This document shows, piece after piece, positions 1-64,000 of a stretch of DNA of 64,000 bases. The DNA comes from Candidatus Electrothrix aestuarii (GTDB lineage Bacteria > Desulfobacterota > Desulfobulbia > Desulfobulbales > Desulfobulbaceae): assembly GCA_032595685.2 (NCBI GenBank), contig CP159373.1, positions 145,001 to 209,000 of the forward strand, given 5' to 3'. The translations under genes were made by a program, and so were the position numbers. The number at the start of each line of letters is the position of its first letter. Within the stretch, counting starts at the first letter, position 1. The notes beneath the pieces are model-generated. The model made no database searches. It saw only the letters and a program-made list of their open reading frames with translations, and was not told the origin of the DNA.

Positions 1-449
1 GACAGGGTTTTACGACCCGAAAGCCTTCCTCACCCACGCGGCGTCGCTGCGTCAGGGTTTCCCCATTGCGCAATATTCCTCACTGCTGCCTCCCGTAGGA
101 GTCTGGCCCGTGTTTCAGTGCCAGTGTGACGGATCATCCTCTCAGACCCGCTAACCATCGTAGCCTTGGTAAGCTCTTACCCCACCAACTAGCTAATGGT
201 ACGCAGACCCCCCCATGTGCGACAGCTTATAAATAGAGGCCGTCTTTCTTGATCATTCCTATGAATGATCAACGTATTCGGTATTAATCCCCCTTTCGAA
301 GGGCTATCCCAAACACTTGGATAGGTTATCTACGCGTTACTCACCCGTGCGCCACTGTACTCAGTCCCGAAAGACCTTTCTCGTTCGACTTGCATGTGTT
401 AAGCACGCCGCCAGCGTTCGTTCTGAGCCAGGATCAAACTCTCCAGTTA
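1..449 (-). rRNA. rrs: 16S ribosomal RNA, 5' part (cut by window start)
   Basis: The reverse strand carries the 5' third of a 16S rRNA gene. The complement of the universal 27F site lies at 423-442 and the complement of the EUB338 bacterial probe site at 85-102. The mature 5' end is placed about 8 nt upstream of the 27F site by analogy with E. coli, so 449 is approximate. The gene continues beyond base 1. This is the best taxonomic marker in the window. Confidence 0.97.
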
Positions 450-570
450 TATATCCTGACCAATCACTTAAATTAAAACTTAAAAAATCAAGGATTGGAC
501 TTCTACAAAAAAAATGCCGCTGCAACTCGTGGCTGCATCGGACTTCTATGTATCGGCCCGCCTTATTACT

Positions 571-589
571 GTTCAGTTTTCAAAGATCA
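571..589 (-). promoter_or_regulatory. boxA-like element in the rRNA leader
   Basis: Read on the minus strand this is TGATCTTTGAAAACTGAAC, resembling the boxA antitermination signal (TGCTCTTTGAAAA) of many rRNA leaders. It sits between the promoters and the 16S 5' end. It is inferred to recruit NusB/NusE for processive rRNA transcription. Confidence 0.55.
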
Positions 590-646
590 ATCCAGCGCTT
601 CACTTTTTCTCGTTGCGCCATGTTTCGCATCACTGCGACAGCTGCT

Positions 647-675
647 ATTTTAACTCAACTCGCTTTTAATGTCAA
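647..675 (-). promoter_or_regulatory. rRNA operon promoter, proximal
   Basis: On the minus strand a perfect -35 TTGACA (670-675) is followed by a 17-bp spacer and TAAAAT as -10 (647-652). It points into the 16S gene about 200 bp away. It shares the CAGCTTGACA context with the distal promoter, so the two look like a tandem duplication. Confidence 0.8.
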
Positions 676-767
676 GCTGTTTTTTAGCGACCCGATTTTT
701 TCCTCAACTCAACTTCAAGGTGAGAACCGATCCGTTTAACTTTCGTCGTCCGTTTCGGTGGGCGGCC

Positions 768-795
768 ACTTTAACTTTTTTCGTCAAAGTGTCAA
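768..795 (-). promoter_or_regulatory. rRNA operon promoter, distal
   Basis: On the minus strand TTGACA (790-795), a 16-bp spacer and TAAAGT (768-773) form a second sigma70-type promoter 120 bp upstream of the first. An oligo-A stretch just upstream of each -35 could act as an UP element. The rest of 796-1160 holds nothing else I can support. Confidence 0.7.
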
Positions 796-1162
796 GCTGT
801 TTTTTGCTGCCAGCTCGTTTTCCTCCTGTGCGACCTACCCTACAAGACTTTAGCTTGCTCTGTTATTTCGCACTGCCTGTTGCCAGGACTTTTTACTTCT
901 TCGTTCGTTGCCAAGTAAAGTAAATCGCCCTCACTCTAACCTGCTTATTTAAAATAAACAAACAAAAAAGATCAAGCGCTGTACTGCTACTACGTATTAC
1001 TTTTTGTTGCCCCGTGATGCGCTCCGGCAGTCACAAGCAACGAGCGGCGAATATACTGCATGCAATCTCCATTGTCAAAGACTTTTATTGGCACATGATG
1101 CTTTTTTGGCTCTACCCGAACAAATATCATAAAAACCCGGCTCCTTATATTTTCTCATTGCC

Positions 1163-1190
1163 TTGCAATCATTTCATATCGTAACATAAT
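1163..1190 (+). promoter_or_regulatory. candidate selA promoter
   Basis: TTGCAA (1163-1168), a 16-bp spacer and CATAAT (1185-1190) lie 57 bp upstream of the selA start. The spacing is good and the match moderate. No other candidate stands out in the intergenic region. Confidence 0.35.
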
Positions 1191-1246
1191 GAACTGGAGA
1201 CGTTCCCTCGGCCACCTCATTTTTCCAGAAACCTACACAGGACCTT

Positions 1247-2650
1247 ATGCAACAATTACTACGACATATACCAAGCGTTGACGACTGCCTTCTTGCTGTG
1301 TTGCAAAATTCTGAATTTGAAACCATCCCCCCTATGCTTCTCAAAAAGGGCATTAGAGAGATTCTGAATGGTCAACGTCAGAGAGTCCTGGAAGGAGACA
1401 AGGTCAAACCAGAGGACCTGGAGCTCCCAGCTCTTCTTGACAAAATTAAAATCAAAATCAAAGAACTGCATAAGCCCCTCTTCCGTAGAGTAATCAACGG
1501 CACCGGAGTTATTATCCATACCAATCTCGGTAGATCGGTCCTTCCTGGAGATGCTCTGAGCCAGCTTTCCGAGATCTCCGGCAACTACTCCAACTTAGAA
1601 TTTGACCTCTCGACCGGGGAAAGAGGAAGCCGCTACTCTCTGGTGGAGGAATTACTTTGCGAACTCACTGGAGCTGAGGCTGCCCTTGTTGTTAATAATA
1701 ATGCAGCAGCGGTGCTGATTGCCCTGGACACCCTGGCCCGTGACAAGGAGGTTATTGTTTCACGCGGTCAACTGGTTGAAATAGGAGGTTCCTTCCGCAT
1801 TCCAGATGTCATGGAGCGCAGCGGAGCGAAACTGGTTGAGGTTGGAACAACCAACAGAACCCATCTCAAGGATTACCGCAATGCCATTACTCATGAAACA
1901 GGCCTGCTCCTTAAAGTGCATACAAGTAATTACTGCATCATGGGCTTTACCAGCGCAGTCAGCGATAAAGAGCTTGTGAGCCTGGGAAAACGACACCAGC
2001 TACCGATTATGGAAGATCTCGGTTCTGGATGCCTGGTTGATCTGAGCCCTTACGGCCTGAAAAAAGAACCAACTGTCCAGGAAGTTGTTGCTGCAGGGAT
2101 GGACGTGGTCACATTCAGCGGGGACAAACTGCTGGGCGGACCACAGGCCGGAATTATTCTTGGTAGCCGAGAAATTATCGAACGCATCAAGAGAAACCCA
2201 ATGAACCGGGCCATGCGCATTGATAAATTTACCCTTTCCGCCCTGGAATCTATTCTTCGCCATTACCGAGAACCACAAACCGTTTTCGAGAGGGTCCCAA
2301 CACTCCATATGATTGCAACCCCCATAGAGGTTCTGCAACATAAAGCAGAGGAACTGGCCGGGGTACTGCAAAAAAATATTGGTGCATACTGCACCACCCA
2401 GGTTGCTGAGGTTATCTCCCGGGTTGGGGGAGGAGCCATGCCTGAACAAAACCTCCCGAGCTGGGCAGTCGCTCTGTATCCACGAACCCTCAAACTGAAT
2501 CTCCTGGAGGAAAAATTGCGCAATCTGGATATTCCCATTATTGGACGCGTCGAGAATGATCGCCTGCTCTTTGATATGCGGACAGTACGGTCAGACGAAT
2601 TGCATCTTATTGCTAAGGGGCTTCTCCAAGCGCTTATCTCTGACGCCTGA
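1247..2650 (+). CDS. selA: L-seryl-tRNA(Sec) selenium transferase SelA
   Basis: SelA is a PLP enzyme that converts Ser-tRNA(Sec) to Sec-tRNA(Sec) using selenophosphate. At 467 residues the protein has the family's usual length. Visible landmarks are the N-terminal tRNA-binding region, INGTGVIIHTNLGRS near residue 84, EDLGSGCLVDL near 256, and the PLP-lysine segment TFSGDKLLGGPQAG near 289. It stands alone: selB, selC and selD are not in the window. Its presence implies that the organism makes selenoproteins, so in-frame TGA codons elsewhere should not be dismissed automatically. The ribosome binding site AGGACC is modest. Confidence 0.97.
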   Translation: MQQLLRHIPSVDDCLLAVLQNSEFETIPPMLLKKGIREILNGQRQRVLEGDKVKPEDLELPALLDKIKIKIKELHKPLFRRVINGTGVIIHTNLGRSVLPGDALSQLSEISGNYSNLEFDLSTGERGSRYSLVEELLCELTGAEAALVVNNNAAAVLIALDTLARDKEVIVSRGQLVEIGGSFRIPDVMERSGAKLVEVGTTNRTHLKDYRNAITHETGLLLKVHTSNYCIMGFTSAVSDKELVSLGKRHQLPIMEDLGSGCLVDLSPYGLKKEPTVQEVVAAGMDVVTFSGDKLLGGPQAGIILGSREIIERIKRNPMNRAMRIDKFTLSALESILRHYREPQTVFERVPTLHMIATPIEVLQHKAEELAGVLQKNIGAYCTTQVAEVISRVGGGAMPEQNLPSWAVALYPRTLKLNLLEEKLRNLDIPIIGRVENDRLLFDMRTVRSDELHLIAKGLLQALISDA

Positions 2651-2776
2651 AAAATTTTTCACTGTATGCGAGCCCTACTTTCCTCTTCCAAATCAGTCAG
2701 GTTAAAAGGCGGGGTCAGCTTTCCTCTATGCGCTTCGTATACAACACCTTAACAGTAAGATTGCAAGACCACGTGT

Positions 2777-4909
2777 ATGTTTTTTATTGATCCAACTACT
2801 GAGCAAGGTCTTCAGGCGAGTGATGGCCTGATCTTAGAGCAAGCCTTCCTCATCGAACTTGAGGAAATCCTGCCGGTACCGGCCTCGGTGGTTTTCTGGT
2901 TACACGACGACCCTACCTGTCTGGCAACGCAGACATTCAGCCCTGAGCAACAGGAGCGCCTCCAAACCTGGCAGAGCAATCGGGGTGAGGACTCCACTCA
3001 TACACCTGTGGTCCTGACAGACCTCCTGGTGATTCCTTTACTTGCAGGAACACAACAGGAACTCACTCTCGTTATCCATGATGTGGACCCTGCTCTTCTT
3101 CGCAAAATGGACTCTGAATGGCTTCTTGAGCTCCAAGAAAAGATCATTCACCATTTCTGTCATATACGGCAAATTTATACGGATTCAGAAAGCGGCCTCT
3201 ATAATAGCCGAGCCCTGTCCTTATTTTTGACCACGAAATTATGTAAAAAGACGCTCTTTCTCATTGCCACAGTTCCCGGAACCCGATCCTTAGCAAGTGG
3301 CTTTCAAAAAAACCGACAGGTCACGACTCTTCTCCAAAGCTTTATTGAGGGGCCGCTCTTTTCCCTCGGTCATGGGCTTTTTGCTGCTGTACGTAGCACA
3401 ACCCAGCGCAATGCCTGCCTGGAATATTCCCACCGTCTTATTTCCCGCCTCAAACGGGAAGGACTGCGGAGAGTGCATATAGTTTTTTCTTCCTTACCCT
3501 CAGAGGAAACTCCCCAGGAAATACTTGCGACCTGCCAACTCCTCCTTGCTGAAGCAGAAAGACGGGGGCCATACAGCCTCTGTGATGAGGCATTCTTAAG
3601 CCGAAAGGAGCAACACCCCTTTGCTCTTCCAGCCCCCCCTGTTATTAGGGAGCTCCAGAAAACATGGCATAAACTTGAGCAATTCGGCATCCTGCTTGTC
3701 TCCTTTGCCCAAGAGCCCCCCGAAGATATAAGCTCAGTACTTACACGAGACTGCTCCTGCCATGCATTAAACGAACGCGAAACGCTCATTCTCCTGCCTA
3801 AGCTCTCCCTCAAACAGACCAGCCAACAGGTAAAACAACTTTCGCAAAACATCAGAGAACAATTAGGCCTTCTCCCTTCCATAGGATTCTGCCACTGGCC
3901 CACTGTTGCTGTTACTAAGCTTGAGACCGTAAGGGCCTGTCGCAAGGCCATACTCCATGCCAGTTTTTACGCCCAAGGTGCTGTCGTAGCTTTTGATGCC
4001 CTGAGTTATAATGTCAGCGGTGACCACTATTTTGATGAGGGGGATTATAAACAGGCAATCAGAGAATATCGGGCTGGCTTGCAGCTACAAGCCAATGATG
4101 TCAACCTGCTCAACAGCCTCGGAGTCGCCTTGACTGAAATCAACCGTCATCGCGAGGCCGAGATCTGCTTTACCCAGGTGCTGGACCAAGAACCACAGAA
4201 TTCTATGGCCCTGATTAATAAGGGCATGTGTGCTCGCCTACTCGGTCGTTCTGAAGAAGCCATAACGTGCTTCGAGCAGGGGTTGTACTATGATAGCAAA
4301 AGACAACAGGCCACCCTTGAGCTCTATCTCCAACTCGGCAAACTCTATTGTCTTAAGGAAGAATTTGCAAAAGCTGTTACCCTACTTGATGAATGGAGGA
4401 GACTTCATGGCGAACCAGGCGAATTCGTCTTTTTCCGTTTATTCGGTGAGGCCGCATTGGGCGCTGGAAAATATCAGGACGCTATGAAGGCCTTACAACG
4501 CTCACTACAAATCTATCCCCAGAATACAGACAGCCAAAGTATGCTGGGTCTCCTGTATGTACTTGATAACCAAGGCGCCGAGGTGGGCCTGAGCCTCTGT
4601 AGCCGAGCTATCAAGGCAGATAGGGGAGATGCTCGCCATCTCTACCGACGGGCAGCAGCCCTGCACCATCTGGGACGCCTGCAGGAGGCCCTGCACGATG
4701 TCCAAGACTCGCTACAGATCCAAAGAAATAATGAACAAACCCTCCTCCTCCGTGCTATACTATATGAAGAGCTTGGTTCTCTGCGCCGGGCACAGCAGGG
4801 ATTCCAACGTATAGTCAGCATGAAAAAAAGCACTGAGAAACGAAAAAAGGAGGCGCTGGCAGGTTTAGCCAGAATCGCGGCCCGGTTGCGTATCTCTTCT
4901 CAGTCTTAG
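2777..4909 (+). CDS. Degenerate GGDEF-like / TPR repeat protein
   Basis: This 710-residue protein has no signal peptide. DSESGLYNSRAL near residue 136 matches the DxLTGLYNRR entry motif of GGDEF domains. A second segment before residue 414 (SIGFCHWP..., then LETVRACRKAILHASFYAQGAVVAF) matches the end of a GGDEF domain, but no GG[DE]EF signature is visible, so the domain is probably catalytically dead. Residues about 414-700 are tandem TPRs (YFDEGDYKQAIREYRAGLQL and following). The TPRs suggest a scaffold or adaptor, perhaps sensing or binding a partner of the type IV pilus. The gene ends 11 bp before the LOG-family gene, which has a strong RBS. The start codon has a weak RBS and could lie downstream. 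Confidence 0.8.
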   Translation: MFFIDPTTEQGLQASDGLILEQAFLIELEEILPVPASVVFWLHDDPTCLATQTFSPEQQERLQTWQSNRGEDSTHTPVVLTDLLVIPLLAGTQQELTLVIHDVDPALLRKMDSEWLLELQEKIIHHFCHIRQIYTDSESGLYNSRALSLFLTTKLCKKTLFLIATVPGTRSLASGFQKNRQVTTLLQSFIEGPLFSLGHGLFAAVRSTTQRNACLEYSHRLISRLKREGLRRVHIVFSSLPSEETPQEILATCQLLLAEAERRGPYSLCDEAFLSRKEQHPFALPAPPVIRELQKTWHKLEQFGILLVSFAQEPPEDISSVLTRDCSCHALNERETLILLPKLSLKQTSQQVKQLSQNIREQLGLLPSIGFCHWPTVAVTKLETVRACRKAILHASFYAQGAVVAFDALSYNVSGDHYFDEGDYKQAIREYRAGLQLQANDVNLLNSLGVALTEINRHREAEICFTQVLDQEPQNSMALINKGMCARLLGRSEEAITCFEQGLYYDSKRQQATLELYLQLGKLYCLKEEFAKAVTLLDEWRRLHGEPGEFVFFRLFGEAALGAGKYQDAMKALQRSLQIYPQNTDSQSMLGLLYVLDNQGAEVGLSLCSRAIKADRGDARHLYRRAAALHHLGRLQEALHDVQDSLQIQRNNEQTLLLRAILYEELGSLRRAQQGFQRIVSMKKSTEKRKKEALAGLARIAARLRISSQS

Positions 4910-4920
4910 GAGGAAAAAAT

Positions 4921-5607
4921 ATGCCAGCAAAATTTTTACAACAACAAGCCAGAAAAAATACTCAATATTGGCTAAGCGGAGTAGATAGCGGTGATACCTG
5001 GAGAATGTTCAGAATCCTTGCCGAATTTGTTGAAGGATTTGACACCCTGTCCTCTCTCGGATGCCCGGCAGTGAGTATTTTCGGTTCAGCCAGGACCGAG
5101 GAGGACCATCAGGACTACCAACTGGCCAGAACCATTGCGGCAAAATTATCTGAAAACGGTTACGGTATCATAACCGGCGGCGGGCCTGGAATTATGGAGG
5201 CAGCCAACCGAGGCGCGGCAGACGTCAACGGGGTTTCCATCGGACTGAACATTGACCTGCCTTTTGAGCAACACTCCAATCCATATGTTAACCTTCCTAT
5301 GGATTTCCGGTATTTCTTTGTCCGTAAGGTTATGTTTATCAAATATTCTATGGCCTTTATCTGTCTTCCCGGAGGATTCGGCACCTTAGATGAACTCTTT
5401 GAATCGCTGACCCTGATTCAGACCCATAAAATCAAACCCTTTCCCATCATACTTGTTGGTTCCTCCTTCTGGAGCGGGTTGGTCGATTGGATTCGGGAGC
5501 AGATGATCAGTAACTCCAAGATTGATAAAGCAGACCTATTGCTTTTTGAAGTTCTTGACGATGTGGATGAAATTGTCGCCTTTATCCGCCGAACCGTTAT
5601 CCTTTAA
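4921..5607 (+). CDS. LOG family protein (TIGR00730-type, Rossmann fold)
   Basis: This 228-residue protein carries both hallmark motifs of the LOG/lysine-decarboxylase-like family: GGGPGIMEAANRGA (about residue 86) and PGGFGTLDELFE (about 150). Family members act on nucleoside 5'-monophosphates (cytokinin-type phosphoribohydrolase or PpnN-like nucleotide 5'-monophosphate nucleosidase). Which activity applies here cannot be told from sequence. A near-perfect RBS (TTAGGAGG) precedes the ATG. It is in an apparent plus-strand operon between the TPR gene and a small membrane protein gene. Confidence 0.9.
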   Translation: MPAKFLQQQARKNTQYWLSGVDSGDTWRMFRILAEFVEGFDTLSSLGCPAVSIFGSARTEEDHQDYQLARTIAAKLSENGYGIITGGGPGIMEAANRGAADVNGVSIGLNIDLPFEQHSNPYVNLPMDFRYFFVRKVMFIKYSMAFICLPGGFGTLDELFESLTLIQTHKIKPFPIILVGSSFWSGLVDWIREQMISNSKIDKADLLLFEVLDDVDEIVAFIRRTVIL

Positions 5608-5651
5608 AGTCCGTAGCGCTGGAAGTACTTGTCGAAAAAAAGGAGGAAAGT

Positions 5652-6197
5652 ATGAAAAAGCGTTTTTTTTACATACATTTTTTTTGTATTATCACCCTAT
5701 GGATAACAGGGATAACAGCACCAGCCTTTGCAGAAACAGAAGGGGTAGCTGTAAACAGTAGCGCCTCTCCGGCCGACTGGTTCATCTATGCTGTCATCCT
5801 CCTAGGCCTACTGAGCTCCATTCTGTCCATGCTCCTTATTCGCTCTGCGCTGGCCCGTTCCAAATGGTCCATTGCCGATGCCCTGTCTGAAGAGGCAGAG
5901 CTTACCGAGCGGGGAGAAGACGGAAAACTGTTGCTGACAAGCGATAATCAGCCTATTCTGATAAGAAAACTGGCTCCCAGCAGCAGTCGAATGGTTGCCT
6001 TGATGGGGACCATAGCAATTCTATTTCTGTTTCTTTCCTTTGGTGCCTTTGCTCTGTTTCATTTCGCCAAAACAGGTAAGATGCCAGAGGGAATCAATAA
6101 TGTGGTTAAATTCCTGACAGCCGGGCTGACGCTCTTCGCCCCCTATGTTGTCAACAAATTCTCAAAGTCATTTGAGGCACTTTCACCTAAGCATTAA
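5652..6197 (+). CDS. Two-pass membrane protein with signal sequence
   Basis: The 181-residue product begins with a Lys/Arg-Phe-rich signal sequence ending near AFAETEG (residue 30). A hydrophobic span follows at about 42-64, and a second at about 114-138. The region between is charged and probably cytoplasmic. I do not recognise the family. A strong RBS (AAGGAGG) precedes the ATG. The position 22 bp before pilT, with the same strand and strong RBSs throughout, suggests co-transcription with the pilus retraction motor. A role in type IV pilus function is only inferred from that. Confidence 0.75.
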   Translation: MKKRFFYIHFFCIITLWITGITAPAFAETEGVAVNSSASPADWFIYAVILLGLLSSILSMLLIRSALARSKWSIADALSEEAELTERGEDGKLLLTSDNQPILIRKLAPSSSRMVALMGTIAILFLFLSFGAFALFHFAKTGKMPEGINNVVKFLTAGLTLFAPYVVNKFSKSFEALSPKH

Positions 6198-6219
6198 GCG
6201 CTATTACAGGAGGAAATAC

Positions 6220-7302
6220 ATGGCACAGATTGATGCTTTTTTTAAACTAATGAACGATCAGGGGGCCTCTGACTTGCATATGGTTGCCGGTCAGCAACCC
6301 ATTCTCCGCATCAGAGGAGAGATGGAACGCGTCAAATACAAAGTCATGGATAATGATGAACTCAAGGCCATGCTCTATGAAATCTGCCCGGAGCCCAAAA
6401 TTAAACTTTTTGAAGAAACCGGTGATATAGACTTTGGCTATCATATTCCTGGGCTCGCTCGTTATCGCGCCAACTTTTTCCAGCAGAAATACGGCATAGC
6501 AGCGGTCTTCCGTGAAATTCCCAGTGAAATTCTTTCCTGTGAACAACTAGGACTTCCCCCGGTTATTAAAAAACTAGCCACTCTACCCAAGGGATTGATC
6601 TTGGTGACCGGGCCCACTGGTTCCGGTAAATCAACAACCTTGGCAGCTATTGTTGACGAAATCAATGAGACTCGCAGCGATCACATCCTGACTGTTGAGG
6701 ATCCTATCGAGTTTGTCCATAAGAGTAAAAAATGCCTAGTCAACCACCGAGAGGTCGGCACCCATACCCAGAGCTTTTCCGCAGCCCTGCGCGGTGCCCT
6801 ACGTGAGGACCCTGATGTCATTCTGGTCGGTGAGATGCGCGACCTGGAAACCATCGCTTTGGCTATGGAGGCGGCCATGACCGGTCATGTGGTCTTTGGT
6901 ACCTTACATACCATGAACGCCATGAAGACGGTTGACCGTATCATTGAAATCTTCCCGGCAGATCAGCAAGGCCAGGTACGCTCCACCTTAGCCGATGCCC
7001 TGAAGGCGGTTGTTTCGCAGACGCTGTTTAAACGCATTGATAAGAAAGGTCGATGCGCGGCCCAGGAAATCCTGATCTGCACCCCTGCGGTCCGTAACCT
7101 GATCCGTGAGGCCAAGACCTACCAGATCCCGTCCGCAATGCAGACCGGTAAAAAATTCGGCATGGCCACCCTGGATGACACCATTGAGGAGTTGCTCAAG
7201 AAAAGAATGATCAGCGCCGACGACGCCTACGTCAACTGCGTTGAAAAAAAGCGCTTTGTCAAATTCCTGAAAAAACCACCCACAGATTTTACCGACGCGT
7301 AA
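6220..7302 (+). CDS. pilT: Type IV pilus retraction ATPase PilT
   Basis: This hexameric cytoplasmic ATPase drives pilus depolymerisation for twitching motility. The 360-residue protein has Walker A GPTGSGKST (about residue 131), an Asp box, Walker B LREDPDVILVGEMRD (about 195) and the His box MTGHVVFGTLHT (about 222). Near the C-terminus is the PilT-type PSAMQTG segment. I place the start at the ATG at 6220, directly behind a perfect AGGAGGAAATAC ribosome binding site. An in-frame upstream start would overlap the preceding gene. No other pil genes are present in the window. Confidence 0.96.
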   Translation: MAQIDAFFKLMNDQGASDLHMVAGQQPILRIRGEMERVKYKVMDNDELKAMLYEICPEPKIKLFEETGDIDFGYHIPGLARYRANFFQQKYGIAAVFREIPSEILSCEQLGLPPVIKKLATLPKGLILVTGPTGSGKSTTLAAIVDEINETRSDHILTVEDPIEFVHKSKKCLVNHREVGTHTQSFSAALRGALREDPDVILVGEMRDLETIALAMEAAMTGHVVFGTLHTMNAMKTVDRIIEIFPADQQGQVRSTLADALKAVVSQTLFKRIDKKGRCAAQEILICTPAVRNLIREAKTYQIPSAMQTGKKFGMATLDDTIEELLKKRMISADDAYVNCVEKKRFVKFLKKPPTDFTDA

Positions 7303-7314
7303 AGCCTCTCTTTT

Positions 7315-7352
7315 CTCAGCCGGAATATTCCTTATTCTCTTTTCCGGCTGAG
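7315..7352. terminator. Inverted repeat between convergent pilT and rsmJ
   Basis: CTCAGCCGG (7315-7323) and CCGGCTGAG (7344-7352) form a perfect 9-bp stem with a 20-nt loop. It straddles the rsmJ stop codon, at the meeting point of two convergent genes. No clear U-tract follows on either strand, so intrinsic termination is uncertain. Confidence 0.4.
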
Positions 7353-8151
7353 CAACCCTCCCGGATACACATCAAAACGGACCGTCTTGCCAGCAAGCGA
7401 ATGAGAAGGAGCGAGTTCTGTCAGGTGCGGAGCTTTCAGCGGACGTTTTACCACCACCCGTTGCGTGGCCACCTTCAAGGCAGCTGCGAGCAATCTTTCC
7501 GGGGCAGCGTCCTGCTCAGCCAAGAGCTGCAAGATCTGGAGCTCTTTTTTTACTAAGGCTGACTTGCGTCGTTCCGGAAACATGGGGTCAAGATAGACCA
7601 CATCAACGGGCTCGCCTCTCTTTTTCCTGCAAGACTTCCAGGACCGGAACCGCGTCGCACGCACTCAATCTGATCCGGGTGCAAATCTCTGCTGTGTCAG
7701 GATGAGCCGTAGCCCGCTCCAGCCCATCGGCAAGCAGGGCCGCAACCACTGGCTGCTGTTCAAAAATGCAAACCCGATGCCCTGCAGCAGCCAACAGGAA
7801 ACTATCCCTGCCCAGACCACCCGTGGCATCGATGATGTTAAGCAAAGCCCCGCCTTTCCCGCCCACGGCCCGGACCAGTAATTCTTTTTTCTGCTGCTTT
7901 CTCCGAAAGGCAGCAGAACCTGCTGTAAAATCCACCCGAAGTACTCCGCTTAACTTGCGGTCATCCGGCTTTATCAAGTCCAACCCCTCACTGCTGAGCC
8001 TAAGCACAAGACGGTCGGCCTCTCTTTTCTCTCCAGAAAGCTGGCTTTCTTCGGACATCTCAAACGTCAGCGGTAACTCCAAACGAGCTGCCAGCTCCTC
8101 CGCCTTACCCACAAGGCCAGGTTCCAGACAGCAAAGGGTAATTTGCTTCAT
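7332..8151 (-). pseudogene. rsmJ: 16S rRNA (guanine1516-N2)-methyltransferase RsmJ, frameshifted
   Basis: RsmJ methylates G1516 of 16S rRNA using SAM. The N-terminal two thirds (start ATG at 8151) read through DATGGLGRDSFLLA, the SAM-binding motif I, and EQQPVVAALLADGLERA. The C-terminal third, VVYLDPMFPERRKSALVKKE..., lies in the next frame. The join falls at about 7615-7632, near an A5 run followed by GAGAG: removing one base there restores an uninterrupted family-like protein. This is either a real inactivating mutation or an assembly error. The start overlaps the stop of the M48 protease gene (TGATG), so the two are translationally coupled. Confidence 0.85.
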
Positions 8152-9092
8152 CAGAGAAGATTGGCAAGCCAACGTAAAAGTCCGACCAACAGATTCACCA
8201 CAAAAACCACTGCGCCCTTGGTCTTTGCCCACAGCCCCTCTTTTTGCTCTGCAATGCTGACCGCCTTGCCCTCAAGCTGCATCTGGAGACGCTCTGCCCG
8301 CTTACCGGGAATCGGATGACTTGATAAATATTGTTCTGCTAGGCCACCCAACAGGGTGTTTTTTCCATCACGCAGGCTGGCTAGTTTTTTCAGGGCAGTC
8401 ACAGCTGCCTGTGGTGCATAGCCATTCTTCTTCATAAAGGCCAGGGAATAATCATCGGCCTCTTTCTCCTCCAGCTGGGAAAACTGAGCCTGCATCAAAT
8501 TCTCGACAAATTCGCCTAGCCCTGAACGGGCAATCTCACCTACAGTAGTATCCTTGTTTGCAGCAACGGCCTTGCGCACCGCGCTGGAGGCATAGGCCAG
8601 CCGAAGCTTCTTATGAATATGCTTCTGGGTAACATGCCCCATCTCATGCCCGATAACAAAACGCAACTCATCGTCAGTGAACATGTCCATCAGCCCGCTG
8701 TAGACCCGGATGGTACCGTCTGCCATCGCAAAGGCATTCACCTCCTGAGCCAGATAGACCTTATAATTAAAAGTCAGGTCGCCTTCCTGGTAATGATCAC
8801 CCACCAGCCGCTGAAGGCGCTGGGCATACTTACTCGTAGGTGAGGCCACCCGCCTCTTGCTGTCCGCATAGGCAGATGATCTGAGCGCCATCCGCTGAAC
8901 CGCCTTATCAGTCAGGGTTACGGCACGCACCGCATCAAGCCCAGCTTCAGTGGCAAGCTGCATATCGGTATTTTCATCACAGCCAACAGTACAAAGGGAA
9001 ATCAGACAAAGGAATAATAAGATAATATTCCGCAGGCGGATGGAACGGTGGTGGGTGCGGAGTTGTAGCGCCTGAACACAATATATCACCAC
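8151..9092 (-). CDS. M48 family metalloprotease, lipoprotein
   Basis: This is a periplasmic zinc endopeptidase of the BepA/LoiP/Oma1-like type. The HExxH motif is in FVIGHEMGHVTQKH (about residue 150) and the third ligand is in EEKEADDYSLAF (about 214). A hydrophobic N-terminal stretch ends in the lipobox-like CTVGC (about residue 38), predicting an inner- or outer-membrane lipoprotein. A hydrophobic tail closes the protein. The segment RTHHRSIRLR before the signal core is encoded by a partial copy of the dispersed repeat found at 9841 and 10751, so the N-terminus may have been rewritten by repeat insertion and the start is uncertain. It overlaps the PIN toxin gene by 7 bp. Confidence 0.9.
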   Translation of the reverse strand: MVIYCVQALQLRTHHRSIRLRNIILLFLCLISLCTVGCDENTDMQLATEAGLDAVRAVTLTDKAVQRMALRSSAYADSKRRVASPTSKYAQRLQRLVGDHYQEGDLTFNYKVYLAQEVNAFAMADGTIRVYSGLMDMFTDDELRFVIGHEMGHVTQKHIHKKLRLAYASSAVRKAVAANKDTTVGEIARSGLGEFVENLMQAQFSQLEEKEADDYSLAFMKKNGYAPQAAVTALKKLASLRDGKNTLLGGLAEQYLSSHPIPGKRAERLQMQLEGKAVSIAEQKEGLWAKTKGAVVFVVNLLVGLLRWLANLL

Positions 9093-9472
9093 ATCACCCG
9101 GACATCATAAAGGTCGAAGGAAGAATCACACGACAGCAGCGTCAACGAGTCCGTCACAGCCTGGGCAATCAGCATCCGGTCGAACGGGTCTTTATGATGC
9201 CGGGGAAGTTGGCCTGCCTGAAAGGCATACTTGTCGGTTATGGGAAGGGACTCAATCTGATTTTCCGCAAGCTCCTGCGCAAGAAATCTTTCCGGCTTAT
9301 CAGGCAGAGGGAGTCGGCCCAAGGCATATTTTATGGCAACTTCCCATGAACTTGCGGCACTCCAGTACAGTATATTTTCACTGTCTCTTATGAGCGTCCG
9401 GGCAGTTACTGAAAGTTGTGCGTCATCCGTAATCCACCACAGAAAGGCATGGGTATCCAGAAGGATATTCAT
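9086..9472 (-). CDS. PIN-domain toxin, VapC-like (type II TA)
   Basis: This 128-residue PIN-domain ribonuclease begins MNILLDTHAFLWW, containing the first catalytic Asp. PRHHKDPFDRMLIAQA holds the conserved acidic cluster near residue 95. The sequence type (DTHAFLWW...DPFDR) is the COG3744-like PIN subgroup usually paired with Phd/YefM antitoxins, which is what precedes it. The start overlaps the antitoxin stop by 4 bp (ATGA). Confidence 0.92.
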   Translation of the reverse strand: MNILLDTHAFLWWITDDAQLSVTARTLIRDSENILYWSAASSWEVAIKYALGRLPLPDKPERFLAQELAENQIESLPITDKYAFQAGQLPRHHKDPFDRMLIAQAVTDSLTLLSCDSSFDLYDVRVMW

Positions 9473-9702
9473 TGTTCAAAGCCATCAAGGATGTCGTCGG
9501 GCAACGGTTCAAAGAATTCCTGCGGAACAGTGAATTTTCCTTTGGCCGAGCCGGGTTTGCGGGGAGCTGTTTTCTGTTGAAAAGGAACAAGGCGTGCCAC
9601 GGGTTCACCGTAACGGGCAATGATAACCTCGTCTCCTTTTTCGACGATGGCGATCAGTTTGGAAAACTGTGTTTTTGCCTGATGAATATTTATCTGCTGC
9701 AT
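9469..9702 (-). CDS. Phd/YefM family antitoxin
   Basis: This 77-residue antitoxin has the Phd/YefM N-terminal DNA-binding fold: INIHQAKTQFSKLIAIVEKGDEVIIARYGEPVARLVP is typical (quoted in parts: INIHQAKTQFSKL, GDEVIIARYGEPVARLVP). The charged C-terminus would neutralise the PIN toxin encoded downstream. GGAGAAACAGT before the ATG is a good RBS. A perfect inverted repeat 31 bp upstream is its likely operator. Confidence 0.92.
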   Translation of the reverse strand: MQQINIHQAKTQFSKLIAIVEKGDEVIIARYGEPVARLVPFQQKTAPRKPGSAKGKFTVPQEFFEPLPDDILDGFEQ

Positions 9703-9732
9703 ACTGTTTCTCCGATATGTACTTTTACGACC

Positions 9733-9748
9733 AGACTAGGTTTAGTCT
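9733..9748. promoter_or_regulatory. Candidate operator of the Phd/PIN module
   Basis: AGACTA-GGTT-TAGTCT is a perfect 6-bp inverted repeat with a 4-bp centre, just upstream of the antitoxin start. Phd/YefM proteins autoregulate through short palindromes of this kind, so this is inferred to be the autoregulatory site. Confidence 0.5.
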
Positions 9749-9813
9749 ACACTGAACCGGAAGATATCTCAAACAGAATATCCTTGCCCGGTGGTGGATG
9801 CAGATGGTCACGA

Positions 9814-10000
9814 AATAGGCCCCGGCCTGTGTGTAATCATAATTGCGCAGGCGGATGGAACGGCGATGGTGGATGTCGGGTTCATTCATGGTCGGTTATT
9901 CACCACGGGTTGGGTTGTAGGGGCAGGCCCCCGTGCCTACCCTGTTGGAATATACAGGGATGGTGGACAAACAGGGCGGAAACGGGGGGCCGCCCCTACG
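9814..10000. repeat. Dispersed repeat, copy A (two-part)
   Basis: The first part (9814-9882, AATAGGCCCCGGCCTGTGTG...GCGCAGGCGGATGGAACGG) recurs at 10720 and 11391. The second part (9917-10000) starts GTAGGGGCAGG and ends CCGCCCCTAC, giving inverted termini; it recurs at 12338. Together with flanking low-complexity sequence it fills the interval 9703-10052 between two TA modules. No gene is supported here. Confidence 0.8.
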
Positions 10001-10052
10001 GAATTATACGCCACATCCGCGCCTGAACCGCACACCATGCCGGGATGTCCCC

Positions 10053-10343
10053 CTATTTTTCCCTCAACTTTCCTCTGTCCTGCCTCTCGTCCCACACCCT
10101 TAAAATCTCAATTACTTCCCCTTTAATTCGGTAAATAAAAGAAAACGGTATATTGGGTATAGAAAACTCCAAAATATTCTTATCTTTGATGACATGCCCG
10201 ATGTATGGATTCTCTTTTATTAAATCTTTTGTGCTATGAAATTGTTTTTGTGCCTTTTTCCCTCCTTGAGGGAAAACACTTTCATAGTAATGCCTGAACC
10301 ATTTTAAATCATTTAAAGAGCTTGTTAAAAATTTTACCTGCAT
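10053..10343 (-). CDS. ParE/RelE-superfamily toxin
   Basis: This 96-residue protein has the ParE/RelE fold pattern: an N-terminal helix pair (MQVKFLTSSLNDLKWFRHYY), a central Gly/Pro-rich region, and the C-terminal strand segment PFSFIYRIKGEVIEILRVWDERQD typical of these toxins. It lies 3 bp after its CopG-type antitoxin gene, giving a type II TA operon. Whether it inhibits gyrase (ParE) or cleaves mRNA (RelE) cannot be told. Confidence 0.85.
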   Translation of the reverse strand: MQVKFLTSSLNDLKWFRHYYESVFPQGGKKAQKQFHSTKDLIKENPYIGHVIKDKNILEFSIPNIPFSFIYRIKGEVIEILRVWDERQDRGKLREK

Positions 10344-10346
10344 AAT

Positions 10347-10631
10347 TTATTGGGCATCAGGGAATATATCCGGTTCAGGTACAGGAAGTTCATTTTCAGT
10401 TCCCCAGGAATCAACCCAGGCATTTACAGCCCCTTCAGAAATAAATATTCCCTTATCAGCCTCCTCGACAGCCTTATCAATAGCTTTTCTCTTGGCTGTT
10501 TTAGCCTGTAAGAAAATCTTAATTGCCTGGTTGGCAAGATAGGACGGTGTGCGGTCAGCCCTCTCGGCTTCTTGTGTAAGCTGTGCCTTGATTTCTGGAT
10601 CAATCCTCAGAGAAAACGGAATAGTAGCCAT
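10347..10631 (-). CDS. Ribbon-helix-helix (CopG-type) antitoxin
   Basis: The N-terminus MATIPFSLRIDPEIKAQLTQ is a ribbon-helix-helix DNA-binding strand and helix; YLANQAIKIFLQ completes it. The acidic C-terminus would bind the toxin. I choose the ATG at 10631 because GGAG lies 9 nt upstream of it, whereas the in-frame ATG 15 bp further upstream overlaps that GGAG and has no RBS of its own. A consensus promoter and an array of GTATAC sites lie just upstream. Confidence 0.88.
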   Translation of the reverse strand: MATIPFSLRIDPEIKAQLTQEAERADRTPSYLANQAIKIFLQAKTAKRKAIDKAVEEADKGIFISEGAVNAWVDSWGTENELPVPEPDIFPDAQ

Positions 10632-10659
10632 AGCTGGTATCTCCATAAAATTTTATGAT

Positions 10660-10702
10660 GTATACGTCGTATACATTGTATACCTTTTATAACTTCTGTC
10701 AA
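10660..10702 (-). promoter_or_regulatory. Promoter with three phased GTATAC operator sites
   Basis: On the minus strand TTGACA (10697-10702), a 16-bp spacer and TACAAT (10675-10680) form a strong promoter. Three copies of the palindrome GTATAC start at 10660, 10669 and 10678, exactly 9 bp apart, and the last overlaps the -10 box. This layout suits cooperative binding of the RHH antitoxin dimers and autorepression. Confidence 0.75.
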
Positions 10703-10719
10703 CTTAGGAATCAACAGTG

Positions 10720-10811
10720 AATAGGCCCCGGCCCGTGTGTAATCATAATTGCGCAGGCGGATGGAATGGGTGGTGGTAATCCCGTTGGGGCACGGCGCGC
10801 CGTGCCCTTAC
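10720..10811. repeat. Dispersed repeat, copy B, with 20-bp palindrome
   Basis: 10720-10777 repeats the AATAGGCCCCGGCC...GGCGGATGGAA core. 10784-10811 is a variant of the GTAGGGGC/GCCCCTAC-ended element whose middle is the perfect palindrome GGGCACGGCG/CGCCGTGCCC (10788-10807). The palindrome directly abuts the stop codon of the interrupted toxin gene and may double as a transcription stop. Confidence 0.8.
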
Positions 10812-11086
10812 AATGTAACCTGTTTTTTGCCCAATAATTTGTCATATTGAGCATGCGCACCTATCCAGAACCAGACGATACCGTCCTGGTCGGGGGAATC
10901 AACACCCAAGGCTCTATGCTTGATTCCGGCCCGTACCGACCAGAATCAGCCTGCCTTTTTCAGATGCAACGAGGGATGGCGAGGATCTTTTTTGAGAAGA
11001 TCGAAGTTCTTGTCCGCAATGGTTCGAACCTTCGCGGACAGCCGGTTATATGCCTGCCAATACTTCGGTGAAGTGTAATGCTTCAC
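10808..11086 (-). pseudogene. RelE/ParE-type toxin interrupted by in-frame TGA
   Basis: Starting at GTG 11086, which overlaps the antitoxin stop as GTGA, the frame reads VKHYTSPKYWQAYNRLSAKV...HLKKAG, then TGA at 10946-10948 (codon 47). It resumes as FWSVRAGIKHRALGV...GIVWFWIGAHAQYDKLL to a normal TAA at 10808. Both halves match the small toxin family whose members contain a K-x-W/F-W-S-V-R segment and end in WFWIGxHxxYDKL. A C-to-T change of CGA to TGA would explain the stop. The organism has SelA, but I see no reason to favour selenocysteine here. Confidence 0.7.
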
Positions 11087-11283
11087 AGCTCCCTGCATCT
11101 GCCGGATTGGAAATCAGCTAATGCCTCTTTTGCCAACTCATCCAGCAGGCCATTTTGCGCATCTTCCTCGAATTCCCTGTCCCACTTTCTCTGCTCTAGG
11201 GCGGAAAACCAGTCCCGGAATTTATTGAAATCCTTCCGGGATAAATTGGTCACAGCTCTTTCTATCTCTGTTAATGTCGTCAT
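11083..11283 (-). CDS. Small antitoxin-like protein (partner of interrupted toxin)
   Basis: This 66-residue acidic helical protein begins MTTLTEIERAVTNLSRKDF and continues with FRDWFSALEQRKWDREFEED and LLDELAKEALADFQSGRCREL. The pattern (W-D-x-x-x-E-x-D and a C-terminal ALADFxxGRCREL) is that of a widespread small antitoxin family encoded just before RelE/ParE-type toxins. I use the ATG at 11283 because the conserved part begins there. The stop overlaps the toxin start by 4 bp. Confidence 0.8.
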   Translation of the reverse strand: MTTLTEIERAVTNLSRKDFNKFRDWFSALEQRKWDREFEEDAQNGLLDELAKEALADFQSGRCREL

Positions 11284-11390
11284 AATGCGTCTCATTCCAT
11301 CTGTTGGGTTATTCGGATTGCCCATTCCTTCTTTATATCTGAAAAAAGGTTGTTTCGGCAATCGGAATTTTAGACGGTAGAGAAGTAACA

Positions 11391-11516
11391 AATGCCCCGG
11401 CCTGTGTGTAATCACAATTGCGTAGCGGATGGAACGGCGGTGGTGGATGTCCGGGTTTATTCATGGGATGTTGCGTGTAACGGCGAATGTAGGGGTGAAA
11501 AATTTTTCGCCCCTAC
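11391..11516. repeat. Dispersed repeat, copy C
   Basis: 11391-11466 repeats AATGCCCCGGCCTGTGTG...GCGGATGGAACGGCGGTGG. It is followed by a 28-bp hairpin at 11489-11516 with termini GTAGGGG and CCCCTAC, arms of 14 bp with one mismatch and no loop. The interval 11284-11637 contains nothing else beyond a possible promoter for the next TA pair. Confidence 0.8.
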
Positions 11517-11637
11517 GGTGTGATGCGGCACATCCTTTCGTCCCCTATTTCTATGTGTATCCAACCTGCAGTATGGACAAAAACCAGCTCATTGATTATA
11601 GTTAAATAAGCTATCATTAAAAAATAAGGGGATCATT

Positions 11638-11886
11638 ATGCCAGAGATGAAAAAACTTATTATTGAAATGCCGGAAAAACAGCATCAAGCTATTACGGCA
11701 AAAGCGTTACTTTCCGGTATGTCTCTGAAAAAGTATGTTTTGAAAAAGCTGGAAGTTCCAGAAACTGATCTGGAAGAACCAGTCGATATAAAAGAAAATT
11801 TAAAAAATTCTCTTCAGGAGATGATTGAATACCGGAAGGGAAAAAAAGCTCTTCGCCTTGCTGGTGATGTCCTTGCTGAACTTTAG
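11638..11886 (+). CDS. Antitoxin, ribbon-helix-helix-like
   Basis: This 82-residue protein pairs with the toxin gene starting 6 bp after its stop. KKLIIEMPEKQHQAITAKALLSGMSLKKYVLKKL resembles an RHH/HicB-like strand-helix-helix that binds DNA (in parts: KKLIIEMPEKQHQAI, SGMSLKKYVLKKL). The C-terminus is acidic then basic. AAGGGG lies 6-7 bp before the ATG. The orientation is opposite to the three neighbouring TA modules. Confidence 0.8.
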   Translation: MPEMKKLIIEMPEKQHQAITAKALLSGMSLKKYVLKKLEVPETDLEEPVDIKENLKNSLQEMIEYRKGKKALRLAGDVLAEL

Positions 11887-11892
11887 GCGGAA

Positions 11893-12240
11893 ATGGGATT
11901 TTATACCGTTAAGACAACAGAAACTTTTGAAAAAAACATCAAAAGGCTCTCGAAAAAATACCGTCGGATTAAAAAAGATGTGCTGCCTATATTAAACAGG
12001 TTGGCATCAGGTGAATTTACAGGAGATTCTATCTCCGGTTGTAATAATATCCTTTATAAAACACGAATTGCTTCTTCTGACCAAAAAAAGGGGAAAAGAG
12101 GTGGTTTCAGATTGATTTATTCCGTAAAGAATGACTCTGAGGATAATGAAATAATACTGCATACAATTTATGCAAAATCTTCAAAGAGTGATATCAGTAC
12201 GGGTGAAATGAAAAATATTATGAAAGAATTGGAATTATAA
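11893..12240 (+). CDS. RelE-superfamily toxin
   Basis: This 115-residue basic protein has the RelE-like layout: TVKTTETFEKNIKRLSKKY at the start, then KRGGFRLIYSVKND as the central strand, and IILHTIYAKSSKSDIS as the C-terminal strand. It is probably a ribosome-dependent mRNA interferase. AGGCGGAA forms its RBS inside the 6-bp gap after the antitoxin. Confidence 0.83.
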   Translation: MGFYTVKTTETFEKNIKRLSKKYRRIKKDVLPILNRLASGEFTGDSISGCNNILYKTRIASSDQKKGKRGGFRLIYSVKNDSEDNEIILHTIYAKSSKSDISTGEMKNIMKELEL

Positions 12241-12337
12241 TCCCCCAAGCTCTGTTTATCGCTCTCCATACCCTTTTTACTCCACCCTGTTTCCTGGACA
12301 ATCTCAAAAAACAAGTTTCTCGTTTTCGGTACAGACC

Positions 12338-12414
12338 GTAGGGGTAGGCCCCTGTGCCTACCCTGTTGAAACCGCCCTGTTGGAATATGCCGGGATGGTG
12401 GACAAACAGGGGTA
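12338..12414. repeat. Dispersed repeat, copy D (second part only)
   Basis: GTAGGGGTAGGCCCCTGTGC...CCTGTTGGAATAT..GGGATGGTGGACAAACAGGGG matches the second half of copy A (9917-9980) closely, with a small internal duplication. It separates the TA strip from the RHS locus. Confidence 0.75.
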
Positions 12415-12446
12415 CTTATTGGTTATTGAGAATTTACATGGATTTT

Positions 12447-13439
12447 TTACCGGGTGGTGATATTTGTTGTGTTATCTCTATGTTCTTGTGCCTTTTGAGT
12501 AGCAATATCTTGAACTCTTCCAATCATTAAGGACAGTACAGTTGCTAGTACGACCACACCGAATATTATTTCAAAAGAGCATATCATTTTTGCAGTAATG
12601 CTTATGGGACTAATATCACCATATCCAACCGTTGACATTGTTACTATATTAAAATAGAAAAAATCAACAAATGTATTATTGCACATATTAGACATATTAA
12701 ATGCGGCTCCCGGTTGAATACCACCTCCATTAACAGTCACTGGCCCAATGAGAAGTAATCCTGCGATTGTAAATGCATAAGATGCATATAAGTAAGCCCT
12801 CGGAATATGATCCAAAAGACCTCGAAGTACAGTATGGCTTGGATGGCTCGATATGTATCGTTTTGAACTGGAAGTATAAAGTGCATACTTCCATATATCA
12901 TCATATATCCTGTATTTTACTACTACAACTATTAGAAAGCAGGCGATAATCCATGCTGCACTTCTGTACATCGGCATTGAGGTCGTTGTTGCCGTATATG
13001 CAGAGACCAAGAGAATACTTGTCCGAGAAAAATTAAATACAGCTTTAACTTTTGGCGCTCGACCTTCACCAAGTTCTTCGGTGGATTCAAGCCAAATCCT
13101 AATTCCTGATAAAAGGAAAAGAGTAATAATGATACCTAGCACGTTATAGTAATGTATAGTGCTTCCTTGATGATACAGTGTGTATCCAATTAGATAGCAC
13201 AGAGGAATAGATAAAAATATCCATCCTGCTAATAAAGCGATCAAGAGCCAGCTATCTTTTCTCGTTTTCTTTTTTGGAGCTGTCCAAGAAAGATGGTTAA
13301 TCTCCCACCATATCACAATACAGCCTGCGACAAGAAATGGCGATACAAGCTCTATGTATTTTGCGATATCGTTATAATTAATCACAAGAAATTGAGAAAC
13401 GACCTCTATATATCTTGTGATATTGCTATAATTAATCAA
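12447..13439 (-). CDS. Potassium-channel-like membrane protein
   Basis: The 330-residue polytopic protein has several hydrophobic spans. Near the C-terminus is a pore loop with the K+ selectivity filter MSTVGYGDISP (about residue 277), followed by a final helix (EIIFGVVVLATVLSLMIG). The N-terminus contains a tandem duplication: NYSNITRYIEVVSQFLV and NYNDIAKYIELVSPFLV. It starts 10 bp after the stop of the RHS gene, on the same strand and in the position where polymorphic-toxin immunity genes sit. It shares the AT-rich composition of the RHS tip. An immunity role is a hypothesis only. Confidence 0.85.
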   Translation of the reverse strand: MINYSNITRYIEVVSQFLVINYNDIAKYIELVSPFLVAGCIVIWWEINHLSWTAPKKKTRKDSWLLIALLAGWIFLSIPLCYLIGYTLYHQGSTIHYYNVLGIIITLFLLSGIRIWLESTEELGEGRAPKVKAVFNFSRTSILLVSAYTATTTSMPMYRSAAWIIACFLIVVVVKYRIYDDIWKYALYTSSSKRYISSHPSHTVLRGLLDHIPRAYLYASYAFTIAGLLLIGPVTVNGGGIQPGAAFNMSNMCNNTFVDFFYFNIVTMSTVGYGDISPISITAKMICSFEIIFGVVVLATVLSLMIGRVQDIATQKAQEHRDNTTNITTR

Positions 13440-13448
13440 TTACTTCTT

Positions 13449-16400
13449 TCACCTCCCCCATAAGCAACTTATAGCTTTTTTAATATATTCGATGTAATCT
13501 TTATAATAATCGTAATATCCTTCTCTTATCATTTCTGCATCTCTTGGATTATCTTTGGGTAAACATAAACGACACCCTTGCTTCCCATGAAAATATTGAT
13601 CAAGATCCCCTATAGCTAACAAATCTTTTAAAGGGATACCATATTTTGCGCCTGCATATCCAAAATTATAATTCCCAACATCGGTCATTTCCTCCCGTGT
13701 TAAGTCATAACTCGAATATTTTTCATTTCCTAGCATTGTCCCACGTACATCTTCACTGCGTCCAGGCTTAAAATCTATCAAATTAACAAATCGATAAAAC
13801 AGAGATTCTGTACGGAACTTTTCAGGAAGACGTGTTTGGTCAACAGGAGATTCAAATCCATATGGGTCATAAAGGATTACTGGATTGTCATAGACATACA
13901 TATATCTGTGAAGCGACCCCGGCAAAATTATTTTTCCCCGATACGTATCCTGCCCCATCCACACCCCGGTCTCGGGATCATAATGCCGTGCCCCGAACCA
14001 GACCAGCCCGGTGTTCTCATCAAACTCCTTGCCGGTCAGGGTGTAGTGGTTATGCGGATCCGTGAAGTTGCCGTTGGCCGGGATCACGCCGCCGTAGGGA
14101 TCATAGCGGTAGGTGTGGACGGCATTGCCGTTCTGCTTGGTCAGTCCGGCCACGTCGCCCTTATGGTTGTAATGATACCAACGGAGCTGACCGGTTGCGC
14201 CGGAGTTGAAGTGCTGGGCCATGCTGATCTGCCGATCCGTGCCCCGGTAGTAATTCTCGTACTGGCCGTTCAGGGTGTCGTACTCAGCCACCGGGTCCAG
14301 GCCGTCGAACACGTATTCCATGCGTTTGTCCACGCCCTGGGAAGGTGCGCTTTTCCCGTTCTTTGTACCGCCTTTTTTCCCGCCTTTTTTCCCGCCCTTT
14401 GTGCTGCTGAGGCTCTGATTGGCCTTGGGATCGTAATGCTTGACCAGCCTGCGACCGCCGCCGTCGTATTCCAGGCTTGTGACTGCCCGGTTGATACGGT
14501 TTCCGGCATCAGAGCCGGTGAGCTGATAATCCAGGGCCTGGACCAGCCGGTTCTCCGGGTCATAGCTGTAATCAGTGCCGATGACCGGGCCGTAACCGTC
14601 ATCCGCCTGCACATTGATGCGGTTGCCGTTGCCGTCATAGCGGAACTCCTGCACCGGACTGCGGTTGGGATTATGGGTCAGGGATTCGGTCTCGGCCCGG
14701 AGCAGCTGGTTGGCCGCGTTATAGGCGGAGGTGATGGTGAAACCGTCCCAGGGCTGCTGCGTGCTCAGATCATCCTCGCTTGACCAGGAGAGCCGGTTGC
14801 CCACCGGGTCATAGGCATAGCCCATCTGCACAGGATCGCCGTTATTCTTCAGCGGGTTGATTGTTACCCCGGTCAGTCGATGCAGGCCGTCGTAGGTATA
14901 GCTTTCCCGCTGTTGCGCGGGATTGCGCCAGCCGTACTCCTTCACGGACTCGGTGACATGGCCCACCGGGTTGTAGGCGTAGGCAAAGGCGACAACTGTT
15001 TCCTTGCTGTTCATAGTCTCCCGCCGCAGGGTGCGATACACCCGGTCATATTCGATATTCGTCTCGGTTGCATTGGAATTGATGATCCCGGTCACCCGTC
15101 CCACCCGGTTACGGCTGTATTGGGTTTGTTGGGATACGGCATGCCGTGTCCCTGTATCCCCTGCAATGATCTGCTGCATCCAGTTATTAGGGCTGTAGGC
15201 ATACTCGGCCACGCTACCGTCCGGGTAGGTCAGGGAGGTACGATTGCCTGCCGCATCATAGGTTGCGGCCAGCACAGAACCCAGCGGATCAACGGTTCCG
15301 GTGACCCGGGCCAGGGGATCGTAGGTCCAGCTCGTCTGTCCCAGCCGGTCCTGCATCAGCACGCGCCGGTTATCCGCATTGTATGTATAGCTGACTGCGG
15401 TGCCGTCACTGTAGGCGATGCTTTGCAGGAGGTCATCGGGATAAAAGGCGTATTCAGTCAGGGCACCCTTGCCGTCCCTGCGACTGATCCGGTTGCCCAT
15501 GCCGTCATAGGTGTAGGTCCAGGTTTTGCCCAGCGGGTTGACCTCTTCAATCAGATTGCCCACCCCGTCATAAGCAAAGCCGGTGGCCGCCGCATTGGCA
15601 TTGATAATCTCAATGAGCAAACCACGGGCATCGTAGCTGTATCGGGTGGTTTTGTTGACATCATTGGCCGGGGCCTGGTCAGGCTGAAAGTTCTCCGTCA
15701 CCCCCTTGAGGCGATACACCCCGTCGTGCTCGTACAGGGTCACGGTTCCGTCGGCCTCAACACGCTGAATGCGGTTGCCCATCAGGTCATAGACAAAGCC
15801 GGTGCTCTCGTCTTCGGCATTGGTTGTGCGAATACGCCGGTTCAGGTCGTCGTACTGATACCGGGTCGGATTGCCTTCCGCGTCGGTCAGACTGAGGAGG
15901 TTGTCCACCTTATCATAGCTGTACAGGGTGCTGCCGCCTTCAAAGTCAACCGCCTCTGTCCGGCGATGGGCCGCATCGTAGCGGAATTCGGCTGCATAGC
16001 CCAGGGGATTGGTCAGGCGGATCAGGTTGCCTGCCAGGTCATAGCCGTATTCAGTGCGGACATTGGTCTGATGATCCGCCGGCAGGGCATCGTCATAATT
16101 ACGGGTCAGGGCAATACGCCGACCCAGGGCATCATACTCGTAGCGGGTGCTGATCCCCAGGGCCGAGGTCCGGCTGATCCGGTTGCCGTCCGCATCATAG
16201 CCGTAGCTGACGGCATGGCCTTCCGGGTCAGTGACCTGGGCCGGTCGATAGGTGGGGGTATAGTCCATCTCTGTTGTGTAGCCGCGCGGGTTCAAGGCCC
16301 GGAGCAGATTGCCCATGGGATCGTAGCTGAACTGCCATTCATAGCCTTCAGTGTCCTCGCTGCTGATGCGGCGGCTCTGAAGGTCATAGCGGTAGCGGAA

Positions 16401-19103
16401 CACATAGCCTTCCGGGTCAATCTTCTCCAGCAGGTCACCCACCAGATTATAGGCATAACGAGTGGTCACGTTGGTGTCCGCTGTGGCGGCCAGAGCGGGC
16501 CGCCAGTTGCGGGTTACGGCCACGGGCCGGTACAGGCCGTCGTATTCCGTATGGGTGACCGTGCCCTCGGCATCCGTGAAGTCGGTAATCCGGCCCGCAG
16601 GGTTGTACTGATAGCGGAACTCGGCACCCAGCGGCCCGGCAACCCGGACCAGCCGGACCAGCCGGAGCAGGCTGTCATGGTCATACTCCCATGACCGGCC
16701 CTCCGCATCCGTGAACCAGGTACGCTCGTTCATCAGACCGTAGCTGTAGGTGGCCGCAGCATAGCCGAGCTGGTTGATAACTTGGACCGGTTTGTCCGAG
16801 GCATTATAGGCGTAGCGGATCGTCCCGCCCTTGGGATCAACCTTGCGTTCCAGCAGGTCATCGGCATCATAGCTGAACTCCAGGTGAAAGCCCAGCGGCC
16901 CGTCCACCGCCACCAGATTGCTGTTTTCGTCCCTGCTGTAGCGAAACTCACTGCCCAGCGGTTTTGTCAGAGAGTGCAGCCGCCCCAGACCGTCATGATC
17001 CAGGCGGGTCACAGCCCCCTCGGCATCAGTAATGCTGATCAGATCGCCTTCGCTGTCATACTGATGCACGGTAGTGTTGCCGTTGAGATCGGTCATGCGC
17101 AGAGGCAGGCCGCGTTCGTCGTAGGTCACGGAGCCGCAGGCATTCAGGGTATTGCAGAACTCGGTCAGATTGCCCTTGTCATCATACGTAAAGGAACTGG
17201 TGCGTTCGCTGTCCGCATCCACCTTTTCCGTCATCCGGGTGACCTGATGCCGTTCATTATAGGACCAGTCCCGGTGCCAGCCCAGAGGGCCGTCTGCGGT
17301 CAGGCGGTTGCCCTGCTCATCGTAGGTCCACTGCCATTGCGCCCCGGCCTGATCCGTGTACCCGGTCCGGTTCTGATCCGCATCATACTGGTATTGTTCC
17401 GAGCTGCCGTCCGGGTAATCCATCCTGATCAGGCGCAGGTCATCATCATAATGATGGACATGGCTGTTGCCGTAGGCATCCGTGACCGTGGTCTGCCCGT
17501 CCTCATAGCTGAAGCTGTAGGACTCGCTCTCCCCGACGATCTGCTCAGTGACCCGGTATTCGTCATCGTAGGTATTGCGCACCAGGGGATGGCCCTTGGC
17601 TGAGATGATTTCGGTCATCTGTCCCAGCTCATCGTAGCGGTATTCGGTGCGCTTGCCTCTGCCGTCGATAAAAGCGGTGAGCAGGCCGTCCTCGTACTCG
17701 TAGCCGAGGGTGATGTTCTCCGGCAGCCGGGCCTCGATAATCTGCCCGTCTTCATTCAGGCTGAACTCCACCCGCCGACCGGCAGCATTCTCCAAAGCGG
17801 TCAGCTTGTCCCCGTCATAGAACAGACGGACGGCATTGCCGTTGCGGTCGATCAGGGCGGTGAGATGCCCGTTGCTGTTAAAGCGTTTTTCCTCGGAGGC
17901 ACAGCCGCAATCCGCATCCCGCATGACATACTCATCCCCTTCCCTGCTGATCACATCATGGGTGCCGGGCGAGTCGGAGACGTATTGCGAACCGGATTTC
18001 CTGAAGTTGGCCGTATGACCGTCCGGGTAGAGGATCTGCACACCCTCGAAGGTCGGGGCCATATCGATCTCCAGCAGGTACTGACCCAGCTCCGAGGTCC
18101 AACCCTTGCCGAAATATTGGGGCGGTTCCGCTATGACCTCTTCAGAACCGTCCGGGTAAAAACGCACCCTGGAAGCCGGAGTCCAGAGCACGGCCTGGGA
18201 GTTATAGGTCCGGTTCAGTTTGATGGTGCTGTCGCCCGGCCCAGCTACGGTAGCGTCGGTCTCCTGCTGAACAAAATTACCGATAGCGGTGTTGACCGGG
18301 TCGGCGATGAAGCCCTGATAGCCGCCGCAGCTTCCTGATTTACAGGACTTGCCGAAATAACGTGAAAGGAAGGAGTAAAAATTATATCCGAATGTTGCCA
18401 TCATGTTACACATCCCAAAGGCAGTGATGGTAGCACTATTATCGCCTTGGACTGTGGTGTCACCTCCGTTGTACTGACCGTCCGAGCCTGCCTCCATGTC
18501 AGTTGAGCTGCTGCCGATTTCCAGAATCGGCTCGCCAGTGGTATTTTCAACTTCTGTGCTGACCGCCGCATTGCCATCACCCAGACCAACATGATCAGCC
18601 GAGCTGATGGCAGGCATGGGAGCAACGCAAGGCCCTATGCCTCCGCTACCCAAGGCTATCCTTAATCTCCCCAGAGGGAGAACGGGTAAAGGCGTACCTG
18701 AAGCATCAAGGATATCAAAAAACACGAGACAACCTGCCGTTTCAGGAGGTGCCGCCGGTATATTGGCCGTCACCTGACCGGTTGCACCTACCGGGGTAGA
18801 AAAAGCTGAATTGCTGCCATTATAATTTCCCGACAAACATTCAGGGGTCGCAGGCAGCACGGAATGAAAGGCCAGCCTGTATCCGTTCGCATCACATTCT
18901 GACACGTTGTTCAGACCAAACGTGATAGTGACAGATTCGCCCGCCACAGGAGCTGCTGGCACCATGCTGTCCAACGCCCCGTTATGTACGAGTTTCGCCA
19001 TACAGGCAGTAGCCGGGCTTGCTGACATCAGGAAAAAAAAGGCCAGCAGGCCCGAAAATGAAAAGCAACCGAACGACCGAACAGGGGCAGACAAGCGGAA
19101 CAT
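13449..19103 (-). CDS. Secreted RHS/YD-repeat polymorphic toxin-like protein
   Basis: The 1884-residue protein has a Sec signal peptide (ending ASPATAC, about residue 34). An Ig-like region follows, then a DUF6531-type entry (DPVNTAIGNFVQQETD, about 281) and dozens of YD repeats of the pattern G-x-x-x-x-x-YDxxGRL between about 340 and 1650. A Lys/Gly-rich linker (KGGKKGGKKGGTKNGK) lies near 1570. The RHS core ends at YMYVYDNPVILYDPYGF (about 1750). The last 130 residues are a distinct AT-rich tip containing GNYNFGYAGAKYG and RDAEMIREGYYDYY, which resembles the Ntox44 (bacterial toxin 44) domain; I am only moderately sure. The RBS AAGGAA supports this start. It is likely an exported contact-dependent toxin with a swapped tip. 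Confidence 0.9.
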   Translation of the reverse strand: MFRLSAPVRSFGCFSFSGLLAFFFLMSASPATACMAKLVHNGALDSMVPAAPVAGESVTITFGLNNVSECDANGYRLAFHSVLPATPECLSGNYNGSNSAFSTPVGATGQVTANIPAAPPETAGCLVFFDILDASGTPLPVLPLGRLRIALGSGGIGPCVAPMPAISSADHVGLGDGNAAVSTEVENTTGEPILEIGSSSTDMEAGSDGQYNGGDTTVQGDNSATITAFGMCNMMATFGYNFYSFLSRYFGKSCKSGSCGGYQGFIADPVNTAIGNFVQQETDATVAGPGDSTIKLNRTYNSQAVLWTPASRVRFYPDGSEEVIAEPPQYFGKGWTSELGQYLLEIDMAPTFEGVQILYPDGHTANFRKSGSQYVSDSPGTHDVISREGDEYVMRDADCGCASEEKRFNSNGHLTALIDRNGNAVRLFYDGDKLTALENAAGRRVEFSLNEDGQIIEARLPENITLGYEYEDGLLTAFIDGRGKRTEYRYDELGQMTEIISAKGHPLVRNTYDDEYRVTEQIVGESESYSFSYEDGQTTVTDAYGNSHVHHYDDDLRLIRMDYPDGSSEQYQYDADQNRTGYTDQAGAQWQWTYDEQGNRLTADGPLGWHRDWSYNERHQVTRMTEKVDADSERTSSFTYDDKGNLTEFCNTLNACGSVTYDERGLPLRMTDLNGNTTVHQYDSEGDLISITDAEGAVTRLDHDGLGRLHSLTKPLGSEFRYSRDENSNLVAVDGPLGFHLEFSYDADDLLERKVDPKGGTIRYAYNASDKPVQVINQLGYAAATYSYGLMNERTWFTDAEGRSWEYDHDSLLRLVRLVRVAGPLGAEFRYQYNPAGRITDFTDAEGTVTHTEYDGLYRPVAVTRNWRPALAATADTNVTTRYAYNLVGDLLEKIDPEGYVFRYRYDLQSRRISSEDTEGYEWQFSYDPMGNLLRALNPRGYTTEMDYTPTYRPAQVTDPEGHAVSYGYDADGNRISRTSALGISTRYEYDALGRRIALTRNYDDALPADHQTNVRTEYGYDLAGNLIRLTNPLGYAAEFRYDAAHRRTEAVDFEGGSTLYSYDKVDNLLSLTDAEGNPTRYQYDDLNRRIRTTNAEDESTGFVYDLMGNRIQRVEADGTVTLYEHDGVYRLKGVTENFQPDQAPANDVNKTTRYSYDARGLLIEIINANAAATGFAYDGVGNLIEEVNPLGKTWTYTYDGMGNRISRRDGKGALTEYAFYPDDLLQSIAYSDGTAVSYTYNADNRRVLMQDRLGQTSWTYDPLARVTGTVDPLGSVLAATYDAAGNRTSLTYPDGSVAEYAYSPNNWMQQIIAGDTGTRHAVSQQTQYSRNRVGRVTGIINSNATETNIEYDRVYRTLRRETMNSKETVVAFAYAYNPVGHVTESVKEYGWRNPAQQRESYTYDGLHRLTGVTINPLKNNGDPVQMGYAYDPVGNRLSWSSEDDLSTQQPWDGFTITSAYNAANQLLRAETESLTHNPNRSPVQEFRYDGNGNRINVQADDGYGPVIGTDYSYDPENRLVQALDYQLTGSDAGNRINRAVTSLEYDGGGRRLVKHYDPKANQSLSSTKGGKKGGKKGGTKNGKSAPSQGVDKRMEYVFDGLDPVAEYDTLNGQYENYYRGTDRQISMAQHFNSGATGQLRWYHYNHKGDVAGLTKQNGNAVHTYRYDPYGGVIPANGNFTDPHNHYTLTGKEFDENTGLVWFGARHYDPETGVWMGQDTYRGKIILPGSLHRYMYVYDNPVILYDPYGFESPVDQTRLPEKFRTESLFYRFVNLIDFKPGRSEDVRGTMLGNEKYSSYDLTREEMTDVGNYNFGYAGAKYGIPLKDLLAIGDLDQYFHGKQGCRLCLPKDNPRDAEMIREGYYDYYKDYIEYIKKAISCLWGR

Positions 19104-19508
19104 ATTGTATTCCTTCGGTAATGGGTAATAAGAGAATTGTTATCCTGGAACATGAGAGCAAAAAAAAGAACAAAATTATCGACGCAAGATACTACGATAT
19201 CCACAAAGCACAAGAATGGAAAAATGAGGAGATAAAGGGGAAGATTTTTTACCCATTGCTTCAAGAAAACGTCGTCGAGAGTGCTTATTATGCCCAAGCC
19301 AATGTATCAACGACAATTCCTTTGCTGCCAAGTTTTTTTACCTTGCGCAACAGACTCGACCTGAGTACGTTTCACCACTCTCGTGACCTTGCTCACATGC
19401 AGGTACCCGATATGCCGAGCAGGCGCGTCCCGGCACCCTGTACCCACTTTTGTACCCGCATTATGTACGGTTTTTCAAAAAAATCGCGGAGAACGCCAAG
19501 AGAACAAA
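19104..19508. other. Gene-free stretch upstream of the RHS gene
   Basis: I find no supported gene, RNA or repeat in these 400 bases. Frames read across it are not family-like. It should contain the RHS promoter on the minus strand, but no convincing -35/-10 pair stands out. Repeated GTACCC words occur at 19403-19460. Confidence 0.4.
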
Positions 19509-19546
19509 GCAAAAGAAAACCCGCTTACTCATTGAGCAAGCGGGTT
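19509..19546 (-). terminator. Terminator of tRNA-Leu
   Basis: On the minus strand AACCCGCTTGCTCA / TGAGTAAGCGGGTT form a long stem (one mismatch) followed by TTTTCTTTT. It lies 36 bp after the tRNA 3' end, a textbook rho-independent terminator. Confidence 0.85.
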
Positions 19547-19582
19547 AAAATGGACATTCACGGAAGTGAATGGAATATACTA

Positions 19583-19670
19583 TGGTGCCGGAGGTCGGAG
19601 TCGAACCGACACGGGCGCAAGGCCCGCTGGATTTTGAGTCCAGTGCGTCTACCAGTTTCACCACTCCGGC
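19583..19670 (-). tRNA. tRNA-Leu (anticodon CAA)
   Basis: The minus strand folds as a class II tRNA: acceptor GCCGGAG/CTCCGGC, D-arm GTGGTGAAACTGGTAGACGC, anticodon stem CTGGA/TCCAG with loop CTCAAAA (anticodon CAA), a long variable arm (CGGGCCTTGCGCCCG) and T-loop TTCGACT. The CCA end is encoded (19583-19585). Confidence 0.97.
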
Positions 19671-19774
19671 TGAAGTGCTGCTATTAATACCGCAAAATCC
19701 TTTCTACTGTCAAGAGAATTGATGCACCAAAAAACGATATATTTTCCCCTTTCCCTCCCTGTTCTGCCTTGCCC

Positions 19775-20563
19775 ATGAAATTCTGTGTTTTAGGCTCTGG
19801 CTCTAAGGGAAATTGTACCCTCATCGAGTCCGGTTCAACCCGTATTCTTATCGATGCTGGCTTCTCAGGCAAGGAAATCAGCCGCCGTCTGGCCCTGATT
19901 GATCGCTCACCTGAGGACCTGAGTGCTATCCTGATCACCCATGAACATGGTGACCATATCAGTGGGGTCGGGGTGATGTCCCGGCGCTGCAACCTGCCAG
20001 TCTATGCCAATGCTGGTACCCATCAGGCATCCGAGGCTCGGGTGAAGCAGCTCCATCAGCGCTGTGAATTTGCCACCGGAACCGGTTTTGACCTGAATGA
20101 TCTGCACATCCACCCCTTCCAGATCTCCCACGACACGGCAGACCCGGTGGGATTCCTGGTTTCAGACGGTACGCATTCAGTGGCCTATTGCACTGATACA
20201 GGTAAAATCACTACCCTGATCCGTCAGCGACTCCGCCAATGCAATGCCTTAATCCTGGAATCAAATTACGACCCAGAGATGCTCCAGATCGGCCCTTATC
20301 CCATGCACATCAAGCAACGGGTCCGTTCTAATCAAGGGCATCTGGCGAATAAGGATGCAGCAGCTTTTCTCGTTGAACTCTGCACAGCCGGGGTTCAGCA
20401 TGTAGTACTGGCCCATCTCAGTGAGACCAATAACAGACCGGAGCTGGTGGCAAACCTGATCCGCCAGGAACTGGCCCAGCATCAGCCACGCTTCAGTCTG
20501 GATTTGGCCCGCCAAGATCAACCCAGCCCGGTTATTACAGTGGGGAAAATCAACAAGGAATGA
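19775..20563 (+). CDS. MBL-fold metallo-hydrolase, WalJ/YycJ-like
   Basis: This 262-residue protein starts MKFCVLGSGSKGNCTLIESG, the signature of the YycJ/WalJ branch of the metallo-beta-lactamase fold. The metal-binding HxHxDH motif is THEHGDHISG (about residue 53). Later ligands are in SHDTADPVGF (about 120), the conserved Asp in YCTDTGK, and the C-terminal His in VVLAHLSETN. Relatives are cytoplasmic exonuclease or phosphodiesterase-like enzymes linked to cell-wall signalling and DNA repair. I prefer the ATG at 19775 over an upstream TTG. It is convergent with pyrH. Confidence 0.93.
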   Translation: MKFCVLGSGSKGNCTLIESGSTRILIDAGFSGKEISRRLALIDRSPEDLSAILITHEHGDHISGVGVMSRRCNLPVYANAGTHQASEARVKQLHQRCEFATGTGFDLNDLHIHPFQISHDTADPVGFLVSDGTHSVAYCTDTGKITTLIRQRLRQCNALILESNYDPEMLQIGPYPMHIKQRVRSNQGHLANKDAAAFLVELCTAGVQHVVLAHLSETNNRPELVANLIRQELAQHQPRFSLDLARQDQPSPVITVGKINKE

Positions 20564-20630
20564 GAGAAAGGGGAAAGGAGAATCCCGAACTGTATCTCGG
20601 AACCGGGGTAGGGTTTTTCCAATACATGGC

Positions 20631-20694
20631 GTAGGGACAGGTCCCTGTGCCTGCCCAACCAAAAAAAAGGGCGAACACAGGGATTCGCCCCTAC
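20631..20694. repeat. GTAGGG-ended dispersed repeat near pyrH 3' end
   Basis: GTAGGGACAGGTCCCTGTGCCTGCCC, an A-rich centre, then GGGCGAACACAGGGATTCGCCCCTAC. Both halves are small hairpins and the ends are inverted (GTAGGG/CCCTAC). It is the same family as 9917-10000 and 21606-21667 and lies between the convergent stops of the MBL gene and pyrH. Confidence 0.75.
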
Positions 20695-20705
20695 AACGAT
20701 CAGGA

Positions 20706-21413
20706 TCAGGCCGTAATCAGGGTACCAACATCCTCTCCTGCGGCGGCCCGGACGATATTGCCTTCCTTCTTCATATTAAAGACCAGCACAGGCAGGTCAT
20801 TGTCCCGAGCCAGAGAGATACCTGCGGCATCCATGACCCGCAACTCGTTTTGCAGGACCTTGGTATAGGTCAGGCGATCAAAGCGGACAGCGTTCTTATC
20901 CTTTTCTGGATCACGATCATACACCCCGTCTACCCGAGTAGCTTTCATCATCACGTCAGCTTCAATCTCCAGGGCACGAAGCACCCCGCCGGTATCCGTG
21001 GTAAAATAGGGATTACCAGTACCGGCAGCAAAGATAACCACCCGTCCCTTTTCCAGATGCTCAATAGCCCGGACCCGAACATAGGGTTCGCAGACATTGC
21101 GCATAGTAATGGCAGACATCACCCGACAGGAAACGCCGATCTGCTCTAATCCATCCTGCATAGCCAAAGCATTGAGCACTGTGGCCAGCATCCCCATATT
21201 ATCGGCAGCAGCCCGGTTCATACCGCTGGCAGCGCCAGACACTCCACGAAAGATATTGCCCGCACCAATGACCAAGGCAACCTGAGCGCCCTGCTCCTGG
21301 ATTTTTTTGATTTCCTGGGCCACAAATGTAATCATGTCCGGGCTGATACCATAGGCACCATCACCCATCAGGGCCTCGCCACTGATCTTCAAAAGAATTC
21401 GTCGAAATTGCAT
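20706..21413 (-). CDS. pyrH: UMP kinase
   Basis: This hexameric amino-acid-kinase-fold enzyme phosphorylates UMP to UDP for pyrimidine nucleotide synthesis. The 235-residue protein has the family's landmarks: [13 protein letters not shown] at the start, [10 protein letters not shown] (about 48), [27 protein letters not shown] (in parts, about 113-140) and [11 protein letters not shown] (about 162). It lies downstream of rpsB and tsf in the conserved order rpsB-tsf-pyrH. The usual next gene, frr, is absent here and replaced by a convergent gene. Confidence 0.97.
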
Positions 21414-21605
21414 CGTGATATGCCTCGCCGGGAAGAGAAGTTATTGCGTTGTGCGGCAGGTCTTCATAACACTGCGGCTTGGAAACAGGGGAGAAGGGAA
21501 CTCGGTTCATCTACCGAAACGGTTGCCAGTGCCCCTTTTGGCTGGTAACCGAAAACTCAGAGCAGGAAATCGATAAGAAATCTCCCCCGTTTTCAAATGT
21601 AGAAT

Positions 21606-21667
21606 GCAGGGGCAGGCCTGAGTGTCTGCCCTGCATAAAAAGGGCGAACACAGAGGTTCGCCCTTAC
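21606..21667. repeat. GCAGGGGC-ended dispersed repeat between tsf and pyrH
   Basis: GCAGGGGCAGGCCTGAGTGTCTGCCCTGC, then AAAAAGGGCGAACACAGAGGTTCGCCCTTAC. It is a diverged member of the repeat at 20631 in the same orientation, so pyrH is bracketed by two copies. The 303-bp gap between pyrH and tsf holds nothing else I can support. Confidence 0.7.
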
Positions 21668-21716
21668 CGCACTCGAAATAATGGAGAATATTCTTATTAA
21701 ATCCCCAACACGAAAA

Positions 21717-22310
21717 TTACGCGCCGAGCTGATAACGGGCAAAGCGCTTAACAGAGATATTCTCGCCCATCTTAGCAATCAGCTCATTGAGTAAATCCTG
21801 CACGGTCAGGTCAGGGTTCTTGATGAACTTCTGCTCCATCAGGCAGTTCTCAGCAATGTACTTGTCGATCTTACCGGTAACAATCTTCTCAATGATGTTC
21901 TCAGGCTTACCAGATTCTTTTGCCTGATTAACATAGATCTCGCGCTCGCGCTCAACCAGTTCCTGGGGGACATCATCACGATTAATGGCCAGAGGCCCAA
22001 CTGCTGCGATGTGCATAGCAATATCTTTAGCAAAGGCCAGGAAATCATCGGTCTTGGCAACAAAGTCAGTCTCACAACCAACCTCAACCATAACCGCAAG
22101 CTTTCCGCCTGCATGTACGTAGCACTCGATAGTTCCCTCAGAGGTGGCCCGTTCAGCCCGCTTTGCGGCAACAGCAAGACCTTTCTGGCGCAGAAGGTCT
22201 ACAGCCTTCTCCAGGTCACCTTCTGTACTCTCCAGGGCGCGCTTGCAGTCCATCATGCCTGCATTGGTCTTGTCCCGTAACTCTTTGACCATTTGGCTGG
22301 TAATTTTCAC
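21717..22310 (-). CDS. tsf: Elongation factor Ts (short form)
   Basis: EF-Ts is the nucleotide exchange factor for EF-Tu. At 197 residues it is the short form, lacking the C-terminal extension of the E. coli protein (about 283). The N-terminal UBA-like motif VKELRDKTNAGMMDCKRAL and the conserved core VEVGCETDFVAKTDDF are clear. It is separated from rpsB by 208 bp containing a hairpin. Confidence 0.97.
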   Translation of the reverse strand: MKITSQMVKELRDKTNAGMMDCKRALESTEGDLEKAVDLLRQKGLAVAAKRAERATSEGTIECYVHAGGKLAVMVEVGCETDFVAKTDDFLAFAKDIAMHIAAVGPLAINRDDVPQELVEREREIYVNQAKESGKPENIIEKIVTGKIDKYIAENCLMEQKFIKNPDLTVQDLLNELIAKMGENISVKRFARYQLGA

Positions 22311-22422
22311 AGTCTTCTCCTTTTGCTACAAATACTTTTTCTTCCGGTTGCCCCGGAGATATATTCTCTTATCAACGCGACGTGCCCTGCTGTCTCCTTT
22401 TCATGGAGCCCTTAGGACAAAA

Positions 22423-22444
22423 GAAGGGGCTTCTCAGCCCCTTC
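22423..22444 (-). terminator. Hairpin between rpsB and tsf
   Basis: On the minus strand GAAGGGGCT-GAGA-AGCCCCTTC is a perfect 9-bp stem with a GNRA-type loop, followed by TTTTG. It could be a partial terminator or mRNA processing site that sets the S2:EF-Ts ratio, as in other bacteria. Confidence 0.6.
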
Positions 22445-22518
22445 CCGTACTCCCTTGTCTTGCCTCGTGCCTCTCGCACAACGACACTGCCTTGTGTGTT
22501 CAGCTTTGGCTGGACAGT

Positions 22519-23286
22519 TTAGGCCTGTTGCGCCTGCTCTGCTGCATCTTCACCGGTCATTGCGGCTTCCATCTCATCCAGGTCACCAACTTCCTCTCCA
22601 GACTCTGCCTTTCCTTCCATAACAGCATCGGCAATCTGTCCGGCGATCAGACGAATAGCACGGATCGCATCATCATTACCAGGAATAAGATGATCAATGC
22701 CTGCGGGGTTACAGTTGGTATCGGTAAGAGCAACAACCGGAATATTCAATTTTTGTGCCTCGCTGATAGCAATCTCTTCTTTGCGAGGATCGATAACAAA
22801 AAGGACGTCCGGCAATTTGCGCATATCCTTGATTCCGCCAACATTGCGTTCCAGTTTAATGCGCTCTTTTTCCATCAAAAGGATTTCCTTTTTCGGGAAA
22901 CGGTTGATGCTGCCGTCTTCCTGCATGGCCTCAATTGCTTTCAGACGATCAACAGAATTTTTAATGGTCTGGAAGTTGGTCATCATACCACCGAGCCAGC
23001 GGTGATTAACATAGTACATTCCACAACGAGAGGCCTGCTCTTTCATGATAACCTGTGCCTGACGCTTGGTACCTACAAACATGATGTTTCCGCCTTCAGC
23101 TACAGTATTTTTGATGTAGCTGTATGCAGACCGAAACTTTTTCATGGTTGCATCCAAGTTAATGATGTAGATGCCGTTACGCGGTCCGTAGATGTACGGT
23201 TTCATCTTGGGGTTCCAGCGTCTGGTCTGATGTCCGAAATGCAGACCTGCCTCAAGCATCTCCCGCATTGTTACTTTTGGTGCCAT
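22519..23286 (-). CDS. rpsB: 30S ribosomal protein S2 (uS2)
   Basis: This 255-residue protein has the standard core: [22 protein letters not shown] at the start (in part [14 protein letters not shown]), [25 protein letters not shown] and [13 protein letters not shown]. The acidic tail ([17 protein letters not shown]) is an extension. It heads the rpsB-tsf-pyrH set and is preceded by its own promoter. Confidence 0.98.
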
Positions 23287-23430
23287 TTCTTTTCTCCTTT
23301 ATGGTTATACCTCCACTCCTGCTGCCGATCCCTGTCATGCATGATCAGGAACACCAAAGGACATAATCGGAGTGTGTGTCGTTTTGCTTCAGGCAGATTT
23401 ACCCAAAGCGTAAAATTAAGCAAATTTTGC

Positions 23431-23459
23431 TTATTACCACATAGAATACATTACATCAA
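23431..23459 (-). promoter_or_regulatory. rpsB promoter
   Basis: On the minus strand TTGATG (23454-23459), a 17-bp spacer and TAATAA (23431-23436) lie about 145 bp upstream of rpsB. A perfect inverted repeat AAGCAAA-T-TTTGCTT (23418-23432) overlaps the start region and may be a binding site. No gene lies between rpsB and the CRISPR array. Confidence 0.55.
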
Positions 23460-23632
23460 GACAATCTGAGGAAAAAATAACGGTGAGGAGGGAAAAGGGA
23501 GGTTGGAAGTGGAGTGCAGTGAAATCAGGCTCAGCAAAAGCAATTTACCCGTTTTCGTTAAACTCAAGCAGATCTTGGCTTAACATAACATCACTTATAC
23601 GACGTAATACACACTGACTCTACATAGAAAAA

Positions 23633-23666
23633 GGCCGTTAGCTAGTTAAAGCTGACGGCCTTTTTT
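23633..23666 (+). terminator. Strong hairpin terminator beside the CRISPR array
   Basis: GGCCGTTAGCT / AGCTGACGGCC with loop AGTTAA is followed by TTTTTT on the plus strand and preceded by AAAAA, so it could work in both directions. It sits 6 bp before the degenerate terminal CRISPR repeat and probably ends the array transcript coming from the right. Confidence 0.75.
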
Positions 23667-23671
23667 GTGCC

Positions 23672-24134
23672 CTAAAAATACCCTCTTCATAGGGTAGGTT
23701 GTTGCAACTACCGACTTTGTGGACTTGACGGTGTTTGACGAGTCTTAATACCCTCTTCATAGGGTAGGTTGTTGCAACCGGATGATACCTTCCTCTTGGT
23801 CGGTATATGTGAGTCTTAATACCCTCTTCATAGGGTAGGTTGTTGCAACCAAGATAACCGTTGATAAATACTGTAATAAAATGTCTTAATACCCTCTTCA
23901 TAGGGTAGGTTGTTGCAACATTGTCAAGGCATTCCAGGCGTTGGATCATGTCGGGTCTTAATACCCTCTTCATAGGGTAGGTTGTTGCAACGTGAGTGGT
24001 TGCCTGGTGTCCGTGTTGTACAAGCGTCTTAATACCCTCTTCATAGGGTAGGTTGTTGCAACGTCCAACTTGCGATAAATTGTATAAGATTAACTGGGTC
24101 TTAATACCCTCTTCATAGGGTAGGTTGTTGCAAC
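23672..24134 (-). CRISPR. CRISPR array, 7 repeats and 6 spacers
   Basis: Seven 37-bp repeats start at 23672, 23742, 23813, 23883, 23955, 24026 and 24098. The plus-strand form runs GTCTTAATACC...GGTTGTTGCAAC with an internal palindrome TACCCT-CTTCAT-AGGGTA. Spacers are 33-35 bp. The leftmost repeat is degenerate in its first five bases, marking it as the leader-distal end, so transcription is inferred on the minus strand from the AT-rich leader on the right. No cas genes are in the window. The long stem-forming repeat is compatible with type I or III; the type cannot be fixed. Confidence 0.98.
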
Positions 24135-24370
24135 TGTCTATGTTTTTTCCTAATAAAATTCAGGAAACTACATACCTTTTTGCGCGAACCTTCATTTTAG
24201 ACCTCTAATCAACCATTGCAACAATGCTTTTTATACCACTTTTCTTAATTATTTCAAGTACTGCGAACCATAAAAAAGCAATTCGGTTCGTAACTTGCTA
24301 AAAACACGGTATTGTTATGCTTAAAAATAGTGCTTTTTAAAATGTTCGTTAGAGGTTCGCGCAAAATGAA
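24135..24370 (-). promoter_or_regulatory. CRISPR leader with promoter
   Basis: This AT-rich stretch abuts the intact end of the array. On the minus strand TTGAAA (24252-24257), a 16-bp spacer and TATAAA (24230-24235) form a good promoter pointing into the array. The words TTTTGCGCGAACC (about 24178-24190) and GGTTCGCGCAAAA (about 24354-24366) are inverted relative to one another and bracket it. No gene is seen up to the IS at 24480. Confidence 0.7.
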
Positions 24371-24479
24371 CTTAACAGCAATAAAAATACACAATTCTGT
24401 ATCACACCCCATTTCTGAACCCTGAAGCCATGCGGGTTACAGGGCGGGGTTGCAGGTTCGAATCCCAGAGGCGGGGAAA

Positions 24480-25816
24480 GAACAAAACGCCCTACGGGCG
24501 GATTAAAACGGAAGCAATTGCGGTATCCACTTAACCTGCCGACCCGAAGAGTTTCTCTTGTTGCATTCTTGTTTACTCTTGCTTTCCACAAAAGGTCCGT
24601 CTCTGCTCAGATCAAAGATATCTCCATAGTCAGGATGCCAAATCCGCCATAAAAACATTTTTTCTTTACAGTTTGGACATGTTAACGGATCTTTCCCGAA
24701 ACTCTGTACTAGACGCTCTCTCCAGCTCAATGACCTTGAATCACTTTTCATGAATTCAAAAGTCTTCTGGATAAAACGTTTACAGTCCATCAAAATCTCT
24801 ATCGCGATTGTTTTTGTACGTCGAGAATATAACCCATAATGGCGGACCATCTTGAATCCCTTTAGCGGGATATGGTCAATTAATCGTTGTATGAACTCTT
24901 TGGCTGGAATCGCTTCGGTAACTTTAACTTCTGTTTTATGATCAATATACCAAAATGTTACTTCCTCACCATCGTAATTCGTTATCTTGTGCTCTGCCAA
25001 TGCTGGACGAGCCATATAGCGACCAATATATCGAGCTGCATGTCTTGCTGATGTCATCTTGCTTTTACCATTTACATAAAAACCATTACGTTGGCTTTTA
25101 AACAGGTAATCTATGAATCTTACATTTTCTTTTGTTTGCGGCAAGCTAGCCTTTATTTCAGTCAGCAAATAATATTGCCATTTTTTTCTAAGCAGACCAT
25201 ATGGCAAAAATGGAATATCAACCCACTGATTGGAAGATGTTAATCCTCCTTCTGTCATTAACATATGGACATGCGGATTAAACTTAAGATCTCTTCCAAA
25301 CGTATGGACAACTAATAGAATTCCCGGAACAGCATCAACTCCTTTACTTTGAAGTACTTCCACAGCCGCTTTTGAAGCACAATCCATCATAATCTTGATC
25401 AGCATACGATCACTAAAAATTATCTTTCGGAGTTCTTGTGGAATGGTAAACACTAAATGTCGATGAACTACGTCGAATATACTTTTCACTGTCTTTTCAA
25501 CCCATTCATCGACGTATCGCTTACCGCAAGACGTACAGAATCGACACTTACAGGTGAACCCTACTCTCTTTTTTCAAAACAATTCGGACAAATATACTCG
25601 ACATAGCCATTGGTAGACTCTCCACAGTTGATCATTTTTTCTACATTTTCAACGATTGACTCCCAGTGAAGGCTTGAGTACCTGCTTGCCAATTCAACGC
25701 AGACTACATACCAAAAATCACGAAAGATTAATTTTATCAGCTTATTTTTCATTAAGCTAATACTCTATTCGCAATTACAACATGTTGAAAGGAAAATTTT
25801 ATAATTTCCTATACAA
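24480..25816 (-). mobile_element. IS91/IS1294-like element, copy 1
   Basis: This is the first of two directly repeated units of exactly 1337 bp. The left edge is GAAC (24480-24483) followed by a hairpin CGCCC-TAC-GGGCG (24488-24500). The right edge has AGGAAA...TTTCCT just before CTATACAA. There are no terminal inverted repeats and no target duplication. GAAC (GTTC on the other strand) next to the end downstream of the transposase matches the target preference at the oriIS end of rolling-circle IS91-family elements. Confidence 0.85.
24503..25752 (-). CDS. IS91-family HUH transposase, frameshifted, copy 1
   Basis: Two reading frames make up one transposase. The first (25561-25752, 63 aa) ends with the first zinc-ribbon half YICPNCFEKRE. 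The second (24503 to about 25570) continues with VGFTCKCRFCTSCGKRYVDEW, the HUH motif FNPHVHMLMTEGG and RYIGRYMARPALAEHKI. The join is a T6 run (A6 on the coding strand) at 25569-25574. A -1 slip there yields an unbroken protein of about 415 residues with an intact zinc ribbon. It is either programmed or a disabling mutation; the identical join in copy 2 argues against a sequencing slip in just one copy. Confidence 0.85.
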
Positions 25817-27153
25817 GAACAAAACGCCCTACGGGCGGATTAAAACGGAAGCAATTGCGGTATCCACTTAACCTGCCGACCCGAAGAGTTTCTCTTGTTG
25901 CATTCTTGTTTACTCTTGCTTTCCACAAAAGGTCCGTCTCTGCTCAGATCAAAGATATCTCCATAGTCAGGATGCCAAATCCGCCATAAAAACATTTTTT
26001 CTTTACAGTTTGGACATGTTAACGGATCTTTCCCGAAACTCTGTACTAGACGCTCTCTCCAGCTCAATGACCTTGAATCACTTTTCATGAATTCAAAAGT
26101 CTTCTGGATAAAACGTTTACAGTCCATCAAAATCTCTATCGCGATTGTTTTTGTACGTCGAGAATATAACCCATAATGGCGGACCATCTTGAATCCCTTT
26201 AGCGGGATATGGTCAATTAATCGTTGTATGAACTCTTTGGCTGGAATCGCTTCGGTAACTTTAACTTCTGTTTTATGATCAATATACCAAAATGTTACTT
26301 CCTCACCATCGTAATTCGTTATCTTGTGCTCTGCCAATGCTGGACGAGCCATATAGCGACCAATATATCGAGCTGCATGTCTTGCTGATGTCATCTTGCT
26401 TTTACCATTTACATAAAAACCATTACGTTGGCTTTTAAACAGGTAATCTATGAATCTTACATTTTCTTTTGTTTGCGGCAAGCTAGCCTTTATTTCAGTC
26501 AGCAAATAATATTGCCATTTTTTTCTAAGCAGACCATATGGCAAAAATGGAATATCAACCCACTGATTGGAAGATGTTAATCCTCCTTCTGTCATTAACA
26601 TATGGACATGCGGATTAAACTTAAGATCTCTTCCAAACGTATGGACAACTAATAGAATTCCCGGAACAGCATCAACTCCTTTACTTTGAAGTACTTCCAC
26701 AGCCGCTTTTGAAGCACAATCCATCATAATCTTGATCAGCATACGATCACTAAAAATTATCTTTCGGAGTTCTTGTGGAATGGTAAACACTAAATGTCGA
26801 TGAACTACGTCGAATATACTTTTCACTGTCTTTTCAACCCATTCATCGACGTATCGCTTACCGCAAGACGTACAGAATCGACACTTACAGGTGAACCCTA
26901 CTCTCTTTTTTCAAAACAATTCGGACAAATATACTCGACATAGCCATTGGTAGACTCTCCACAGTTGATCATTTTTTCTACATTTTCAACGATTGACTCC
27001 CAGTGAAGGCTTGAGTACCTGCTTGCCAATTCAACGCAGACTACATACCAAAAATCACGAAAGATTAATTTTATCAGCTTATTTTTCATTAAGCTAATAC
27101 TCTATTCGCAATTACAACATGTTGAAAGGAAAATTTTATAATTTCCTATACAA
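25817..27153 (-). mobile_element. IS91/IS1294-like element, copy 2 (tandem)
   Basis: This second unit follows copy 1 head to tail with no intervening bases beyond the GAAC at 25817-25820. Both the coding and flanking sequence appear identical to copy 1. The right edge ...CTATACAA at 27153 then meets unrelated sequence. Tandem copies are expected when rolling-circle replication runs past the terminus or inserts next to a pre-existing GAAC. Confidence 0.85.
25840..27089 (-). CDS. IS91-family HUH transposase, frameshifted, copy 2
   Basis: This is identical in translation to copy 1: the zinc-ribbon N-terminal frame (26898-27089) and the main frame (25840 to about 26907) with HVH and the RYIGRYMARPA segment. 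The A6 slip site is at 26906-26911. A GTG within the main frame (26826) could also start an N-terminally truncated 328-residue protein lacking the zinc ribbon. Confidence 0.85.
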
Positions 27154-27154
27154 T

Positions 27155-27190
27155 AAAAAAACCGGGTAACGCGCTGAGCACGTACCCGGT
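27155..27190 (-). terminator. Terminator of the small secreted peptide gene
   Basis: On the minus strand ACCGGGTA (27183-27190) and TACCCGGT (27161-27168) form an 8-bp stem, followed by TTTTTTT. It lies 24 bp beyond the stop codon of the 41-codon gene and right at the edge of IS copy 2. Confidence 0.85.
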
Positions 27191-27213
27191 AGCAAAAAAC
27201 AATTTGGAGAAAA

Positions 27214-27339
27214 TCAAGGTCGAAAGCCTGTCCAATTATATCCAGCAAGCACTGGAGCGGCAGCCATAAGTATGAACATCAAGACCAACGATGCGCGGAC
27301 AACAATCTTCTTTCCCTTGCTTAATTTTTCATTCTTCAT
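27214..27339 (-). CDS. 41-residue secreted peptide precursor (unknown)
   Basis: A short gene with all the signals of a real one. AAAAAGGAGAATGTT is a near-perfect RBS before ATG 27339. The protein has a basic N-region (MKNEKLSKGKKIVVR), a hydrophobic core (ASLVLMFILMAAAP) and a likely signal peptidase I site VLA-G. That leaves a mature C-terminal peptide GYNWTGFRP of about nine residues. A TTGACA-containing upstream region and a strong terminator bound it. I do not recognise a family. A secreted signalling or structural peptide is possible. Confidence 0.7.
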   Translation of the reverse strand: MKNEKLSKGKKIVVRASLVLMFILMAAAPVLAGYNWTGFRP

Positions 27340-27373
27340 AACATTCTCCTTTTTAAAAGTAGCGTTCAATAAC

Positions 27374-27409
27374 CAATATCATCTAATATCAAATATTGTA
27401 CATTGTCAA
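27374..27409 (-). promoter_or_regulatory. Promoter and inverted repeat of the small peptide gene
   Basis: On the minus strand a perfect TTGACA (27404-27409) is followed 17 bp later by TTAGAT (27381-27386) in AT-rich DNA. CAATAT (27374-27379) and ATATTG (27393-27398) form an inverted repeat over the -10 region, a candidate operator. The remaining interval 27410-27698 shows no gene I can support. Confidence 0.5.
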
Positions 27410-27698
27410 CTTTTTTCTTCACAGAGAACGACGGCGCTCATGACGGCCAAAAAGGAGAAAATGGGCAAAAATTCCCCTTCTCGGAACAACGGAGTAGCTG
27501 TGTAGAACGTAGATACTGCTCATGCCAATTACGCCCCAGCGAACAGATACCGCTGATAAAAGTACATTTCTCTGAGAAGAAACATTGCCTGCGTTCTCAA
27601 TGTCCTGTAACGGCTTGTCGGAGTGGGTGAAGATGCCACAGAAAGACCAATATCCTCTGCCATAACCACATAACACCAAATCATATAAACAACACAGA

Positions 27699-28709
27699 TT
27701 ACATGAACCCCGATAAAAAATTCTTTACACATTGCCCAAGAACATCAACATTATACCCACCTTCCTGGCATACCAAGGTCGGGATTCCCAGAGCCTTAAA
27801 CTGACGGCCTATAGAAATATAGTCTTCCGTATGGATTTTAAATCCGCCGATGGGGTCGTCTCTATGGGTATCAAAACCAGCGGCAATAATTAAATAGGAA
27901 GGGTTAAACTCTTTTATTTTACAGATTATTCTGTCAACAGCACCGCTGTATTGTTCTATCTCTGTCTCCTTGGGCAACGGTTCATTATGATTGGTACCAG
28001 CAGCCTGACCTTTTCCTTTTTCGTCATCATATCCCCAAAAATAGGGGTACTCATTGGTAGGATCGCAATGAATGGAAGCAGTAAAAACCGATTTCACTTC
28101 ATCGAAAAATTCTTGCGTTCCATTACCGTGATGATAATCGATATCTACAAGAGCAACTCTCCCTCCCGGCAATAAATACTCCGCAGCAACAGCTGCATTA
28201 TTGAAATAACAATAGCCGCCAAAGACACGGGGCCCGGCGTGATGGCCTGAAGGTCGACACAAGGCATAGACTGTTTTCTCCTGCCCTTTACGGAGCAGTT
28301 CTGCACCTGTCAACGCGGTTTCAGCAGAAGCACGGGCCACCTCGTATGTCTTTCTTTTTATGGGCGTCACAGCATCTGTACACCATATGCCGCCCCAAAG
28401 CGGTGAATCCACTTTTCTCCTGAGATTTGCGTTCTCCCCAGGAAAGAGGTCAGGATAAAACTCCTCATCATCATCTTTTAATTCTGAAGCTGTATTCAGG
28501 ATATAATCGTGATACGGATGCAACCGTGCAATAAAGCGTTCAGGAAATTGCTGTGCCGTTATAAAATCAAAGCGGTCATCAGAACGCAGGGCCTTTTTAA
28601 TGGCTTCAACCCGAAGAGGGGTATCCTTGACTTCATATGTCTCCGGTCCAAGCTGATACTTCCAATACGGGTTATGCAGACTGTCGTTATACTTTTCAAT
28701 GACCTTCAT
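27699..28709 (-). CDS. HDAC-family amidohydrolase (acetylpolyamine deacetylase-like)
   Basis: This 336-residue member of the arginase/deacetylase fold removes acetyl or acyl groups from amines. The zinc site and catalytic residues are visible: RPSGHHAG (His-His dyad, about residue 152), DIDYHHGNGTQ (Asp/His zinc ligands, about 188), GFDTHRDDP (about 274) and EGGYN (about 313). An N-terminal loop with WGGIWCTDAVTP and the overall length resemble bacterial acetylpolyamine amidohydrolases. Its start overlaps the stop of the ATP-grasp/DmpA gene by 4 bp (ATGA), so the two proteins very likely act in one pathway. Confidence 0.93.
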   Translation of the reverse strand: MKVIEKYNDSLHNPYWKYQLGPETYEVKDTPLRVEAIKKALRSDDRFDFITAQQFPERFIARLHPYHDYILNTASELKDDDEEFYPDLFPGENANLRRKVDSPLWGGIWCTDAVTPIKRKTYEVARASAETALTGAELLRKGQEKTVYALCRPSGHHAGPRVFGGYCYFNNAAVAAEYLLPGGRVALVDIDYHHGNGTQEFFDEVKSVFTASIHCDPTNEYPYFWGYDDEKGKGQAAGTNHNEPLPKETEIEQYSGAVDRIICKIKEFNPSYLIIAAGFDTHRDDPIGGFKIHTEDYISIGRQFKALGIPTLVCQEGGYNVDVLGQCVKNFLSGFM

Positions 28710-30853
28710 GAAGCTATTTCCCCTTTATTCAGTAATTCAAGGATACGTTGATGCGGAACCGGCGGGCACCAGCGCTGTTCACGCCCATTCATTCCATTGG
28801 AACAGAATATGGCATTTATAACCGCCTCCTCAGTGGCTTCGACGACAGCTTCATACACCATATCGATGTAATTATCTGAGATCAATTTCAAGGTGATAAA
28901 GTTACTTTTAGAAGTATTCACCCGGGGCTTGCGGTTACCGGTACTGAAAGCAAGAATAATCTCCCCACTGGTTGCAGCGGCATAGGAACCAGTACGCCCA
29001 AGGCCCAGGGCAGCTCGTTTAGCAACCCGATTAAGCTGACTGGTGATAAGTGGAATATCCGTAGCAACGACGACAATGATTGAACCTTCTGATACCACAC
29101 GACGCCCTTCCTGATCAAATTCCCTGTCAAGGGTTCTGCCGACAACACCTCCATCAATGGTCAGGTTGCGCATTTTCCCAAAATTGGAAAGCACAAGAAC
29201 TCCGACTGTAAATGCCTTGCCTTCCGACACCGTGATAATACGTGACGAGGTTCCGATGCCCCCGGCAAAATCAAAACTTGTCATGCCGATGCCAGCACCT
29301 ATCGATCCTTGTTGCACCGGACCCGAGGATGCTGATTCCATAGCCTTCACAGCATCCTGGGCCGAACAGACTCCCACCCGGACATCATTTAAAAAGGAAT
29401 CGTCAGCTTCACCAACAACCGGCAGAACCACGTCGGTTTCTGTGCCGAGTCGCGGATACTTTTTCAACATATGGTTAACGACACCGGCATGAACCCGGCC
29501 CACAGAATGTGAGTTAGTGAGCAATATCGGCGTTTCCAGCCAACCGGTCTCAATCACCTGGGTTAAGCCCGCCATTTCACCGACGCCGTTTAAAATAAAG
29601 CCGCCTGCCGCAATTCTGTTCGCATAGGCCCGCCCGGCAGGCATAATTGCCGTAACACCGGTACGAATAGTACTTTTTTCTGTTTGGCCGGGCACCTGAA
29701 CATCATCTTCAAATCGTGAAACATGACCGACACGAACACCTTTCACATCTGTAATTGCATTATGTACTCCCGGAGTCATCCAGCCGATTTGAATGCCCAG
29801 CTCCCTTGCACCAGGACGTGGATTTTCAAAGGCAATATGAGCCTGTTTCGTTTGCTTAGCAGATCTGAGCGGAATACCATATCGGCGGGCCGCCGAACGT
29901 ATCACTAAACGCAGGGCATCTCGAAATTCAAGCCCGCGTGACCGGGCAGCAGTCATAAGCGAGGCATCAGGATGAAGACTCGGCAAAGGGTTCAATTCAA
30001 TAAAATAGGGCGTTCCGTTTGTATGCAAGCGAATATCCACCCGACCGACATCAGGACAGGACATGATATCAAAGACTTGCCGAGCCATCTGGGTCACAGC
30101 TTTTTCTTCTTCTGCATTGATATTGGCAGGGCAGACCACATGGACTGATTCAGCGGCTTCTCCGCCCTGTTTCATATCATAGTCGTAGATATTATATTTC
30201 CCCCCAATCTTCTTGAGATCAAAGGTATGTTCAACCACGTCGAGTAATTTTCCCGGATAACTTTCAAGAAAGGGAATACTGAGCTCCCGGCCTCCGATAT
30301 ATTCTTCAACAACAAGGCCAGCAGGATAATGATTTAACAGACGGTTTATTCTGGTCAGGGCGATATCTCTGGTGTCAACGACTGAATCCTGGGTAATCCC
30401 CTTACTTGATCCCTCTGAATTCGGTTTAATCATCAAGGGATACTGCAAATCATCGGGCAAGACAAAATCCCTCCCCGTAATCAAGATGCCCTTTGGCACA
30501 TTGACGCCATGATTGGAGAGAACGGTCTTGGCAAGATGTTTATCAAGATTGAGATGAAGCAAAGATGCATTGCCGCCGGTAAACGGAATACCCATTTGCT
30601 CGTATAATCCAGGATAAAAGGCCTCTCTGGAACTCCCGATGGTTCCTTCTGCCAGATTAAAAATAAGATCAGGTTCGCTTTCAATCAGGCGCTCAATGAC
30701 TTCATTGGGCTTCCCGGATACCTCTACCACGGTCACCGAGTGGTGAAGACTGCTAATGGCCTCGTGTATCCTGTTTATATCGGCCTCCGTAAGAAGTTCA
30801 GCTGTTGCTTCTGTATTATCTGTCCGAAGGTTGTATGCAATGGTGATTCTCAT
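28706..30853 (-). CDS. ATP-grasp (D-Ala-D-Ala ligase-like) / DmpA-type aminopeptidase fusion
   Basis: This 715-residue bifunctional protein has two parts. Residues about 1-330 are an ATP-grasp ligase of the D-Ala-D-Ala ligase type: NLAEGTIGSSREAFYPGLYEQMGIPFTG (in part EGTIGSSREAFYP), MIKPNSEGSSKGI, and metal ligands in GRVDIRLHTNGTPYFIELNPLPSLHP (in part YFIELNPLPSLHP). Residues about 350-715 are a P1-family (DmpA/BapA) Ntn peptidase: ITDVKGVRVGHVS, LTNSHSVGRVHAG, GSIGAGIGMTSFDFAGGIGTSSR, where the GGIG/T bond is the expected self-cleavage site exposing the nucleophile. One half makes a peptide-like bond and the other hydrolyses N-terminal amide bonds. A good RBS (AGGAGAT) precedes the start. 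Confidence 0.92.
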   Translation of the reverse strand: MRITIAYNLRTDNTEATAELLTEADINRIHEAISSLHHSVTVVEVSGKPNEVIERLIESEPDLIFNLAEGTIGSSREAFYPGLYEQMGIPFTGGNASLLHLNLDKHLAKTVLSNHGVNVPKGILITGRDFVLPDDLQYPLMIKPNSEGSSKGITQDSVVDTRDIALTRINRLLNHYPAGLVVEEYIGGRELSIPFLESYPGKLLDVVEHTFDLKKIGGKYNIYDYDMKQGGEAAESVHVVCPANINAEEEKAVTQMARQVFDIMSCPDVGRVDIRLHTNGTPYFIELNPLPSLHPDASLMTAARSRGLEFRDALRLVIRSAARRYGIPLRSAKQTKQAHIAFENPRPGARELGIQIGWMTPGVHNAITDVKGVRVGHVSRFEDDVQVPGQTEKSTIRTGVTAIMPAGRAYANRIAAGGFILNGVGEMAGLTQVIETGWLETPILLTNSHSVGRVHAGVVNHMLKKYPRLGTETDVVLPVVGEADDSFLNDVRVGVCSAQDAVKAMESASSGPVQQGSIGAGIGMTSFDFAGGIGTSSRIITVSEGKAFTVGVLVLSNFGKMRNLTIDGGVVGRTLDREFDQEGRRVVSEGSIIVVVATDIPLITSQLNRVAKRAALGLGRTGSYAAATSGEIILAFSTGNRKPRVNTSKSNFITLKLISDNYIDMVYEAVVEATEEAVINAIFCSNGMNGREQRWCPPVPHQRILELLNKGEIAS

Positions 30854-30939
30854 AAAATGATCTCCTGTTTTTTATTGACCTTGAACAGTATACTCTGTCC
30901 GCTTTTGTTGCTCATAATTCGCTACTTACAAGCAGAGCT

Positions 30940-32133
30940 CTATCTGCCAGGACGCAACTGAAGCAATCGGCCTCCTTTTCCATCCTCCAAAACCCAAATT
31001 GCCCCTTGAGGACCTTGCTCAACCTCTCGGATACGATGCCCCATATCAAAGCGTTCAACCTCCTCTGCTTGCTTTTCTTGCATCCTGATCCGCACAAGCG
31101 ATTGCGAACGCAAGCCACCAAGAAAAGCATTCCCCTGCCAGTCAGGAAACAAGGTCCCGGAGTAGATGATCAGGCCCGACGGAGCGACCGTGGGCACCCA
31201 GTAGGCTTCGGGCGCATGGAACTCAGGACGAGTATCATGATCAGGAATAGCAAATCCCCCATACTGATCCCCCCAGGAGACCAGAGGCCAGCCGTAATTA
31301 TCGCCAGCAATAATCAGGTTAAACTCATCTCCATGCCTGGGCCCCATCTCGTGCGTCCAGAGTTGTCCCTGCTTGTCAAATGCAATCCCCAGCAGATTGC
31401 GATGCCCGAGGGTCCAGAAGGTTTTCGCAAGTTCGCCCTTATCCTGAAAAGGGTTATCCGGCGGCACAGATCCGTCCGCATTCAGCCTGATCACCTTGCC
31501 CAGGTTTTGCGTCCAGCTCTGGGCAGGTTCCTGTTTCTGACGATCCCCGGAGGTAATAAAGAGCTTGCCATTCGGGCCGAACACCATTCGATGGGCATAA
31601 TGTCCCGTGCCGGAAACCTTAGGTTCTTGCCGCCAGATGACCTCCAGGTTTTCCAGCTTGGGGTTGCTTGCTGTAGGGTGGAATTGCGCCCGAGCAACAG
31701 CGGCTCCCCTGTTTCCGGCGTCATCTTCCTCTGCATAGGAAAGATAGATCAGGTGATTTTCCTTGTAATCAGGATGGAGAATGATGTCTCCCAAACCACC
31801 TTGACCACCATAAGCCACTTGAGGCACCCCTTGAACCGGCACCTTGGAATGATCATGCATTCGGAAAAGGAGCAAGGTTCCTGACTTTTCTGTCACCAGA
31901 AGATCGCCATCCGGCAAAAAGGTCATGGCCCAAGGTTCATTAAATTCGCCAAAGCTCTCGGCCTGAAGCGTGGAACCCGCATTACCTTGAATAATCTCAC
32001 CTTTGTTCGTCTCACTCCCGGCCTTGCAGGAAAGCAGGACAAAGAACAGGGGGAGAAAAAGTATGAGCTTTGTTCTTTCTCGGAAAGACCAGAAGTTATT
32101 TACCAAGAGCTCCCCTCCTCTATTTCTCATCAT
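30940..32133 (-). CDS. PQQ-dependent aldose sugar dehydrogenase-like lipoprotein
   Basis: This is a six-bladed beta-propeller of the soluble glucose dehydrogenase/Yli-type family (397 residues). The lipobox FVLLSC (about residue 36) predicts a membrane-anchored periplasmic protein. Diagnostic segments are [66 protein letters not shown] and the catalytic/PQQ region [12 protein letters not shown] followed by NYGWP. It would oxidise sugars with PQQ. The RBS AGGAGCGGG before ATG 32133 lies inside the preceding small reading frame. Confidence 0.92.
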
Positions 32134-32272
32134 CCCGCTCCTTCCTCTTTTTTAATTTCAAAATTCCAGACAAAAATCTCCCGGAACTGAAGCCATATTC
32201 CGAAGCCTTAGACAGAGTGCTACCAAATGCAATACCTAGGCAGAGCAGCACAAAAAGGATAAATAGGATCAC
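32120..32272 (-). CDS. Putative small membrane protein
   Basis: A 50-codon frame from GTG 32272 encodes a hydrophobic span [16 protein letters not shown] followed by a basic tail ([13 protein letters not shown]) and overlaps the start of the sugar dehydrogenase gene. The start codon has little RBS support, so this is tentative. Confidence 0.35.
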
Positions 32273-32287
32273 CTTGCTTTCTACATT

Positions 32288-32438
32288 TTACACCACATAA
32301 TCAGCAATGTGAACAAATGCCACCAGGACAAGATTCCCCAGGAATACAGTCAGACCAAAAAATACAACGATAAAAAGCAATCCCTTGATAATATCCAGGA
32401 AAGTTATGCCTTCTTTGGAGTATTCTGTTTTTTTCATG
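32288..32438 (-). pseudogene. Small membrane protein, probably frameshifted
   Basis: From ATG 32438 (preceded by GGGAGC) the frame reads MKKTEYSKEGIT. After a T4 run near 32400 the next frame carries a clear transmembrane segment, FLDIIKGLLFIVVFFGLTVF and NLVLVAFVHIADYVV, to a TAA at 32288. Removing one T gives a coherent 49-residue membrane protein. It is a frameshift mutation or a sequence error. Confidence 0.4.
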
Positions 32439-32446
32439 CTCCCTGG

Positions 32447-32851
32447 CTATTCAATCTCATAGTACGTTTTTTCTTGAAACTCGAACCCTTCCATCACAAG
32501 GGTTTCAACGCTGATTCTTTGACGAAGCTCAGGCTCAGCTCCTTGACCACCTTCCCAGCACACAAATATTTCGATGTTGTAACCTGAGGTCCTCAATTTC
32601 TGTAGATAGCTGGCAAGTTGTTTGTAATTGGATTGAACCATCTCAAGTTGCTCTCCAACTTCTCCTTCCTTGATAAATCCACAACCACAGCCCTCATGCG
32701 ATCCTGCATAGAGTACGTAAGGATAACGAAACTGACAAGTTACCACCTTATCATTATGATCCAGTGGCACAACATTAAATCTCGGTTGTTTCGCATCCCA
32801 CTTGATCAGTGGCAGGGTATTGTCACAAGCAATATAGACAGCTAAGCACAT
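32447..32851 (-). CDS. Conserved hypothetical protein, Cys-rich
   Basis: This 134-residue soluble protein begins MCLAVYIACDNTLPLIKWD and carries YAGSHEGCGCGF near residue 49, a cluster that could bind a metal. I recall this motif combination from a small uncharacterised bacterial family, with no known function. It has no signal peptide. Confidence 0.75.
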   Translation of the reverse strand: MCLAVYIACDNTLPLIKWDAKQPRFNVVPLDHNDKVVTCQFRYPYVLYAGSHEGCGCGFIKEGEVGEQLEMVQSNYKQLASYLQKLRTSGYNIEIFVCWEGGQGAEPELRQRISVETLVMEGFEFQEKTYYEIE

Positions 32852-32894
32852 AATTCTTTTCCCATAATAACGTTAACGAATAGCGCCAAAAGTA

Positions 32895-33089
32895 TTAGCT
32901 ATCTTTCTTGAAATACTTCAACAACTCGACACATATAATTGCTATCCCGAAGCATATTAAAGCGATCGCACCAATCTTTGATCCCGGCTGCTGATACTTA
33001 AAATCCCACTCAGACAAATAACTATCTCTTCCACCGAATATACATAATACCCCCAGTGCGATATACCCCAGAGAAATTTTCCTTTTCAT
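32895..33089 (-). CDS. Small membrane protein, two transmembrane spans
   Basis: A 64-residue product from ATG 33089 (MKRKISLGY...) has two hydrophobic segments, YIALGVLCIFGG and GAIALICFGIAIICVELL, separated by a short polar loop. I do not recognise it. An upstream in-frame TTG is a less likely start, and neither has a clear RBS. Confidence 0.5.
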   Translation of the reverse strand: MKRKISLGYIALGVLCIFGGRDSYLSEWDFKYQQPGSKIGAIALICFGIAIICVELLKYFKKDS

Positions 33090-33158
33090 AAGCGTAATGG
33101 AGTCAGCAAAAGACAAGCTAACTCAGCCCACCTCCCCAACAAACGCTGGATCGAGCTA

Positions 33159-33545
33159 TTAAAGATATCGATATCCATCAATAGGCCAATTTACTTTTAG
33201 CCCTTCACTGCTGACTATGCTAAAATGCTTATCATTGTCCAACACTGTGGGATATACCTTGATAATTGTTCTATAATTTTTATCAACAGAACTTTTTATT
33301 ATTATTTCACTAATTCCATCAGAATCTATATCATCGTACGAGAGTGTGAGCATCGAGCCAGCAACCACAGGACCTCCAATCCGCCTTCCCTTGTATTTTC
33401 TAAAGAACTCATACGAGTAATACGTACCTGTAGGCCCTATATGCAGGTCGTAGGAATAACCAAACTCTTCAAGCGGATTTCTATCATGCTTGATCACGAT
33501 AAAAAAAAACAAGAGAACGAGAATCGTAATGACAAGATACTTCAT
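33159..33545 (-). CDS. Hypothetical membrane-anchored protein
   Basis: From ATG 33545 this 128-residue protein has an N-terminal membrane anchor (YLVITILVLLFFFIVI) and an extracytoplasmic domain containing SYDDIDSDGISEIIIKS, an FG-GAP-like or EF-hand-like calcium-binding pattern (DIDSDGISEI). The start is chosen by the typical signal-anchor beginning. The function is unknown. Confidence 0.6.
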   Translation of the reverse strand: MKYLVITILVLLFFFIVIKHDRNPLEEFGYSYDLHIGPTGTYYSYEFFRKYKGRRIGGPVVAGSMLTLSYDDIDSDGISEIIIKSSVDKNYRTIIKVYPTVLDNDKHFSIVSSEGLKVNWPIDGYRYL

Positions 33546-33555
33546 TTTTTCTCTC

Positions 33556-34107
33556 TTATCTTGCTTCCCCCACAAACTCCTCCAACGAAACCACACGGGC
33601 ATATACGGCACCCAAAGCAGCCATGAATGCCGAATGAACATCTGAGGAACTGACTTCCCTCCCCTTGAACACCAGATTCCTTGTTGCGCATGCATCTTCA
33701 ACAACGGTGCAGCCAAAACCCAGGTCAAAGGCCGCGCGGGTCGTTGCATCAATGCACATATGCGACATGGCCCCGCAGATGACCAAGGACTCCACCTCAT
33801 CTTTGCGGCATTGGGCAAGCAGCTCGGTTTCCCGGAAGCTATTCGGAAAATACTTTTCTATAACAACCTCCCCATCCAGTGGCTGAACCGAAGGATGGAT
33901 CTCCGCGCCTGCGGTATTGGGCAGAAAAAACGTTGCTCCTTCACGGAGGGAAAGATGGCGAATATGATATACAGGTAGGGATTTCTTCCTGAACAGCTTA
34001 AGAAGCGCTACCGCATTTTCCGCAACCTTCTCCATGCCCACCAGCTCCATTGCCCCGCCTGTGAAATAATCATTTTGAATATCAACAAGAAGTAATGCTT
34101 CTGACAT
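33556..34107 (-). CDS. Isochorismatase-family cysteine hydrolase
   Basis: This 183-residue protein begins MSEALLLVDIQNDYFTGGAM (catalytic Asp in VDIQND). The catalytic Lys region is VVIEKYFPNSF, and the catalytic Cys is in VICGAMSHMCIDATTRAAFDLG (in part SHMCIDATTRAAFD). Family members hydrolyse isochorismate or amides such as nicotinamide; the substrate here is not evident. The start at 34107 follows an AAGGAGATCTGGT ribosome binding site and is preferred over an in-frame ATG 48 bp upstream. Confidence 0.92.
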   Translation of the reverse strand: MSEALLLVDIQNDYFTGGAMELVGMEKVAENAVALLKLFRKKSLPVYHIRHLSLREGATFFLPNTAGAEIHPSVQPLDGEVVIEKYFPNSFRETELLAQCRKDEVESLVICGAMSHMCIDATTRAAFDLGFGCTVVEDACATRNLVFKGREVSSSDVHSAFMAALGAVYARVVSLEEFVGEAR

Positions 34108-34157
34108 ACCAGATCTCCTTTCGGAATGTTGTGTAGATTTAAATAAGTACCGCACTG

Positions 34158-34805
34158 TTAATCGCTCCCATCACCTGAAGCAGCCCAATACCAATTTTCA
34201 TTGATCCGCTTAATTTCAAAAAAATCTCCGTCAAAATCATCGCGCTGAGGATTTGAGTCGTCCGATCGATACATAAACCCTGAAAAATTATCCAAAACAC
34301 CTCGAAACATAAAAAAGAAGACTGAGGTCTCCCCGCTGTGCTTCTCAACCATTATTTCGCCACCACCTTTGGAAAGATATTTCTGGTCATCCGGCAAAAG
34401 AATCAGCGATGTATTATGCGCCACATTGGGCTTGAGTTCGCCAGAGATCACCCGTGAAACAACCTTCTCTCGTTCCTTCAAATGCCGCTTAAAATCCAGA
34501 TCCAACATGATGGAGGAGAATGGAACCGTCATGATTATGAGAAGAGCAAGCAGTTGCATCCCCAACGGAAAAAATGCAAAAGTTTTCTTGTACCGTTTCT
34601 TCCTGAGAACATGGACAAGAGACCAAGCAAGTGTGGCCCAAAAAATCACCAATACTCCCATCAGGATAAGGGGAAAAATAAAAGGCGTCAGAATATCAAT
34701 CAGCTCCCAAAATCCAGCTGTCATCCCGAGCAAAGAAATGCTTACACCTGCTGCTGCCCAAAGAGGACAAAACGTCTCTTGCTTGCGATACTCTGATAAA
34801 GCCAT
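34158..34805 (-). CDS. Hypothetical membrane protein
   Basis: This 215-residue protein has three hydrophobic segments in its first half (about residues 15-38, 40-68 and 78-100), then a polar domain with RRDD/DGDFFEIKRINENWYW near the end. The start at ATG 34805 is set by GGAGGTGAGTG. It is 22 bp downstream of mscS on the same strand. I do not recognise the family. Confidence 0.7.
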   Translation of the reverse strand: MALSEYRKQETFCPLWAAAGVSISLLGMTAGFWELIDILTPFIFPLILMGVLVIFWATLAWSLVHVLRKKRYKKTFAFFPLGMQLLALLIIMTVPFSSIMLDLDFKRHLKEREKVVSRVISGELKPNVAHNTSLILLPDDQKYLSKGGGEIMVEKHSGETSVFFFMFRGVLDNFSGFMYRSDDSNPQRDDFDGDFFEIKRINENWYWAASGDGSD

Positions 34806-34826
34806 CACTCACCTCCAAATCCCCTT

Positions 34827-36242
34827 CTACTCTTTCGGGCTAGCCTCATCAAGCAAATCCTCTTCCTGGGTGGCCTTGCGCTCGTCCTCCACTTTTTCCT
34901 GCAAATGCTGCTCAGGGCTCACATCCATTTCTTCATCAACTTCGATGGGGGGAACATGCTCCCGAGGCGGTGCAGGTGCAGGCCCTCTATCCTCAGCCTC
35001 GGGTTGAGCAAAGGGCGACTTGCTCTCCTCAAAGCGCAGGGTATAACTCGGCACGGGGAGCGAGAACCCCTCCGCTGCAAGAGACTCCCTGGCCTTTTGC
35101 ATGGCATAGCTCCTTGCCTTGAGAAAGTCTGTTTCTGTCTGGTTAATCCACGCCATAAAATGGAGGACGATATGGGCATCCCCCATCTCTTCAACAAAGG
35201 AACCCGGCGGCGGGGTATCCAGGATAAAGGGCAGGCTGGCTATGGCCTCAACACCGGCCTCAGTGGCGGCAACCGGGTCATCCTTGACGCCTATGCCCAG
35301 GGTGAAATCAAAACGGCGCTCAGGATTGGTGGTGTAATTAAGAATAGTCGCCTTAAACACCACCGCGTTCGGTATCCGTAAATGATTACCGTCCACTGTC
35401 ATCAGGATAGTGGCCCGGGAGGTCAGGCGAATAACCACGCCCTGATGCTCGTTGATCGAGACAAAATCCCTGGGGCGAAAGGGCTGGCGGAGACTGAGCA
35501 TGATACTGGCGATATAATTCTCAATAGTGTCTTTGACCGCAAAACCTACAGCAAAACCAACCACCCCGGCCCCGCCCAGCAAGGTACCAATCATCCGGCT
35601 TGCGCCCAGCAGATTCATGGCAGTCAGTATGGCCCCGCCAATGGCAACGATGCGAATGATCTGGGCCAGAATTTCTGCAAGGAATTGATTGGGAGTGATT
35701 TTTTCCCAGAGCAGGGAGAAGCGGGCCAGAAGAAAACCAGCCAGAAGAATCAGCCCGGAAATGCCCAGGGCGGTCAGGATCAAAGGCAGGGATTTGACAA
35801 AACGGTTGGCCTTGTCAGCGTACTCGGCAGCCCTGGGCTTAAGATTCTCCTGGAGATTCAGGGTGCGTTCAATATGATCCTGCACGATCACCACCCCGGC
35901 AAGGCGGTTGGTCAGATGGAGGGCACGCTGGGCTGACTCCTCGTTGGCAACCGGCCCGGAAAGCACCACCACCCCTTCTGAAACCGTCACGACTACCTTT
36001 TCCAGGCCGGGAATCTCGGCAAAGATGCCCTCGGCTCGCTGCTTGATCTTTTTATCATCACTCTTTTTGCTGACCGTTTCAATAACGGCAGCAGTTTCCT
36101 TGATCTCGTCGGCATCCGGCAGGCCTTCCTCTGCGGTCGCGGAGCAGGCGTGGGCCAGGAGAAAGAGGAGGAGGAAGAAACAGGGGAGGAAATGATGGAT
36201 AATGGTAGAGGACGACTTTCCTTTTCTCTTACACAAACACAT
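34827..36242 (-). CDS. BON-domain mechanosensitive channel, MscS family
   Basis: This 471-residue inner-membrane channel releases solutes on hypo-osmotic shock. It has a signal sequence (to about residue 38), then a BON domain (IFAEIPGLEKVVVTVSEG...VLSGPVANEE, about 73-130), transmembrane helices at about 155-180 and 195-215, the pore helix TLLGGAGVVGFAVGFAVKD (about 220) and the MscS beta domain (LRQPFRPRDFVSI, about 250; RIPNAVVFKATILNYT). The C-terminal tail is acidic and Pro/Glu-rich. The 21-bp repeat array lies directly upstream, in its promoter region. Confidence 0.93.
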   Translation of the reverse strand: MCLCKRKGKSSSTIIHHFLPCFFLLLFLLAHACSATAEEGLPDADEIKETAAVIETVSKKSDDKKIKQRAEGIFAEIPGLEKVVVTVSEGVVVLSGPVANEESAQRALHLTNRLAGVVIVQDHIERTLNLQENLKPRAAEYADKANRFVKSLPLILTALGISGLILLAGFLLARFSLLWEKITPNQFLAEILAQIIRIVAIGGAILTAMNLLGASRMIGTLLGGAGVVGFAVGFAVKDTIENYIASIMLSLRQPFRPRDFVSINEHQGVVIRLTSRATILMTVDGNHLRIPNAVVFKATILNYTTNPERRFDFTLGIGVKDDPVAATEAGVEAIASLPFILDTPPPGSFVEEMGDAHIVLHFMAWINQTETDFLKARSYAMQKARESLAAEGFSLPVPSYTLRFEESKSPFAQPEAEDRGPAPAPPREHVPPIEVDEEMDVSPEQHLQEKVEDERKATQEEDLLDEASPKE

Positions 36243-36277
36243 GGTTAACGTAGATTATAAAGTTGATTAATTTCCTG

Positions 36278-36547
36278 CGGCGCAGAACACGCCGGAATCG
36301 GGATGATGCACACTGGAATTGACGTAATTCCAATTGGAATTGCTCTGATTCCGATTGACTTTGATCCAATTCCAATTCACTTTGCCTTGATTCCAATTGG
36401 AATCGGGTCAATGTTAACAGGAATTGCCCTGATGTCAATTGACATGAGGCCATTTTCTATTGGAATCGTGTTGATTCCGGTTTGAAATGGAGTGATTCAA
36501 ATTGACATCGTGTTGATTCCGATTGACTTTGGGGTGATGTAAATGGC
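36278..36547. repeat. 21-bp tandem repeat array A
   Basis: The CGGCG...CGCCGG hairpin (36278-36295) is followed by eleven units of exactly 21 bp starting at 36304 and a partial twelfth. The unit is roughly TGATTCCAATTGACTTTGNNN with a central AATT. It is homologous to array B (41446-41737), sharing the hairpin, unit order and exit sequence but with one unit fewer. The remainder of 36548-36667 holds nothing recognisable. Confidence 0.92.
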
Positions 36548-36667
36548 AAAAAAGAGTCTTAATGTCGCCTCTAGAGAAATTGCTTCTGTACAAGGAATGA
36601 TGCATACCACGTCTTGATCAAGCACAAAAGATAATCTTTTATTTCGCAAAGTTACGATATAATAAAA

Positions 36668-38080
36668 TTAATATGAAGACTTGTTAGAGAATCCAGCTAT
36701 GCTTAGACCTATCATTAGTGCCCCTGTAAGTGCCTCAGCGCCACATAATATCTTTGCGATTACACCGGAAGGCTGTATGTCCCCATACCCCAAAGTTGTA
36801 AAGGTCACTATTGAAAAATAAATCGAATTAATAGGATTAAACTGTGTTTTACTGTCTACTGTCAGATCAAATAAAAAAAATAACACTGAAAAAGCCGCAA
36901 TAATATAAGCTGATATTTTTATTATATTTATTGGTTTTTCACCATATCCCCATAGGTAATATTGAAATGATGAGTAGATATATCGTCGAAAACGTCTTTT
37001 TGCCTGTTGGTTATTTTCTTTAAAGTTAAGTATCAATACATTGCGCACTACTTTAGTCCAAAAAGAAATATTATTCGTTTTTTCTGGAATATCATTATTT
37101 TTCTTAAGTTCTTCGAAAAATATCTCTCTTTCAGAACATTTTTCATTATAGTAACATTTTTTCGCTTCATTTAAATTCCCGACACCTTGAAATGAAAACC
37201 TAAATCTTCTGTAATTATCCTTTTCATTTTGAGGGCATCTCGGATTTTCCAAAGGAACATATTTAAAATTAACTACTTCAGTTTTATCTAATTGAGGATT
37301 TAAAAGCATTGATTTTATAATGCTGAGCTCGTAGAAATACGTTCCATTAAAGGATGGTTCAAAAATTTGGCAATGCAAAAAATTCATAGCCAGGTATGCA
37401 TTTAGGCATTCCAATCTAAACATGCAACATTTTTCAACAGTTACACCAAACATCCGAGATTCATTATTGATCTTCCAATTCCGGCATGATGCAAACCTAA
37501 TTGTTGCAGGTTTACTAACAATAAATCCTGAAAATGTTATTGAGTCCAAATCTGTAAAATCTAAATTCCTATCCTGTATCTCTTTGTCTGCCTTTAGCTT
37601 GATTTGTCCAAGCTTTAGAGCTGGCATCCAATTAAGAAGATATGCATTTGATAATTCTCCACTCTCGTCCCATTTCGTGTATTCTATTTTCGGCACGCTT
37701 CCAATTTTATCAATGTTTTTTTCTGCCCAATGTAAAAACGGAATAAATTTTATTACAGATACATTATGAATAAACGATTCTTTCTCGAGAATTTTTTTTA
37801 TATTTATTGAAGATTGTTTTATAATAAATTTTTTCTTTTTGTTACAGGTGTACGAAACAAAATCGAATATTTCTTTACCTGTAAACAACTCTCCAGTTCT
37901 AGGTGCATTTATAAAGATATCTTTGTTTAATCCGAATGTATCAATCCACTCTTTAAATCCGTTAAGATTGTGATGTAATATGTCAAATAGCCTCGGAAGA
38001 TCATTTTCTTTTCTCCACTCATTAAATTCATTAGGCCTCATATACCACAGCCTTTTTATCTCATCTTTCGAAAAAATCAT
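36668..38080 (-). CDS. Ion-channel protein with pentapeptide-like N-terminal domain
   Basis: This 470-residue protein has two transmembrane helices near the C-terminus (IIKISAYIIAAFSVLFFLF, about 385-405, and the final helix) flanking a pore loop with the selectivity filter TFTTLGYGDIQPSG (about 435). About 350 N-terminal residues form a soluble domain. It ends with a helical segment (GNLNEAKKCYYNEKCSE) typical of channels fused to pentapeptide-repeat or similar sensory domains. It is likely a K+-selective channel gated by an unknown cytoplasmic signal. It is AT-rich compared with its neighbours. Confidence 0.85.
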   Translation of the reverse strand: MIFSKDEIKRLWYMRPNEFNEWRKENDLPRLFDILHHNLNGFKEWIDTFGLNKDIFINAPRTGELFTGKEIFDFVSYTCNKKKKFIIKQSSINIKKILEKESFIHNVSVIKFIPFLHWAEKNIDKIGSVPKIEYTKWDESGELSNAYLLNWMPALKLGQIKLKADKEIQDRNLDFTDLDSITFSGFIVSKPATIRFASCRNWKINNESRMFGVTVEKCCMFRLECLNAYLAMNFLHCQIFEPSFNGTYFYELSIIKSMLLNPQLDKTEVVNFKYVPLENPRCPQNEKDNYRRFRFSFQGVGNLNEAKKCYYNEKCSEREIFFEELKKNNDIPEKTNNISFWTKVVRNVLILNFKENNQQAKRRFRRYIYSSFQYYLWGYGEKPINIIKISAYIIAAFSVLFFLFDLTVDSKTQFNPINSIYFSIVTFTTLGYGDIQPSGVIAKILCGAEALTGALMIGLSIAGFSNKSSY

Positions 38081-38136
38081 AACGCAACGTATATCTCCAG
38101 ATTACTATGATCAGCCCAGATGCGTAGCATCAACTA

Positions 38137-38590
38137 TCACATTTCCCCTTCCCTCCCCCGCATCACAGCAAGCCCACCCTCCGACAAACCCGTCACCTTG
38201 GCAATAACCTCCACAGGCACTCCCTGCCGCAGCAGAGAGAAGGCAATCTCTCTCTTTCCTTCCTCAAGCGTAGCCCCCTGCAACTCCCTCCTAATGATAT
38301 TCTTCAATCATCCGAGCGCGCTCTTCCGGGGAAATATGATCACTCTCGATAGCCGTAAACAGCTTTTGAATTGCAGCACGACGGTACAGCGACTCATCAA
38401 CCTCCTCATCCAACGTATCATTGATGGCCTCCAACCACTCCCGACACGGTTGCGGAGTGTCCTCCGACACATACTTCGTGCAAAGATAAATGACATCGTC
38501 GAACGAATTACTCGGGCATACTTCCTCTTATCGAACAAGTACAAGCAATAGCACGGAATAGGAGGCGAGTAAACAAAAATTCCTCCCCCA
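38137..38590 (-). pseudogene. Rpn-type PD-(D/E)XK nuclease/transposase remnant
   Basis: The minus strand holds pieces of a recombination-promoting nuclease (Rpn/transposase_31-like) in shifting frames: PIPCYCLYLFDKRK, then in another frame FDDVIYLCTKYVSEDTPQP and ISPEERARMIEEY to a stop near 38299. The C-terminal part GKREIAFSLLRQGVPVEVIAKVTGLS follows in a third frame, ending at 38137. The N-terminal catalytic half is missing. The order of the pieces is that of the family, so this is a decayed copy. Confidence 0.7.
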
Positions 38591-38603
38591 ACCAGAGGCC
38601 GGA

Positions 38604-39857
38604 TCAATCTCCCCCGCCCTTGTTCAACAACAAAAAAATCGACAGCAAACACCCCACCCCGGTCATCCCGATAATCAAGCCCATGGGCCAAGGCGTCCCA
38701 TCAGCCAAAAGCCCAACCAGGGCAGAGCCAATAATCCCGCTGCCGTACTGGATCGCCCCTACCAAGGCGGAGACCGCTCCGGCCCGCTCAGGAAAGCAGG
38801 TCATGGCCCCGGCAACCGAATTGGCCACAATGAATCCAATACTGGAAATAAAGACAAACAAGGGCAACACCAATCCCCAAATCCCGCCCCAGCCGGTTCC
38901 GGCTGCCCAGGCAGTGACAAAGGCAGCAAGGGCCATCACCACGGCTCCCATCAAGAGAATCCGATCATAGCCATGCCGGACAACCAACCGGGCATTAATC
39001 AGATTCGCCACGGTGGCCCCGGCAATGACAATGCCCCAAAAAAAGCCGAATTGCTGCTCCGAGACATGATAATAATTGATATAGATAAAGGGCGTTCCGG
39101 CAACATAGGCAAACATCCCCACATAGAGAAAGCCACCAGTAAGGGCATAGCCCAGAATTTTGCGATGGCGCAGCAGCTCCCCGTAATAACGCAGGGCCAT
39201 GCCCAGGGAATCGGTGTTACGCCGCCGGACCGGTAAGGTCTCAGGGATGGTCCAGAGGAGGGCAAAGGTGAGTGCGCCCACCGTCACCAGAGTCCAGAAG
39301 ACAGCACGCCAGCCAGCCAAGGCCACGATCTGCCCGCCCACCAAGGGACCGAGGATCGGCGCAATGGTCATGACGGTCATGAGCATGGAGAGCATCTGTG
39401 CGGCCCGATTGCCCTGATAGAGATCACGGACCATTGCCCGGGACAGGGCAACACAGGCACAGGCCCCGACGGCCTGGACAATGCGCCAGGCGATGAGTGC
39501 CTCTGCTGTCTGGGAAAGGGCACAGCCTGCCGAGCCGATGATAAAGAAAATCAGGCCCGCAGACACCGAGGAACGACGACCGTAATGATCACTGATCGGC
39601 CCCCAGAGCAACTGCCCCAGGCTGAACCCGATGAGATAACCGGAAATGGTCAGCTCGATCATCCCGGCATCCGCTCCCAAGGCCCGGCCCATCGCTGGCA
39701 TGGCGGGCAGATAAAGGTCGGTGGAGATGGAACCAAAGCCCATGAGCAGGCTGAGGACGCCAAGGACATACCAACCAGCGGGCACTGCCGCGACGACCTG
39801 GGCATCAGGCTGCATCTTTTCTTCTTCTGACATATAAAGGGGATCAACGCTTTGCAT
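38604..39857 (-). CDS. Bcr/CflA-family multidrug efflux MFS transporter
   Basis: This drug:proton antiporter has 12 predicted transmembrane helices. The N-terminal signature is STDLYLPAMPAMGRALGAD. Motif A-like GQLLWGPISDHYGRRSSVSAG follows (in part LLWGPISDHYGRR), and motif C is in ILGPLVGGQI. This matches the Bcr/CflA subfamily. A terminator lies immediately upstream, so the start must be at 39857 or at the in-frame ATG at 39833; earlier in-frame ATGs fall inside the terminator. The substrate is unknown. Confidence 0.9.
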   Translation of the reverse strand: MQSVDPLYMSEEEKMQPDAQVVAAVPAGWYVLGVLSLLMGFGSISTDLYLPAMPAMGRALGADAGMIELTISGYLIGFSLGQLLWGPISDHYGRRSSVSAGLIFFIIGSAGCALSQTAEALIAWRIVQAVGACACVALSRAMVRDLYQGNRAAQMLSMLMTVMTIAPILGPLVGGQIVALAGWRAVFWTLVTVGALTFALLWTIPETLPVRRRNTDSLGMALRYYGELLRHRKILGYALTGGFLYVGMFAYVAGTPFIYINYYHVSEQQFGFFWGIVIAGATVANLINARLVVRHGYDRILLMGAVVMALAAFVTAWAAGTGWGGIWGLVLPLFVFISSIGFIVANSVAGAMTCFPERAGAVSALVGAIQYGSGIIGSALVGLLADGTPWPMGLIIGMTGVGCLLSIFLLLNKGGGD

Positions 39858-39862
39858 ACTGC

Positions 39863-39899
39863 ATAAAATAAAAGAGCCCGGAGGGGACATCCTCCGGGC
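39863..39899 (-). terminator. Terminator upstream of the MFS gene
   Basis: On the minus strand GCCCGGAGG-ATGTCC-CCTCCGGGC is a perfect 9-bp stem followed by TCTTTTATTTT. It ends whatever is transcribed from the right. That gene is now missing or decayed, fitting the remnants at 40.0-40.5 kb. Confidence 0.8.
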
Positions 39900-40001
39900 G
39901 CATGAAGCAGGTTCTGGCAACCTGCTTTGAACGATTATTGATCGGTCACAGCTACGACGAACAACGACCTGTGATCTATGGGTCTATGGGTACAGGAAAA
40001 T

Positions 40002-40124
40002 ATGAAGGTCTATCTTGCTGCGGACAATGTGGAATATGAAAGTGCGTCACAGTTCAATCACGAGTTCAAGTGCTACTTTGGGCAGAGCTCGACGGAGATG
40101 GTGCGGGAAATGCAGACGGTCTGA
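40002..40124 (+). pseudogene. AraC-family regulator, C-terminal remnant
   Basis: A 40-codon frame contains EYESASQFNHEFKCYFGQSS, matching the second helix-turn-helix end of AraC/XylS regulators (GYESxSQFxREFKRxFGxSP). The rest of the regulator is absent. Although it starts with an ATG behind AGGAAAAT, it is best read as a fragment. Confidence 0.65.
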
Positions 40125-40138
40125 AGCAGGGCAAGCGG

Positions 40139-40550
40139 TTAAGACAGGGCTTCTTCCTCCTGATCAAGTTCTGCAAGCCAAGCTAAGGCTTTTTCCTTTT
40201 TTTGTTCAGGAGTACAATCACTTTTGGCATATCTCTCAACGACGCCATTGGTGACAAGATGACCTAAAGACCCCTGTGCGATAAGAGAGGGATAATCGAC
40301 CAGTGTAGACAATTTTTTCAGCTCACTATACCCATTTTCCGGGTTACGGTAACAAAAAACAACGTCTCCTATTGCCTCATCAGGTAAGGCGTCCATAAGA
40401 GCCGGGTTATGGGTTGTCAGCAGCAAACGCAGTTGTCTTTTTTCAGCCAGCCCACGCATTGCTTGTAAGAGTTGTCTTGCCCGACTGGGATGGATTCCGT
40501 TATCCACTTCTTCCACAACAACAAGGTCTGATTGAGTGCAGCGAAATCAG
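40139..40550 (-). pseudogene. AAA ATPase (OLD/AAA_21-like), C-terminal remnant
   Basis: The frame begins within a Walker B/D-loop region (DLVVVEEVDNGIHPSRARQLL) and continues with LLLTTHNPALMDALP, the H-loop equivalent of ABC-type AAA ATPases of the AAA_21 class. The Walker A half is missing: an in-frame stop and unrelated DNA lie upstream of about 40550. It is a truncated gene, probably from a defence-type or RloA-like ATPase. Confidence 0.75.
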
Positions 40551-40629
40551 ACAATATATGCATGTTCCGGCCGCTTTCGTTTCTCTCAAGCAGCCCCCGT
40601 GACTGAGACGGAAAACAAACAGAGGAAAT

Positions 40630-41040
40630 TCAGTTGTGATGGACAAAAAAGTCGGATATCGACACAGCTGTTTCTGGAAATTCTCTCAAAACCTTCTTAT
40701 CCTGTGTGACAAGTTGGGTTTCAAGAGTATGGGCAAGGGCGATAAATTCGCAGTCATACGCGGAACAACTACTTTGGTCGACCAAAGTGAGCACTTCTGC
40801 TGATGAGACCGTAAACTCATTATGAGCGACAATTGAGTCGGCATTCTCCACCAAGCGTACAGCCTGTTTCAGGGTAATAATTTCCTTCCTCAAATACAGA
40901 GCCAATACATTGCGGAATTCACTCCGCCATAGAGTTGGAACAGCCCAATCAGGCTCTGCTTTGTATAGGGCATCAAGATCATCCGAGCAAGAAGAGGGCA
41001 AAAGAAAATAGGTGATGATATTGGTATCCGCAACAATCAT
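40630..41040 (-). CDS. PIN-domain toxin, VapC/FitB-like
   Basis: This 136-residue PIN ribonuclease begins MIVADTNIITYFLLPS (first Asp). TLWRSEFRNVLALYLRK carries the conserved Glu, and SAYDCEFIALAHTL the Asp/Asp pair. Its start overlaps the antitoxin stop by 4 bp. It differs in subtype from the PIN toxin at 9086. Confidence 0.93.
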   Translation of the reverse strand: MIVADTNIITYFLLPSSCSDDLDALYKAEPDWAVPTLWRSEFRNVLALYLRKEIITLKQAVRLVENADSIVAHNEFTVSSAEVLTLVDQSSCSAYDCEFIALAHTLETQLVTQDKKVLREFPETAVSISDFFVHHN

Positions 41041-41273
41041 GGCCTGCCTTCATTGATTGCCTGTTCAATTTCCTCTTCTGCAACAAGGTCAGAGGCGATT
41101 TCGGAACGAAGCCCTTGAATCCTCTTCAGCTTTTGCTCCGTAGCACCTTGATGTATAACTGCTTTAAGACAATCAATGATATAACTGCTGATGGTTTTGC
41201 GGTGCTGTGCGGCAGTACGCTCCAAATCGCTGTACAGATCACTTGGAATATTTTTTATGGTCAGAGTAGGCAT
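41037..41273 (-). CDS. FitA/VapB-type ribbon-helix-helix antitoxin
   Basis: This 78-residue antitoxin has MPTLTIKNIPSDLYSDLERTAAQHRKTISSYI, the classical FitA-type RHH strand and helices (in part LTIKNIPSDLYSDLERTA). An acidic C-terminus (VAEEEIEQAINEGRP) binds the PIN toxin. It would autorepress its own operon. Confidence 0.92.
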   Translation of the reverse strand: MPTLTIKNIPSDLYSDLERTAAQHRKTISSYIIDCLKAVIHQGATEQKLKRIQGLRSEIASDLVAEEEIEQAINEGRP

Positions 41274-41445
41274 AAATTAACCCTCAACAAGATAGTATTC
41301 ATAGAAAAAGGCATCTACCTCTTCCTGCAAAAGCAACATATACCTTCAGGATACTACAACCAGCCCGAACACATAACATCAAACAGGAGCATTCCCAGTC
41401 ACACAATAAAATATACAGCTGTTCTTAAGAGTTGTACGATTTTCT

Positions 41446-41737
41446 CCGGCGCAGAACACGCCGGAATGAAGATAATGCACACTGGAATCGATGTAATTCC
41501 AATTGGAATTGCTCTGATTCCGATTGACTTTGATCCAATTCCAATTGACTTTGCCTTGATTCCAATTGGAATTGCCCTGATTCAAATTTACTTTGACCCG
41601 ATTCCAATTTACTTTGCTCTGATTCAAATTGACATCAGGCCATTTTCGATTGGAATCGTCTTGATTCCGGTTTGAAATGGAGTGATTCAAATTGACATTG
41701 TGTTGATTCCGATTGACTTTGGATCAATGTAAGCGGC
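41446..41737. repeat. 21-bp tandem repeat array B
   Basis: A perfect hairpin CCGGCG-CAGAACA-CGCCGG (41446-41464) precedes twelve 21-bp units from 41473 to 41724 and the exit CAATGTAAGCGGC. Units alternate TGATTCCAATTGGAATTGNNN-like and TGATTCAAATTGACATNNNNN-like forms. Against array A, units 1-5 and the last four are colinear, and the middle has changed by unit gain or loss. 41274-41445 shows nothing else. Confidence 0.92.
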
Positions 41738-41746
41738 AAACAAGCC

Positions 41747-41947
41747 TCAGTCGCCTTGCTTCAAGCGACGCTGCATCGCCATTCTGCTGATTTCCTCAAC
41801 TGATTTATCGTTCCACAGATTCCGCTGCCATTCGGTATAATTGAACGGCTCGCGTAAAATCAGCGTAATGAATTTTTCAGCATGGACTTCTCCCAGAGCA
41901 TTGACAAGTACCTGCATCCCCTTCATCCGTATTTCAGTGTCAGTCAT
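41747..41947 (-). CDS. Small conserved hypothetical (antitoxin-like)
   Basis: This 66-residue protein begins MTDTEIRMKGMQVLVNALGEV and continues REPFNYTEWQRNLW and VEEISRMAMQRRLKQ. The pattern is reminiscent of a small family found near TA genes in Desulfobulbales and cyanobacteria. I cannot assign a function. Its stop lies 10 bp from the end of array B. Confidence 0.65.
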   Translation of the reverse strand: MTDTEIRMKGMQVLVNALGEVHAEKFITLILREPFNYTEWQRNLWNDKSVEEISRMAMQRRLKQGD

Positions 41948-42038
41948 TACACTCATCAATCCTGCCTACATGCACTGTATCGTGCAATATACTGATATAT
42001 CCTTTTTTTCTCTACAGAGTAACACGTTTAAATCATCC

Positions 42039-42135
42039 TGATGTACACTTAAATCGCCTTGATTGAAGTTTAAATTGACCCGATTTAAATTTAAATCGTC
42101 CTGATTGAAGTGTGAATCGTTTTGATTGAACCGGC
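42039..42135. repeat. 21-bp tandem repeat array C (diverged, short)
   Basis: Four 21-bp units from 42039 to 42122 (TGATGTACACTTAAATCGCCT, TGATTGAAGTTTAAATTGACC and so on) plus a partial unit ending at CCGGCG. The period equals arrays A and B, but TTTAAA replaces AATT at the centre. Beyond it, 42136-42437 contains no gene I can support. Confidence 0.8.
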
Positions 42136-42437
42136 GAAAAGACCGTTGCTGGTCGCCTCCGGGGGATTTATTCCTGCAAAAGTGTGATGGAAGCCGTTCT
42201 TTGAACAGAATGAAAGGATTAGCTCTTGTTTTGGGAAATTGCAAGAGGAAAAGAAGAGTTATGTTTCTTTTCGTGCGCATAGAGAATGTTATTGGAATTT
42301 GAACTGTGAGTCCTCGCTGTATCCTGCTTCGCTACGCGGTTTGATTTATGGGTGTGATACCGGGTGAGATGATATGCTGTTTGTAGTATTAGAATTGATC
42401 TTATATTGTCCTGCTCCTGCTTTTACCTTGCTCTATA

Positions 42438-43391
42438 TCATTCTTCATGGCTTGGCTCAGTTATTGTTTGTGTTTTTTGGGCTGTTGGCATTGATGAATT
42501 GTCCTTATTTTTAAGGGTGATTCTGTTTAAACTTGTCATGATAATATTTGCGGTGAGTGAAATTACAAAACCAATAACAACTACCCATTTAATATTCTTA
42601 ATCAATTCTTCATGTTCTTGATACAGCCCTTTCATATCTCCCCATAAAAATGCAGATTTAGGCCCAAATAAATCAATGAATTGATGTGGCGTTAATCGCA
42701 TAAAAGAATAATTCCATCTGGTAAAGGTGAATACTAATACAAGAGCAGTCATGGTAGCTACGCATAAGCCTATGGCGTCTATCATCGATTTCATTTGAAA
42801 GGATGTAATTTTTCTCTTTACTTTCGACAAGTTCAACATTACTAGAAAATATATTGAAAAAGTAAATAATACTATAACTATACTTGAAACTGTCTTTACA
42901 CCTATTGTTCTTTCAATTTGAGGTTCTATTTCATCTGAAAAAACTAGAGACCATGTTCTTTCTTCAGCGAATATTTCAACTCCTATCATCTGCTTACTTC
43001 TGTTGAAAGCGACTGATGCTATTCTATCTCTTTCCCATGTTTCCCTTTCCTTTCTTAAATCTTTTAATTCAATAATCACAATATCAATACAATGATTTTT
43101 AGTATTTGGATCATTTAACACTTTATTTTTATCTATAGTTTCGTAAAACCTGTTATCTTCAAGCTTTACTCTGTAGACTATTGCTGTTGGAAAATTAAGG
43201 AGGTCTTTATTTTTTTCGAACACTCTTGCAATTCTTAAAAAATTATCTTTATTAAGTGTAAATGGTGTTTTATAGGTTTTATCGATTCCAGATTGTAATT
43301 TTAAATTTGTCTGAGAAAAAATAAGGCTGGTATCAAGCAAAATAAACAAAGCAATAAAAATTATGGTTATTGTAGTAGCACTATATTTCAT
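42438..43391 (-). CDS. Hypothetical membrane protein
   Basis: This AT-rich 317-residue gene has an N-terminal signal-anchor (TITIIFIALFILLDTSLIF). A soluble domain of about 145 residues follows, then three hydrophobic spans (SSIVIVLFTFSIYFLVML; AIGLCVATMTALVLVFTFT; VVVIGFVISLTANIIM). It resembles no family I know. The composition suggests acquisition together with the nearby array C. Confidence 0.65.
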   Translation of the reverse strand: MKYSATTITIIFIALFILLDTSLIFSQTNLKLQSGIDKTYKTPFTLNKDNFLRIARVFEKNKDLLNFPTAIVYRVKLEDNRFYETIDKNKVLNDPNTKNHCIDIVIIELKDLRKERETWERDRIASVAFNRSKQMIGVEIFAEERTWSLVFSDEIEPQIERTIGVKTVSSIVIVLFTFSIYFLVMLNLSKVKRKITSFQMKSMIDAIGLCVATMTALVLVFTFTRWNYSFMRLTPHQFIDLFGPKSAFLWGDMKGLYQEHEELIKNIKWVVVIGFVISLTANIIMTSLNRITLKNKDNSSMPTAQKTQTITEPSHEE

Positions 43392-43676
43392 AGTTTTATG
43401 TCTATTATTTACTGATTAGTGCGGAATTTACATCCCTGTTGCTGGCTTAAATAAAAAAAATGACAGATTTATTTTCACTCTATCCACAGCCATCCTCTTT
43501 CTCATGACTGGCATTCTGCGATGACACTGGAAAAAGATACGCTCGAATCTCCTGAACAAACACCGTAAAAAAAGGGGACAGATTTATTTTAGCAACGCTG
43601 ATTAAAAATTTGAAAAAAATCAAGCCCCCTTTATACACTCCCAAGATAAACGACTTAGCACCTCAACCACACCACA
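43392..43676. other. Gene-free interval with two GACAGATTTATTTT words
   Basis: A-rich stretches followed by TGACAGATTTATTTT (43461-43475) and GGGGACAGATTTATTTT (43574-43590) occur 115 bp apart. This word is common beside REP/Y1-transposase (TnpREP) loci and may be a remnant. No gene is seen. Confidence 0.5.
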
Positions 43677-44075
43677 TCACTTCTTCAAAGAAACCTTCCC
43701 CATATTGACAGACATCCCGTCCGCATTGGCATGAGTCGTCAACTTCCCGGTATTCAAATCCATAACATTATAAAACTGATACCCGCTTTCTTCTTTCCAG
43801 GAGATGAAGAGAACACCGTCAGCAATCTTACTGGACAGATACGGATTATCTCCAGTACTCGGCCCTTCAAAGCTTCCTTTAACCAACTTCCAATGCAGCG
43901 ATTTATCCGATGTTATTGTGATGTCATACGCATACTCGCCATAATCAAACAGATACGTTTTTCCGACAATATCCGGCGTAATATTTTCTCCCTTGCTCTC
44001 CTCCGCAATGAGATTCGTTGTCAGCAACAAAAGCAACATAGCCATTACTGCTACTCTTCTCATAATACCTTTCAT
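43677..44075 (-). CDS. Secreted MoaF-like lipocalin-fold protein (tentative)
   Basis: This 132-residue protein has a signal peptide (MRRVAVMAMLLLLLTTNLIAEE, in part) and a compact beta-rich domain: GKTYLFDYGEYAYDITITSD, LHWKLVKGSFEG, GVLFISWKEESGYQFYNVMDL. This resembles the MoaF-like fold by pattern; the function is unknown. The start at 44075 is set by GAGGTATACA. Confidence 0.65.
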   Translation of the reverse strand: MKGIMRRVAVMAMLLLLLTTNLIAEESKGENITPDIVGKTYLFDYGEYAYDITITSDKSLHWKLVKGSFEGPSTGDNPYLSSKIADGVLFISWKEESGYQFYNVMDLNTGKLTTHANADGMSVNMGKVSLKK

Positions 44076-44372
44076 TGTATACCTCGTGTGTTCATAGTTC
44101 CCCTGTAAAATCCCACCCATATTTCATTCTTATCAAAGAAATACAACAAGTAGCATGGAACAGAAAACGAGTAAACAAAAAAATCATTTCCCCCCGTAGC
44201 AGCCCTGCCCAGGCAGGTATCATCCTGTCAAGCCACACGTTCTTCTATTGACTTTCTTTCTATACCATGCTTTTACAATAAGGTAGTCGGTTACATTCTG
44301 GTACCACACGACTCTCTGGACAGCAATCTTCCCTTCCGTCCTCTGGGCGGTAACCTACAACCCGAAAAAACC

Positions 44373-47054
44373 ATGCGTATCCTCAAACGCATCCTGAAAC
44401 TCAGCCTCCTGACGCTCCTCCTTACCACCTGCGCTCTGGTAGTGATCCGCTACTTCTTTGCTGACCAGCTCATCACAGCAGCTCTCCAGCGGGCCGGGGC
44501 CACAGAGGCATCTGTTCATCTCGCGGCTCTAGGAACAGATCAGCTCCGCTTTGATTTTCTCAACGCAGCCTTTCCCCTGGAAAACGACACCACCCTCCAT
44601 ATCCAGACAAAGCAGATCAGCCTGCAATATGATCTACAACGGCTCCTGCACAATAAAAAATGTGACCTGCTGACCATAGAGGAAGTAGCACTGCGCCAGA
44701 AGGGCGAAAGCAAGAGTACGCCCTCCCCTTCCCTCCAGCTTCCCGAAAAAATCACCCTGCTTGAGGACAGCATACGCGCCCGTTTGCCCATAGATCGAAT
44801 TCGCTTGGAAAAGATTCTTCTCCGGGAGAATTTCCCGGCTCAAGTCAAAGAGCGCAACCTCCGCCTGACCGCCTCTATCAACGAGACAGCATTGCAGGCC
44901 CAAGCCATTCTTCAGGTCGATCAACAAACACAGCTCTTTCTGGATTTCCGCAGCCCGGATGCCCATCATGGCACCGCCGAGCTGATCGGCAAGCAAGGCG
45001 AGGAAGAAATCCTGCGGACCACAATCACTCTCCAACCGGACAGATTAGCTGGCAAGGTTAGCCTGCTGCTCCAGCCTATTAACGAACTCTTTCTTCGTCC
45101 CTTGACAGCAGAGAGGAATATCCCTGTACCGGAAGGCACCCTGGACGGTTCCTTCTCCTTACCGCTCCCTCTCACACCTGATGCTACACTCCAGGCAAAC
45201 CTGACTCTAAGGGACAGCAACAAGCATCAGATCCACCTGGAGGCCAGCGGCACCCCTGATACCCGGCAAGCCAGCCTGCTGCTCTTCGGGAAAAAAGGCA
45301 AGCTGGAATTCCTGAATACCGACCTCGCTATGCAGGATCAGCGCATCAAGGGCAGCTACTCCTTGCACTGCGATCAGCTGCGCAGCTTCCTTGCCCCCTA
45401 TTTTCCGCAAGCCCTGCCTGCTATCAAAGGCACATTTTCCGGCACAGTGGATCTTCCTCTGCCGGGAAATCAGGACAAGGAATTCAAGGCAACGGTCGCA
45501 GCCTCCGCGCTCGCCCTGCCCTCCCTTACCGCCTCGTCCGCGCAGATTTCGGTCACAGGCAAGCTGAATGGCAATGACGTGCATTTTGATCGGGATTCGA
45601 CCTTTCACGGCAGTAAATTGACCCTAGGGGGAACCACCATCGAGGAGTGCAGCCTTGATCTGGCCGGGGATTTCTCCCGCAAGGGCGATCAGCTCCTGCT
45701 CGACTTTGCAAACAAGCAGAAGATCCACGTCAAGGGACTGAAGGCCGGTTCCACCCATATTCAGGAAATCCTCCTCCAAACGCCGGAGCGACTGCGTTTT
45801 GATTGTAACAAGACGACATGGTCCTTTGCCAAGAACACCCTGCAGGCGGCACCACTTGCCATCACAGTTGGCTCTGTGGATATCAAAACCGGTCCTCTGC
45901 AATGCTCCTTCTCTGCCCTTCGCAGCACCAATGCCGGGCCGGAGATCATGACCACACTCAGCAGTCCGAGCCTGATCATCACCACCCCGCAGGCTGAAGT
46001 TCCTCTGAAAGATGTTGCCGGGAATTTTCGCCTCCAAAAGCATATCATCAGTAGCAAGCTGCAAGCCAATCCAGAGCATATTCCCGGCAAAATACAGGCA
46101 GAGGTGGAACACAGCCTGACGCGCGCAGAAGGGTTCTTTACTCTGCGCACCGACAAAGCACTGGATTTGAATGAGGAAGGTATCACCCTGGCGGGCCTGC
46201 TCAACACATGGCAGTTTCCCTTTGATCTGGACAAGGGATCAGTTCACCTGGAAACCAGAGGAGAGTGGCAAAGAAGTCATCCCTTCCAACTCACCCTGCT
46301 TGCAAATGTTAAGGAGGGAAGTGGGTATTTTCAGAAAGTTCTCTTTGAAAACCTCAATACCCAGCAGGACCTTATTCTTCTCCCTGAATTAGGCTCACAG
46401 AGGGAAGGGAAGATATCTGTCGAACGAGTCATCGGTGGCCTTGATGTTCATAAACTGAGCGCCAAAACGGCTCTTCTCTCTAGCAAGAAAGGTCAGCAGC
46501 CCGTCGTGCAACTGAGAAAATTGCAAGCAGGACTCCTCCAGGGCACAGTAAGCAGTCCAGAAATACGCTATGATCTGAACACTCAGCAAAGTAACTTTAC
46601 CGTGAACGTCAGCAGCGTGGATCTGGCCACTATAGTCGAGCTGATGAAGGTAAAAGATATGCACGCCACCGGCAAGATCAGCGGGAAAATCCCGGTCTCT
46701 ATCGATGATAAGAAGGTTTCTGTGGAGAAGGGGGAACTGTATAACGACCCACCAGGCGGAGAAATCAACTATACGGCCCCGGATGCACATCTCACTGGAC
46801 TTCCAGAATATGCCATCAAGGCTATCAGGGATTTTCGCTATACCTCATTGAAAAGTACAGCCCAGTATGCCCCATCCGGGCAGCTTGATCTGGCAGTGGG
46901 TCTGCAAGGAATCAGCCCTGAATTGGACAAGAACCGTGAGGTTCATTTAAATATTAATATCGAACAGAACCTGAACACCTTGCTCCAGGGATTACGGTAC
47001 AGCAAAGGACTGAGCGAAAAGATAGATAAACGAGTGCAGCAGCGATACAGGTGA
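44373..47054 (+). CDS. ydbH: YdbH-family AsmA-like envelope protein
   Basis: This 893-residue protein has one N-terminal transmembrane anchor (LLTLLLTTCALVVIRYFF) and a very long beta-rich periplasmic domain. The C-terminal signature is GGLDVHKLSA...QLRKLQAGLLQGTVSSPEIRYDLN, with ISGKIPVSIDDKKVSVEKGELYNDPPGGEINY nearby (in parts), of the YdbH/dicarboxylate-transport-like domain. In E. coli YdbH, with TamB and YhdP, bridges the periplasm for anterograde phospholipid transport. The two downstream genes are its usual partners ynbE and ydbL. Confidence 0.9.
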   Translation: MRILKRILKLSLLTLLLTTCALVVIRYFFADQLITAALQRAGATEASVHLAALGTDQLRFDFLNAAFPLENDTTLHIQTKQISLQYDLQRLLHNKKCDLLTIEEVALRQKGESKSTPSPSLQLPEKITLLEDSIRARLPIDRIRLEKILLRENFPAQVKERNLRLTASINETALQAQAILQVDQQTQLFLDFRSPDAHHGTAELIGKQGEEEILRTTITLQPDRLAGKVSLLLQPINELFLRPLTAERNIPVPEGTLDGSFSLPLPLTPDATLQANLTLRDSNKHQIHLEASGTPDTRQASLLLFGKKGKLEFLNTDLAMQDQRIKGSYSLHCDQLRSFLAPYFPQALPAIKGTFSGTVDLPLPGNQDKEFKATVAASALALPSLTASSAQISVTGKLNGNDVHFDRDSTFHGSKLTLGGTTIEECSLDLAGDFSRKGDQLLLDFANKQKIHVKGLKAGSTHIQEILLQTPERLRFDCNKTTWSFAKNTLQAAPLAITVGSVDIKTGPLQCSFSALRSTNAGPEIMTTLSSPSLIITTPQAEVPLKDVAGNFRLQKHIISSKLQANPEHIPGKIQAEVEHSLTRAEGFFTLRTDKALDLNEEGITLAGLLNTWQFPFDLDKGSVHLETRGEWQRSHPFQLTLLANVKEGSGYFQKVLFENLNTQQDLILLPELGSQREGKISVERVIGGLDVHKLSAKTALLSSKKGQQPVVQLRKLQAGLLQGTVSSPEIRYDLNTQQSNFTVNVSSVDLATIVELMKVKDMHATGKISGKIPVSIDDKKVSVEKGELYNDPPGGEINYTAPDAHLTGLPEYAIKAIRDFRYTSLKSTAQYAPSGQLDLAVGLQGISPELDKNREVHLNINIEQNLNTLLQGLRYSKGLSEKIDKRVQQRYR

Positions 47055-47146
47055 GGTACAATAGAGGCAAAGTGCATAAAAAAGTGCATAACAAAATGCC
47101 TTATTATCGCGGACTCACTTAATCCCATGCTCCAATGGAGGACATC

Positions 47147-47341
47147 ATGACCAAGCTGCTGGTTCCTTGTTTTCTCGGAATCCTCTCCCTGTTTATCTTT
47201 GCCTGCACCCCCAAGGTGGAGGTGGCTGCACCTTCCGAACCCATCACCATCAACCTCAACGTGAAGATACAGCACGAGATTCTGGTCAAGGTGGATAAAG
47301 AACTGGATAATCTGTTCAAAGAAGAGAAAGGGCTGTTCTGA
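47147..47341 (+). CDS. ynbE: YnbE-family lipoprotein
   Basis: This 64-residue lipoprotein has its lipobox in FIFACTP (about residue 17). It is followed by PITINLNVKIQHEILVKVDKEL (in part), the conserved YnbE core. In E. coli YnbE lies in the outer membrane and completes the YdbH bridge by beta-strand addition. The start at 47147 is chosen because GGAGG lies 5 bp upstream, inside an earlier in-frame ATG. Confidence 0.9.
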   Translation: MTKLLVPCFLGILSLFIFACTPKVEVAAPSEPITINLNVKIQHEILVKVDKELDNLFKEEKGLF

Positions 47342-47385
47342 GCAGCCACCGTCATTGCGCACATGTCTTTTACAGGAGATACATC

Positions 47386-47712
47386 ATGAAGAACACAATC
47401 ACGCTTTTTCTTGTCTGCCTTTCCGCTCTGCTCCTCTGGCAACCGCTTTTTGCTTTAGAGCTATCAGATGCCAAGGCCCAAGGGCTTGTCGGCGAAACCC
47501 CTACTGGCTACCTGGATGTTGTCAAAGCCAGCCCAGATGCTCAGCAACTAATCAAGGATATCAATGCAAAGCGGAAAACGCATTATCAGGAGATTGCGAA
47601 GAAGAACAAAACTCCTCTCAGTGCCGTAGAGAAATTAGCTGGTCAGAAGGCGATGGAAAAGACCCCGGCTGGGCAGTATGTCAAGGTCGGGGGGAAGTGG
47701 CAAAAGAAGTGA
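47386..47712 (+). CDS. ydbL: YdbL-family (DUF1318) periplasmic protein
   Basis: This 108-residue protein has a signal peptide ending LFALE (about residue 26). The DUF1318 domain follows: AKAQGLVGETPTGYLDVV, INAKRKTHYQEIAKKN and PAGQYVKVGGKWQKK. YdbL has been proposed to chaperone YnbE oligomerisation. Its position third in ydbH-ynbE-ydbL matches E. coli. Confidence 0.92.
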   Translation: MKNTITLFLVCLSALLLWQPLFALELSDAKAQGLVGETPTGYLDVVKASPDAQQLIKDINAKRKTHYQEIAKKNKTPLSAVEKLAGQKAMEKTPAGQYVKVGGKWQKK

Positions 47713-47726
47713 GGGGAATTTCCTAT

Positions 47727-47778
47727 CCCTCCCCAAGGGGAGGGATATTTGCTCTCCATTCCGCCCTTCAGGGCGGAA
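47727..47778. other. Two hairpins downstream of ydbL
   Basis: CCCTCCCC-AA-GGGGAGGG (47727-47744) and TTCCGCCC-TTCA-GGGCGGAA (47759-47778) lie between the convergent ydbL and ykgJ-like genes. Neither has a U-tract in the right place on the plus strand. They may be a weak terminator pair or a small REP-like unit. Confidence 0.4.
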
Positions 47779-47803
47779 TAAAAAAATATGCAGCCTGTGC
47801 TCT

Positions 47804-48562
47804 CTAATTTTTAAGAACCTGGCGTAACCAGTCAAAGCCGAATTTCAATAACTCCGCATCATCCCGTTCTATACGCCTTCGCAGCTCGCGATTCACCTTC
47901 AGGCGCTTGGTCAGCTGATTCTCATTGCAGTAGGCCCGGAAGGCATCAATATTATAGCAGACCATAAAGGCCAATTGCTGCCGAGGCCCTGCATGCCCCT
48001 CCCCCATCCAGGGATCAGTGGCAAAAAAAGCATCCACCTCTGCCCAGAGATCATTATAGAGGTTATAAACATCTAGACGCTGCTCGCGCTTCCACTGCTT
48101 GATGGTGTAGCTATGGTCTTCCTCATGCCCTTTACAGTAGGAATGCTGCACCACAAAATAATGGCTCTTCAATGCGGTTCCTTGCCCCTGTTTTTCAACC
48201 CCACGCTCCAACGGATAGGTACGACAGGCCGATGGACGATCTGCGTAAACTGAGCAGCCCGTGTCGGCAAGAAAGGGACAGGGAGCTCCATCGCTCTCCA
48301 ACATGTTCAGCTTAACCGCCGGAAAATAGGGATGGGCACCAGCTCCCAGGCGGGTATAGCGTTCTAAAAACTCACCGGCGCTACAGCCAAGCTTGTTCTT
48401 CAGGCAAAGAATATCATGAGGATAGAGACGCAACTCTAGCTTATGACAGCAATTGAGATAGCAGCTCACCCCTGGATGACAGCGAAACTGAAAAGAATCG
48501 CCTTTTTCAAGAGGTATGGTCTGGGTCTCCGGGCCGCTTTCACTGGTCATTTCATCATGCAT
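47804..48562 (-). CDS. YkgJ-family cysteine-cluster protein
   Basis: This 252-residue soluble protein carries the CxCx-type metal-binding cluster of the YkgJ/UPF0153 family: GVSCYLNCCHKLELRLYPHD (about residue 34) and PCPFLADTGCSVYADRPSACRTYP (in part, about 94). Eight Cys residues fall in those two blocks. It is believed to bind zinc or iron; the biochemical role is unknown. Confidence 0.88.
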   Translation of the reverse strand: MHDEMTSESGPETQTIPLEKGDSFQFRCHPGVSCYLNCCHKLELRLYPHDILCLKNKLGCSAGEFLERYTRLGAGAHPYFPAVKLNMLESDGAPCPFLADTGCSVYADRPSACRTYPLERGVEKQGQGTALKSHYFVVQHSYCKGHEEDHSYTIKQWKREQRLDVYNLYNDLWAEVDAFFATDPWMGEGHAGPRQQLAFMVCYNIDAFRAYCNENQLTKRLKVNRELRRRIERDDAELLKFGFDWLRQVLKN

Positions 48563-48638
48563 AACTATAAATTCCCCTCCCGTCCCCCCCCTGGAGGGTG
48601 GGACAACAAGATATGAAAATCAAGCAGGTAATTTCCAT

Positions 48639-48671
48639 AAAAAAAGCCGGTATGAAAATATCATACCGGCT
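48639..48671 (-). terminator. Terminator of the ribosomal protein supercluster
   Basis: On the minus strand AGCCGGTATGA-TATTT-TCATACCGGCT is an 11-bp perfect stem followed by TTTTTTT. It lies 68 bp after rplQ, the last gene of the cluster. Confidence 0.93.
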
Positions 48672-48738
48672 CAAACTTCTGCCCTTATGCGCTCATATAT
48701 TGCGCGTACAGAGCAAACTCTCTACTTTAAACGAGAAT

Positions 48739-49125
48739 TTACTCCGCAACTTCCTGGACTGCTGACTCCTCGTAACCCACCAGCTCAATAATAGCCATAG
48801 GAGCGGCATCACCAGCACGAACACCTGTGCGAACGATACGAGTATACCCTCCCTGACGATCTGCATACTGGGTGCTGAGTTTATCAAAAAGTTTCGCGAC
48901 TATATCCTTAGAACGAATATAGGCCAGTGCCTTGCGACGAGCATGCAGGTCTCCTCGCTTACCCAGGGTAATCATCTTCTCAGCAACCCGGCGCGCTTCC
49001 TTAGCCTTGGGTACAGTTGTGGAAATCCTCTCATGCTCAAGAAGAGAAGTAACAATATTCCGCATCATTGCTGAACGATGTGAGGCACTCCTGTTCAGTT
49101 TTCTACCGGCTTTTTTATGTCTCAT
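48739..49125 (-). CDS. rplQ: 50S ribosomal protein L17 (bL17)
   Basis: This 128-residue protein has the family start [17 protein letters not shown] and [21 protein letters not shown]. It is the last gene of the alpha operon, 49 bp after rpoA. Confidence 0.98.
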
Positions 49126-49173
49126 TATTCTATCCTCAAAATCGGTAAATCACGTTATCCGATCACGCAAAGA

Positions 49174-50220
49174 TTAGCCTTCGCTATCAGCATCATCTCG
49201 CTCACACGGTGCGACCCAACCCTCATGATTCATGTTCAAGGTAAGATCATGTTGTGAAAGAAGTGCTTTAATCTCGTTCAGTGATTTGCGACCAAAGTTT
49301 TTCGTTTTCAGCATTTCAGCATCGGTTTTCTGTACCAATTGACCGATATACTGTATATTGGCATTCTTCAGACAGTTCGCGGAACGGACTGAGAGCTCAA
49401 GATCCTCAACATTCTTATCAAGGAAATCGGGATAGTCCTGACCATCACCATCACCTTCTCCTCGCTCAGGAGCTACAGCCTCCTGCTCATTAAAGTTGAT
49501 AAAGATCGTCATTTGCTCTTTGAGAATCTTTGCCGCATAGGCAAGGGCATTCTCTGGCAGAACCGAACCATCGGTCTCTATTTCAATAGTCAAACGATCA
49601 TAATCTGTCCGTTGACCAACACGAGCCTGACTTACCACGTACTGAATACGGAGTACCGGAGAAAAAGCAGCATCTATAGGAATCACACCGAGCGGACGAT
49701 TTTCCTTTTTATTCCACTCTGCCGGGACATAGCCTTTACCCCACTGTACTTCAAGCTCAGCACGAAAGGTCGTGGTATCACCGGTTACCGTACAAATCGG
49801 CTGTTCCGGATTCATGACCTCTACCTTATCATTGCCGTTAATGTCTCCGGCAGTGACTACGCCTTTTCCAGTCTTTTCTATGATGACAGTTCTGGTCTCA
49901 GGAGAGTTGAGCTTCAGCTGAACCTGCTTCAGGTTCAGTATAATATCAGCGACGTCTTCATGCACTCCGTCAATTGTGGTAAACTCATGATCAGCTCCCT
50001 CAATCCGGACCGATGTAATTGCAGCCCCTCTGATAGAGGAAAGAAGAATCCTGCGTAAGGCGTTCCCTATGGTTGCTGCAAAACCGCGTTCTAAGGGCTG
50101 GCAGATGAATTTGCCATACTTATCTGTATGACTATCCCTGGTAACCTCCAGACGTTCCGGAGCAACAAGGTCATGCCAGTTTCTGTAAAAGGGATTATCA
50201 TCCCGAATTTCCTGTTCCAT
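49174..50220 (-). CDS. rpoA: RNA polymerase alpha subunit
   Basis: This 348-residue alpha subunit has an N-terminal dimerisation domain (RGFAATIGNALRRILLSSIRGAAIT, in part) and a C-terminal UP-element/activator-binding domain (VRSANCLKNANIQYIGQLVQ and NFGRKSLNEIKALL). A Glu/Asp-rich linker lies between them. Confidence 0.98.
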   Translation of the reverse strand: MEQEIRDDNPFYRNWHDLVAPERLEVTRDSHTDKYGKFICQPLERGFAATIGNALRRILLSSIRGAAITSVRIEGADHEFTTIDGVHEDVADIILNLKQVQLKLNSPETRTVIIEKTGKGVVTAGDINGNDKVEVMNPEQPICTVTGDTTTFRAELEVQWGKGYVPAEWNKKENRPLGVIPIDAAFSPVLRIQYVVSQARVGQRTDYDRLTIEIETDGSVLPENALAYAAKILKEQMTIFINFNEQEAVAPERGEGDGDGQDYPDFLDKNVEDLELSVRSANCLKNANIQYIGQLVQKTDAEMLKTKNFGRKSLNEIKALLSQHDLTLNMNHEGWVAPCERDDADSEG

Positions 50221-50238
50221 GAAATACCTGACCTTGTA

Positions 50239-50868
50239 TTACTTGGAGTACAGCTCGACTATAAGCTGTTCGTTAATCGGCATGGTGATCTCTTCCCGAT
50301 TAGGCATAGCCTGAACTGTTCCCTGAAAATTACCTTTATCTAACTCTAACCAGCTGGGGACTCCATGACGAGCGACAGCCTCAAGGTTTTCTGCGATAAA
50401 AGCGTTCTTACGGCTTTTTTCCTTCAGGGTAATCACATCACCGGGTTTAACCTGATAGGAAGGAATGGTAACTTTTTTACCGTTAACCTGAAAATGATTA
50501 TGACGAACAAATTGGCGCGCCTGATCTCTGGAGCCAGCAAAACCCAAGCGATAAACAACGTTATCGATACGGCGCTCCAACATAGAGAGAAGGTTCAGAC
50601 CAGTAACACCTTTTGCACGGTCGGCCAGATAAAAATAACGACGAAACTGCTTTTCAAGCATCCCGTAGATGTGCTTAACTTTCTGCTTCTCACGCAACTG
50701 CAATGCGTAGTCAGAGACTTTACGGAAACGATTCTGCCCGTGCTGGCCGGGCGCATAGGCGCGACGCTCAAAAGAGCACTTATCAGAATAGCATCTCTCG
50801 CCTTTCAAAAATAATTTAAGATTTTCCCGTCTGCAAGTCCGGCAGGAAGCTCCTGTATATCTGGCCAC
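50239..50868 (-). CDS. rpsD: 30S ribosomal protein S4 (uS4)
   Basis: This 209-residue primary rRNA-binding protein starts [26 protein letters not shown] (in part) with the zinc-type Cys set (C-x2-C, C-x5-C) and contains the S4 domain [19 protein letters not shown]. It lies 18 bp before rpoA. Confidence 0.98.
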
Positions 50869-50956
50869 TTATTCCTCCATCAAAATAATCGGTATCGGTT
50901 TTACGCTGCGTTCAGCACATAGCTGGCAACGACCGTACAAAACAACTTCTCTCTGC

Positions 50957-51355
50957 TTAAACCCGCCGACGCTTGGGGGGTTTACAGCCATTATGCGGAA
51001 TTGGAGTTACATCTACAATCTTCGTCACTTCCAAATCCGTACCGGTCAGGGCACGCAGAGCTGCCTCGCGACCAGGCCCGGGGCCTTTGACGCGGATCTC
51101 AACACGACGCAGGCCGTTCTCTTTTGCTTTTGCCACTGCGTCACTCAACGCGTTCTGCGCAGCAAAAGGAGTGGATTTCCGAGACCCCTTAAAGCCGATA
51201 ACCCCTGCACTGGACCAGGAAACAGCATTTCCCTGCTTATCCGCAATGGTTATCAAGGTATTATTAAACGTTGAGTAGATGAAAATAATCCCTTCTGGAA
51301 CATTTTTCTTTTCCCGGCGCTTTGTACGTACTGCGCCTTTTTTACCTTTCGCCAT
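50957..51355 (-). CDS. rpsK: 30S ribosomal protein S11 (uS11)
   Basis: This 132-residue protein has [26 protein letters not shown] (in part) and the C-terminal [18 protein letters not shown] typical of S11. It lies between rpsM and rpsD as usual. Confidence 0.98.
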
Positions 51356-51422
51356 ATCAGCTCCGTATAGCTTCCTCTATGAAAATAGCACTTTCACCGG
51401 CAGTAAAAGCGAGTTAACAATC

Positions 51423-51791
51423 TTATTTCTTACGTACCGCTGCGCCGCGTTTCGGACCTTTACGAGTCCGTGCGTTGGTCTTTGTCCGCTGACCGCGACA
51501 GGGGAGGCTCATACGATGACGTCGTCCACGGTAGGTACCAAGATCAATATGACGCTTAATATCCATAGCCACTTCACGACGGCGGTCACCTTCTACAACA
51601 TAATCGGACTCAATGATCTTCCTGATCCGTGTTACATCATCGCCACTCAGATCATCTGAGTTCATCTGATACGGCAGATCTGCCTTATCCAAGATAGCGC
51701 GCGCCGTCGTAAGGCCGATACCGTAAATATAGGTAAGCGCCCTGTCCATGTGCTTATTGCGCGGTAAATCTACACCTGATATTCGTGCCAA
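51423..51791 (-). CDS. rpsM: 30S ribosomal protein S13 (uS13)
   Basis: This 122-residue protein begins MARISGVDLPRNKHMDRALTY and ends RTKTNARTRKGPKRGAAVRKK, with the GRRHRMSLPCRGQRTKTNAR signature. It heads the rpsM-rpsK-rpsD-rpoA-rplQ block. Confidence 0.98.
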   Translation of the reverse strand: MARISGVDLPRNKHMDRALTYIYGIGLTTARAILDKADLPYQMNSDDLSGDDVTRIRKIIESDYVVEGDRRREVAMDIKRHIDLGTYRGRRHRMSLPCRGQRTKTNARTRKGPKRGAAVRKK

Positions 51792-51828
51792 AACCCTACT
51801 CCTTTAAAAAAAAGCAACCTTACGGTTA

Positions 51829-51942
51829 TTATCCCTGACGCTGCTTATGCTTTGAATTTTTGCAGTTTACCCGAACCACACCCTTGCGTTTAAGGATCTT
51901 ACAGTCGCTGCACATTTTTTTAACAGATGCTCGTACTTTCAT
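51829..51942 (-). CDS. rpmJ: 50S ribosomal protein L36 (bL36)
   Basis: This 37-residue protein reads [20 protein letters not shown] and then [16 protein letters not shown]. It has the zinc-binding C-x2-C...C...H set of the C+ form. It lies between infA and rpsM. Confidence 0.97.
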
Positions 51943-51971
51943 TTCCCTGTTTCCTTGCTGACTTGCTTGGT

Positions 51972-52211
51972 TCAGCGCTTCCCTTTACCGCCGCCTTTTG
52001 AGCGGAAAGTAACACGCCCTCTTGTCAGGTCATACGGTGACAACTCAACGGTCACTCGATCACCCGGAAGAATTTTAATATAATGCATGCGCATTTTTCC
52101 AGAAATATGCGCCAGAACCTTATGCCCGTTGTCAAGTTCAACACGAAACATCGCGTTGGGTAAAGGCTCAATTATAGTTCCCTCAACTTCGATGGCTTCT
52201 TCTTTGGCCAT
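51972..52211 (-). CDS. infA: Translation initiation factor IF-1
   Basis: This OB-fold protein of 79 residues starts [20 protein letters not shown] and contains [19 protein letters not shown] and [10 protein letters not shown]. The C-terminal GGGKGKR is slightly longer than usual. The ATG at 52211 begins the conserved sequence. Confidence 0.97.
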
Positions 52212-52255
52212 AATTCCCATCCAGTTTTTTTTTCGACGAAAATCAAAAAAAGGTT

Positions 52256-52283
52256 ATTATATATAAAAAAGTTTTTTTTACAA
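52256..52283 (-). promoter_or_regulatory. Internal promoter upstream of infA
   Basis: On the minus strand TTGTAA (52278-52283), a 16-bp spacer and a perfect TATAAT (52256-52261) lie 45 bp before infA. They follow the map terminator, so infA through rplQ can be transcribed independently. Confidence 0.65.
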
Positions 52284-52304
52284 CCAGTTTTCACCTGATT
52301 TGGA

Positions 52305-52330
52305 TAAAAAAAAGAACCCATTGGGGTTCT
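52305..52330 (-). terminator. Terminator between map and infA
   Basis: On the minus strand AGAACCC-CAAT-GGGTTCT is a perfect 7-bp stem followed by a run of T. It lies 29 bp after the map stop and splits the supercluster into two transcription units. Confidence 0.8.
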
Positions 52331-52358
52331 GGGGTCACTTCGCTGTATTATCAAAAAA

Positions 52359-53141
52359 TTACAGTTCTTCTTTTCTCCTGCTCAACACAAGAGGACCTGC
52401 TGCTGTAGCAGCAACAGAATGCTCAAAATGAGCAGAAGGTTTCCTGTCGGCTGTAATGACAGTCCAACCATCCCTGAGAACCTTGACATTGGCTGTCCCA
52501 ACATTAATCATTGGTTCTATAGCCAAGACCATCCCTTCAATAATGCGCGGCGAGGGTTGCTTCTGGACATAATTGGGGACTTCAGGAGCCTCATGTAAGC
52601 TTGTTCCTATCCCATGTCCAACAAACTGACGAACAACAGAAAAACCATTCTCTTCAGCATACTGTTGAATAGCAGCAGAAACATCCATCACCCTGTTGCC
52701 AATCTGAACCTGTTTGATACCCCGCTCCAAGGCATCTTGGGTCACTTGAAGCAGGCGCTTCTTACGTGCAGACAACTTGCCCACCGGTATAGTAATGGCT
52801 GAGTCTCCGTAAAAGCCATTATAGATGACGCCAAAATCAACAGAGACAATATCCCCTTCCCGGACTTTTACTTTTTTCGAGGGAATGCCGTGGACAATCT
52901 GCTCATTAATAGAAACGCAAAGGCTTGCAGGAAAGCCTCTGTAGTTGAGAAAAGCAGGCTCCGCCCCCTGATCTCGACAAAAATCATGCGCCCAACGATC
53001 CATCTGACGTGTTGTCAGGCCGGGGCGCATTTCTCTTTGCAGCATTTCTAAAACGCCAGCAACTATCCTGTTTGCTTGTCGCATGACCTCGATTTCTTCC
53101 GAGGTCTTTACTATGATATTTTTTTCGTTATCAGCTGACAC
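52359..53141 (-). CDS. map: Methionine aminopeptidase, type I
   Basis: This metalloenzyme removes the initiator Met. The 260-residue protein has the conserved FCRDQGAEPAFLNYRGFPAS, the metal ligands in VSVDFGVIYNGFYGDSA, HGIG in FVGHGIGTSLHEAPEVPN, and EGMVLAIEPMIN. It follows secY by 7 bp, with no adk between them. Confidence 0.97.
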   Translation of the reverse strand: MSADNEKNIIVKTSEEIEVMRQANRIVAGVLEMLQREMRPGLTTRQMDRWAHDFCRDQGAEPAFLNYRGFPASLCVSINEQIVHGIPSKKVKVREGDIVSVDFGVIYNGFYGDSAITIPVGKLSARKKRLLQVTQDALERGIKQVQIGNRVMDVSAAIQQYAEENGFSVVRQFVGHGIGTSLHEAPEVPNYVQKQPSPRIIEGMVLAIEPMINVGTANVKVLRDGWTVITADRKPSAHFEHSVAATAAGPLVLSRRKEEL

Positions 53142-53148
53142 TCAAATC

Positions 53149-54453
53149 TCAACGTCTGCCTTTCATCTTACCGGCTTTCATGAACCCATCGTAATTGCGC
53201 ATAACGAGGTGAGATTCAATTTTTGAAATAGTATCAATAGCCACACCGACAACAATCAACAGGGCAGTACCACCAAAATAGAAAGGTACATTAAAGTTAC
53301 TCACTAAAATAGTCGGCAAGACACAAACAGCTGCCAAATAAGCAGCTCCAACCACTGTTATTCTGGTGAGAACTTTATCAATAAATTCAGCTGATTTTTT
53401 CCCAGGCCTGATGCCCGGTATGAAGCCACCGTTCTTCTTCAGATTCTCTGATACTTCATCTGGATTAAAGGTAACTGCTGTATAAAAGAAGCAGAAGAAA
53501 ACGATCATTACCACATAAAGAATATAATAATAAATCGTACCCGGATGCAGTGATGCTGCCGCCTTCTGAACCCAATCAATATTGATAAAGGTTCCGATGG
53601 TTGCAGGAAACATCATAATAGAAGAGGCAAAAATGGGCGGAATTACACCTGAGATGTTAATTTTCAGAGGTAAATGAGATGCCTGTCCACCATACACCCT
53701 TCTTCCGACAACCCGCTTAGCATACTGAATAGGTATTCTTCGCTGTGCTGTTTCAAAATAAACAATGACGGCTATAACAGCGAACATCATTGCAAGCATA
53801 ACAGGAACAACTATGATAGGCAGGTCGCCTGAGCTCACCATTTGCACGGACTTTCCTACAGCCGACGGCATCCTGGCAATAATACCGGCATAAATGATAA
53901 GCGAAATACCGTTGCCGATACCACGCTCTGTCATCTGCTCACCCAGCCACATAATAAAAGATGTACCGGCAGTCAAAGTCAGTACCGTCATCAGTTTAAA
54001 CTGAAGACCAGTTACCATAACAATGGGTACGCCGGAAGGCCCAGTCATCGCCTCCAAACCAGAGGCAATAAAAAAACCCTGAATCAGGGCCAGTCCTACT
54101 GTGCCATAACGTGTATATTGGGTGATCTTGCGTCGCCCGGCCTCACCTTCCTTATTCAACTGCTCCAACTGGGGAATAACCACGGTCAGGAGCTGTATAA
54201 TAATAGAGGCTGAGATGTAGGGCATAATGCCCAGAGCAAAGATGGAGAAATTTTCCAAAGCACCACCGGAAAACATGTTAAACATGCCGAACAGGGTGCC
54301 TGAATACTGCTCAAAAAAAGCTGCAAGTGCCTCTCCGTTGATACCGGGTGTCGGTATCTGAACGCCCATACGATATACCAAAAGCATTAAAAGAGTGAAA
54401 ATCACTCTTTTACGGAGCTCCGGTATATTTGCTGCGTTGGCAAGACCGCTCAT
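53149..54453 (-). CDS. secY: Preprotein translocase subunit SecY
   Basis: This ten-helix translocation channel (434 residues) has PGINGEALAAFFEQ near the start, GIMPYISASIIIQLLT, the plug region, and PIQYAKRVVGRRVYGGQASHLPLKIN (in part), the cytosolic loop that contacts SecA or the ribosome. It lies between rplO and map. Confidence 0.98.
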   Translation of the reverse strand: MSGLANAANIPELRKRVIFTLLMLLVYRMGVQIPTPGINGEALAAFFEQYSGTLFGMFNMFSGGALENFSIFALGIMPYISASIIIQLLTVVIPQLEQLNKEGEAGRRKITQYTRYGTVGLALIQGFFIASGLEAMTGPSGVPIVMVTGLQFKLMTVLTLTAGTSFIMWLGEQMTERGIGNGISLIIYAGIIARMPSAVGKSVQMVSSGDLPIIVVPVMLAMMFAVIAVIVYFETAQRRIPIQYAKRVVGRRVYGGQASHLPLKINISGVIPPIFASSIMMFPATIGTFINIDWVQKAAASLHPGTIYYYILYVVMIVFFCFFYTAVTFNPDEVSENLKKNGGFIPGIRPGKKSAEFIDKVLTRITVVGAAYLAAVCVLPTILVSNFNVPFYFGGTALLIVVGVAIDTISKIESHLVMRNYDGFMKAGKMKGRR

Positions 54454-54456
54454 ATC

Positions 54457-54897
54457 TTATTCCTTTACAGTGCCGCCCGCCGCAACAATCTTCTCTTGCG
54501 CACCACGGCTGACTTTATCTACTTCAACCTGAATCTTTTTGGAAATCTCACCGTTTGCAAGAACCTTAATCAGGGTATCCTGCTCAGCAATAAGTCCCGC
54601 ATCCAGGAGCGCCTGCCGGTCAACAGTTGCACCATCTTCAAATTGATCAAGATCAGATAAGGAAATAATCTTGTAGCAGGTCTTAAAGGTATTGGTAAAT
54701 CCACGCTTGGGCAAGCGGCGATGCAGAGGCATCTGACCACCCTCAAAACCAGGATTCATGCTATATCCTGTACGGGAACGCGCACCTTTGTGCCCGCGTC
54801 CTGCTGTCTTTCCAAGACCACTACCAGGACCTCTACCTACTCTTTTCTTTGCTTTCCGAGCTCCTTTGTTCGGAGAAAGATTGTTCAGGCTCAGCAT
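54457..54897 (-). CDS. rplO: 50S ribosomal protein L15 (uL15)
   Basis: This 146-residue protein has the Gly/Arg-rich N-terminus NLSPNKGARKAKKRVGRGPG and GRGHKGARSRTGY. It ends with the EKIVAAGGTVKE tail. It is 3 bp after secY's partner end and 3 bp from rpmD. Confidence 0.98.
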   Translation of the reverse strand: MLSLNNLSPNKGARKAKKRVGRGPGSGLGKTAGRGHKGARSRTGYSMNPGFEGGQMPLHRRLPKRGFTNTFKTCYKIISLSDLDQFEDGATVDRQALLDAGLIAEQDTLIKVLANGEISKKIQVEVDKVSRGAQEKIVAAGGTVKE

Positions 54898-54900
54898 TTT

Positions 54901-55080
54901 CTACTCCTCAACCTTTATCAGGTGTTGAACTTTTCGAATCATTCCCCTGATTTCAGGAGTGTTTTTTCTGGTGACAGTCTTATGCATTTTTGTCAGTCCC
55001 AAGCCGACCAAGGTTGCACGAATCTTTTTGGTGCTCCCAATCTCGCTCTTTACTTGGGTCATTGTCACTGTATCACTCAT
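54901..55080 (-). CDS. rpmD: 50S ribosomal protein L30 (uL30)
   Basis: This 59-residue protein reads [20 protein letters not shown], then [21 protein letters not shown] and [13 protein letters not shown]. It lies between rpsE and rplO in the normal place for uL30. Confidence 0.95.
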
Positions 55081-55160
55081 AATTCAACCAACGTTTGTCC
55101 AAACTCTTTTTTGATTCATTATATTAAAACGCAATACAAACGGATTAATATACCATCATC

Positions 55161-55673
55161 CTAGCTGGCAATTTCATCAACGCTCAGACCACGCAATGCT
55201 GCAACCTCTTCAGCAGACCGTAATCTCCGCAGACCGTTCAAGGTTGCCTTCACCAGATTATGAGGATTATTAGAGCCCAAACATTTCGTCAAGATATTCT
55301 GAACTCCGGCAGCCTCAAGCACGGCACGCACAGCACCACCTGCAATAACTCCAGTACCGTCCGAAGCAGGCTTCAGCATAACTGTACCGGATTTAAATTT
55401 ACCATCTATGTAATGGGGAATGGACACATCAGTCAATGCTACTCTCTGCATATCCTTACGTGCCTTCTCAACACCCTTACGAATAGCCTCAGGAACCTGA
55501 TTTGCCTTGCCAAGGCCATATCCTACTTTTCCCTGCCCGTCACCGACAACAACAATGGCACTGAAGCTAAACCGACGTCCACCCTTTACAACTTTGGCAA
55601 CGCGGTTAATATAGACTATCTTCTCAATGAGCTCGTCCTGATTGCCTTCTTTGGCACGCTTATAATCAGCCAA
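55161..55673 (-). CDS. rpsE: 30S ribosomal protein S5 (uS5)
   Basis: This 170-residue protein has [44 protein letters not shown] (in part [14 protein letters not shown]), the double-stranded RNA-binding N-domain, and [18 protein letters not shown]. Confidence 0.98.
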
Positions 55674-55740
55674 GTAACACCCCCAATGGATCTTCCATTA
55701 CCTGTAATAGTTATAAATTAATGCAAAAACTCACAGCTGG

Positions 55741-56106
55741 CTAAAGTACTAAACCGCCTTTGCGTGCCCCATCAGAGAGGGCTTTAACTCGACCGTGATA
55801 TAAATTACCACCACGATCAAAAACAACCTGCTTTATTCCAGCCTCAAGAGCTTTTTGTGCTACGATTTCACCAACCTTAGCGGCTTTCTCGGTTTTGCCC
55901 TTTGCGTCAACAGTGTCAAAAGATTTATCATCCGATGACATAGATACCAGTGTTTTATGAGTGGTATCATCAATTAACTGAACATAAATATGTCGATTGC
56001 TGCGAAAAACGCGCATTCTCGGACGCTCAGGTGTTCCGGTAATTTTTTTGCGAATTCTACGAATACGTTTTAAGCGAGCTGATAACTTATCACTTTGCTT
56101 TGCCAT
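55741..56106 (-). CDS. rplR: 50S ribosomal protein L18 (uL18)
   Basis: This 121-residue 5S rRNA-binding protein has the typical RRIRKKITGTPERPRMRVFRSN and the C-terminal VVFDRGGNLYHGRVKALSDGARKGGL (in part). Confidence 0.98.
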   Translation of the reverse strand: MAKQSDKLSARLKRIRRIRKKITGTPERPRMRVFRSNRHIYVQLIDDTTHKTLVSMSSDDKSFDTVDAKGKTEKAAKVGEIVAQKALEAGIKQVVFDRGGNLYHGRVKALSDGARKGGLVL

Positions 56107-56131
56107 GATGGTTATTTCACCTGATCCTTAA

Positions 56132-56671
56132 CTATTTGCCACCGGCTTTACCGGCCTTGCGCACGATATGCTCATCAATATAGCGTATACCTTTTCCTTT
56201 ATAAGGCTCAGGCTTACGTATATCTCTAATCTTGGCAGCAGTCTGGCCGACCAACTCTTTATCAATACCGGCAAGTGTGATCTGATTATTCTTGTCAACG
56301 TCAGCTGAAATTCCCTCAGGAAGCGGAAAATCTACTGGATTTGAATAACCAACGTTCAATGTCAGGGTTTTACCCGCCACATTTGCACGATATCCAACAC
56401 CCTCTACAGCCAACTTTTTCTCAAATCCCTCATTAACACCGATAATCATGTTTTTTACCAGGGTACGTGTCATACCCCAGAAAGACATAACACGCTTGGT
56501 GTTTCCTTTTGGTGTGAAAACAATCTGACCGTCTTTCTGCTCTATCTCAATTTCTGGACGACAATCTCTCTCAAGAGCGCCTTTTGCACCTGTAACTTTT
56601 ACGTGCGTGCCATCTATCTCAACCTTTACACCACTCGGGAGTGTAATCGGCTCTTTTCCAATTCGTGACAT
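56132..56671 (-). CDS. rplF: 50S ribosomal protein L6 (uL6)
   Basis: This 179-residue protein starts MSRIGKEPITLPSGVKVEID and ends with the conserved IRDIRKPEPYKGKGIRY. Confidence 0.98.
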   Translation of the reverse strand: MSRIGKEPITLPSGVKVEIDGTHVKVTGAKGALERDCRPEIEIEQKDGQIVFTPKGNTKRVMSFWGMTRTLVKNMIIGVNEGFEKKLAVEGVGYRANVAGKTLTLNVGYSNPVDFPLPEGISADVDKNNQITLAGIDKELVGQTAAKIRDIRKPEPYKGKGIRYIDEHIVRKAGKAGGK

Positions 56672-56697
56672 ACTTATTCCTCCTGAACAAGAGCTGA

Positions 56698-57096
56698 TTA
56701 CCAGACTTCACAAAGAAGTTCACCACCTACGTTCAGCTTTCGTGCTTCACGATCAGTGATCACTCCGTGAGAGGTCGACAAAATCCCAACTCCCAGGCCA
56801 CTCATTACCTGAGGAATTGCATTGCTCTTCTTGTATTGACGAAGACCTGGCTTAGATATTCTGCGAATACCGGTTATTACCTTCTCATTATTGGGACCGT
56901 ATTTCAGATCTACCGTCAATGTACCCTGCACACCCTGCTCGTCAACATGATAATCAGCTATATATCCTTCTTTCTTCAGGACGTCAGCAACATTGACCTT
57001 CAGCTTAGACAAGGGAATATCAACTGATGTAAAGTTGGCTTGAATACCGTTTCTAATCCGAGTTAGAAAATCCGCCAACGGATCACTCATAGACAT
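56698..57096 (-). CDS. rpsH: 30S ribosomal protein S8 (uS8)
   Basis: This 132-residue protein starts MSMSDPLADFLTRIRNGI and ends GVGILSTSHGVITDREARKL and GGELLCEVW. The start could also be the second in-frame ATG two codons later. Confidence 0.98.
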   Translation of the reverse strand: MSMSDPLADFLTRIRNGIQANFTSVDIPLSKLKVNVADVLKKEGYIADYHVDEQGVQGTLTVDLKYGPNNEKVITGIRRISKPGLRQYKKSNAIPQVMSGLGVGILSTSHGVITDREARKLNVGGELLCEVW

Positions 57097-57146
57097 CTAC
57101 ATACACCTCTGTTAAATAGTCGTTTGTGAAACTTTAATTGACCGGA

Positions 57147-57332
57147 TTACCAACTTGATTTCGTTACCCCGGTAATCTTTCCTTCAGACGCAAGTTTGCG
57201 AAAGCATAGCCTGCAACACCCAAACTTTCTCAAATAGGCCCGAGGGCGCCCGCACAATTGACATCTATTATATGAGCGCACCTGAAATTTCGGTTTACGG
57301 CCCGCTTTGGCAATCAGTGATTTCTTTGCCAT
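57147..57332 (-). CDS. rpsN: 30S ribosomal protein S14, zinc-binding type (uS14)
   Basis: This short 61-residue form has two CxxC pairs, CQLCGRP and [10 protein letters not shown], that bind zinc. The longer zinc-free form is not seen in the window. Confidence 0.97.
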
Positions 57333-57359
57333 TGAATGCTCCCTGCTGTGTATAACCTT

Positions 57360-57920
57360 TTATTGGTCAGTGCTGGTTTTATGTTCTTTAAAAGGCATAC
57401 CCAGCATCTTCAGCAAGGTACGGCCCTCTTCATCGCTCTTGGCATTGGTAACAAAGGTTATATTCAAGCCTCTGATCTTGTCAATTTTATCGTAATCAAC
57501 TTCTGGGAAGATAATATGTTCTTTAATTCCCATAGAAAAATTACCATTGCCATCAAAACCCTTCGAAGAAATTCCTCGAAAGTCTCGAACCCGGGGAAGA
57601 GCAATATTGATAAGCTTGGACAGGAAATCATACATTCTCTCGCGACGGAGAGTTACACACGCTCCGATAGGCATTCCTTCACGCAATTTGAAGGTCGCTA
57701 TAGATTTCCTGGCTTTTGTGACAACTGCTTTTTGGCCAGCGATCAAGGTCAACTCGCTTGCTGCCTTCTCTACAATCTTCGGGTTCTGTACAGCTTCACC
57801 TAGTCCCATGTTAAGAACTATCTTCTCAACTTTGGGTATCTCAAACATGTTTGAATAGCCGAACTTTTCCTTGAGCTGTGGTATACACTCACTCACATAC
57901 AGTTCTTTCATTGTCCCCAT
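57360..57920 (-). CDS. rplE: 50S ribosomal protein L5 (uL5)
   Basis: This 186-residue 5S rRNA-binding protein has [20 protein letters not shown], the [20 protein letters not shown] signature and the [20 protein letters not shown] tail. The start may be the internal ATG three codons later (MKELY). Confidence 0.98.
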
Positions 57921-57956
57921 ATCTTTTTCTCCGTTCCGTAATCAGCAGCAGATTAC

Positions 57957-58295
57957 TTACTTCTTGGATTTTTCCAGGGTAGCACCACAGCTCTTGCACA
58001 TCCGAACCTTCACTCCGTCTTCCAGTATCTTCTTACCGATTCGCACTGCTTTTGCACATTCAGGGCAGACAAACATCAGATTTGAAATGTGGATTGAAGC
58101 TTCACGCTCAATAATCTCGCCAGGTTGTTGTGCATCAACGGGCTTTTGATGCTTCTTGATCATATTGATGCGTTCAACAACCGCTCGATTAGCTGCTCTG
58201 TCAATTTTCAGTACTTTACCAACCCGCCCCTTATCTTTACCGGTAATTACCTCTACCTGGTCATTTATCAGTAAACTTGTCTGTCCCTGCCGCAT
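57957..58295 (-). CDS. rplX: 50S ribosomal protein L24 (uL24)
   Basis: This 112-residue KOW-domain protein contains [20 protein letters not shown] and [14 protein letters not shown]. The C-terminus has a C-x2-C...C-x2-C zinc pattern. The start at 58295 follows AGGTAGGAAG; an in-frame upstream ATG lacks an RBS. Confidence 0.96.
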
Positions 58296-58336
58296 CTTCC
58301 TACCTCGTGTCGTAACCTGCATCAGTAAGCTTGTCT

Positions 58337-58705
58337 CTACAGTACTTCCGGTGCAAGAGATATAATCTTCATAAATCCAAGTGACCGCAATTCACGGGCA
58401 ACCGGGCCGAAAATACGCGTTCCAATCGGATCACCGCTTCCTGAAAGCAGTACTGCTGCATTATCATCAAAGCGAACGGTGGTATCCTCTGGACGACTGA
58501 TCGCCTTGGATGTCCGCACAACTACTGCATCAAGCACATCACCCTTCTTGACCTTGGCATGCGGTATGGCTTCCTTTACTGTTACTACTATGACATCGCC
58601 GATACTCGCATAGCGACGCTTACTCCCGCCAAGCACTCGAATACAGAGAACCTTCTTGGCTCCAGAGTTGTCTGCGACATTCAGCAGTGTTTCTGTCTGA
58701 ATCAT
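58337..58705 (-). CDS. rplN: 50S ribosomal protein L14 (uL14)
   Basis: This 122-residue protein starts [27 protein letters not shown] (in part) and ends [19 protein letters not shown]. Confidence 0.98.
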
Positions 58706-58750
58706 GGTATCACCTGATTAAATCGTTCCGGTCAAAAGTGGTCTGTCAAA

Positions 58751-59011
58751 TCAGACTGCACGTTGGACTACTTTTTTAACGAACCAACGCTTATTCTTTG
58801 AAAGCGGACGACATTCTTCTATAAGTACAGTATCTCCAACTTGACATTCATTAACTGCATCGTGGGCCATATATTTCACATGGCGGCGGATATATTTCCC
58901 GTACAGTTTATGACGGACTTTTCGTTCTACAAGAACGACGACCGTTTTATCCATGCTGTTACTTTTTACATAACCTAACTGTGTCTTTTTAGGCCTGTGC
59001 TCTTCAGTCAT
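58751..59011 (-). CDS. rpsQ: 30S ribosomal protein S17 (uS17)
   Basis: This 86-residue OB-fold protein contains [22 protein letters not shown] and [18 protein letters not shown] use ATG 59011; an upstream TTG in frame is less likely. Confidence 0.97.
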
Positions 59012-59048
59012 CTTATGATCCAATGCTGTATTTATTCTGACAGGCTAA

Positions 59049-59240
59049 TTATGCCTGTGCCTGCTCAGTCAGGACGGTCTGCACCCTTGCGATGTCCTTA
59101 CGGACCTGACGCAGTCGGGCTGGATTTTCCAACGATCTGATCTTATGCTGAAATTGGAGTTTAAAGAGATCTTCACGAAGCTCAAGCTCTTTCTTTATCA
59201 GCTCCTCGCCGCTCATCTGACGCAACTCACTCGCCTTCAT
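59049..59240 (-). CDS. rpmC: 50S ribosomal protein L29 (uL29)
   Basis: This 63-residue two-helix protein reads [20 protein letters not shown] and [15 protein letters not shown]. Its start overlaps the rplP stop by 4 bp. Confidence 0.97.
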
Positions 59241-59653
59241 ATGCTGTCTCTCCTTGTGATAACCTTCGTCGGAAATGGCAGCTTGTAACCGGCCAACCGC
59301 AGAGCCTCTTTGGCGACATCTTCGGGTACGCCTTTCAGCTCATAAAGAATCTTTCCGGGATGGATAACACATACCCAATACTCAGGAGAACCTTTACCTT
59401 TACCCATACGGGTTTCGGCAGGCTTCTTGGTAACGGATTTTGCCGGAAAAACTCTAATCCACATTTTACCGCCACGTTTTACCTTTCTGTTGATAGCAAT
59501 ACGCGCCGATTCAATTTGCTGAGCAGTCATGCGACCGCATCCTACAGCCTTCAAAGCATAATCACCAAAAGCGATATGAGAGCCGCGCTGTGCGTCTCCC
59601 CGCATTCTGCCCTTATGCTGTTTTCTATGTTTTACCTTGCGTGGACTTAACAT
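59237..59653 (-). CDS. rplP: 50S ribosomal protein L16 (uL16)
   Basis: This 138-residue protein starts [19 protein letters not shown] and contains [31 protein letters not shown] (in part) and [20 protein letters not shown]. Confidence 0.98.
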
Positions 59654-59694
59654 TTCTATAACACCTGTTAGATGATATTATCTCTGGCCTTGAC

Positions 59695-60342
59695 TTAGTC
59701 CTGAGATATTTCACTATCTGCTAATACTTCGCCTTTAAAGATCCACACCTTTACACCGATTATTCCATACGTTGTACTGGCTTCAGCAGTACCGTAATCA
59801 ATATCCGCACGCAGTGTGTGCAGGGGAACACGCCCCTCTTTAAACCACTCTGTTCTGGACATTTCAGCTCCGCCAAGACGACCAGCGCAAGAAATCTTGA
59901 TTCCTTTTACACCAAAACGAAGGGCAGAGCTAATAGCCTTTTTCATTGCCCTTCTGAAGGCGATACGACGTTCCAGCTGGGTAGCAATGCTTTCGGCAAC
60001 GAGCTGTGCATCAGCTTCAGGGCGTCGCACTTCTTGAATATCAATCATGCATTCGCGACCAAACTTCTGTTCCAGATCGCGTTTCAGATTCTCAATTTCG
60101 GCCCCTTTCTTGCCGATAACTATACCCGGACGTGCCGTATGCAGCTTCACCCGTACCTTTTCTCCGGTACGCTCAATAACGATACGAGCAATTCCGGCAT
60201 GGTACAATTTTTTCTTCAAATACTTCCGTATTTGCTGATCCTGATACAGGTTGGCGGCATAATCTTTATCAGCGTACCAGATCGAATCCCATGTTCTGGT
60301 AATATTGAGCCGCAGTCCTATGGGATTGACTTTCTGTCCCAA
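59695..60342 (-). CDS. rpsC: 30S ribosomal protein S3 (uS3)
   Basis: This 215-residue protein starts [20 protein letters not shown]. It contains the KH-domain [14 protein letters not shown] and the signature [20 protein letters not shown]. Confidence 0.98.
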
Positions 60343-60395
60343 GGTATCCCTCCGTTTCCCTATACAGTTAATCTCAAAGACTAAAGAGGGCCCTA

Positions 60396-60728
60396 TTAGG
60401 CCTCATCAACAACCACGGTAATGTGGCTGGTCCGTTTCAATATCCTGGTGGCCCTTCCCATAGCGCGGGGTCGAAACCTTTTCAGCATCGGTCCACCATT
60501 AATTTGGATCTCTTTCACATAAAGAGTATCAACATCAATGGTTTCAGTCTGCTCGGCGTTCGCTACTGCGGACTCTAAAACCTTGCGTATGATTTGTGCC
60601 GCTTTTTTGGGCATAAATCTCAGGGTAGTGAGCGCAGTATCTACATCTTTTCCCCGCACAACATCAGCAACAAGCCTCGCCTTTTGCGGAGATATTCGTA
60701 TATATTTAGCGACGGCTCTCGTTTCCAT
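60396..60728 (-). CDS. rplV: 50S ribosomal protein L22 (uL22)
   Basis: This 110-residue protein lines the exit tunnel: [20 protein letters not shown] and [27 protein letters not shown] (in part). Confidence 0.98.
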
Positions 60729-60774
60729 CGTCGTACTCCTGATCGTAATCTAATTTGAAGCTGATAAATTGAGG

Positions 60775-61053
60775 CTATTTCTTCTTGCCCTTTCTATCAG
60801 CTGCATGGCCGTAATAGGTTCTGGTTGGTGAAAACTCGCCCAGCTTATGGCCGACCATATTCTCTGAAACATATACCGGAACGAATTTTTTGCCGTTATG
60901 AACAGCAAAGGTAAGTCCCACCATATCGGGAATGATGTCAGAACGCCTGGACCATGTTTTAATGACCTTACGAGACCCGGACTCCTGTGCCCTTTCCACC
61001 TTTTTTAACAGGTGATCATCAATAAAAGGACCTTTTTTAATTGAACGTGGCAT
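60775..61053 (-). CDS. rpsS: 30S ribosomal protein S19 (uS19)
   Basis: This 92-residue protein reads [42 protein letters not shown] and [17 protein letters not shown]. Confidence 0.98.
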
Positions 61054-61070
61054 TGTGAAATTCTCCTGAA

Positions 61071-61892
61071 TTACTTACGCTTGGTCACGATGTCGCGATC
61101 AGAGCCTTTACGCTTGCGAGTCTTAAAGCCCTTAGTCGGCATACCCCACGGTGTACATGGATGACGTCCACCAGAACTTTTACCTTCACCACCACCCATT
61201 GGATGATCTACAGGGTTCATTGCCACGCCGCGAACTGAAGGACGACGTCCCTTCCAGCGGGTGCGTCCAGCCTTGCCAAGTTTCTGACTTCCGTACTCTG
61301 AGTTTCCAACAGATCCGATGCAGGCTCGACATTGCTTATTAAATTTTCGTACTTCACCAGAAGGTAATTTAACCAAAACATAATCACCTTCTTTCGCCAT
61401 GAGCTGAGCAGATGCGCCCGCTGAGCGGACCAACTGAGCACCTTTGCCGATTTTCATCTCGACATTATGAATAATGGTACCCAAGGGAATGCTACTCATA
61501 GGCATGCAGTTACCAGGCTTGATATCTGCTTCACCACCTGCCATCAAAAGATCACCGACCTGGATTCCGGCAGGGGCCAATATATACGACTTTTCACCAT
61601 CCGTATAGGTTAAAAGTGCAATATTTGCAGATCTGTTCGGATCATACTCAATTGCGGTAACCTTAGCCGGAATATCAGTCTTATTTCTCTTCCAGTCAAT
61701 AATGCGATACCGACGCTTATGCCCGCCACCTCTGTGTCTCGCAGTGACACGACCATAATTATTTCTACCGCCTGATTTTCTCAAGGGCGCAAGAAGGCTT
61801 TTCTCAGGACCTTTATCAGAGAGATCGGGCTGCTGAATCGATACGTGATGTCTTTTGCCCGGTGATGTCGGTTTATGGGTCTTAATTGCCAT
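61071..61892 (-). CDS. rplB: 50S ribosomal protein L2 (uL2)
   Basis: This 273-residue peptidyl-transferase-centre protein has the [20 protein letters not shown] and [26 protein letters not shown] (in part) signatures and a basic tail. Confidence 0.98.
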
Positions 61893-61957
61893 TGTTCTTT
61901 CCGTTATCTAAAGCTTTACACTCTTAATCGTCCAAAATAAAAAGGAATCGCTATACT

Positions 61958-62248
61958 CTACAGCTCGGCAAGAAAATCAATCTCGCCCTCAGACAAAGTG
62001 ATATAAGCCTTTTTCCAGTCACTGGTTCGTCCGATGGATTTCAGGCCGACCCTTTTTTTCTTCCCGCGCACCATAGTGGTCCTGACTGAGGCAACCTTTA
62101 CATCAAACAACTGCTCAACAGCCTGAGTAATCTCTATTTTATTCGCTCTGGGATCAACCTTGAATACGATCGTTCCATCAGCTTCCTGCAGACGATTGGA
62201 CTTCTCGGTCAGACAAGGACCCTTCACTATATTATGGAGTTCTTTCAT
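61958..62248 (-). CDS. rplW: 50S ribosomal protein L23 (uL23)
   Basis: This 96-residue protein contains VDPRANKIEITQAVEQLFDVKVASVRT (in part) and GKKKRVGLKSIGRTSDWKKA. Its start overlaps the rplD stop by 4 bp. Confidence 0.98.
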   Translation of the reverse strand: MKELHNIVKGPCLTEKSNRLQEADGTIVFKVDPRANKIEITQAVEQLFDVKVASVRTTMVRGKKKRVGLKSIGRTSDWKKAYITLSEGEIDFLAEL

Positions 62249-62868
62249 ACCATGAGCCTCGTTTCAAGCTGTTCCAGACTTGACTGGATTACCATCAATT
62301 TCGGATACTTTAAAATATCGTACACATTCAGTCCAGCAACAGGCAAAGTCTTGTAGCCCACTGCATTACGAACAGAGAGCTGAAGATTTTCACTCTCATC
62401 ACCAGTTACAATAAGACATTGATCGAAATCAAAGTTTTTCATCACATTGACGAATTCCTTTGTCTTAGGTGCGTCCATTGCAAACTGATCAAGAATAACC
62501 ACGTTGCCTTCGCTCATACGAGCAGAAAGGGCCATACGGAGAGCTAATCTACGAACTTTTTTGGGCAATGAGTAGCTGTAATCCCTTGGCTTAGGTCCAA
62601 AGGTGGTTCCACCACCGCGCCAAACAGGGGAAGTCCTACTTCCTGCTCTGGCCCTACCTGTTCCTTTCTGGCGCCACGGCTTTGCACCACCACCGCGAAC
62701 CTCGCCTTTGGTCTTTGTTGAGGCGGTTCCACGGCGTCTATTGGCACGCTGCATACAGACTACCTCATGGAGTATTCCTGTATCGACCTCGACACCGAAC
62801 AAATTATCATTTACTTCAATTTCCGCGACCTTTTCAGCCGAGGTATTTACTACATCACAAACTGACAT
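62245..62868 (-). CDS. rplD: 50S ribosomal protein L4 (uL4)
   Basis: This 207-residue protein contains the tunnel loop KPWRQKGTGRARAGSRTSPVWRGGG (in part) and FGPKPRDYSYSLPKKVRRLA. Confidence 0.98.
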   Translation of the reverse strand: MSVCDVVNTSAEKVAEIEVNDNLFGVEVDTGILHEVVCMQRANRRRGTASTKTKGEVRGGGAKPWRQKGTGRARAGSRTSPVWRGGGTTFGPKPRDYSYSLPKKVRRLALRMALSARMSEGNVVILDQFAMDAPKTKEFVNVMKNFDFDQCLIVTGDESENLQLSVRNAVGYKTLPVAGLNVYDILKYPKLMVIQSSLEQLETRLMV

Positions 62869-62896
62869 GAGTATCTCCTTGCAGACACCTTAGCAC

Positions 62897-63529
62897 TTAG
62901 GCTTTGGTATGAATACTGACCAAACCGTTTTTAGCGCCGGGGACCGCACCATGCACTAAGAGGATGTTCTCATCTTCACGAATATCCACTACTGTGAGGT
63001 TCTTCACTGTCTTTTTATCAGTCCCCATGTGTCCCGGCAGCTTCTTCCCCTTGATCACGCGTCCAGGATATGCACTACAACCGATTGAACCAGGCGCTCT
63101 CTGAAAACCAGAACCGTGGGTGGCCTTACCACCACCAAAACCATAGCGTTTCATAACACCCTGGAATCCGCGTCCCTTTGCTTTCCCGGTAATATCTACA
63201 CGGTCTCCGATCTTTACGATCTCAGCCAAAGTAATCTCCTGACCGATCTCGTAGGTCTCCGGCTCAGTTACCCGGAATTCTCGAATGTGGTAATACCCGG
63301 TCCCACCTGATCGCTTAAAATGTCCGGCTTCGGGTTTGTTCAATCTGGACTCTTTTTTCTCCAAAAAACCGACTTGGATGGCGTTATAACCTTCCTTTCC
63401 TACAGTTTTTTTCTGCAATACCTTACAGGGGCCAGCTTCGATCACGGTAACAGAAATAGACTGTCCCATTTCATTATAGACCCGGGTCATTCCTACTTTC
63501 CGCCCCAGTATTCCATTTGTATTCGGCAT
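62897..63529 (-). CDS. rplC: 50S ribosomal protein L3 (uL3)
   Basis: This 210-residue protein reads NGILGRKVGMTRVYNEMGQ, and GRGFQGVMKRYGFGGGKATHGS is the family signature (in part). KKLPGHMGTDKKTVKNL follows. Confidence 0.98.
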   Translation of the reverse strand: MPNTNGILGRKVGMTRVYNEMGQSISVTVIEAGPCKVLQKKTVGKEGYNAIQVGFLEKKESRLNKPEAGHFKRSGGTGYYHIREFRVTEPETYEIGQEITLAEIVKIGDRVDITGKAKGRGFQGVMKRYGFGGGKATHGSGFQRAPGSIGCSAYPGRVIKGKKLPGHMGTDKKTVKNLTVVDIREDENILLVHGAVPGAKNGLVSIHTKA

Positions 63530-63600
63530 TTGTTTACCTGTATGCTAACTCTATTCAAAGCGATTCACGCTGATCTTTGGCACGTTGTAACAAAGAGCGG

Positions 63601-63915
63601 CTACGGCAGCTTAATCTCCACATCCACACCGGCTGACAGCTGAAGCTTCATTAATGAATCAATTGTCTGCTGCGTCGGCTCAAGAATATCCAGCAACCGC
63701 CGGTGAGTTCGCATCTCAAATTGCTCACGTGACTTCTTGTCCACATGCGGTGATCGTAATACCGTATACTTATTGATACTTGTAGGCAACGGAATCGGAC
63801 CGGCCACGGTTGCACCGGTTCTTCTGGCTGTCTCAACTATTTCACGAGTCGACTGATCAAGCAATTTATAATCATAGCCTTTCAGTCTGATGCGAATTTT
63901 ATCTGTGGGGATCAT
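63601..63915 (-). CDS. rpsJ: 30S ribosomal protein S10 (uS10, NusE)
   Basis: This 104-residue protein contains [20 protein letters not shown] and [35 protein letters not shown] (in part). It lies 9 bp after tuf, at the head of the S10 operon. Confidence 0.98.
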
Positions 63916-63924
63916 TTTTTCCTC

Positions 63925-64000
63925 TTACTCAATAATTTCGCTGATCACACCAGCACCTACCGTGCGACCACCCTCGCGAATAGCGAAGCGAAGTCCTTCC
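63925..64000 (-). CDS. tuf: Elongation factor Tu, C-terminal end (cut by window end)
   Basis: The last 24 codons, GLRFAIREGGRTVGAGVISEIIE then TAA (in part RFAIREGGRTVGAGVI), are the invariant C-terminus of EF-Tu domain 3. The gene continues past base 64000. A tuf copy at the head of the S10 operon is the common bacterial arrangement. Confidence 0.95.
   Translation of the reverse strand, partial: EGLRFAIREGGRTVGAGVISEIIE

Follow-up and report, generated by a model that had tools for sequence, protein, structure and literature searches.

What would a bacterium gain from holding a ligase, a peptidase and a deacetylase in just two overlapping genes? The question is raised by a locus in a 64,000-nucleotide stretch of the genome of the cable bacterium Candidatus Electrothrix aestuarii (the window), where the ORF of a fusion protein (30853..28706, minus strand) overlaps by 4 bp with that of an HDAC-like protein (28709..27699, minus strand). 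The features are as follows.

28706..30853, minus strand: fusion protein of 715 residues, an ATP-grasp ligase joined to a P1-family (DmpA/BapA) Ntn peptidase (ORF, Pfam, PDB matches, homologues)
29864..30853, minus strand: ATP-grasp ligase half, residues 1-330 (Dala_Dala_lig_C match, PDB matches to Ddl, tree, invariant metal and ATP residues)
28709..29818, minus strand: P1-family beta-aminopeptidase half, residues 346-715 (PDB entries 2drh, 1b65 (DmpA) and 3n2w (BapA), matching from about residue 346-349)
29081..29086, minus strand: predicted autoproteolysis site between G590 and S591, with S591 as the Ntn nucleophile (alignment to DmpA, invariance, excerpt of PMC9570944)
27699..28709, minus strand: HDAC-superfamily deacetylase of 336 residues, the second gene of the cassette (Pfam, zinc-site residues, structure model, position directly after the fusion)

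A two-gene cassette in many phyla

Pfam finds Dala_Dala_lig_C at residues 135-315 of the fusion (94.9 bits, cut-off 24), Peptidase_S58 (PF03576) at residues 365-694 (344 bits, above the curated cut-off of 23.9) and Hist_deacetyl at residues 31-333 of the HDAC-like protein (219 bits). Together with the ORFs, these matches confirm the preliminary description of a 715-residue ATP-grasp/DmpA-type fusion whose gene has 4 bp in common with that of an HDAC-like protein. That description had named an assembly join as what would undo it, and this is ruled out: the fusion recurs in 32 genomes, with 11 phyla among their named records. It is a single full-length ORF in 28 of the 32, is truncated by contig ends in two (L031, L035) and is split into two ORFs in another two (G004/L034, G074/L032).

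The HDAC gene is the next gene after the fusion in all 31 testable genomes, while each of the other neighbour families occurs in at most two of the 31 loci; the pair is therefore a horizontally mobile two-gene cassette. The neighbourhood comparison of the fusion loci revealed no transporter belonging to the cassette itself. A glucose/sorbosone dehydrogenase lies 86 bp upstream, and an operon shared with it was rejected because the dehydrogenase recurs only in a near-identical relative (L003). A plasmid-borne cassette was likewise rejected: none of the 34 matching plasmid records covers 80% of the query, and among the ten of the 34 that were listed only the P1 half is matched. Genome G074 has a fusion fragment beside ablB (L085) that shares 88% DNA identity with its L032 copy, which is either two copies or mixed strains. 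In G484, counted as a non-carrier, a contig end interrupts a cassette-type HDAC (69%), and this genome could be an unrecognised carrier.

The link to AblB and to lysine aminomutases

The osmolyte N-epsilon-acetyl-beta-lysine (NeAcbLys) is made in methanogens and some bacteria by two enzymes: the lysine 2,3-aminomutase AblA converts lysine to beta-lysine, and the acetyltransferase AblB acetylates the epsilon-amine of the latter. AblB, called as TIGR03827 above cut-off, was found in 31 of the 32 cassette carriers, the window's genome included, as against 31 of 575 sampled non-carriers, and in all 22 of the carriers reached via a contig scan. By Fisher tests, which ignore relatedness, the link holds among 57 same-order relatives (5/6 carriers vs 6/51 non-carriers, p 6e-4), across 288 genomes sampled at class level (10/10 vs 16/278, p 6e-12; p 1.9e-5 for the four new carriers alone) and in the Bacteroidota (7/7 carriers vs 9/246 sampled genomes of one order, p 9e-10), where seven contig-scan carriers are set against one order-level sample and the match is possibly inexact. 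Genomes of that Bacteroidota order sample with a stand-alone P1 relative contained AblB in none of five cases. The 31 sampled genomes that have AblB but no cassette show the module to be optional. The one exception among the carriers is a Candidatus Electronema MAG (G034, 93% complete), in which profile searches found neither AblB nor a KamA-family gene. The KamA profile itself (TIGR00238) describes a broad family and is a weak test, being above cut-off in 13 of 14 carriers, 8 of 14 controls and both non-carriers tested.

Gene order points the same way. The cassette adjoins ablB in four of the 32 carriers, from at least three lineages and with ablB on either side: the order is fusion-HDAC-ablB in Psychromonas (L022), ablB-fusion-HDAC in L017, ablA-mscS-ablB-fusion followed by the contig end in L085, and ablA-mscS-SSF symporter (Na+/solute)-ablB-fusion-HDAC in L132. 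It was not seen beside ablB in the other 28 carriers, that of the window among them, and many of these contigs end nearby. Of 19 carriers with a fetched ablB region, 16, again including the window's genome, have ablA (identity 65% or higher) close to ablB; ablA was not found in the fetched regions of G058 and G063, and that of G076 holds a 37% match only. Elsewhere, 10 same-order loci form a second system, in which two ATP-grasp ligases accompany a KamA-type aminomutase; five of these loci also have an HDAC domain. On this co-occurrence and gene order, the two genes very probably belong to the NeAcbLys osmolyte system as an accessory module that moves horizontally.

It is worth asking if habitat by itself would give the same picture: the cassette and ablAB would be genes of saline sediments brought together by chance, and the former would make some unrelated dipeptide, for example of D-Ala or beta-Ala. 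Both are indeed patchy, their association is genome-wide and not always local, and one carrier is without AblB. Such a coincidence is nevertheless very improbable given the four ablB adjacencies on either side of the cassette and the second operon, in which these enzyme classes again occur with a KamA-type aminomutase. Part of the co-occurrence could stem from a common saline habitat, but the adjacency could not. A purely catabolic role has somewhat more to recommend it, and we still consider it unlikely. Here the P1 half and the HDAC would dismantle imported or recovered NeAcbLys peptides for carbon and nitrogen, with the ATP-grasp half putting the freed beta-lysine into a minor product; hydrolysis accounts for two of the three activities, and 11 of the 40 regions fetched, as well as L132, have an SSF-family symporter near ablAB. 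However, the ATP-grasp half is present in every full-length copy seen and keeps its metal and ATP residues in 23 of 23 aligned fusions, the synthesis gene ablB is held by nearly all carriers as well, and the transporter is no part of the cassette.

Active sites and a proposed role

Residues were compared in 23 aligned fusions and 24 aligned HDACs, a subset of the carriers. The loss of catalytic residues, which would have spoken against the preliminary description, was not seen in any of the three activities. In the ATP-grasp half, K143, D273, E286 and N288, whose metal and ATP roles we take to be those of their Ddl counterparts, are intact in 23/23, as that description had wished to see checked for the metal ligands. 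Its D-Ala-D-Ala-type reading of the ligase did not survive. While the fusion shares with Ddl the C-terminal ATP-grasp match and these residues, it scores far below the NCBIfam cut-offs (114 bits vs 245.65 for TIGR01205; 142 vs 243 for NF002378), and in a tree that takes in 17 of the 23 aligned fusions and a paralog the eight Ddl-like rows form a clade of their own (100/100), apart from the fusion. The nearest group to the latter is the KamA operons' ligase A, in a join (92/79) short of the tree program's mark for firm support. The window's genome has a separate Ddl-like gene (G000:C1:2400784). An ATP-grasp protein of another genome (G013, L048) also bears a C-terminal domain.

The P1 half retains E482, N557, G590, S591 and S629 in 23/23, so that the equivalents of DmpA Glu144, Asn218 and Ser288 and the Gly-Ser nucleophile pair are all present. 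DmpA G249-S250 aligns with G590-S591, for a predicted cut between SEG and SIIVVVATD; an excerpt of PMC9570944 gives SIIVVIATDA as the N-terminus, by sequencing, of a DmpA-type enzyme. The GGIG/T motif at residues 532-535, put forward earlier as the cleavage site, is thus the wrong one. The half is predicted to process itself into two chains. The equivalent of DmpA Tyr146 is D484 in 23/23, a position that is substituted in some P1 members according to the same excerpt, and that of Q216 is L555. Beta-aminopeptidases are known among the P1 enzymes (excerpts of PMC9235088 and PMC9570944). An AlphaFold model of the fusion has a mean pLDDT of 54, better in the ATP-grasp half and poor in the P1 half.

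The HDAC-like protein has an intact zinc site, with H156, H157, D191, H193, D280 and Y319 kept in 24/24. Its closest solved structures are acetylpolyamine amidohydrolases (Z 35 for its model, rmsd 3.1-3.4 A over 308-314 aligned residues, 32-33% identity), with which it shares the HDAC fold and the zinc site but not the polyamine-binding glutamates. Relative to the M. ramosa enzyme, E106 is replaced by P103 in 22/24 (otherwise A), E117 by V114 in 23/24 (otherwise D) and D163 by R161, with reversed charge, in 24/24. Glu106 and Glu117 bind the polyamine in M. ramosa, and one true bacterial polyamine deacetylase, ApaH, has His at 106 (roles of these residues, D163 included, from excerpts of PMC11532494 and PMC5454378). 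With both binding glutamates lost and the AblB link in place, the acetylpolyamine lead was dropped as the main reading. R161 might, as a guess, bind a carboxylate.

How could these activities serve the osmolyte? The HDAC-like enzyme most likely strips the epsilon-acetyl group added by AblB; the ATP-grasp half most likely couples beta-lysine or NeAcbLys, through its carboxylate, to an amine and so makes a beta-peptide; and the P1 half, as a self-processing beta-aminopeptidase, would release the N-terminal beta-amino acid again. Because synthesis and cleavage are joined in a single chain, free osmolyte could enter and leave a conjugated form, and via the deacetylase return to beta-lysine. The osmolyte link is well supported, whereas substrates and product are inferred, and sequence alone does not give away the substrates of the ligase. 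Taken as a whole, an NeAcbLys module with a deacetylating HDAC and a fusion that makes and cleaves a beta-peptide is the explanation we lean towards. The earlier idea of a pathway dedicated to an unusual peptide or acylated amine, which it would make, trim or recycle, stands in outline, given the strict two-gene unit, the ablB link and the intact active sites, and loses its polyamine, D-Ala-D-Ala and GGIG/T details.

Ddl-like ligases make homodipeptides. A more specific and quite tentative possibility is an osmotic buffer, in which the fusion would reversibly pack NeAcbLys into a beta-peptide, such as a dimer or a conjugate with an alpha-amino acid, and the deacetylase would return beta-lysine. 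If so, bacteria could quickly adjust their count of osmotically active particles, downwards or upwards, with no need to synthesise the solute anew or to lose it to the medium, by means of a two-gene unit spread among AblB-containing bacteria of many phyla.

Comparison with known systems

Glutathionylspermidine synthetase/amidase has an ATP-grasp synthetase and a CHAP amidase in one polypeptide, a principle that the fusion shares, in a different domain order. A polyamine conjugation cycle of this kind, with the HDAC freeing the polyamine, the ligase adding an amino acid and the P1 half removing it, would agree with the closest HDAC structures as well as with the ligase-amidase resemblance. There is little chance that it applies here: the three replacements in the HDAC oppose it, and the AblB link would go unexplained. 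The amidase of the window, moreover, is P1 and not CHAP (Peptidase_S58 was matched, and a CHAP domain had no Pfam match in the fusion at E 0.001), and nothing points to glutathione or spermidine as its substrates. Compared with DmpA and BapA, the P1 half has the same domain of about 365 residues, Ser nucleophile after Gly and E144/N218/S288 equivalents, but it is fused behind an ATP-grasp ligase and differs at Y146 and Q216.

The synthesis of NeAcbLys is described in an excerpt of PMC12776343, and little if any turnover was reported for methanogens in the excerpted part of a 2005 review (PMC1224877). Among the literature matches listed, which cover subscription papers sparsely and no preprints, neither the fusion/HDAC pair nor the KamA/ATP-grasp/HDAC operon is described. 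Cable-bacterium genomes are shown here to encode the NeAcbLys osmolyte pathway, and a substrate hypothesis can be offered for HDAC-like and Ddl-like enzymes with misleading family names. With AblA/AblB synthesis the cassette has in common that AblB is encoded in 31 of 32 carriers and that, in four genomes, it adjoins ablB. The known pathway, in contrast, has two steps, with NeAcbLys usually described as the end product and without the fusion or the HDAC in the descriptions among the matches listed. The gene pair may be a missing step that modifies or recycles NeAcbLys: mobile, and found with ablB in phylum after phylum, it provides concrete genes for a further stage, one of deacetylation and reversible peptide formation.

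The gene pair and its active sites

The cassette sits in a 5.11 Mb genome (G000) that is on one contig, of which the window covers positions 145001-209000. Its two ORFs are:

30853..28706, minus strand: fusion of an ATP-grasp ligase and a P1-family peptidase, 715 aa
28709..27699, minus strand: HDAC-like protein, 336 aa

These coordinates bear out the 4-bp overlap given in the preliminary description. Pfam places Dala_Dala_lig_C at residues 135-315 and Peptidase_S58 at residues 365-694 of the fusion, and Hist_deacetyl in the 336-aa protein. Among solved structures, the matches are DmpA/BapA-type enzymes for the C-terminal half of the fusion (best 283 bits), Ddl enzymes for its N-terminal half (78 bits) and acetylpolyamine amidohydrolases for the 336-aa protein (214 bits). 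The predicted model of the latter (mean pLDDT 75) superposes on acetylpolyamine amidohydrolases with a Z of about 35, 32-33% identity and an rmsd of 3.1-3.4 Å over 308-314 residues.

Roughly 4 kb upstream of the cassette lies a BON-domain MscS-type mechanosensitive channel (34827-36242), and adjoining the cassette are two 328-aa Y2 transposase ORFs of identical translation in direct repeat (24503-25489 and 25840-26826). There is also a CRISPR-like array (23666-24134), with 7 copies of a ~37-nt repeat (GTCTTAATACCCTCTTCATAGGGTAGGTTGTTGCAAC) at 70-72 nt spacing, which one predicted ORF crosses.

In keeping with the ligase proposed earlier, the ATP-grasp catalytic residues K143, D273, E286 and N288 are invariant in all 23 aligned fusions. 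So are the P1 residues E482, N557, G590, S591 and S629, which align with DmpA E144, N218, G249, S250 and S288; DmpA Q216 and Y146 are replaced by L555 and D484. The alignment of G590 and S591 with DmpA G249 and S250 places the predicted maturation site at G590|S591, and the N-terminal sequence SIIVVIATDA of a DmpA-type enzyme, as given in a passage of PMC9570944, agrees with it. The GGIG/T motif that had been taken for the cleavage site is a separate motif upstream. In the HDAC, residues H156, H157, D191, H193, D280 and Y319 are invariant (24 of 24 aligned). The polyamine-binding E106 and E117 of the M. ramosa enzyme, as described in parts of PMC11532494 and PMC5454378, are instead P103 in 22 and V114 in 23 of the 24, and D163, a dimer salt-bridge residue of the Pseudomonas enzyme, is R161 in all 24.

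Distribution and mobility of the cassette

The contig scan yielded 25 fusion loci at 62-96% identity, with named records from Thermodesulfobacteriota, Bacteroidota, Ignavibacteriota, Pseudomonadota, Kiritimatiellota, Verrucomicrobiota, Lentisphaerota, Spirochaetota, Fidelibacterota, Sumerlaeota and Gemmatimonadota. Three loci (L014, L020, L034) were taken as belonging to genomes G001, G034 and G004 and counted once, leaving 22 further genomes; together with 6 of 57 searched relatives and 4 new genomes in a 288-genome class sample, they make 32 carriers. The fusion, for which an assembly join had been considered, recurs as a single full-length ORF in 28 of these, two copies being cut by contig ends and two present as two ORFs. 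Its pairing with the deacetylase also holds: in each of the 31 carriers with contig sequence beyond the fusion, the following gene encodes a protein of the same kind (contig L031 stops within the fusion).

Three of the eight genus-group genomes, G000 among the eight, are missing the fusion: G002, G005 and G006, with completeness of 93%, 69% and 95%. Clustering of neighbours at 31 loci found, besides fusion and HDAC, no family in more than two. In the ATP-grasp tree, a Psychromonas and a Kiritimatiellota sequence are paired (100/99), and the window's fusion groups with sequences from Bacteroidota, Ignavibacteriota and Pseudomonadota (97/84), separate from Electronema of the same family. This patchy presence, the lack of other recurrent neighbours and the cross-phylum pairings argue that the pair moves as a unit.

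One carrier, G447, has a second fusion (L133 1776-3896, minus strand) that is 51% identical, has no HDAC neighbour and adjoins a putative response-regulator gene, named from its sequence alone.

Association with the AblA-AblB system

Conserved in its gene content, the cassette co-occurs with, and in some genomes is linked to, the system in which the aminomutase AblA and the acetyltransferase AblB make the osmolyte N-epsilon-acetyl-beta-lysine (NeAcbLys). AblB (beta-lysine N6-acetyltransferase, TIGR03827 over cut-off) was searched in 79 genomes and found in 22 of 22 contig-scan carriers. Fisher tests, all of which ignore kinship, gave p = 6e-4 among the 57 relatives (5/6 carriers vs 6/51 others), 6e-12 in the class sample around a Kiritimatiellota carrier (10/10 carriers, 6 previously known and 4 new, vs 16/278 others), 1.9e-5 when just the 4 new ones are counted as carriers, 9e-10 for 7 Bacteroidota carriers vs 9/246 sampled genomes, and 1e-33 pooled (31/32 carriers vs 31/575 non-carriers). 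In the order sample around Tangfeifania (G057), the sole full-length fusion carrier there, 10 of 247 genomes have AblB, one of them being G057, and none of the five with stand-alone P1 relatives does. The exception among carriers is a Candidatus Electronema MAG (G034), in which the cassette is present and neither ablA nor ablB was found. A shared habitat may contribute to this co-occurrence. Many genomes have AblB and lack the cassette; in 11 of the 31 of this kind some HDAC relative turned up at E 1e-20, but only the class-sample genome G484 showed one of the cassette type (69% identity), as a copy cut by a contig end.

Of 19 carriers with a fetched ablB region, 16 have an ablA of at least 65% identity near ablB; in G076 the match is 37%, and the fetched stretches of G058 and G063 gave none. 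In G000, ablA and ablB are direct neighbours at 3.76 Mb, distant from the cassette at 0.17 Mb. The cassette is next to ablB in four carriers:

L022, Psychromonas sp. MB-3u-54: fusion-HDAC-ablB
L017, marine Pseudomonadota MAG: ablB-fusion-HDAC; another ablAB elsewhere in the genome
L085, Kiritimatiellota MAG: ablA-mscS-ablB-fusion, up to the contig end
L132, class-sample genome G493: ablA-mscS-SSF symporter-ablB-fusion-HDAC, single strand throughout

The last two may come from one lineage, and in 28 of 32 carriers, G000 included, no such adjacency to ablB was seen. Genes for mechanosensitive channels and sodium/solute symporters would be expected at an osmolyte locus; among 40 ablAB regions, drawn from carriers and non-carriers alike, 14 contain a MarR-type regulator family and 11 an SSF family, each family named from a single member.

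Related operons and a proposed mechanism

Ten loci without the fusion (L039-L047, L052), from genomes of the same taxonomic order, combine a KamA-type aminomutase with two ATP-grasp ligases, with GNAT acetyltransferase domains next in the members scanned. Five of the ten have an HDAC domain match (39-40% identity), fused to GNAT in both loci scanned, and the scanned KamA scores 499 bits against the AblA model (cut-off 525). In the ATP-grasp tree, the fusion's ATP-grasp half has ligase A of these operons as its closest group, at less than firm support (92/79), and the Ddl-like rows form their own clade (100/100). In the AblB-positive G484, genes for KamA, GNAT-HDAC and ligase A are found together in a different order. 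The combination of aminomutase, acetyltransferase, ligase and deacetylase thus recurs without depending on the P1 fusion. The loci with KamA, Ddl-like ATP-grasp ligases, GNAT and GNAT-HDAC (L039-L047, L052, L159) probably represent another beta-amino-acid peptide pathway.

Other ATP-grasp architectures include a methyltransferase fused to a Ddl-like domain (L049 7296-9227, minus; L050 6392-8311, plus) and a 724-aa protein with an additional C-terminal domain beside a gamma-glutamyltranspeptidase (L048 636-2810), in an AblB-positive, cassette-free genome.

For the cassette itself, we propose that the HDAC-like enzyme would take off the acetyl group added by AblB, deacetylation of acetyl amines of such kind being HDAC chemistry. 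The ATP-grasp half would make an amide with beta-lysine or its acetyl form as N-terminal residue, and the P1 half would hydrolyse such an amide. Glutathionylspermidine synthetase/amidase likewise has maker and breaker within one chain. P1 enzymes, according to parts of PMC9235088 and PMC9570944, include beta-aminopeptidases that cleave beta-alanyl dipeptides. If the mechanism is true, the cassette would offer bacteria a turnover of NeAcbLys, an osmolyte for which a passage of PMC1224877 reports little if any turnover in methanogens.
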